Source of the DNA: a virus | Length of the DNA stretch: 22,205 nt | Reading direction: 5' to 3' (one strand) | IMG/VR virus record: IMGVR_UViG_3300009151_000444 | Location: 1-22,205 of that record | Shown: in pieces, positions 1-22,205 of the stretch | Numbering within the stretch: position 1 is the stretch's first letter | Layout of the letters: every line of letters starts with the position of its first letter | Position numbers and translations under genes: made by a program | The notes under the pieces: model-generated | What the model saw: the letters and a program-made list of their open reading frames with translations, nothing else | Told to the model about the DNA's origin: nothing | Databases searched by the model: none

Positions 1-1
1 A

Positions 2-103
2 GGTGATCCAGTAAAAGATAGCGAATTAGCAAATCAAGGTAATACCATTGTGTATAAAGAAGATTTAGCATTAGCTAGAATTATTCAATTGGCACGCGGA
101 TAA
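2..103 (+). CDS. C-terminal end of an unidentified protein
   Basis: An open frame enters from the left edge and gives 33 residues before a TAA at 101-103, ending in KEDLALARIIQLARG. The start lies outside the window. The codons (TTA, GAA, AAA, GAT) match the downstream phage genes, which supports real coding. No motif is recognisable in this fragment, so no function is offered. It lies about 200 bases upstream of the gp32 gene on the same strand. Confidence 0.6.
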   Translation, partial: GDPVKDSELANQGNTIVYKEDLALARIIQLARG

Positions 104-107
104 AGAT

Positions 108-161
108 ATGTCTAATCGATTAACTGAGTTAGATAGATTATTACAATTATCAAAATGGTAA
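108..161 (+). CDS. possible 17-residue peptide
   Basis: An ATG four bases after the preceding stop opens a short frame of 17 residues, beginning MSNRLTELDRLL and ending QLSKW. It could form one amphipathic helix. There is no convincing Shine-Dalgarno sequence (CGCGGATAAAGAT precedes the ATG), so translation would depend on coupling to the upstream gene. It may be a chance frame or the remnant of a longer gene. Confidence 0.2.
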   Translation: MSNRLTELDRLLQLSKW

Positions 162-191
162 AATTGCACTCAGTTTTGGTAAAAAAATAGA

Positions 192-220
192 TTGCAAAGA
201 TAAATAAAAACGCATACAAT
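192..220 (+). promoter_or_regulatory. weak sigma70-like promoter before gp32
   Basis: TTGCAA (192-197) and TACAAT (215-220) are separated by 17 bases. The -35 matches consensus at four of six positions and the -10 at five of six. Initiation would fall near 227, inside the stem-loop at 209-234, leaving a leader of about 80 bases before gp32. Confidence 0.3.
199..206 (+). promoter_or_regulatory. late-promoter-like box GATAAATA before gp32
   Basis: GATAAATA fits the NATAAATA late promoter motif known from T4-like phages. In T4 itself gene 32 is transcribed both before and during the late period. The motif is short and expected by chance in DNA this AT-rich, and it lies about 100 bases from the ATG, so this is a weak call. 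Confidence 0.25.
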
Positions 221-234
221 AGTACGTATGCGTT
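209..234. terminator. perfect 9-bp stem-loop upstream of gp32
   Basis: AACGCATAC (209-217) pairs exactly with GTATGCGTT (226-234) around an 8-base loop. The 3' flank on the + strand is only mildly T-rich. On the minus strand it is followed by TTTTTATTTATC, so it could stop transcription from either side. It most likely separates the gene cut by the left edge from gp32. It overlaps a possible promoter at 192-220. Confidence 0.5.
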
Positions 235-308
235 AGTTATTCAACTTAAACATTGAATATCAAAGGCACACAACGGAAAAACACAAAGGCTAATAATAGG
301 AGATAATC

Positions 309-1310
309 ATGGCAACTTTGGCAGAAATCAGAGCAAAATTAAAAGAAGCTGAATCACGTGGTTCAGACAACAATCAAAGATCAGGCGGAGATAATTCAAT
401 TTATCCTTTCTGGAACATCAAAGAAGGCGGTGAAGCCTTATTTCGTTTTTTACCTGATGGTAATACAAACAACACTTTTTTCTGGGTAGAACGTGCAATG
501 ATCAAATTGCCATTCAACGGAATCAAAGGTGAAACAGATAATAAACCTGTAACAGTACAAGTACCCTGCGTTGAAATGTATAACGATGGTTCGGTATGTC
601 CAATTCTTTCAGAAGTGCGTCCTTGGTTTAAGGATCCTGCATTAGAACAAATTGGTCGTAAATACTGGAAAAAACGTAGCTATATTTTCCAAGGGTTCGT
701 ATCTGAAGACGGGCTAAATGAGCAAGAAAAACCTGAAAATCCAATCCGTAGATTTATTATCGGTCCCCAAATCTTTACACTAATTCGTGCAGCATTAGTT
801 GATCCTGAATTAGAAGATTTACCAACAGACTATATCAATGGTATCGATTTCCGTTTGAAAAAAGGTAGTAAAGGCGGCTATGCTGACTACTCTACATCAA
901 ACTGGAGTCGTCGTACACGTCCACTAAGCGACATCGAGCAAGCAGCGATTGACAAAAATAATTTATTTAATTTGTCAGATTTCTTACCTAAAAAACCAAC
1001 TGAAGTTGAATTAAAAGTAATGAAAGAAATGTTTGAAGCTAGTGTCGATGGCGAACCATATGACATGGAACGTTGGGGGCAATACTTTAAACCTGCGGGC
1101 ATGAGCCAAGCAACAGGTGATCCAGTTAGAACACCGGCACCTGCTGCACCAATCGCAAAACCTGTAGTTGTCGAGTCGTATAGCGAAGATGATTACGTTG
1201 CGCCAATTCCGCAGCCTGCACCTGCAGTAGAACCTGCTGCTGACGCAACACCTGGTACAAATAGTCGTGCTCAAGATATCTTAGCACAGATTCGTAGTCG
1301 CGGTAACTAG
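309..1310 (+). CDS. 32: gp32 single-stranded DNA-binding protein
   Basis: This is the T4-type helix-destabilising protein that coats ssDNA during replication, recombination and repair and contacts the polymerase, UvsX/UvsY and gp41 machinery. Length is 333 residues against about 301 in T4. The N-terminal basic segment (residues 1-20) fits the cooperativity domain. The core has the family block around residues 83-110 (VPCVEM and CPILSEVRPWFKD). After about residue 255 comes a Pro/Ala-rich tail with a short acidic patch (SEDDY), ending in RAQDILAQIRSR. Only two cysteines (C87, C97) remain where T4 gp32 binds zinc with one His and three Cys. The ATG at 309 is chosen because AGGAGA lies seven bases upstream. 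It heads the recombination cluster and is followed by a strong hairpin terminator. Confidence 0.95.
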   Translation: MATLAEIRAKLKEAESRGSDNNQRSGGDNSIYPFWNIKEGGEALFRFLPDGNTNNTFFWVERAMIKLPFNGIKGETDNKPVTVQVPCVEMYNDGSVCPILSEVRPWFKDPALEQIGRKYWKKRSYIFQGFVSEDGLNEQEKPENPIRRFIIGPQIFTLIRAALVDPELEDLPTDYINGIDFRLKKGSKGGYADYSTSNWSRRTRPLSDIEQAAIDKNNLFNLSDFLPKKPTEVELKVMKEMFEASVDGEPYDMERWGQYFKPAGMSQATGDPVRTPAPAAPIAKPVVVESYSEDDYVAPIPQPAPAVEPAADATPGTNSRAQDILAQIRSRGN

Positions 1311-1322
1311 TAAGATTGGTAT

Positions 1323-1354
1323 AAGTGAGGGAAAGGTTTCCCTCACTTTCTGTT
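1323..1354 (+). terminator. hairpin terminator between gp32 and uvsX
   Basis: AAGTGAGGGAAA (1323-1334) is followed, after GG, by its exact complement TTTCCCTCACTT (1337-1348), then TCTGTT. The 12-bp symmetrical stem with a short T-rich tail looks like an intrinsic terminator or a 3'-end stabiliser for the abundant gp32 message. Some read-through into uvsX is likely, because no clear promoter is seen between the hairpin and the uvsX ATG. Confidence 0.75.
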
Positions 1355-1369
1355 CATAGGAGATTCAGG

Positions 1370-2440
1370 ATGGCTACAAAACCATTTGATTTAAGTAAAT
1401 TTAGAAAAACCCTAACTAAATCTATTGACGGTTTAGGCGTTGGATTCAATGACCCTACTGACTGGGTTTCAACTGGCAACTATGCCCTTAACTATCTTAT
1501 TAGTTCAGATTTTCACAAAGGCATTCCATTAGGCAAAGTAACTGTGTTTGCAGGCGAATCGGGTGCAGGCAAAAGTTATATTTGTTCTGGTAATATTATC
1601 AAACACGCACAAGAACAAGGTATCTATGTAGTGCTAATCGATACCGAAAATGCATTAGACGAATCATGGTTACACGCACTAGGTGTAGATACTACCGAAG
1701 AAAAACTTCTTAAACTTAATATGGCAATGATCGACGATGTTGCTAAAACTATTAGCGAGTTTATGAAAGAATATAAAGCATTGGAAGATAGACCAAAAGT
1801 ATTGTTTGTAATTGATTCGTTAGGTATGTTACTAACTCCGACTGATATTAACCAGTTCGAAGCAGGTGATCTAAAAGGTGATATGGGTCGTAAACCTAAG
1901 GCATTGACTGCTCTTGTAAGAAATTGTGTAAATATGTTTGGTAGTCACAATGTTGGATTAGTATGTACTAATCACACGTATGCAAGTCAAGATATGTTTG
2001 ATCCCGATGATAAGATCTCGGGCGGCGCTGGATTTGTATATGCTAGTTCTATTGTAGTTGCTATGAAAAAACTTAAACTAAAAGAAGATTCGGATGGTAA
2101 CAAAGTCAGTGAAGTAAATGGTATTCGTGCTGCGTGTAAGATTATGAAAACACGTTATGCTAAACCATTTGAAACACTTCAAATCAAAATTCCTTATACT
2201 ACAGGTATGAATCCTTACAGTGGGTTAGTTGACTTATTCGAGGGTAAAGGATTTTTGAAAAAGGACGGTAACAGTCTAAGATTTGATTTATCTAATGGAA
2301 CATCGATCAAGCAATTCCGTAAAGCATGGGAGCGAAATGAGAATGATTCATTAGATCAAATTATGCTTGACTATGTTGCAAACCCAATCTCTAAAGTCGA
2401 ATTCGAACCACAAGAGGAAATTGAACAAGATGTTGAATGA
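1370..2440 (+). CDS. uvsX: UvsX RecA-like recombinase
   Basis: UvsX forms the ATP-dependent presynaptic filament that drives strand invasion and recombination-dependent replication in T4-like phages. The 356-residue protein has Walker A GESGAGKS at residues 62-69, a Walker B-like strand (VLFVIDSLG) near residue 140, and the RecA-core segment with SGGAGFVYASSIV. The acidic tail (EPQEEIEQDVE) is like that of other UvsX proteins. The frame is open back to a GTG at 1325, but that lies inside the terminator hairpin. The ATG at 1370 has AGGAGATTCAGG just upstream and gives the family-like start MATKPFDLSKFRK. The 3' end overlaps the next gene by 11 bases. Confidence 0.97.
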   Translation: MATKPFDLSKFRKTLTKSIDGLGVGFNDPTDWVSTGNYALNYLISSDFHKGIPLGKVTVFAGESGAGKSYICSGNIIKHAQEQGIYVVLIDTENALDESWLHALGVDTTEEKLLKLNMAMIDDVAKTISEFMKEYKALEDRPKVLFVIDSLGMLLTPTDINQFEAGDLKGDMGRKPKALTALVRNCVNMFGSHNVGLVCTNHTYASQDMFDPDDKISGGAGFVYASSIVVAMKKLKLKEDSDGNKVSEVNGIRAACKIMKTRYAKPFETLQIKIPYTTGMNPYSGLVDLFEGKGFLKKDGNSLRFDLSNGTSIKQFRKAWERNENDSLDQIMLDYVANPISKVEFEPQEEIEQDVE

Positions 2441-2663
2441 AACACAAATCAATGAAGTATGGCTTTTATTTGCAGATTATATCGATAAAAAACAGACAGA
2501 TGTTGTCGCAGAAAGATATGTAGAGTTATTATCGGATCACGGTGTAAGTGATCGTACATTACAAAATTCTACAGGTGTTGATCAATATTTAGACCATGCA
2601 ATTGGGTATTTTTTAGAAGACAACGACGAACCTGATACAGGTAACGAAGAATTGGATTTTTAA
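2430..2663 (+). CDS. conserved hypothetical protein between uvsX and uvsY
   Basis: This 77-residue acidic protein has predicted helices (NEVWLLFADYIDKK; VAERYVELLSDHGVSD) and a very acidic C terminus (EDNDEPDTGNEELDF). A small protein of this kind between uvsX and uvsY recurs in marine T4-like phages, but I know of no function. The ATG at 2430 is chosen because AGAGGAA lies about ten bases upstream inside the end of uvsX; an earlier in-frame ATG at 2367 would overlap uvsX by 74 bases and lacks such a site. The stop is separated from the uvsY start by one base, so translation is probably coupled. Confidence 0.8.
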   Translation: MLNETQINEVWLLFADYIDKKQTDVVAERYVELLSDHGVSDRTLQNSTGVDQYLDHAIGYFLEDNDEPDTGNEELDF

Positions 2664-2664
2664 T

Positions 2665-3120
2665 ATGGGATGGTATTCTACTGTAACAAATGATATAACT
2701 AAAACACCTGCTGCTATTTCTTATTACGAAAATGAGATGATAGCAGCAAAAACCGAATGTCGAATTACTGGAAACATTGAAAGAAATGCAGCATGCATGC
2801 CCGGTATTGTAGAACAGCGTTTTAGTCAGTTACAAGAAATAGAAGCTATTTTAGAATACCTTAATATTGAGCTACGCAAATTAAAAAGCTATCATTTTCG
2901 AAAATATCTCGAGACCTATGCTCGTGCTCTTTCACAAAAAGAGTGCGACAGGTTTGTAGAAGGTGAAGAAGATGTTGTGGATTTTGAAAAAATTGTAAAC
3001 GAGTTTGCACTAGTAAGAAACAAGTGGTTAGGTATTACAAAGGGTTTAGATCAAAAGCAGTGGCAACTTACTAACATTGTTAAGTTACGAATTGCCGGCA
3101 TGGAAGATGCAACTATTTAA
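2665..3120 (+). CDS. uvsY: UvsY recombination mediator
   Basis: UvsY helps UvsX displace gp32 from ssDNA and assemble its filament. The 151-residue product (T4 UvsY is 137) shows the blocks conserved in marine T4-like UvsY proteins: TGNIERNAACMPGIVEQRFSQL near residues 37-58, then LNIELRKLKSYHFRKYLE, then VNEFALVRNKWLGITKGLDQ near the end. These blocks are largely helical, as expected for an oligomeric helical mediator. The gene follows the 77-residue gene with a one-base gap and no clear ribosome site of its own, so it is probably translated by coupling. A strong terminator follows. Confidence 0.93.
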   Translation: MGWYSTVTNDITKTPAAISYYENEMIAAKTECRITGNIERNAACMPGIVEQRFSQLQEIEAILEYLNIELRKLKSYHFRKYLETYARALSQKECDRFVEGEEDVVDFEKIVNEFALVRNKWLGITKGLDQKQWQLTNIVKLRIAGMEDATI

Positions 3121-3134
3121 TTTGTCCAAATACT

Positions 3135-3175
3135 AATAATAGGCCTTAAATACAGTATACAAGGCCTATTATTTT
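3135..3175 (+). terminator. intrinsic terminator after uvsY
   Basis: AATAATAGGCCTT (3135-3147) pairs perfectly with AAGGCCTATTATT (3161-3173) around a 13-base loop, with TTTT at the 3' edge (3172-3175). It closes the gp32-uvsX-uvsY transcription block just before the next promoter. Confidence 0.85.
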
Positions 3176-3185
3176 ATTTAAGTAG

Positions 3186-3214
3186 TTGACTTTTTTAACA
3201 TAATCACATATAAT
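3186..3214 (+). promoter_or_regulatory. sigma70-type promoter giving a leaderless mRNA
   Basis: TTGACT (3186-3191), a 17-base spacer and TATAAT (3209-3214) form an almost perfect sigma70 promoter right after the uvsY terminator. Only six bases separate the -10 box from the ATG at 3221, so normal initiation would fall on the A of the start codon and leave no room for a ribosome binding site. Confidence 0.85.
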
Positions 3215-3220
3215 ACTAAC

Positions 3221-4393
3221 ATGAATATTGACATCCTTTTAACTAACATAGTTAGTAACCAAACTCCAAAATTTGAAACATTAGTTAGCACACGAGATGC
3301 TAGAACGTTGAAAAGTCTTGCTAATGATGTCGCACATTTTCATTTCATTACAGAAAGTCAAGGCAACTTGATACTTAAAATTCTCAAAGAAAATTCCAAA
3401 AAGTTAGAACCGATAATCAATGATATGTCAGTTTACACTGATAATCCTGTTTGGTCGCATAGTTTTAGATATGTGAAGCCAGTAAGAAAAATGTCAATAG
3501 TGCAAGAGTTTTCTGATAGTTATATATCGATTGAATTTACATTTTGTTCGTTGTTGCGTAACACTATTCAAAAAGTAGCACAGGAACTTGACATTACATT
3601 ACTTGCATCTGGAAAATCATATGCTGCACCACTTTCTGAAGGAAATATCGTAGGCTTATGTGATTTATTATTACCTCATAATTTTGAGATTGATCAGGAA
3701 ATATTAGACTATTATACTACTATAAAGTCGTGGTCTAAAGAAGGAGTCACAGAACAATTTCATATTACTTCTATAACAAACACAAATTTTCAAAAACATC
3801 TAACACAAGAAATCGGAACAAATGTTGCATTAACTGATCCTATTATTAATGATCGAAGTATTAGATATCAATATTTAGTTAGCAACTCTGTTCCTAGCAA
3901 TACATTAACTGCAAATATTGCAAATCGCCAAACAGTAAAAGTTTGGGTTGATAGTACACAATATACATTGACTGAAGTTTTTAAATCGTTAATTGAATTA
4001 AAACGCACGCCAATTTTAGTAACATTTGATCCGTTTAACGAAAACATAAAAGATTTAGAAATGTTAGCAACTGCGTTAGATAACGTCAACATCACTAATA
4101 ATGTCGGAATATATTTTAGATTACCTAACGCTAAAGAAAGTGGAAGATTATTTAACGAATTAATTTCACTAAGGCAATACAACGCAATGTTAGACGATAC
4201 TACTGTTATCGTAGGGTTAGAATCACAAAAACTTCCAAAGTTCATTCTTAAAAACAATTGGAAACCAATGGCCGTAGTTACATTAAACAACATACTAAGA
4301 AGCGGAAAAGTTGCAGCACTTGCAAGCAATTGTGATTTAATAATATCATATTTTAATCGCGAACCAATAATACAGAGGCATACGTGGGAGTAA
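3221..4393 (+). CDS. unrecognised 390-residue protein upstream of uvsW
   Basis: I cannot assign a function. Residues about 38-62 contain a helical stretch with FITESQGNLILKILKEN, a pattern I associate loosely with N-terminal regions of some phage DNA-processing proteins. The C-terminal part (about 255-385) alternates hydrophobic strands and helices (TPILVTFDPF, DDTTVIVGLE, CDLIISYF), suggesting an alpha/beta domain. No Walker, TOPRIM or nuclease motif is clear. The ATG at 3221 is the first in frame and sits directly at the predicted transcription start. The 3' end overlaps the uvsW GTG by 10 bases. Its place between uvsY and uvsW suggests a role in recombination or replication, by context only. 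A 153-residue antisense frame inside it is judged a shadow. Confidence 0.85.
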   Translation: MNIDILLTNIVSNQTPKFETLVSTRDARTLKSLANDVAHFHFITESQGNLILKILKENSKKLEPIINDMSVYTDNPVWSHSFRYVKPVRKMSIVQEFSDSYISIEFTFCSLLRNTIQKVAQELDITLLASGKSYAAPLSEGNIVGLCDLLLPHNFEIDQEILDYYTTIKSWSKEGVTEQFHITSITNTNFQKHLTQEIGTNVALTDPIINDRSIRYQYLVSNSVPSNTLTANIANRQTVKVWVDSTQYTLTEVFKSLIELKRTPILVTFDPFNENIKDLEMLATALDNVNITNNVGIYFRLPNAKESGRLFNELISLRQYNAMLDDTTVIVGLESQKLPKFILKNNWKPMAVVTLNNILRSGKVAALASNCDLIISYFNREPIIQRHTWE

Positions 4394-5853
4394 GATTAAT
4401 AATAAAAGACGAAGTGAATATTAAGTTTGAAAACTTATCACTCGAAGCAAGAAAAAAACTAGCAGCAGCCTTTAAGTACGAAGACCCTACTGCACGTTAT
4501 CGCCCTGCATTTAAACTAGGTCGGTGGGACGGAAGTATTAGTTTGTTCGGATTAGGCGGCAACGGTTATATGAGCCAGCTTGAAAAAATACTTGAAATAC
4601 TGCATAATATGTACATTGATATCGAAGAAGTAATCGATAATCGCAAACCTTTTAATTTAAATTTCCCTACTGTAACCGAAAATTATTGGGCAGATTTAGG
4701 CAAGGTGTGGCCAGAAGGGCATCGATTTGCCGGTGAACCGATTGTACTACGTAGTGATCAAACTGAAGTTGTTAACAGGTTTTTTACAAATACACAAGCA
4801 TTACAAGAAGTAGCAACCGGTGCCGGTAAAACTATTATGACAGCTACATTGGCGCACTGTGCCGAAAGTTATGGACGTACTATTGTTATTGTTCCTAACA
4901 AAGATTTAGTAGAACAAACATTCGAAGACTTTATTAACGTTGAGTTAGATGTCGGTGTGTATTACGGTGATCGTAAAGATTTGAATAAAACACATACGAT
5001 ATGCACTTGGCAAAGTCTAAACATATTAGATAAGAAAAGTAAAAACTGGGATGCAGAAATTGCATATTCGCTAGCTGATTTTTTAGACGGTGTTAACACT
5101 GTAATTGTAGATGAAGTCCACATGGCAAAAGCCGATGTATTAAAAAATCTGCTAACACATAACTTATGCAACGCACCGATTCGTTGGGGTTTAACCGGAA
5201 CTGTGCCAAAAGCAAAACATGAAAATGAACAAATATTTGCAAGCATTGGTCCGGTAGTTGGCGGTATTAAGGCGCACGAACTACAAGACATGGGTATATT
5301 ATCAAATTGTCACGTTAACGTAAAGCAATTTATCGACCTGCGCGAATTTAAATCATATGCCGACGAATACAAATACTTAGTAACAAACACTGATCGATTA
5401 GTGTACATGTCAGCATTAATCAAATCCATTGCCGAATCCGGTAATACATTAGTCCTAGTCAATCGTATCGACACTGGAAAACAAATGTTAGAATTAATAG
5501 AAAATTCTACATTTATCTCAGGTGAAATCAAAACAAAAAATCGCAAAGAAGATTATGACGAATTTAAAACAAGTGACAGTAAGATATCAATTGCAACCTA
5601 CGGTGTTGCTGCAGTAGGATTAAACATTCCTCGTATCTTTAACTTAGTGTTAATCGAACCCGGAAAGAGTTTTACTAGAGTTATTCAAAGTATCGGTAGG
5701 GGCATTCGTAAAGCATCTGACAAGGACTTTGTACAAATATGGGATTTAACTTCAACATGCAAGTATGCAAAAAGCCATCTTACAGAACGAAAGAAGTTTT
5801 ACAAAGATGCAAGATACCCATTTACTATTGAAAAGATCGACTGGACCAAATAA
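4384..5853 (+). CDS. uvsW: UvsW recombination DNA/RNA helicase
   Basis: UvsW is a superfamily 2 helicase that branch-migrates recombination intermediates and unwinds R-loops, moving T4-type replication from origin-dependent to recombination-dependent initiation. Visible motifs are Walker A ATGAGKT (144-150), DEVH (243-246), motif III TGT (271-273) and motif VI QSIGRGIR (435-442). The N-terminal domain with KLGRWDGSISLF (44-55) is typical of UvsW. Length is 489 residues against about 500 in T4. Translation starts at a GTG (4384) preceded by AGAGG and overlaps the upstream stop by 10 bases. The stop shares one base with the next ATG (TAATG), so the whole block is translationally coupled. Confidence 0.97.
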   Translation: MGVRLIIKDEVNIKFENLSLEARKKLAAAFKYEDPTARYRPAFKLGRWDGSISLFGLGGNGYMSQLEKILEILHNMYIDIEEVIDNRKPFNLNFPTVTENYWADLGKVWPEGHRFAGEPIVLRSDQTEVVNRFFTNTQALQEVATGAGKTIMTATLAHCAESYGRTIVIVPNKDLVEQTFEDFINVELDVGVYYGDRKDLNKTHTICTWQSLNILDKKSKNWDAEIAYSLADFLDGVNTVIVDEVHMAKADVLKNLLTHNLCNAPIRWGLTGTVPKAKHENEQIFASIGPVVGGIKAHELQDMGILSNCHVNVKQFIDLREFKSYADEYKYLVTNTDRLVYMSALIKSIAESGNTLVLVNRIDTGKQMLELIENSTFISGEIKTKNRKEDYDEFKTSDSKISIATYGVAAVGLNIPRIFNLVLIEPGKSFTRVIQSIGRGIRKASDKDFVQIWDLTSTCKYAKSHLTERKKFYKDARYPFTIEKIDWTK

Positions 5854-6359
5854 TGCAAATATTAACATTACAAAATGAAACATTTTTACTAAACAATTTA
5901 CCCGACGAGGTAGATGATTCTACAAGATTTGCAGTACTCGACAACAGCAATCCGCTAGACCCTGATTTCTTTTTCATGCCGCTGGTATTTCTTGAATCAT
6001 TTAATGCACCTGCAATGGTGTTAAGAATCGGCGAAGACGAAATAACCATGCCAATTGATTGGTGCGTAGCAGTAGGTGATAGTTTTACTGCTGCACATAT
6101 AGAAGTATTGCCGCTAACTAGTTTAAATGATAGAGGATTTGAAGCACTTACATTTAACCCTCTTTCGGACCACAGGATTGAATTTAAGAAAATTGAAATT
6201 GTTAACTTTTACAACGATGTTAAATGGTACTTTCCTAAAATGAAAAATGGCCATTTATTAGCAACGCCTACTCGTGCTGGATCACAGCCTACGTGTGCGT
6301 ATTTTGTAAAAGAAGTATCGAGACAAAGTGAATTAATTCATTTAGACAAATTACTATAA
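5853..6359 (+). CDS. hypothetical protein coupled to uvsW
   Basis: This 168-residue protein is not recognised. It starts MQILTLQNETFLLNNLPDE and has a strand-rich middle (IGEDEITMPIDWCVAVGD) and a central FNPLSDHRIEFKKIEIVN segment, which suggests a mostly beta fold. No signal peptide, membrane segment or catalytic motif is seen. The ATG overlaps the uvsW stop by one base (TAATG) and no strong ribosome site precedes it, so expression should depend on uvsW translation. That coupling suggests a related function, but this is context only. Confidence 0.8.
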   Translation: MQILTLQNETFLLNNLPDEVDDSTRFAVLDNSNPLDPDFFFMPLVFLESFNAPAMVLRIGEDEITMPIDWCVAVGDSFTAAHIEVLPLTSLNDRGFEALTFNPLSDHRIEFKKIEIVNFYNDVKWYFPKMKNGHLLATPTRAGSQPTCAYFVKEVSRQSELIHLDKLL

Positions 6360-6367
6360 GGATTTTT

Positions 6368-6994
6368 ATGGCTCTAAAAGTAGCATATTTTACACCAACT
6401 GTTATAGCGGCGGATCAAGTTCCGCCTGTTGAATTTAGTAACCTGTTTCAATTAACGCAAGAACTACACTTACACACTGAGCTAGCCGAAACAGAAAACC
6501 CGTTTGTTAATATCAAAGGCGGCCAACATATTCAAATCTTGCCTTGCAAAATTGAGTTAGAAATTACTTGGTTAACTACTTGGATTGAAAGCGTCTGCCA
6601 GTTGTACATGGATGTAATTACTGAACAATCAGGTGTAACTGATTTAAAACTTTGCAAACCTAAAGTTACAAGTATTTGGACAATTCGACAATCTGCAGGA
6701 GATTATCAACCTGTTCATAGCCACCTTGGGAGTAACATCAGCGGAAACATTTATATAACATCACCTGATTTTGATTCAGAACCTGATCCTTCAAATGGAA
6801 GAATAGAATTCAAGCTACCGCAGTTAAAGGATATTTCAAGATTTATAATGACAGATACGTGGAAAACTCGGCCCGAAGCAGGTACGTTTGTTATTTTTCC
6901 AAGTTGTTTACCCCATACTGTTTATCCGTGGACAGGCACAGGATTACGCACTGTAGTATCATTCGAAGCTGTGATTGTCCCAAATGAAGACTAA
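6368..6994 (+). CDS. putative 2OG-Fe(II) oxygenase-like protein
   Basis: The 208-residue protein resembles the phage 2-oxoglutarate/Fe(II)-dependent oxygenase-like family. The pattern is a double-stranded beta-helix region with QPVHSHLGSNISGNIYI (residues 114-130, candidate iron ligands H117 and H119), a GRIEF strand, then TFVIFPSCLPHTVYPW (173-188) with the distal histidine H183 and an arginine at 194 that would bind 2-oxoglutarate. Such enzymes hydroxylate proteins, nucleobases or small molecules; the phage substrate is unknown. AAGGA precedes the ATG, eight bases after the upstream stop. It ends the uvsW transcription block just before the gp62 promoter. Confidence 0.75.
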   Translation: MALKVAYFTPTVIAADQVPPVEFSNLFQLTQELHLHTELAETENPFVNIKGGQHIQILPCKIELEITWLTTWIESVCQLYMDVITEQSGVTDLKLCKPKVTSIWTIRQSAGDYQPVHSHLGSNISGNIYITSPDFDSEPDPSNGRIEFKLPQLKDISRFIMTDTWKTRPEAGTFVIFPSCLPHTVYPWTGTGLRTVVSFEAVIVPNED

Positions 6995-6998
6995 AGTC

Positions 6999-7027
6999 TT
7001 TACAATACTAACTATATTTGTTAAAAT
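6999..7027 (+). promoter_or_regulatory. sigma70-type promoter giving a leaderless gp62 mRNA
   Basis: TTTACA (6999-7004), a 17-base spacer and TAAAAT (7022-7027) form a good sigma70 promoter. The gp62 ATG at 7034 lies six bases past the -10 box, the same geometry as the promoter at 3186. No Shine-Dalgarno sequence can fit, so the message should begin at the start codon. Confidence 0.7.
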
Positions 7028-7033
7028 AATACT

Positions 7034-7513
7034 ATGCAAGATAAAGTTGAATTAAAAGAAAAGATCGGAGCAGTAGATCAGCACATTAGCGAACTTTGGG
7101 ACGCAATGGACGAAACAAATCAAAAACTTCTTAAAAGTGAATTTTTTATTCTTAACCGTTACATTAGTAATGTTAAAGGACAATCTACTGCAATACAAGA
7201 ACACTTTGTGCTTACAGTTAACGAATACTTTAATAAGGATTGGAACTTAATACAAAAACATCCTAAGTTAGTTTGGCAGTTGTTGTGCATGTGTAGCCAC
7301 GAAAGTAAAAAAACATTCTTTCACGAATGGATCGGTTTTAAGAAAAAACAAGGCAACGATAATAAAAAGATAAAATTTTTATCGGAAATATATCCTAGTA
7401 TGAAAATAGATGAAATTGAAATAACTGCATCCTTGATGTCAGACAAGGAAATTAAAGAGCTGGCAAAGTTACACGGTATGGAAGATTCAGAAATCACTAA
7501 GAAAATGAAATGA
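7034..7513 (+). CDS. 62: gp62-like clamp loader small subunit
   Basis: In T4-like phages gp62 joins gp44 to load the gp45 sliding clamp for the polymerase. The 159-residue product carries the pattern I associate with gp62: SEFFILNRYISNVKG near residue 35-49, then LVWQLLCMCS, HEWIGFKKK, NKKIKFLSEIYP and the KIDEIEI segment near residue 122. T4 gp62 is 187 residues. The partner genes 44 and 45 are not in the window. The gene has its own leaderless-type promoter, and its stop overlaps the following ATG (ATGA). Confidence 0.85.
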   Translation: MQDKVELKEKIGAVDQHISELWDAMDETNQKLLKSEFFILNRYISNVKGQSTAIQEHFVLTVNEYFNKDWNLIQKHPKLVWQLLCMCSHESKKTFFHEWIGFKKKQGNDNKKIKFLSEIYPSMKIDEIEITASLMSDKEIKELAKLHGMEDSEITKKMK

Positions 7514-8211
7514 TGACATTGACTATTAACAAAACTAAACCATTTGTATGTCAATACTGCAATAGTAAATTTGTAAAAGAAACTACTCTTACCGTACATA
7601 TCTGTGAGCAAAAACGCAGGGCACTAGCGCAACGTGAAAAACATGTTGTGCTAGGCTTTGACACTTATGATAGATTTTTTAAAAAAACACAGAATACACA
7701 AGGGATTAGAACTTACGAAGAGTTTTGTAAAAGTCCATATTACAACGCTTTTGTTAAGTTTGGCAGTTTTGTTAGTAACGTTAATCCGTTGTATCCAAAT
7801 AAATTTATAGACTATGTTATTACTAGTGGTGTAAAATTAGATCACTGGTGTCGAGATGAATTATATGAAAAATATGTATTTGATTTAATTAAAACTGAAT
7901 CAGTTGAAACTGCACTAGAACGCAGCATTAATCATATGGTTGATTGGGGAGAAAGTAATAATGCAGCATGGAATCATTACTTTTTATATGTTAGTACCAA
8001 TAGAGCAATGTTTGATATTAAAGATGGTAAGATAAGTCCGTGGATTTTATTAAATTCAAATAACGGTAAAACGTTACTCAAAAATCTAAATGATCATCAA
8101 CTAGCGGCAATAAGTAGTATTTTAGATCTACCGTTTTGGATGGGGAAGTTTAAACGGCAGCAAGCTGATGTTGATCTAGTTAAACAAGTTGTTAAGGATG
8201 GAAATATATGA
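7510..8211 (+). CDS. zinc-finger protein, conserved hypothetical
   Basis: The 233-residue protein begins with a zinc-finger-like module, FVCQYCNSKFVKETTLTVHIC at about residues 12-32 (C-x2-C then H-x-C), followed by basic EQKRR. Proteins with this N-terminal finger and a helical body recur beside clamp-loader genes in marine T4-like phages, with no known function. The remainder has YEEFCKSPYYNAFVKFG and a C-terminal LDLPFWMGKFKRQQADVDLV. DNA or RNA binding is likely but unproven. The ATG overlaps the gp62 stop by four bases; a second ATG follows immediately (7513), so the exact start could shift by one codon. Confidence 0.8.
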   Translation: MMTLTINKTKPFVCQYCNSKFVKETTLTVHICEQKRRALAQREKHVVLGFDTYDRFFKKTQNTQGIRTYEEFCKSPYYNAFVKFGSFVSNVNPLYPNKFIDYVITSGVKLDHWCRDELYEKYVFDLIKTESVETALERSINHMVDWGESNNAAWNHYFLYVSTNRAMFDIKDGKISPWILLNSNNGKTLLKNLNDHQLAAISSILDLPFWMGKFKRQQADVDLVKQVVKDGNI

Positions 8212-8251
8212 ACTATGACAGTAAAATTTTAATAAATACAGAAGTTACAAT

Positions 8252-8830
8252 ATGCCTGATATAGATATTGATTTTGCAGATAGAACACTTGCATTAAACA
8301 AAATACAGCACGTAACTGCATCGATTAAAGATGGTTCAACGTTTAAAAAGCACAACACTGGCATTTACTGTCATCAAATTCCTTTTAATCCTGTGACAGG
8401 ATTAAGCACAATAGATTATAAAGAAGCAGAACAAAGAGGTTATTTTAAAATTGACTTCTTGAATGTTAATGTCTATAATGGCATTAAAGATAATGAGCAC
8501 TTATTACGACTAATGGAGGTCGAACCCCTATGGGATCTATTAGAAAACAACGAGTTTACGGATCTGTTATTTCATTTGAACGGACACACAGATATTCTGA
8601 AAAAGACCTCGCCGACTTCAGTGGAACAATTAGCTGCAGTCCTAGCAATGATCCGTCCGGCGAAACGCTATCTGATTGGGAAAGATTGGATTACGATTAT
8701 GAACGAAGTGTGGCTCAAGCCCGTTACCGGTGAGTACTATTTTAAGAAATCACATGCTATTTCTTATGCAATGGCAATTATAGTACAGATGAATTTAATT
8801 TGCGAGCAACTATCAAATGAATATCACTGA
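8252..8830 (+). CDS. short DnaE-like (DNA polymerase III alpha palm) protein
   Basis: The protein of 192 residues looks like a condensed DNA polymerase III alpha subunit. It opens with PDIDIDF (residues 2-8), matching the DnaE motif that carries the first two catalytic aspartates. HNTG at 34-37 and FKIDFL at 65-70 match the segment with the conserved Lys and third catalytic Asp. LAAVLAMIRP (128-137) matches the DnaE motif ending in RPG, and KSHAISYA (166-173) matches KSHA.AYA. The PHP, finger, tau-binding and OB domains are absent and the spacing is much shorter than in DnaE. T4-like phages use a family B polymerase, so this is probably not the replicase. No strong ribosome site precedes the ATG; the frame is open only to 8225. 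Codons at about 8520-8740 are richer in G/C than the flanks. Confidence 0.75.
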   Translation: MPDIDIDFADRTLALNKIQHVTASIKDGSTFKKHNTGIYCHQIPFNPVTGLSTIDYKEAEQRGYFKIDFLNVNVYNGIKDNEHLLRLMEVEPLWDLLENNEFTDLLFHLNGHTDILKKTSPTSVEQLAAVLAMIRPAKRYLIGKDWITIMNEVWLKPVTGEYYFKKSHAISYAMAIIVQMNLICEQLSNEYH

Positions 8831-9410
8831 AACAGATTCGTGGGTTATTCTAAGTCCGTTCCGAACCGGTAGCGCCGTGATAGTCGATTGCATACGCAAG
8901 AGTTATAATAGCAAACAAATACACTTAAAACATTTTGAAGTAAAAGACAAATTAGAGCGTGTGCCGCCTGGGTCGATTCGGCATTGTCACGATCTTGAAA
9001 TTTTAAATTATTTAAATGGCAGTACTAGGGTTGTCATAAGTACACGAGATATTTTTGAATCTGCACTTAGTTTTCAATTAGCACAACAGTACGGGCAGTG
9101 GCACTATTATTATGATCAAGTCGGTGTAATTGCTGATATTAAAAAACAGGTTCCGAAATTCACTGTTGATAAACAAACATTAGTTGATCAGATTGCTGCT
9201 ACTACGAATTGGTATAGATTAGTGCCTGACAACCTTATTAGGATTGATTATAAAGAATTTGAAAATCAGTTATCGGTTGTTTACCACCGATTAAATCTTC
9301 CAATCCCTAGTGATATTGACATGATGCCTATGATGAAAAATCCGTACCTGTTAAAAGAATGGGTAGTAAACTGGAATGAAATTAAATGCTTATCTAATCT
9401 TACGAACTAA
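8817..9410 (+). CDS. sulfotransferase-like protein
   Basis: The 197-residue protein fits a small P-loop sulfotransferase. ILSPFRTGSAVIVDCI (residues 11-26) resembles the 5'-phosphosulfate-binding loop that holds PAPS, and VVISTRDIFESALS (72-85) matches the 3'-phosphate motif with R77, D78 and S82. DNLIRIDYKEFE (158-169) matches the later strand-plus-helix common in the family. It would transfer sulfate to an unknown acceptor, perhaps a host or virion glycan. The ATG overlaps the end of the DnaE-like gene by 14 bases, and the ribosome site is weak, so coupling is likely. Its 3' end overlaps the convergent minus-strand gene by 21 bases. Confidence 0.7.
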   Translation: MNITETDSWVILSPFRTGSAVIVDCIRKSYNSKQIHLKHFEVKDKLERVPPGSIRHCHDLEILNYLNGSTRVVISTRDIFESALSFQLAQQYGQWHYYYDQVGVIADIKKQVPKFTVDKQTLVDQIAATTNWYRLVPDNLIRIDYKEFENQLSVVYHRLNLPIPSDIDMMPMMKNPYLLKEWVVNWNEIKCLSNLTN

Positions 9411-9764
9411 CTGCACACTTTTACGTTTAACTCGTTTTAATGTTAGGTTTAGTAAATTTACTACTGGGCCTAATATTATTCTTGTATCTTTGCTGTTAAA
9501 TGTTTTAATTGCATACGCAAACGGGTGAATCTGATCTCTACAAAAAATATTAATGGGAAATTGCCTGTTAGATTCCCACCACCAAGTTTCGCCTATTTCT
9601 AAAAAGGCTACTTTTTCTTCTGGGGTTAAAAATGCATTCAAATCATAAAAGCTCGTTACGAACTGATCTTGATTAATTATTATTCCGACATATTCGTCGG
9701 ATCCGTAGTTCAGTACACTGATAAACGGTAAGTTGTGTTCTATATTATCTCTAAGATTTGCCAT
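9390..9764 (-). CDS. conserved T4-like phage protein, probably late
   Basis: The 124-residue product has a pattern seen in conserved proteins of marine T4-like phages: an aromatic core with ETWWWESNRQFPINIF (residues about 59-74), a KTF segment, and a very basic C terminus (LKRVKRKSVQLVRKIR). No enzymatic motif is visible; a virion or assembly role is possible but not shown. The ATG at 9764 gives MANLRDNIEHNLPF. A longer version would need a TTG near 9797 and extra residues of poor quality. No Shine-Dalgarno site is seen. A TATAAATA box on this strand (9810-9817) suggests late expression. The gene faces the sulfotransferase-like gene and is divergent from the 363-residue gene. Confidence 0.8.
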   Translation of the reverse strand: MANLRDNIEHNLPFISVLNYGSDEYVGIIINQDQFVTSFYDLNAFLTPEEKVAFLEIGETWWWESNRQFPINIFCRDQIHPFAYAIKTFNSKDTRIILGPVVNLLNLTLKRVKRKSVQLVRKIR

Positions 9765-9769
9765 AAATA
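9762..9769 (+). promoter_or_regulatory. late-promoter-like box CATAAATA
   Basis: CATAAATA fits NATAAATA and lies 22 bases upstream of the ATG at 9792, leaving room for initiation just before the AAAGGA ribosome site. It overlaps the start codon of the minus-strand gene ending at 9764. Confidence 0.5.
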
Positions 9770-9791
9770 CATAATAAAAGGATTTTGCCAG

Positions 9792-10883
9792 ATGCAAAAA
9801 ATATCAAGTTATTTATACCCAAACCGGATCGAATTACTCGCTGATTTGGCAGGGTTTTCTGTGGAGTTTACTAACGTGTATCAAAGAAACGTAAAAATAT
9901 ATAATGGTATTGACAATACCATTGAGTTTGACATTAAGAACGCTGATCAAAAACGAATCGATCTTAGCATTCTAAATCAAATCGAATTAAACGTAATGGA
10001 CGCAAGCGGCGCTGCATTGCCTAACAGTCCGTACACTGTTACTCCGTTAATAGGAAGAGGATTGGCAGAAGTTATAATTCCGCAAGGAGATTTAGAGGAT
10101 CTTAGTCCACAATATTTAAAATATAGTGTAAGTGCATTAAAAAATAGTAGAGACGTGTTACTGTACGCAAACACGCGATTTGGAGCAGTTGGAACAATTG
10201 AATTAGTCGGTGATGCAATGCCAACCTATAGAGACCCTCGGGTGTTTAACACATTTGTTTCTGAAATTGATATACAAGGTAATCCAATTTACCATTCAAG
10301 TGCGATCCCTACTAAATTCTACGAATCAACGCCGACTAATTCATTGTCATTTGAAATTCAAGTTACTGGATTTGTTGGTACAATATGGTTAGAAGCAACT
10401 ACTAATGACACTATAAACTTAGAAGCATTTAGAGCTGCAGGTAAACCGTTCGGTTCCTGGAATCGAAGCGTTGAAGACGGCTTATACACCGGGGTTATTC
10501 CGTTTGCAAGCGAAATACTAGTAAGTGATTACTCGTACTTTAGAATTTCATATCAAACATCAAATGTTACCGGTATTGGCGCAGCATTTACTGTAACTAA
10601 ATCGGGAACTAACTATTCCGTGGCAGTGCGTGCAGGCGGTACAGGTTATGCAGTCGGGTCGTTACTTAAAGTTCCCGGAACACAACTTGGCGGTATAGAT
10701 GGTGTCAATGATTTAGTTATTATGGTAAGAAGTGTTTACGGCCATATGTCAGGAGCGTCGAGTTATAACGTTAGTTCGGTAACTGCAGTGTCTGCACAAG
10801 GTGTTGCTACCGACGGCACTGGTACCTTTGAAGTTTCTGGATTTAATTATTCCGGAAAGGTTGACAGCATAACAGTTTCTTAG
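9792..10883 (+). CDS. putative virion structural protein
   Basis: The 363-residue protein looks structural. The N-terminal part is beta-rich (MQKISSYLYPNRIELLADL, then repeated short strands), and the middle contains YHSSAIPTKFYESTP and a GTIWLEATTND beta segment. Around residues 259-312 is a glycine-rich module, FTVTKSGTNYSVAVRAGG then GYAVGSLLKVPGTQLGG, of the kind repeated in tail and neck proteins of T4-like cyanophages. The ATG at 9792 is chosen over upstream ATGs because AAAGGA precedes it and the late-type box CATAAATA lies 22 bases upstream. The last codons contain the gp61 promoter. The particular virion part cannot be named. Confidence 0.75.
   Translation: MQKISSYLYPNRIELLADLAGFSVEFTNVYQRNVKIYNGIDNTIEFDIKNADQKRIDLSILNQIELNVMDASGAALPNSPYTVTPLIGRGLAEVIIPQGDLEDLSPQYLKYSVSALKNSRDVLLYANTRFGAVGTIELVGDAMPTYRDPRVFNTFVSEIDIQGNPIYHSSAIPTKFYESTPTNSLSFEIQVTGFVGTIWLEATTNDTINLEAFRAAGKPFGSWNRSVEDGLYTGVIPFASEILVSDYSYFRISYQTSNVTGIGAAFTVTKSGTNYSVAVRAGGTGYAVGSLLKVPGTQLGGIDGVNDLVIMVRSVYGHMSGASSYNVSSVTAVSAQGVATDGTGTFEVSGFNYSGKVDSITVS
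9810..9817 (-). promoter_or_regulatory. late-promoter box TATAAATA on the minus strand
   Basis: The minus strand reads GGTATAAATAACTTG, an exact T4 late-promoter core, about 45 bases upstream of the minus ATG at 9764. It lies inside the first codons of the + strand gene starting at 9792, so the two late transcription units cross over each other. Confidence 0.6.
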
Positions 10884-10889
10884 TATAAT
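10861..10889 (+). promoter_or_regulatory. consensus sigma70 promoter giving a leaderless gp61 mRNA
   Basis: TTGACA (10861-10866), a 17-base spacer and TATAAT (10884-10889) match sigma70 consensus at all twelve positions. The -35 and most of the spacer overlap the last codons of the upstream structural gene. The gp61 ATG at 10897 is only seven bases past the -10 box, so the transcript should start at or beside the start codon. Confidence 0.9.
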
Positions 10890-10896
10890 AGGCAAT

Positions 10897-11868
10897 ATGA
10901 GCCTAATTATAGATACAATAACAGCACACTTACCAGGTAAACGAAAATCAACTCCTAGTGGGTGGATAAGCTTTAATGCAGTATGTTGTGACGATAAACG
11001 CCACCGTGGTGGATTTATTGTTAACGGTGGTGACGCAGTTAGTTACCACTGTTTTAACTGCGGATTTAAGACAAGTTGGCAACCTGGAAGACACATCAGT
11101 AAGAACATGCGCAAGTTCTTGCGTTGGTTAAACATCAGCGATGAGAATATTGCGAAACTTTCTCTCGAGGCACTTAAAACTACAGAGCAAGAAAGTAAAG
11201 AACTTCGTAGTATTATCCCTTCGTTTAGTGATAGAGCACTGCCACTTGATGCAGAACCTATTGTAAACTTTTTAGATGACATTCCAGAAAAACTTATTCC
11301 AGTAATAGAGTACATGTCGGCACGCGGGTTGTATTTAGAAGATTATCCGTTTTATTGGACACCGCGGACTGGCTTTAACAATCGACTTATTATTCCATTT
11401 TTATATCAAGAAAAAATTGTCGGATATACTGCTAGATCAGTAGGTGCTGACAAATCAAAGTATCTCAGCGAGCAACAGCCCGGATATGTGTTTAATTTAG
11501 ACCGACAATCACAAGATAGGGCTTTCGTGATTGTTTGTGAAGGTCCCTTTGATGCGATAAGTATTGATGGTTGTGCAATACTAGGTGCAGAAGTTACAGA
11601 TAGTCAGGATTGGTTATTAAAGCAATTACATCGTGAAATTGTGTTTGTTCCGGATCGCGATCGTGAAGGTGCAAAATCAGTAGAACGAGTGTTAGAATAC
11701 GGTTGGTCAGTGAGCATGCCCGAATGGCCACCTGGGGTTAAAGATGTAAACGATGCAGTAGTAAAATTGGGCAGAGTTGCTGCATTATGGTTAATTGTAC
11801 AAGCAAAAGAATCGTATGCACTTAAAGTTAGGTTACGAGCAATGAATTGGTTTAAGGAGATAAAATGA
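10897..11868 (+). CDS. 61: gp61 DNA primase
   Basis: gp61 makes the pentaribonucleotide primers for lagging-strand synthesis and works on the gp41 helicase. Length is 323 residues (T4: 342). The N terminus has a zinc-binding module (C30, C31, H36, then HCFNCGF with C52 and C55). The TOPRIM catalytic core follows: VCEGPFDAIS (residues 213-222, E215) and VPDRDREG (251-258, D253 and D255). CRISP residues such as RLIIPFLYQEKIVGYTARS (163-181) precede it, as in DnaG-type primases. The ATG is only seven bases past a consensus -10 box, so the mRNA is probably leaderless. The stop overlaps the ATG of a 37-residue gene (ATGA). Confidence 0.96.
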   Translation: MSLIIDTITAHLPGKRKSTPSGWISFNAVCCDDKRHRGGFIVNGGDAVSYHCFNCGFKTSWQPGRHISKNMRKFLRWLNISDENIAKLSLEALKTTEQESKELRSIIPSFSDRALPLDAEPIVNFLDDIPEKLIPVIEYMSARGLYLEDYPFYWTPRTGFNNRLIIPFLYQEKIVGYTARSVGADKSKYLSEQQPGYVFNLDRQSQDRAFVIVCEGPFDAISIDGCAILGAEVTDSQDWLLKQLHREIVFVPDRDREGAKSVERVLEYGWSVSMPEWPPGVKDVNDAVVKLGRVAALWLIVQAKESYALKVRLRAMNWFKEIK

Positions 11869-11978
11869 GAGATATTTGGTATATTATTTGCCACCCTATA
11901 AAGTGGTATCAAGAACGTCAAGCGTTTAAAAAACGGTTAGAAGAACTTCGTAAACGAGACCCATTTATTTACAAATGA
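11865..11978 (+). CDS. 37-residue basic peptide between gp61 and the carbamoyltransferase
   Basis: This short gene encodes a 37-residue basic peptide starting MRDIWYIICHPIKWYQ, with a helical charged middle (AFKKRLEELRKR) and ending DPFIYK. It overlaps the gp61 stop (ATGA at 11865) and the next ATG (ATGA at 11975), so it bridges both genes by translational coupling. AAGGAGA lies five bases before its ATG. Similar short peptides ending in DPFIY occur in T4-like phages, to my recollection. The function is unknown; the N terminus could associate with a membrane or a partner protein. Confidence 0.75.
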   Translation: MRDIWYIICHPIKWYQERQAFKKRLEELRKRDPFIYK

Positions 11979-13429
11979 TAGAATGGGGAATATCGGCTAA
12001 CAGCCACGATGCTGCTATTGCAGTATTTAAAGATAAAGAATTAGTGTTCGCTAGCCATAGCGAACGCTTTAGTGGTATAAAAAATGATCGAGATCTATGT
12101 ACTGAAATTGTCGAGTATGCAGAACAATGGGGTAAACCTGATCATATCTATTGGTATGAAAATCCGTACCTTAAAACAATTAGACAACTGCTAGCAGGCC
12201 AAGGGTGGAAATGGTCTGCGAACAATATCAAAGACTATCTAAAGCAATGGAATATCAATGCAAATATTACATATACTAACCATCATCTCAGCCATGCTGC
12301 TGCTGGATTTTATACTAGTCCATATTCTGAAGCATGCGTTGTAGTAGTCGACGCAATCGGTGAATTTGATACGCTAACAATATGGCACGCTAAAGATAAC
12401 ACACTTAAAAAAGTGTACAGTCAACGATACCCGCATAGTATCGGTCTTTGGTATTCTGCAATGACACAACGGGTTGGATTAAAGCCCAACGAAGACGAAT
12501 ACATATTAATGGGCATGGCTGCATATGGCGACGATCGGTATGCTGACCGTATATACACTGACTTTGTTAAAGATGAAAATTATACATTTTCGCAGAATTT
12601 ACATCGCGGTTGTTTAGATTGGGCACCTGATTTAACTATTACTGATAGTTTTGATATTGCAGCAGGTACTCAGGATGTGTATGAAACATTATTTTTATCA
12701 GTAATTAATCAAGCAAGCAAACTTGTAGATAGTAAAAATCTAGTGCTCATGGGCGGCTGTGCATTAAACTGCCACGCTAATAGATTAATAGGAAGATACT
12801 TTGAAAACATTTGGATTATGCCGAATCCGGGTGATGCAGGATCTGCAGTAGGTGCAGTGCTTGCGCATTACAAAAAACATATTCCTTTTGATCATGCGTT
12901 CCTTGGATATGATATTGCAAGTCAATCAAGTAATCGAGAGATTGTCGATTATTTGCTAGAGCATAATATATGTGGACTAGCGAGAGGCCGTGCGGAATAC
13001 GGTCCTCGTGCTTTAGGAAACAGAAGTTTACTTGCTGATCCTAGAGGCACAGACATTAAGGATAAAGTAAATGCAATCAAACATCGACAGGAATTTAGGC
13101 CGTTTGCGCCAGCAATACTTGAAGAATATGTCAATGACTATTTTGACATGCCTAGTAACTGGACTACTAGCAGATTTATGCAAACAACCGCTAAGTGTAA
13201 GTATCCCGTTCGTTTTCCTGCTATTGTACATCGGGACGGTACTAGCAGGGTACAAACTGTGCCGCGAGATGGATCACCTTTCAGACAGCTCTTAGAGCTA
13301 TGGTACGAACAAACAGGTTGCCCGATGTTGCTTAACACTAGCTTAAACATCAAAGGACAACCAATGGTAAACAATTTAGGTGATGCTCGGGCTTTTGAAA
13401 GCCATTACGGTGTTAAAGTTTTTAATTAG
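11975..13429 (+). CDS. NodU/CmcH-type carbamoyltransferase
   Basis: This 484-residue protein belongs to the carbamoyltransferase family, which uses carbamoyl phosphate and ATP to put a carbamoyl group on a hydroxyl of sugars or antibiotics. The N-terminal ASKHA-like domain begins with WGISANSHDAAIAV (residues 4-17). The metal-binding block NHHLSHAAAGFYTSPY (102-117) has H103, H104 and H107, and VVDAIGE (124-130) carries the matching Asp. MGGCALNCHANR follows around residue 260. The C-terminal YrdC-like part has GRAEYGPRALGNRSLLADPR near 340-360. It overlaps the 37-residue gene by four bases. The substrate is unknown; sugars on phage DNA or host surface glycans are both possible. Confidence 0.95.
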   Translation: MIEWGISANSHDAAIAVFKDKELVFASHSERFSGIKNDRDLCTEIVEYAEQWGKPDHIYWYENPYLKTIRQLLAGQGWKWSANNIKDYLKQWNINANITYTNHHLSHAAAGFYTSPYSEACVVVVDAIGEFDTLTIWHAKDNTLKKVYSQRYPHSIGLWYSAMTQRVGLKPNEDEYILMGMAAYGDDRYADRIYTDFVKDENYTFSQNLHRGCLDWAPDLTITDSFDIAAGTQDVYETLFLSVINQASKLVDSKNLVLMGGCALNCHANRLIGRYFENIWIMPNPGDAGSAVGAVLAHYKKHIPFDHAFLGYDIASQSSNREIVDYLLEHNICGLARGRAEYGPRALGNRSLLADPRGTDIKDKVNAIKHRQEFRPFAPAILEEYVNDYFDMPSNWTTSRFMQTTAKCKYPVRFPAIVHRDGTSRVQTVPRDGSPFRQLLELWYEQTGCPMLLNTSLNIKGQPMVNNLGDARAFESHYGVKVFN

Positions 13430-13439
13430 ATGGTATAAT
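13411..13439 (+). promoter_or_regulatory. promoter with perfect -10 before gp41, leaderless geometry
   Basis: TATAAT at 13434-13439 is perfect and lies six bases before the gp41 ATG. The -35 region is weak: TGTTAA at 13411-13416 with a 17-base spacer, or TTAAAG with a shorter spacer. TATAAATG just after the -10 also resembles part of a late box. Confidence 0.55.
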
Positions 13440-13445
13440 ATATAA

Positions 13446-14855
13446 ATGACACAAAACACAGACTACGGATATGATATCCAACGGCTTTACCTAGAAATGA
13501 TGATTTCAGACGCTAGCACGTTTGTTAGATGTCAAAGCATATTTGATCATAGTTTATTTGATCGTCGCTTGCAATTACCTGCAGAATTCTTAAACACGTA
13601 TGTAGAGCAGTACAATGTAATGCCTACATACGACATCATAAATGCAGCAACACAAAGTAATTTTAAACAACCTGAAAACCTAAGAGAAGAAAACTACGAT
13701 TGGTTACTAGACGAATTTGAAACGTTTACTAGACACAAAGGTCTAGAACGTGCAATCATCGAATCAGCCGAAATGTTAGAAAAAGGTGACTACGGTCAAG
13801 TAGAAGATAAGATTAAAAAAGCTGTGCAGATCGGTTTGCAAAAAGATATGGGAACAGACTACTTCTATGATCCTAGAGCACGGTTGATGAGAATCAAAGA
13901 CAATAACGGACAGATTAGTACTGGTTGGAAGGCCATGGACGACAAGTTATTTGGTGGTATGAATCGTGGGGAACTAAACATATTTGCAGGTGGATCAGGT
14001 GCCGGAAAATCATTATTTTTAGCTAACCTAGGTGTTAACTGGGCGTTGGCTGGACTTAATGTAGTTTACCTTACACTAGAGCTTAGTGAAGAACTAGTTA
14101 GTATGCGAGTTGACGCAATGATAACAGGCACACCTACTAGAGAAGTGTTTAAAAATATCGACGACGTCGAAGTCAAAGTAAAAATGATTGGCAAGAAATC
14201 TGGTGCTTTTCAAGTAAAGTATATGCCCAGTGGTAAAACAGCCAATGACATTAGAAGTTATCTAAAAGAATTTGAAATTAAAACTGATCGTAAAGTTGAT
14301 GTATTACTAGTCGATTACTTAGACTTGTTAATGCCGATATCAAAGAAAATTAGTCCAGCAGATTTGTTTATCAAAGACAAGTATGTTAGTGAAGAATTGA
14401 GAAATCTAGCAGTGGAAAAAGGTTGTATATTTGTAACTGCGGCACAGTTAAATCGTGGTGCTGTAGAAGAAGTTGAATTCGACCATAGTCACATATCAGG
14501 CGGACTAAGTAAGATTCAAACTGCTGATAACGTGTTTGGTATTTTTACAAGTAGAGCAATGCGCGAACGTGGAAGATATCAATTACAGTTAATGAAAACA
14601 CGTAGTAGTTCCGGTGTAGGACAAAAGATTGATCTTGAATATTGCATAGATAGCTTGCGTATTAGCGACATTGACGAAGAGCAAGGATATGGTAGCAACA
14701 CTACCCAGTCAGCTGGTACTACCCTGTTAAACTCAATTAAACAACGCGGAACTGTAAGTGATTCACAACAAGGAAATACACCTAAAGTCCGCGCTAATGT
14801 CGAAAGCAGTAAACTACGTCAGTTGCTTAATAACCTACCTAGTGACGATTTTTAA
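13446..14855 (+). CDS. 41: gp41 replicative DNA helicase
   Basis: gp41 is the hexameric DnaB-family helicase of the T4-type replisome; it unwinds 5' to 3' ahead of the fork and activates gp61. The 469-residue protein (T4: 475) has a helical N-terminal domain, then a RecA-like core with Walker A GGSGAGKS (182-189), the TLELSEE segment (210-216), Walker B VLLVDYLDLL near 284-293 and a Q-H-like AAQLNRGAVE segment. The C terminus after about residue 420 is flexible. The ATG has no ribosome site and sits six bases past a TATAAT box. The stop is shared within TTTAAA with the convergent minus gene. Confidence 0.96.
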   Translation: MTQNTDYGYDIQRLYLEMMISDASTFVRCQSIFDHSLFDRRLQLPAEFLNTYVEQYNVMPTYDIINAATQSNFKQPENLREENYDWLLDEFETFTRHKGLERAIIESAEMLEKGDYGQVEDKIKKAVQIGLQKDMGTDYFYDPRARLMRIKDNNGQISTGWKAMDDKLFGGMNRGELNIFAGGSGAGKSLFLANLGVNWALAGLNVVYLTLELSEELVSMRVDAMITGTPTREVFKNIDDVEVKVKMIGKKSGAFQVKYMPSGKTANDIRSYLKEFEIKTDRKVDVLLVDYLDLLMPISKKISPADLFIKDKYVSEELRNLAVEKGCIFVTAAQLNRGAVEEVEFDHSHISGGLSKIQTADNVFGIFTSRAMRERGRYQLQLMKTRSSSGVGQKIDLEYCIDSLRISDIDEEQGYGSNTTQSAGTTLLNSIKQRGTVSDSQQGNTPKVRANVESSKLRQLLNNLPSDDF

Positions 14856-15631
14856 ACTTCATATTTAAACCAAGCTCTAGCGTATGCAACTGGTATTTCT
14901 AAAGGTTCGTGATCAACATAGTAAAAATGTTGATATTGATTAATACCATTTGCACTCACTAGGTTAACAATGTTTGGTTGATTGTAAACATTTGGGTACT
15001 CACTAATAATATATTCCGAAGCAACTAACCCCTCGAGAGTTGAAGTCAGCGAAGCTGTTGGATAAGACGGACCAGGATTACGTGAATGGTGGACGTTATG
15101 TAGAGCACCACCATTCACTAGCGTGTGTATTAGCATATATGTCGATTGCCCGATTCGTGTCAATGGATCTGCAGGATATGCCGGTGTTAGTTGAGGCACC
15201 CCTGATATTCCGCCGACTGGTGCAATAATACTGCGTGTAAAGGTATTAGTTGATTCTTTAATTCTATCCGGTATAATTACAACCGGAATGCTATACCCTG
15301 CAGGCGGAGCAACTGTATCAGTTTCACCTTCTTCGATGTCAGTAGTACTACTAAACACAGTATTAGCATTAACTACTTCCGAATGTCGAAACAACGCTAA
15401 TTTATTATCTAAATATGAATCTGGCACTGCATCTAAGACAAAGCGTGTTAACAACGTGTTTAATACAGTACCGGTAGGCACATTGCCGTTGACATCTATT
15501 GGTAGCACCATTGGTACTTCACTATCGTTTGATATTAAATCCGTGCCAAAATGTCCAATTATATTAATATACATAATACTGCTTGTACTATCAAATCTAA
15601 CTCTTTCGTATGTTCTTGTATAAACTGACAT
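14852..15631 (-). CDS. unrecognised protein, probably late or virion-related
   Basis: This 259-residue protein is not recognised. It is beta- and Pro/Gly-rich (VPTGTVLNTLLTRFVLDAVP; APVGGISGVPQLTPAYPADP) with no cysteines or membrane segment visible, which suits a structural protein but proves nothing. It begins MSVYTRTYERVRFDSTSS, with AGAGGA eight bases upstream of the ATG at 15631. A GATAAATA box on this strand (15652-15659) suggests late transcription. The stop lies inside a TTTAAA shared with the gp41 stop, so the two genes converge with no spacer and no obvious terminator. Confidence 0.75.
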   Translation of the reverse strand: MSVYTRTYERVRFDSTSSIMYINIIGHFGTDLISNDSEVPMVLPIDVNGNVPTGTVLNTLLTRFVLDAVPDSYLDNKLALFRHSEVVNANTVFSSTTDIEEGETDTVAPPAGYSIPVVIIPDRIKESTNTFTRSIIAPVGGISGVPQLTPAYPADPLTRIGQSTYMLIHTLVNGGALHNVHHSRNPGPSYPTASLTSTLEGLVASEYIISEYPNVYNQPNIVNLVSANGINQYQHFYYVDHEPLEIPVAYARAWFKYEV

Positions 15632-15651
15632 ATAATAATTCCTCTTTGTAA

Positions 15652-15659
15652 TATTTATC
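15652..15659 (-). promoter_or_regulatory. late-promoter-like box GATAAATA
   Basis: The minus strand reads GATAAATATTACAAAGAGGA, placing a NATAAATA box 20 bases upstream of the ATG at 15631 with the AGAGGA ribosome site between them. It sits in the 36-base gap after the amidoligase gene. Confidence 0.5.
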
Positions 15660-15667
15660 AGAAGGAA

Positions 15668-17482
15668 CTATGTGCTAGTTACTCTGGCACTCGGTCTAAC
15701 TGTAAATTCAGTTGATAAGAAAAATCCACCACGTTCGTCTAGTGCATCCATTACACGGCTTAATGCCTGTTGGCTGCTGTTACCGTAAACTCGCCAGACC
15801 CGTTCCGGATCATTGTTTAAAAAGACATCCCATTGCATGCGTTGACCTGGCTCTTCTGCACGCTGCGCAATAGGTCCTTGCAGCGGAGTATACGGATCAG
15901 GCGTATTACCTGCAACAGTTGTCTGTGTTCCTAGTTGCGCGGCTGCTGCTTTTGCACCTTGCTTTGCTTGGAACTTCTGACGCAGAATACTTATCATCTT
16001 TTCTTTCGGTAAGTCACCTGCTGTATACTTTGCAAACAAGTTAACAGTGTCGTCATTGCTGTCTAATGGTGCGATTAACTTGTACAATTTTTTAGAATAC
16101 TCTTGTTTGTGTGCAGATTCGTCACAGGCAATCTTCAGTGCCATGGCTAGTCGCAGTGCAGTATCACACAATGCTTCTGGTGTTTTAGATAGGTAATCAC
16201 CGCCCGGTCCACGGAACTCAACATAACCGGATTTAGTATTAATACTAGTGTACTTGTTAGTAATACCATCATGGATGATTTTACTTGCAGTAGTGTTTAG
16301 CTGCGAACGCATTCTTTGCAACACTTGTTCGACTCTACTATAACCTGCGTTATTGACAATTTGCTGAGTTGCACTTTTACAATATGAGTTACTTGCACGT
16401 CCGAATTGATCGAGAATATATTCATCCCCCATGAACAATGCTAGTTTGATGTAGTCTAAATTTGCCAGTGAAAAGTCAGGAACACTGACATTTATGTGCA
16501 AGCCAGTTGATGAATTTGTGGTACAGCCTCGTCGTTTAGCCCATGCCATTAATTTTTTAAGTTGAGCAAATGTTGTAGCGATAGGTTGTGCAGGACTAAT
16601 GAATTCTAAACCCACTTGGCCCTTGCTAACATCAGCACTGATACTACCATCTGGTTCAATAAGCCATTTGCCTGATTCACGCTTTGCACTGTGATAACTT
16701 CCACCGAAATTAACATCGACCCTGCCGATGCCAATTGCATCCGCAAACTCGGCTGCAAGCTCGCCAAGGTCTACTTCACTGTCTGGCTCAGTTACATATC
16801 CCCAATTGAATATATCATCCCAGTGTCTTTCTGCATCTGATGCAAAACGAACACCTAGGCTACGCAACCAATCTCTTTCGTTAAAAAAATCCCGGTATTC
16901 ATCATAAAGGCTATCGTTGACTCGATCACGAGCATCGAGGTACTCGTCGCTGTCCTGAGCATCCATTAATTCTTCAATGTCTTGATCACGTATTTCTTTG
17001 GCACGATCATCAACAGAATCAGAATCAATTTCACCTGCAGCAGCTTCTTCTTGGGCACGTTCTAGCGCAATATCAAAGTCATAGTCTCCTTCTAGTATAG
17101 CACGTATACGGTCATAGACAGTGTCATAGTTTTGATCTATTTCATCATTGACTTGCTCGTTAGCCCATTCGTAGTATTCTTCTTCCAATTGATTGCGTGC
17201 GAGATTACTTTCATTACCACCCAATGTGGTCATATCCCCACCTTCGAAGAATTCAATGATGGCATCAATGTCATCGACATTAGTATCATACTCGTAGTCA
17301 GGTTCTCGTCCCTCGTCACTGCTTTCAATATGAGCATCAGGTACAACCATTTCAAACTCGATGCCCATCAAGATTCCTTGAGCATCAGGTCCAGAAGCCC
17401 ACCGCTGAAGTGATCCAGGCTTCATTGAAACTTCACTTAGTATAGCAGGGACTAGTGGATATTTAAATTCGTTATAACGCAT
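15668..17482 (-). CDS. amidoligase-family (COOH-NH2 ligase) protein
   Basis: The 604-residue protein carries the signature blocks of the amidoligase family, ATP-dependent COOH-amine ligases related to glutamine synthetase: GIEFEM (residues 40-45), WLIEPDGSI (273-281), GLEFISPA (291-298), TGLHINVSV (326-334), YTSIN (411-415) and EFRGPGGDYL (422-431). A strongly acidic, helical insert occupies roughly residues 50-215 between the first two blocks. A C-terminal domain of about 70 residues (MQWDVFLNNDPERVWRVYG) is separate from the catalytic core. It should join an amine to a carboxylate on an unknown substrate. The ATG at 17482 has only a weak GGAAA upstream. A late-type AATAAATA box at 17511 suggests the enzyme is made late, possibly for the virion or cell envelope. 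Confidence 0.85.
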   Translation of the reverse strand: MRYNEFKYPLVPAILSEVSMKPGSLQRWASGPDAQGILMGIEFEMVVPDAHIESSDEGREPDYEYDTNVDDIDAIIEFFEGGDMTTLGGNESNLARNQLEEEYYEWANEQVNDEIDQNYDTVYDRIRAILEGDYDFDIALERAQEEAAAGEIDSDSVDDRAKEIRDQDIEELMDAQDSDEYLDARDRVNDSLYDEYRDFFNERDWLRSLGVRFASDAERHWDDIFNWGYVTEPDSEVDLGELAAEFADAIGIGRVDVNFGGSYHSAKRESGKWLIEPDGSISADVSKGQVGLEFISPAQPIATTFAQLKKLMAWAKRRGCTTNSSTGLHINVSVPDFSLANLDYIKLALFMGDEYILDQFGRASNSYCKSATQQIVNNAGYSRVEQVLQRMRSQLNTTASKIIHDGITNKYTSINTKSGYVEFRGPGGDYLSKTPEALCDTALRLAMALKIACDESAHKQEYSKKLYKLIAPLDSNDDTVNLFAKYTAGDLPKEKMISILRQKFQAKQGAKAAAAQLGTQTTVAGNTPDPYTPLQGPIAQRAEEPGQRMQWDVFLNNDPERVWRVYGNSSQQALSRVMDALDERGGFFLSTEFTVRPSARVTST

Positions 17483-17510
17483 ATATATTAGGTTTCCATA
17501 TTAGTTAGTG

Positions 17511-17518
17511 TATTTATT
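17511..17518 (-). promoter_or_regulatory. late-promoter-like box AATAAATA
   Basis: The minus strand reads CTAATAAATACACTAAC about 30 bases upstream of the amidoligase ATG. It fits NATAAATA, and the distance matches the other late-type boxes on this strand. As a single short motif it is weak; its value comes from recurring at each late-module gene. Confidence 0.4.
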
Positions 17519-17607
17519 AGACGAGAAGCATAGAGCCATGATCTGCGAAGCAGCAGCAGAGCGATTTTTAAGAAGATTTTGACCCCGTATGGCATCTGAT
17601 GACCGAG

Positions 17608-17672
17608 TACGCTAGACTCTACGCTAGTGCTTACGCTTGCAGCAATAACTGTAAATACGCTAAATTTACGCT
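17608..17672 (+). repeat. TACGCT hexamers at 12-base steps
   Basis: TACGCT occurs at 17608, 17620, 17632, 17656 and 17667. The first four lie on a strict 12-base grid with one missing copy at 17644. A sixth copy is at 17894. The pattern may be iteron-like; it also encodes a Tyr-Ala repeat in the 35-residue frame. Confidence 0.55.
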
Positions 17673-17982
17673 GCAGTCAACGTCGATGACTATAACGGTA
17701 TACTGAGTAAGCTAGTGAGATAGTTGCAGTGTGTACTATGGATAGAAGCTTATACTAGTATGCTAGATAGTATGTGTATGACCGTATAGCAAATGGCTGC
17801 GAACATAGTGAGCCATACTACAACGATATCGGGATCACGGTAGGATTTCATACTAGTATTTATAGTGCGAGTACGTTAGGGACCGAAAGGGTCTACGCTG
17901 ATAAAAAAATCTCCCGCGCAAAAAATTTAGGTGAAGTACTTTTAGATTCACCCTGGTGATTCTGCACCGGTGGTGATTTTTT
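17637..17982 (+). ncRNA. candidate structured RNA on the + strand
   Basis: Several foldable elements lie in order. TGCAGC (17638-17643) pairs with GCTGCA (17670-17675), enclosing GTAAAT (17651-17656) paired with ATTTAC (17664-17669) and a one-sided bulge of seven bases. TATAACGGTATAC (17691-17703) pairs with GTATGACCGTATA (17776-17788) through 12 base pairs with two single-base bulges, closing about 72 bases that contain ATACTA/TAGTAT. GACC-GAAAG-GGTC lies at 17881-17893. A terminator-like hairpin ends the stretch. All neighbouring genes run the other way, so a + strand terminator implies a separate transcript. No promoter was recognised. The call is tentative. Confidence 0.35.
17948..17982 (+). 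terminator. terminator-like hairpin with T6 tail
   Basis: TCACC (17948-17952) pairs with GGTGA (17972-17976), enclosing GGTG (17955-17958) paired with CACC (17965-17968), and is followed directly by TTTTTT (17977-17982). The T run is on the + strand, opposite in direction to every gene nearby. Confidence 0.5.
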
Positions 17983-18150
17983 AGAGTGGGTTTTTAGAAT
18001 TGGGAAAAAGTTGAAAAGATGAAGTTTAGGAAGACTGCCGGTTTTGATTTAGAGATGTCAACCATTATTTACATGCCCCGACCCCCATTGCCAGAAATTT
18101 TTTTGGTTGACAAATCAGAAAATATATGCCCCTGGTCTCTGAAATTTCTT

Positions 18151-18246
18151 TCATTCTCCAAACATGACCACCACCATGGCGATCAAGATGAATGGCAAGG
18201 TTGGAAGGATGATGTCAACGAACATAGGTATGGCGCTGGTGTGCAT
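18151..18246 (-). CDS. 31-residue small membrane peptide
   Basis: A very short gene is supported by its expression signals. A TTGACT-17-TATACT promoter lies at 18269-18297, AGGAG eight bases before the ATG at 18246, and the frame closes with TGA. The peptide begins MHTSAIPMFVD and has one hydrophobic segment, ILPTLPFILIAMVVVMF, long enough to cross a membrane. It ends in GE. The function is unknown; small early phage membrane peptides often act on host envelope or superinfection, but nothing here shows that. A + strand frame of 83 residues runs antisense to it and has no comparable signals. Confidence 0.6.
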   Translation of the reverse strand: MHTSAIPMFVDIILPTLPFILIAMVVVMFGE

Positions 18247-18268
18247 AGTGTGTACTCCTATAGTGTGT

Positions 18269-18297
18269 AGTATATAGCCATCCGTGGCTGCAGTCAA
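18269..18297 (-). promoter_or_regulatory. early sigma70-type promoter for the 31-residue gene
   Basis: On the minus strand TTGACT, a 17-base spacer and TATACT lie just past the stop of the 98-residue gene. The spacer contains a small hairpin (AGCCA/TGGCT at 18276-18289). The leader to the ATG is about 15-20 bases. Confidence 0.8.
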
Positions 18298-18300
18298 CTG

Positions 18301-18597
18301 CTAAATTACTGCCCACCCAAAGCTATCACATAGATAGTCCACACCGTCTACCTCTACTACATCGCCTACTGATACAGAGCGACGTGCGCCGTACAGTCTA
18401 GCACGCTCGTCTTCACGGCTTGGATTGTTGGTTAGATCAAAGGCTTCTTCAGCCGCATCCCGTCCAGCTTCCGACACAGTGATTGCATCACACACAGTGT
18501 AGAAGGGTAAGTGTCTGCTGGCTAAGTCAGTGCAATCTGAAAAGAAGAACTGTCCTAGTAAGTGAGTTGGTGCAAGCTTGATAGTGATTGTAGACAT
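18301..18597 (-). CDS. hypothetical early protein, 98 residues
   Basis: The protein starts MSTITIKLAPTHLLGQFFF and ends VSVGDVVEVDGVDYLCDSFGWAVI, a beta-rich terminus of a type common in small phage proteins of unknown role. A charged helical middle (AGRDAAEEAFDL, SREDERARLYGARR) separates the two parts. The ATG at 18597 is chosen because CAGGAGC lies six bases upstream; an upstream in-frame ATG at 18627 abuts the -10 box and would not be in the transcript. It has its own consensus promoter. No function can be assigned. Confidence 0.8.
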   Translation of the reverse strand: MSTITIKLAPTHLLGQFFFSDCTDLASRHLPFYTVCDAITVSEAGRDAAEEAFDLTNNPSREDERARLYGARRSVSVGDVVEVDGVDYLCDSFGWAVI

Positions 18598-18613
18598 GAT
18601 GTGCTCCTGTTGC

Positions 18614-18633
18614 GTTAAGTTGTGCATAGTATA
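18614..18633 (-). repeat. copy 1 of a duplicated promoter/leader segment
   Basis: The minus strand carries TATACTATGCACAACTTAAC, identical over 20 bases to 18873-18892. It runs from the -10 box into the leader. Here GCAAC is added before AGGAG relative to the other copy. Confidence 0.8.
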
Positions 18634-18656
18634 TGATCATACCATGCACCTGTCAA
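18628..18656 (-). promoter_or_regulatory. early sigma70 promoter for the 98-residue gene
   Basis: On the minus strand TTGACA, 17 bases and TATACT (five of six consensus) lie between two small genes. The leader is about 24 bases and carries CAGGAGC. Confidence 0.9.
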
Positions 18657-18660
18657 CCAA

Positions 18661-18861
18661 TTAATAATAGAATGTGAGTTTGAAATTGTTGGCTTTGGCG
18701 GCTGCTCTGGCTTTGGACATTGCGTGTGTTACGGTGTGACCAGTGTAATACAACTTGTCCATTGATGTTTGGTTTGGTACAGGAACATACATCTTAATCG
18801 TATAACCTGCAGTTGGGTTTCTAATTACTTCTGCGTCTACTCTTAGTCTTTGTACTTTCAT
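18661..18861 (-). CDS. hypothetical early protein, 66 residues
   Basis: This small basic protein starts MKVQRLRVDAEVIRNP and contains YTIKMYVPVPNQ and a helical KARAAAKANNFK, ending LTFYY. The layout strand-strand-helix-strand suggests a compact alpha/beta fold. CAGGAGA precedes the ATG by five bases. The gene is preceded by its own promoter and shares a 20-base promoter/leader repeat with the next gene. No known family was recognised. Confidence 0.8.
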   Translation of the reverse strand: MKVQRLRVDAEVIRNPTAGYTIKMYVPVPNQTSMDKLYYTGHTVTHAMSKARAAAKANNFKLTFYY

Positions 18862-18872
18862 GTTGCTCTCCT

Positions 18873-18892
18873 GTTAAGTTGTGCATAGTATA
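18873..18892 (-). repeat. copy 2 of the duplicated promoter/leader segment
   Basis: Identical over 20 bases to 18614-18633, from the -10 box into the leader, followed directly by AGGAG. The spacers and -35 flanks of the two promoters differ, so only the -10/leader part is shared. Confidence 0.8.
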
Positions 18893-18915
18893 CAACCAAG
18901 CTCGGTCGTTGTCAA
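18887..18915 (-). promoter_or_regulatory. early sigma70 promoter for the 66-residue gene
   Basis: TTGACA, a 17-base spacer and TATACT on the minus strand start directly after the stop of the 126-residue gene. Confidence 0.9.
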
Positions 18916-19296
18916 CTAAAATTCAATCGTGCCTAGTCTATCCTGTGCTTTCTTACCACGTGTCTTTGCATCAAGGAATACCACAGTCTTGACTTGGTAA
19001 CGCTTAGATTCGATGTCTTCGGGTGTGACACACTGGTTGTCTTCCCAGGCGACGTGCTTCTTATAGCAGTTTTTCAACTCAGGAATCTCTTCATCTGGTA
19101 TCTGGTACAGGACATCACCAGTGGCAAAGATGCGTTCATATCTGATACTACGGCAGTATGCATCAAAGGTCATCCTGGTTAGTTCGCCTTGTACCAGACT
19201 CAAGTCCTGCCAATCATCGACCCAACCATTCCACAACAGTACATCAGGGTCTCCTGGCAGGGAATTCAACATCTCAATCAGCTTTGATTTCTTCAT
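18916..19296 (-). CDS. hypothetical early protein, 126 residues
   Basis: The protein begins MKKSKLIEMLNSLPGDPDVL and continues LLWNGWVDDWQDLSLV. This start is shared by many small phage and bacterial proteins of unknown function, where a helix leads into a strand with PGDP. The middle has an acidic QIPDEEIPELKNCYKKHVAW, and the C terminus is mixed charged. GAGGAAA lies four bases before the ATG at 19296. The ATG overlaps the stop of the preceding gene (ATGA). It is the last gene of the operon from the promoter at 20504. Confidence 0.8.
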   Translation of the reverse strand: MKKSKLIEMLNSLPGDPDVLLWNGWVDDWQDLSLVQGELTRMTFDAYCRSIRYERIFATGDVLYQIPDEEIPELKNCYKKHVAWEDNQCVTPEDIESKRYQVKTVVFLDAKTRGKKAQDRLGTIEF

Positions 19297-19523
19297 ATGA
19301 TTTCCTCTGGTTTATATCTTATCATACCGTTAAATTCTTGTGCAAATCGTTGAGCATCTTCCTCGGATTGAAAGGCCCACGGTTGTATTGCAGACGCTAT
19401 GAACTTAGCCTTGCAGTGTGCAATACACCACATCATTGCCTTATCTAATTCATTCCTTATATAAAAAGGATCTGAAATCAGCATAAAGCCAGGCTTGACG
19501 CCCCAGTACTCAGATGGTATCAT
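19293..19523 (-). CDS. hypothetical early protein, 76 residues
   Basis: The protein begins MIPSEYWGVKPGFMLISDPF and includes FIASAIQPWAFQSEEDAQRFAQE, an alpha-helical acidic stretch. No family is recognised. AGGAGC lies six bases before the ATG at 19523. It starts nine bases after the stop of the 96-residue gene and ends in an ATGA overlap with the 126-residue gene. Confidence 0.75.
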   Translation of the reverse strand: MIPSEYWGVKPGFMLISDPFYIRNELDKAMMWCIAHCKAKFIASAIQPWAFQSEEDAQRFAQEFNGMIRYKPEEII

Positions 19524-19532
19524 AGTGTGCTC

Positions 19533-19823
19533 CTAGTCTAAACCAATGAAACCAATGCGCTTGCCTTTGAGTGTAAAGAAGCAAGCAAATCGCTGTCCTT
19601 CGTGTCCTGACTCCTCTGTGGCCGTGGCGTAGATTCGAATCTCAGTGTTCGGGCCACGTTCGATTACTTCAGGTGTGTCCAAGGTAACCAAACCATTGTA
19701 AGGTAGGTATTCATCACGGATCTTCAACTTCTGGAATCCAACCATTACATGACGACCCGGAATTGATTTAGGTTTTTCTGGCTTAGACTTTACTGCTGGT
19801 GTACTGCTTGGAAACGATGCCAT
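19533..19823 (-). CDS. hypothetical early protein, 96 residues
   Basis: A Ser/Pro/Lys-rich N-terminal tail of about 22 residues (MASFPSSTPAVKSKPEKPK) is followed by a beta-rich body (HVMVGFQKLKIRDEYLPYNG; TEIRIYATATEE; RFACFFTLKGKRIGFIGLD). No family is recognised. AGGAGC lies six bases before the ATG at 19823. The gene sits in the middle of the small-gene operon. Confidence 0.75.
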   Translation of the reverse strand: MASFPSSTPAVKSKPEKPKSIPGRHVMVGFQKLKIRDEYLPYNGLVTLDTPEVIERGPNTEIRIYATATEESGHEGQRFACFFTLKGKRIGFIGLD

Positions 19824-19832
19824 TGTTTGCTC

Positions 19833-20012
19833 CTATAGTATTAAGACTGGTGTGTTCTTGTACAGGTATTGTGATCCAGCTAAGGTTCTGATCTCAGTTA
19901 GATCGACTACATCATACTTGGCCAGCAAGTCGATATCGCCTGTGGTTAATGATACATGGTTTGGTGTGCCTGCTTCAATAGCCGCGTCGGCTGCATCAAT
20001 TCTCGGTGTCAT
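19833..20012 (-). CDS. hypothetical early protein, 59 residues
   Basis: A 59-residue acidic protein starting MTPRIDAADAAIEAGTPNHV, followed by LTTGDIDLLAKYDVVDLTEI. No family is recognised. CAGGAGC lies seven bases before the ATG at 20012; the frame extends upstream to an ATG at 20042, but that version overlaps the previous gene by 47 bases and lacks a ribosome site. The chosen start still overlaps the 72-residue gene by 17 bases. Confidence 0.7.
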   Translation of the reverse strand: MTPRIDAADAAIEAGTPNHVSLTTGDIDLLAKYDVVDLTEIRTLAGSQYLYKNTPVLIL

Positions 20013-20214
20013 TTGGTGCTCCTGTTGGTAACTTGAAATCAAAGGTAGGGTCGTGTTCGACTCTGGTTATAGTGTATTTGGCGGTGTCGTGTTCTGACCA
20101 GAACCATTCGCGGGCCTTTGCTTCGTCACCGCTAAAGTATCTGATCCAATCACTGCCATCACTGTCGTACTCTTGAAAGGTTACGATGTATGCGTTGAAA
20201 GGATCGAATGCCAT
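19996..20214 (-). CDS. hypothetical early protein, 72 residues
   Basis: An acidic protein rich in aromatic residues, starting MAFDPFNAYIVTFQEYDSDG and containing DEAKAREWFWSEHD, a likely amphipathic helix. No family is recognised. Its ATG overlaps the stop of the 54-residue gene (TAATG) and has no clear ribosome site, so it should be translated by coupling. Confidence 0.75.
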   Translation of the reverse strand: MAFDPFNAYIVTFQEYDSDGSDWIRYFSGDEAKAREWFWSEHDTAKYTITRVEHDPTFDFKLPTGAPNDTEN

Positions 20215-20378
20215 TATTTCTTACTCATGATTAGTTCTTTCTTTGCGAAACCTTCGTTACCACGCGAGTCGACGAAATCAATTCCATCTTCATATACATA
20301 GGTAACGGTCACGGTTGTGATTACTGGTTTGGATACAATCACTATATCATTGGGTTTCAATTGTTCTTTGAGTTTCAT
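20214..20378 (-). CDS. hypothetical early protein, 54 residues
   Basis: The frame begins MKLKEQLKPNDIVIVSKPVI, then a beta-rich run TTVTVTYVYEDGIDFVDSRG and a basic end (KKELIMSKK). The composition suggests a small beta-barrel-like fold, but no family is recognised. AAGGAGA lies seven bases before the ATG at 20378. Its start overlaps the stop of the 33-residue gene (ATGA) and its stop shares a base with the next ATG (TAATG), so translation of four genes in a row is coupled. Confidence 0.7.
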   Translation of the reverse strand: MKLKEQLKPNDIVIVSKPVITTVTVTYVYEDGIDFVDSRGNEGFAKKELIMSKK

Positions 20379-20476
20379 ACATACTTCTCCTTGCGTTTAC
20401 GGTTATAGGTTTTCTTTGACTTCATAACCACTGAGCGGTTATACTTGTGTGCGTGCTTGGCTACTAAGTTGTTCAT
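20375..20476 (-). CDS. 33-residue basic peptide, first gene of the early operon
   Basis: The peptide is MNNLVAKHAHKYNRSVVMKS followed by a lysine/arginine-rich end (KKTYNRKRKEKYV). An AKHAHK(Y/F)NR core followed by basic residues is a pattern I have seen in short proteins of many tailed phages, function unknown; it could bind nucleic acid. AAGGAGC lies six bases before the ATG at 20476, about 20-25 bases after the predicted transcription start. It heads the operon running to 18916. Confidence 0.7.
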   Translation of the reverse strand: MNNLVAKHAHKYNRSVVMKSKKTYNRKRKEKYV

Positions 20477-20503
20477 AGGTTGCTCCTTTGTTGTTATGTG
20501 CGT

Positions 20504-20532
20504 ATTATATAGCCGAACCACTTGGATGTCAA
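20504..20532 (-). promoter_or_regulatory. consensus sigma70 promoter of the small-gene operon
   Basis: On the minus strand TTGACA, a 17-base spacer and TATAAT match consensus at all twelve positions. The leader (ACGCACATAACAACAAAGGAG) resembles the leaders of the 98- and 66-residue genes. It serves seven genes down to 18916. Confidence 0.93.
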
Positions 20533-20555
20533 CCGGTTATGGCCAAGTTCTAGTC

Positions 20556-20600
20556 AAAAAAAAGCCCAGTTATTCCAGGAGCGATTTGGAATGACTAGGC
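20556..20600 (-). terminator. intrinsic terminator with U8 tail, last hairpin of the array
   Basis: GCCCAGTTATTCC (20564-20576) pairs with GGAATGACTAGGC (20588-20600) with one mismatch and one G-U pair. Read on the minus strand the stem is followed by TTTTTTTT (20563-20556). It ends transcription coming from the AAA ATPase gene and also exposes the conserved array loop. Confidence 0.85.
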
Positions 20601-20795
20601 CGGATTAAAAGTAGAGTCGACTGTGTGTCACGGGAGCGATTCGATCGCACTGTTTATCTACATCAAAGCATCTAACATCATGGGAGCGATTCAATCCATT
20701 AGATGCTCTGCTTGTTGGTTCAATTGTCTCGGGAGCGATTCGATTGATTGGACCTTGTGGTTGATCGGATTAGGAGCGAATTAATCCAACCAACC
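20564..20795 (-). ncRNA. five tandem hairpins with one conserved loop, 3' UTR or small RNA
   Basis: The conserved segment (GGAGCGATT on the + strand) occurs at 20578, 20633, 20683, 20732 and 20773 (the last GGAGCGAATT), 41-55 bases apart. Each sits in the loop of a hairpin whose stem differs in sequence. Stems: 20564-20576 with 20588-20600; 20620-20627 with 20646-20653 (plus 20611-20615 with 20657-20661); 20667-20675 with 20699-20707; 20717-20724 with 20747-20754; 20759-20771 with 20783-20795. The array follows the AAA ATPase stop on the minus strand and ends in a U8 terminator, so it is probably transcribed on that strand with loops AATCGCTCCY. These loops can pair with the AGGAGC ribosome sites of the early genes. 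The function is inferred. Confidence 0.8.
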
Positions 20796-20812
20796 TGTAT
20801 GCTGATAATTTA

Positions 20813-21676
20813 TTATCGTATTCCTCGCATACATGTGATTCGGGCTACATCTTCCCAACTGTTTGGCATTGACTTACGCAAGTCAGCTACCTTTAATACC
20901 ATACGCAAGCTTAACTCGCGCATCTTATCTTTGTTCTTGGCTACGAATGAAACCACTTCCAACTTTTCTTCTTCAGTAAACTCATAGCTGTCCAACATAC
21001 CATCGTTGACTATTTGCTGTATGCGCAACATCTTTTCGCGATCAGTGTCAATGGTCAAGTCCAGATAGTGGCAACGTGATTCTAATGCTTCTAAGTGATC
21101 TTTGAGTTTCTTACTGCGTACATGCTCGAAGTTGATGTTGGTAATGAATATGCAACCACCCATAAACTCGAAGCTGTTTGGCAAGTTTAATGCCTTCAAT
21201 GACTTAGAATCAGTGTTCCAACTAATCACTCTGCGCTTGCTACTATCTAGAGCTGCCTTGAGTATGTTCAGACTAACATCGTCCAACAGGATGCTGTCAC
21301 AGTCATCAAACACTACAATACATTTCTTTTCAGAAAACTCAAATAACTTCTTGTATAATCCCAGCGCACTCATTGCGCCTTTGACTACTTCATACTTCTT
21401 TAGCTTGTCGTCCTGTGCAATGGTTGCAAACAAATCATGTCTGCTCAACACTTGCTCAACACCAAAACTCTTACCAACTCCTGGAGGTCCAGTGACTATC
21501 ATTGCACGCACATCGCCTTTCTTGACTGCTCTGGTCATATCGTTTAACACGTTGAATCGATATCTTAATCGTTCAATAATTTCTTCGTCTGTTTCGTTGC
21601 TTATTGGCATAACTGGCTCTGGGCGTGTTGATGTTAATTGGTTTAACATTTCTAATGTAATTACTTGCTTTGACAT
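20813..21676 (-). CDS. AAA-family ATPase
   Basis: This 287-residue protein has a P-loop ATPase core: Walker A GPPGVGKS (residues 63-70), Walker B VVFDDCDS (121-128), a likely sensor segment CIFITNINFEHV and an arginine-containing ESRCHYLDL. The N-terminal 40 residues are polar, and the C terminus is helical (ELSLRMVLKVADLRKSMP) like AAA lid domains. Similar single-domain ATPases are common early phage genes; the remodelled substrate is unknown. TAGGAGCGC lies nine bases before the ATG at 21676. It has a perfect consensus promoter and a leader of about 30 bases, and is followed by the hairpin array. Confidence 0.9.
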   Translation of the reverse strand: MSKQVITLEMLNQLTSTRPEPVMPISNETDEEIIERLRYRFNVLNDMTRAVKKGDVRAMIVTGPPGVGKSFGVEQVLSRHDLFATIAQDDKLKKYEVVKGAMSALGLYKKLFEFSEKKCIVVFDDCDSILLDDVSLNILKAALDSSKRRVISWNTDSKSLKALNLPNSFEFMGGCIFITNINFEHVRSKKLKDHLEALESRCHYLDLTIDTDREKMLRIQQIVNDGMLDSYEFTEEEKLEVVSFVAKNKDKMRELSLRMVLKVADLRKSMPNSWEDVARITCMRGIR

Positions 21677-21709
21677 GGTGTTGCGCTCCTACAATTAATT
21701 AAAAAACTT

Positions 21710-21738
21710 ATTATACAACATCCATGTCAGTGTGTCAA
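21710..21738 (-). promoter_or_regulatory. consensus sigma70 promoter of the AAA ATPase gene
   Basis: TTGACA, 17 bases and TATAAT on the minus strand are a perfect match, starting nine bases after the stop of the 66-residue membrane gene. The leader is AU-rich (AAGTTTTTTAATTAATTG) and ends in TAGGAGCGC. Confidence 0.93.
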
Positions 21739-21746
21739 CCTTTTCT

Positions 21747-21947
21747 TTATGCGTTCTTTCCAAACAATAAACCAATGCCAAAGAAGAACATGCACAATCC
21801 AATCGCCATTGCACCAAGTGTTACACTGACATGGAATATTGCACCTCCGCCAATCATCAGCATCAAACCCAGGAACATGATGCCCAAATGCACCAATATC
21901 CACATCACTGCTAGAAAAGCTAATAAAGAAAAGGTCAACGAAATCAT
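21747..21947 (-). CDS. small two-helix membrane protein, 66 residues
   Basis: Two hydrophobic segments fill the protein: roughly residues 5-34 (SLLAFLAVMWILVHLGIMF onward) and 38-63 (HVSVTLGAMAIGLCMFFFGI). A short charged end (GKNA) follows. It should sit in the inner membrane. CTGGAGTG lies before the ATG at 21947, one base past the overlapping end region of the 44-residue gene. A promoter inside that gene (22034-22062) may drive it. Function is unknown. Confidence 0.8.
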   Translation of the reverse strand: MISLTFSLLAFLAVMWILVHLGIMFLGLMLMIGGGAIFHVSVTLGAMAIGLCMFFFGIGLLFGKNA

Positions 21948-21948
21948 T

Positions 21949-22083
21949 TTACACTCCAGGAATAATTAGTATTGGTGCTGTAGCCAATTGCCACAGTATC
22001 CACACGTAGAACACAACTCCTACGCTGATTACTATTTTATTGATAAACGGTTCAGTTGTCAACCATTCTTTTATCTCATTCAC
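21949..22083 (-). CDS. 44-residue single-helix membrane peptide with GTG start
   Basis: The frame starts at a GTG (22083) with CGGAG five bases upstream. It begins MNEIKEWLTTEPFINK, then a hydrophobic segment (IVISVGVVFYVWILWQLA) ending TAPILIIPGV. A single membrane-spanning helix with the N terminus inside is likely. The start overlaps nothing but lies two bases past the upstream stop; its own stop is one base before the next ATG. An internal promoter covers codons near residue 8-16. Function unknown. Confidence 0.65.
   Translation of the reverse strand: MNEIKEWLTTEPFINKIVISVGVVFYVWILWQLATAPILIIPGV
22034..22062 (-). promoter_or_regulatory. internal sigma70-like promoter within the 44-residue gene
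   Basis: TTGACA, a 17-base spacer and TAAAAT lie on the minus strand inside the 44-residue coding sequence. It would give the 66-residue membrane gene a separate transcript. Confidence 0.6.
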
Positions 22084-22085
22084 AT

Positions 22086-22205
22086 CTACTCCGCAGTGTC
22101 TAAGTCAGCTCGTAATAGGTTTGCGATCACAGGGTATTCGCTGATCAATTCGTTGACTAGGTCCCACAGTTCATTGGTGTCTAATTTGGCTATATTCGCC
22201 GCTAG
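22086..22205 (-). CDS. C-terminal end of an unidentified early protein
   Basis: A frame open to the right edge gives 39 residues before TAG at 22086-22088, including NIAKLDTNELWDLVNELISE and ending LLRADLDTAE. It looks helical and acidic. The start is outside the window. It lies two bases upstream of the GTG of the 44-residue gene, so both are probably in one operon. Confidence 0.6.
   Translation of the reverse strand, partial: LAANIAKLDTNELWDLVNELISEYPVIANLLRADLDTAE

Follow-up and report, generated by a model that had tools for sequence, protein, structure and literature searches.

The hairpins found directly behind the stop codon of an AAA ATPase gene in an uncultured virus form a conserved RNA-level element on the ATPase strand, and their loops vary together with the ribosome sites of early genes between phage groups; both statements are supported by sequence comparison. 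The array is likely to be a 3'UTR-borne multi-loop anti-Shine-Dalgarno RNA which binds early mRNAs and probably represses them, repression, pairing in vivo and the release of a small RNA being inferred.

The window, i.e. the whole 22.2-kb fragment of viral DNA analyzed, is itself a record of the virus collection searched. Its genes encode UvsX/RecA-like, UvsW-like, DnaB-like helicase, Toprim and gp32-like proteins, and a T4-related myovirus is therefore the likely source, as far as gene content tells. The helicase has its nearest match (51%) in Pseudomonas PA5oct-like jumbo phages. A carbamoyltransferase gene of the NodU/CmcH type (11975-13429, plus strand) lies within the phage replication gene cluster, and the stretch 15668-17482 on the minus strand encodes a protein of 604 aa that contains an Amidoligase_2 domain (Pfam PF12224, E=8e-11) and matches no PHROG. 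The ATPase belongs to the NrdC.10 family of T4-like phages, a homologue being annotated nrdC.10 in Acinetobacter phages. A promoter of the form TTGACA-N17-TATAAT, recognized by consensus match only, lies immediately upstream of the gene, and the array occupies its 3' UTR. The features of this gene are:

21733..21738, minus strand, -35 box TTGACA of the ATPase's own sigma-70 type promoter (consensus match only)
21710..21715, minus strand, -10 box TATAAT of that promoter, with transcription expected to start near 21703
21684..21690, minus strand, extended ribosome-binding site AGGAGCG of the ATPase, GGAGCG being complementary to the loop core CGCUCC
20813..21676, minus strand, AAA ATPase, 287 aa (PHROG 1250, E=5e-81; Pfam AAA above cut-off)

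On the plus strand, exact copies of GGAGCGATT start at 20578, 20633, 20683 and 20732, and GGAGCGAAT is found at 20773. Four exact copies are thus packed inside about 165 nt, and the number of repeats exceeds chance, eight matches with at most one mismatch being found in the window vs. 2.4 expected, a figure reached in 0/100 shuffles. All five copies correspond to 9-nt loops, A(A/U)UCGCUCC, in the minus-strand RNA. The window copies have in common only the loop and a few closing bases, the stems being unrelated. According to constrained energies three hairpins are strong, one is moderate and one weak. In transcription order, the array comprises:

20759..20795, minus strand, hairpin 1, 14-bp stem, loop AUUCGCUCC at 20781-20773, constrained MFE -18.7 kcal/mol, strong
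20717..20754, minus strand, hairpin 2, interrupted stem, loop AAUCGCUCC at 20740-20732, constrained MFE -6.7 kcal/mol, moderate
20668..20706, minus strand, hairpin 3, loop AAUCGCUCC at 20691-20683, constrained MFE -17.2 kcal/mol, strong
20620..20653, minus strand, hairpin 4, weak stem, loop AAUCGCUCC at 20641-20633, constrained MFE only -5.1 kcal/mol
20564..20599, minus strand, hairpin 5, the terminator stem, loop AAUCGCUCC at 20586-20578, constrained MFE -18.3 kcal/mol, strong
20556..20563, minus strand, U8 tract of the intrinsic terminator, expected transcript end

Hairpin 3 is made up of two closing pairs, an internal loop and an outer stem of about 12 bp. The loop of hairpin 4 competes in the MFE fold with a 5-bp GCGAU/AUCGC hairpin. 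Hairpin 5 and the U8 tract (20563-20556) are predicted, from sequence alone, to make up a good minus-strand intrinsic terminator. The first-pass annotation had described five recurring loop-borne motif copies on the minus strand behind the ATPase, ending in U8, and this held; its further claim that the motif always resides in a hairpin loop held in part, being right for four copies and doubtful for the one at 20641. The array is neither a CRISPR nor an integron attC site, as conserved full-length repeats and attC architecture are both missing. No Rfam family matched the window above gathering score, and at a relative locus (L117) only a tRNA was found up to E=1.

The strand of the RNA is set by the U-tracts. 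In the 80 loci of close relatives described below, T5 follows the last loop in 74, while A5 precedes the first loop in one only, and the array RNA is therefore assigned to the ATPase sense strand. The unconstrained fold of the window points the same way, the minus strand giving z = -3.3 (0/200 shuffles equally stable) and the plus strand z = -1.6. Other measures are neutral: G-U pair counts fail to separate the strands (192 vs. 194), and antisense hairpins fold about equally well under constraint.

Relatives were collected in several ways. An initial pattern scan was too loose, nearly all matches being coding repeats, and the true relative L117, featuring the same ATPase followed by three such hairpins, was picked out by stem checks; a stricter pattern search gave two further relatives. 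An alignment search of IMG/VR with the ATPase gave 560 relatives in all, of which the best 80 (66-76% identity) were kept. TCGCTCC is found in the ATPase 3' region of 80/80 of these closest relatives, in 157 copies total. In a set of 166 non-redundant hairpins, chosen by loop and two closing pairs only, the arms vary around constant loop bases A-x-UCGCUCC. The mean constrained energy of this set is -14.6 kcal/mol, and exchanging 3' arms among its members weakens it to -6.35. The most frequent of the upstream classes, with 38 sequences which could be aligned without gaps, shows 304/304 cells paired and no broken pair, with double changes at all six outer-stem pairs; double-change cells number 81, vs. 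25 in shuffles, and only 19-40% of cells are paired when the partner is slid by 1-3 columns. Stems kept in sequence but not in pairing among related phages had been named in advance as an outcome that would refute the proposal; the opposite was seen, pairing being kept and stem sequence changed.

One version of the motif, TAARYCCGATTCGCTCCCGG, has no exact match in the genomes of 84,980 bacterial and archaeal species, and occurs in at least 120 stretches of viral contigs. Of 119 such sites examined, 98 follow the ATPase, 29-169 nt behind it; some of the remaining ones have too little upstream sequence. Eleven inspected non-ATPase sites with full upstream sequence lie at the end of a reading frame for a small protein (about 103 aa, MATDKKFAVAGVST...KTKVRFANDVMRIKILAKNGH...), one hairpin of this type overlapping its stop codon (L234 3157-3468, in reverse-complement numbering, and L263, L266, L277, L296, L309, L314, L318, L346, L348 and L349). 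The UAA stop of this protein sits inside the internal loop of the hairpin in several loci, and no PHROG match was found for it. L117 carries a fourth loop hairpin away from the ATPase, at 6452 on the plus strand (loop AUUCGCUCC, -15.2 kcal/mol), some 60 nt past the end of the tRNA gene that occupies 6309-6390. A scan of the 185-kb contig G012 revealed only two loop hairpins, both behind the ATPase.

Two architectures recur in the hairpins of loci L146-L351, one with a UAA-R-Y bulge ahead of CCG-loop-CGG, the other with CCAA/GYAA around CG-loop-CG. In the former, the identity of R seems linked to that of the base following CGG (A going with U, G with C). These recurrent internal loops may mark a protein or a tertiary contact, a possibility no more than that.

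Among isolates, the array region gave no blastn match to 50,697 phage records, none of which has an ATPase at least 60% identical, so that a sequenced isolate bearing the array did not turn up. In PA5oct, whose helicase (51%) is the closest among isolates, the ATPase is followed merely by a simple hairpin, and the ribosome sites there are ordinary. The PA5oct region 246116-246734 (L452 6117-6735), upstream of the operon of the ATPase homologue, is annotated as a putative lncRNA from RNA-seq; no loop array was seen in it.

The sequence exposed by the loops is complementary to an extended ribosome site. All six minus-strand AGGAGC in the window precede an ATG by 11-14 nt; the initial claim of seven genes so equipped is thus corrected to six starts. 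Besides the ATPase, the candidate targets are:

20482..20487, minus strand, AGGAGC ribosome site of a small downstream ORF
20018..20023, minus strand, AGGAGC ribosome site
19829..19834, minus strand, AGGAGC ribosome site
19529..19534, minus strand, AGGAGC ribosome site
18603..18608, minus strand, AGGAGC ribosome site of a gene with its own TTGACA/TATACT promoter

Within the window only 5-7 base pairs form between the loop and the visible genes, and the loop is not clearly better than permuted loops (matched by 15/721 permutations, and by 6/59 of those keeping CUCC). Upstream of the ATPase only 529 nt of contig are left, and it is there that the target block begins in relatives; most of the target block of this phage probably lies beyond the contig end. 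In relatives, GGAGCGAA, the complement of the loop, is found ahead of many early genes clustered upstream of the array. At ribosome sites of array loci, GGAG continues as CGA in 41% of the 888 distinct upstream sequences, vs. 3.2% (out of 502) for other viral contigs. Counts of the complete GGAGCGA...ATG site in large contigs reach 14 (0-2 in the control), and in most large group-1 contigs tested (e.g. G006, G007, G012-G015 and G019; groups are defined below) the sites cluster on the same strand in the 10-12 kb or so upstream of the array. Four of 14 large group-1 contigs (G009, G011, G017 and G018, the contigs of loci L218, L202, L201 and L194) show no cluster and few scattered complementary sites; these contigs carry the loop array despite the paucity of GGAGCGA...ATG sites.

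In G012, the block ahead of the array has GGAGCGA sites before 14/39 genes, the remainder of the genome before 2/192 (Fisher p ~1e-10). The mean loop-site duplex energy in the block (-9.13) is matched by 7/682 permutations and by 0/59 of those keeping CUCC. No signal is found in the rest of the genome, where 29/59 CUCC-keeping permutations are as low. A G012 target gene typically has a sigma-70-like promoter to itself, located 20-25 nt ahead of the site, and GGAGC is present at 21/21 promoter-linked starts in the block. The p-values assume independence of the sites and are indicative only, and the label 'early' rests on promoters, small size and position of the genes, no expression data being at hand. 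The claim that minus-strand loops pair with early ribosome sites is thus supported by comparison, the loop beating permuted loops in the 185-kb relative, while the signal inside the window is weak.

The 80 close ATPase relatives (group 1) were compared to a more distant ATPase group (group 2, L363 and relatives) and to relatives lacking the array. Loops carry TCGCTCC in 80/80 group-1 loci and GCCCTC in 64/65 group-2 loci, and neither is found in 15/15 array-less relatives; none of the group-2 loci has TCGCTCC loops, GCCCUC being carried instead. Early ribosome sites of group 2 read GAGGGCAA. Out of 631 ribosome-site windows in group 1, 230 contain GGAGCG and one GAGGGC; the corresponding numbers are 15 and 344 out of 1052 in group 2, and zero and zero out of 104 in the array-less group. 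Most of the large group-2 contigs tested have their GAGGGCA sites clustered close to the ATPase; G037 has only one such site. On L363, the own group-2 loop scores -11.94, a value matched by 0/752 permutations. Swapped loops do no better than permuted ones, the group-1 loop on L363 being matched by 300/682 and the group-2 loop on G012 by 120/752 permutations; L005 taken alone is not significant (54/590). Sequences within a group are related and the groups may differ by a single switch, so that independent loop/site switches may be few, perhaps one, though each genome changes many sites.

The mechanism may be pictured as follows. A sigma-70-like promoter would drive the ATPase gene, and transcription would run through one to five hairpins, usually stopping at the last. 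Each loop would offer the unpaired complement of an extended ribosome-binding site (GGAGCGAA here, GAGGGCAA in the sister group) common to some 10-20 early genes of the same phage, most with an early promoter of their own. Loop-site pairing would keep the 30S subunit off early mRNAs, that of the ATPase included, or lead to their decay, the outcome being negative feedback or early-gene shut-off. RNA structure, strand, loop-site complementarity and co-variation are supported by comparison. Pairing in vivo, release of the RNA or action from the mRNA, action in trans and repression are inferred, with no transcript, processing or repression data, the phages being uncultured; the trans repression of early translation originally suggested remains in this category, resting on sequence comparison only. 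Repression is preferred because pairing at the ribosome site inhibits translation in the anti-SD sRNAs studied (PMC3927594). The conserved internal loops (UAA-R-Y; CCAA/GYAA) are not accounted for by loop pairing alone, and might conceivably bind a protein. A bolder reading, towards which we lean by a narrow margin, is that of a private Shine-Dalgarno code: early sites differ from those of other genes, the array loops are their exact complement, one RNA shuts the whole early regulon, and the code has been switched at least once between groups, loops and many early sites changing together.

Other explanations were weighed against repression. Pairing could be real, yet activating or protecting, the loops shielding the GGAG of early leaders from an endonuclease, or opening a structured leader, to keep early genes on longer. 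Complementarity and co-variation fit protection as well as repression, and the T4 RegB nuclease does cut the GGAG of early ribosome sites (PMC3014915); against this, the loop covers the ribosome site itself, an arrangement inhibitory in characterised anti-SD sRNAs (PMC3927594), and the leaders, with only about 20-25 nt between promoter and site, leave little room for inhibitory structure, so that protection appears unlikely. Also improbable is a purely local autoregulation, in which loops pair with the ATPase's own site and other genes share that site through copied promoter-leader cassettes. The ATPase itself has AGGAGCG and the leaders do resemble repeated cassettes, but at least seven other genes with their own promoters keep the full GGAGCGA(A) or GAGGGCA in many genomes, in some of which they match better than the ATPase's site does (GGAGCGU in G012, for example), and single hairpins are also found behind another small gene.

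A phage or host protein recognizing the invariant loop, the likeness to a ribosome-site complement being secondary, would fit the high conservation of the internal loops and of loop positions outside the seven core bases. Yet in group 2 the loop is exchanged for one that complements the different ribosome site of that group, and both motifs are absent from the array-less group; one would not expect a protein site to follow early ribosome sites in reverse complement, and this hypothesis is accordingly given very little weight. Less credible still are tandem terminators or 3'-end stabilisers devoid of a regulatory loop: the last hairpin is usually a terminator, but the invariant loop on variable stems and the match to ribosome sites are left unexplained. 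The opposite-strand reading, by which GGA-presenting loops would sponge CsrA or mimic ribosome sites, is all but excluded. Plus-strand loops read GGAGCGAAU, and antisense hairpins fold comparably under constraint; the U-tracts, however, lie on the ATPase-sense side (74/80 vs. 1/80), the unconstrained window fold prefers the minus strand, and group-2 loops on that opposite strand read GAGGGC, with no GGA in the core. A CsrA-sponge alternative raised at the outset is thus without support, and the hallmark of CsrA/RsmE sponges of the CsrB, RsmY and RsmZ type, GGA in loops of the transcribed strand, is not met, this strand showing CGCUCC. 16S rRNA has a GGAGCRAA stretch near position 775; pairing with it was set aside, unprobed, because the loop tracks ribosome sites between groups.

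If repression by the array is true, a large T4-related phage lineage controls early genes by RNA, instead of or besides RegA/RegB-type proteins, having given them a shared, addressable ribosome site, and a phage-encoded anti-Shine-Dalgarno RNA has many simultaneous targets. With their matched changes of loop and site, the two phage groups amount to a compensatory experiment of nature, which makes the mechanism directly testable with simple reporters. The pair formed by a loop and its matching ribosome site would also be a sequence handle for phage RNA regulators lacking homology.

A phage array of this kind was not found in the open-licence literature searched. T4 RegB and RegA down-regulate early genes post-transcriptionally at the ribosome site, as proposed for the array, but are proteins, RegB cutting GGAG in early SDs, and no trans-acting regulatory RNA has been characterised in T4 according to the same review (PMC3014915). 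The array as a RegA replacement was considered and rejected: none of the 32 contigs searched, array-bearing or not, gave a RegA match, and 3/3 control phages did; since array-less relatives also lack RegA, its absence does not track the array. The c4 antisense RNA of phages P1 and P7 is a phage RNA blocking a phage ribosome site, its complementary parts probably residing in loops (PMC12197685); it has one target (ant) and an immunity function, and not a multi-gene early regulon. RNAIII of Staphylococcus aureus and other sRNAs use C-rich hairpin loops to bind ribosome sites on a number of mRNAs. RNAIII, though, is a single large regulatory RNA, the effector of quorum sensing, without a tandem array or a matched early regulon.

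The closest analogues are the rhizobial SmelA075/SmelA099 RNAs and the CcsR RNAs, which are not homologous to the array as far as tested: the loop A(A/U)UCGCUCC is not CCUCCUCCC, and neither the window nor L117 revealed a relation to them through Rfam. CcsR1-4 of Rhodobacter sphaeroides (PMC8625941) are tandem RNAs processed from the 3' UTR of a coding mRNA, ccaF1, and share with the array this location; the host gene encodes a small RNA-binding protein in one case, an AAA ATPase in the other, and processing of the phage RNA has not been shown. SmelA075/SmelA099 and their Rhodobacter counterpart RS0680a form a like array, with the same anti-Shine-Dalgarno motif in every loop and variable stems (PMC3927594). 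Members of the family have two to four hairpins, the number of modules varying, and have been proposed to block the ribosome sites of several mRNAs (Genes 2011, PMC3927594). The array shares with such multi-hairpin anti-SD RNAs the presence of at least two hairpins, the same loop motif and variable stems; loop complementarity to target ribosome sites is met in relatives and weak in the window alone. SmelA075/SmelA099 are bacterial and stress-induced, and their loop, CCUCCUCCC, is a general anti-SD; the phage loops, in contrast, fit the special extended site of the phage's own early genes, and do so in two matching versions.
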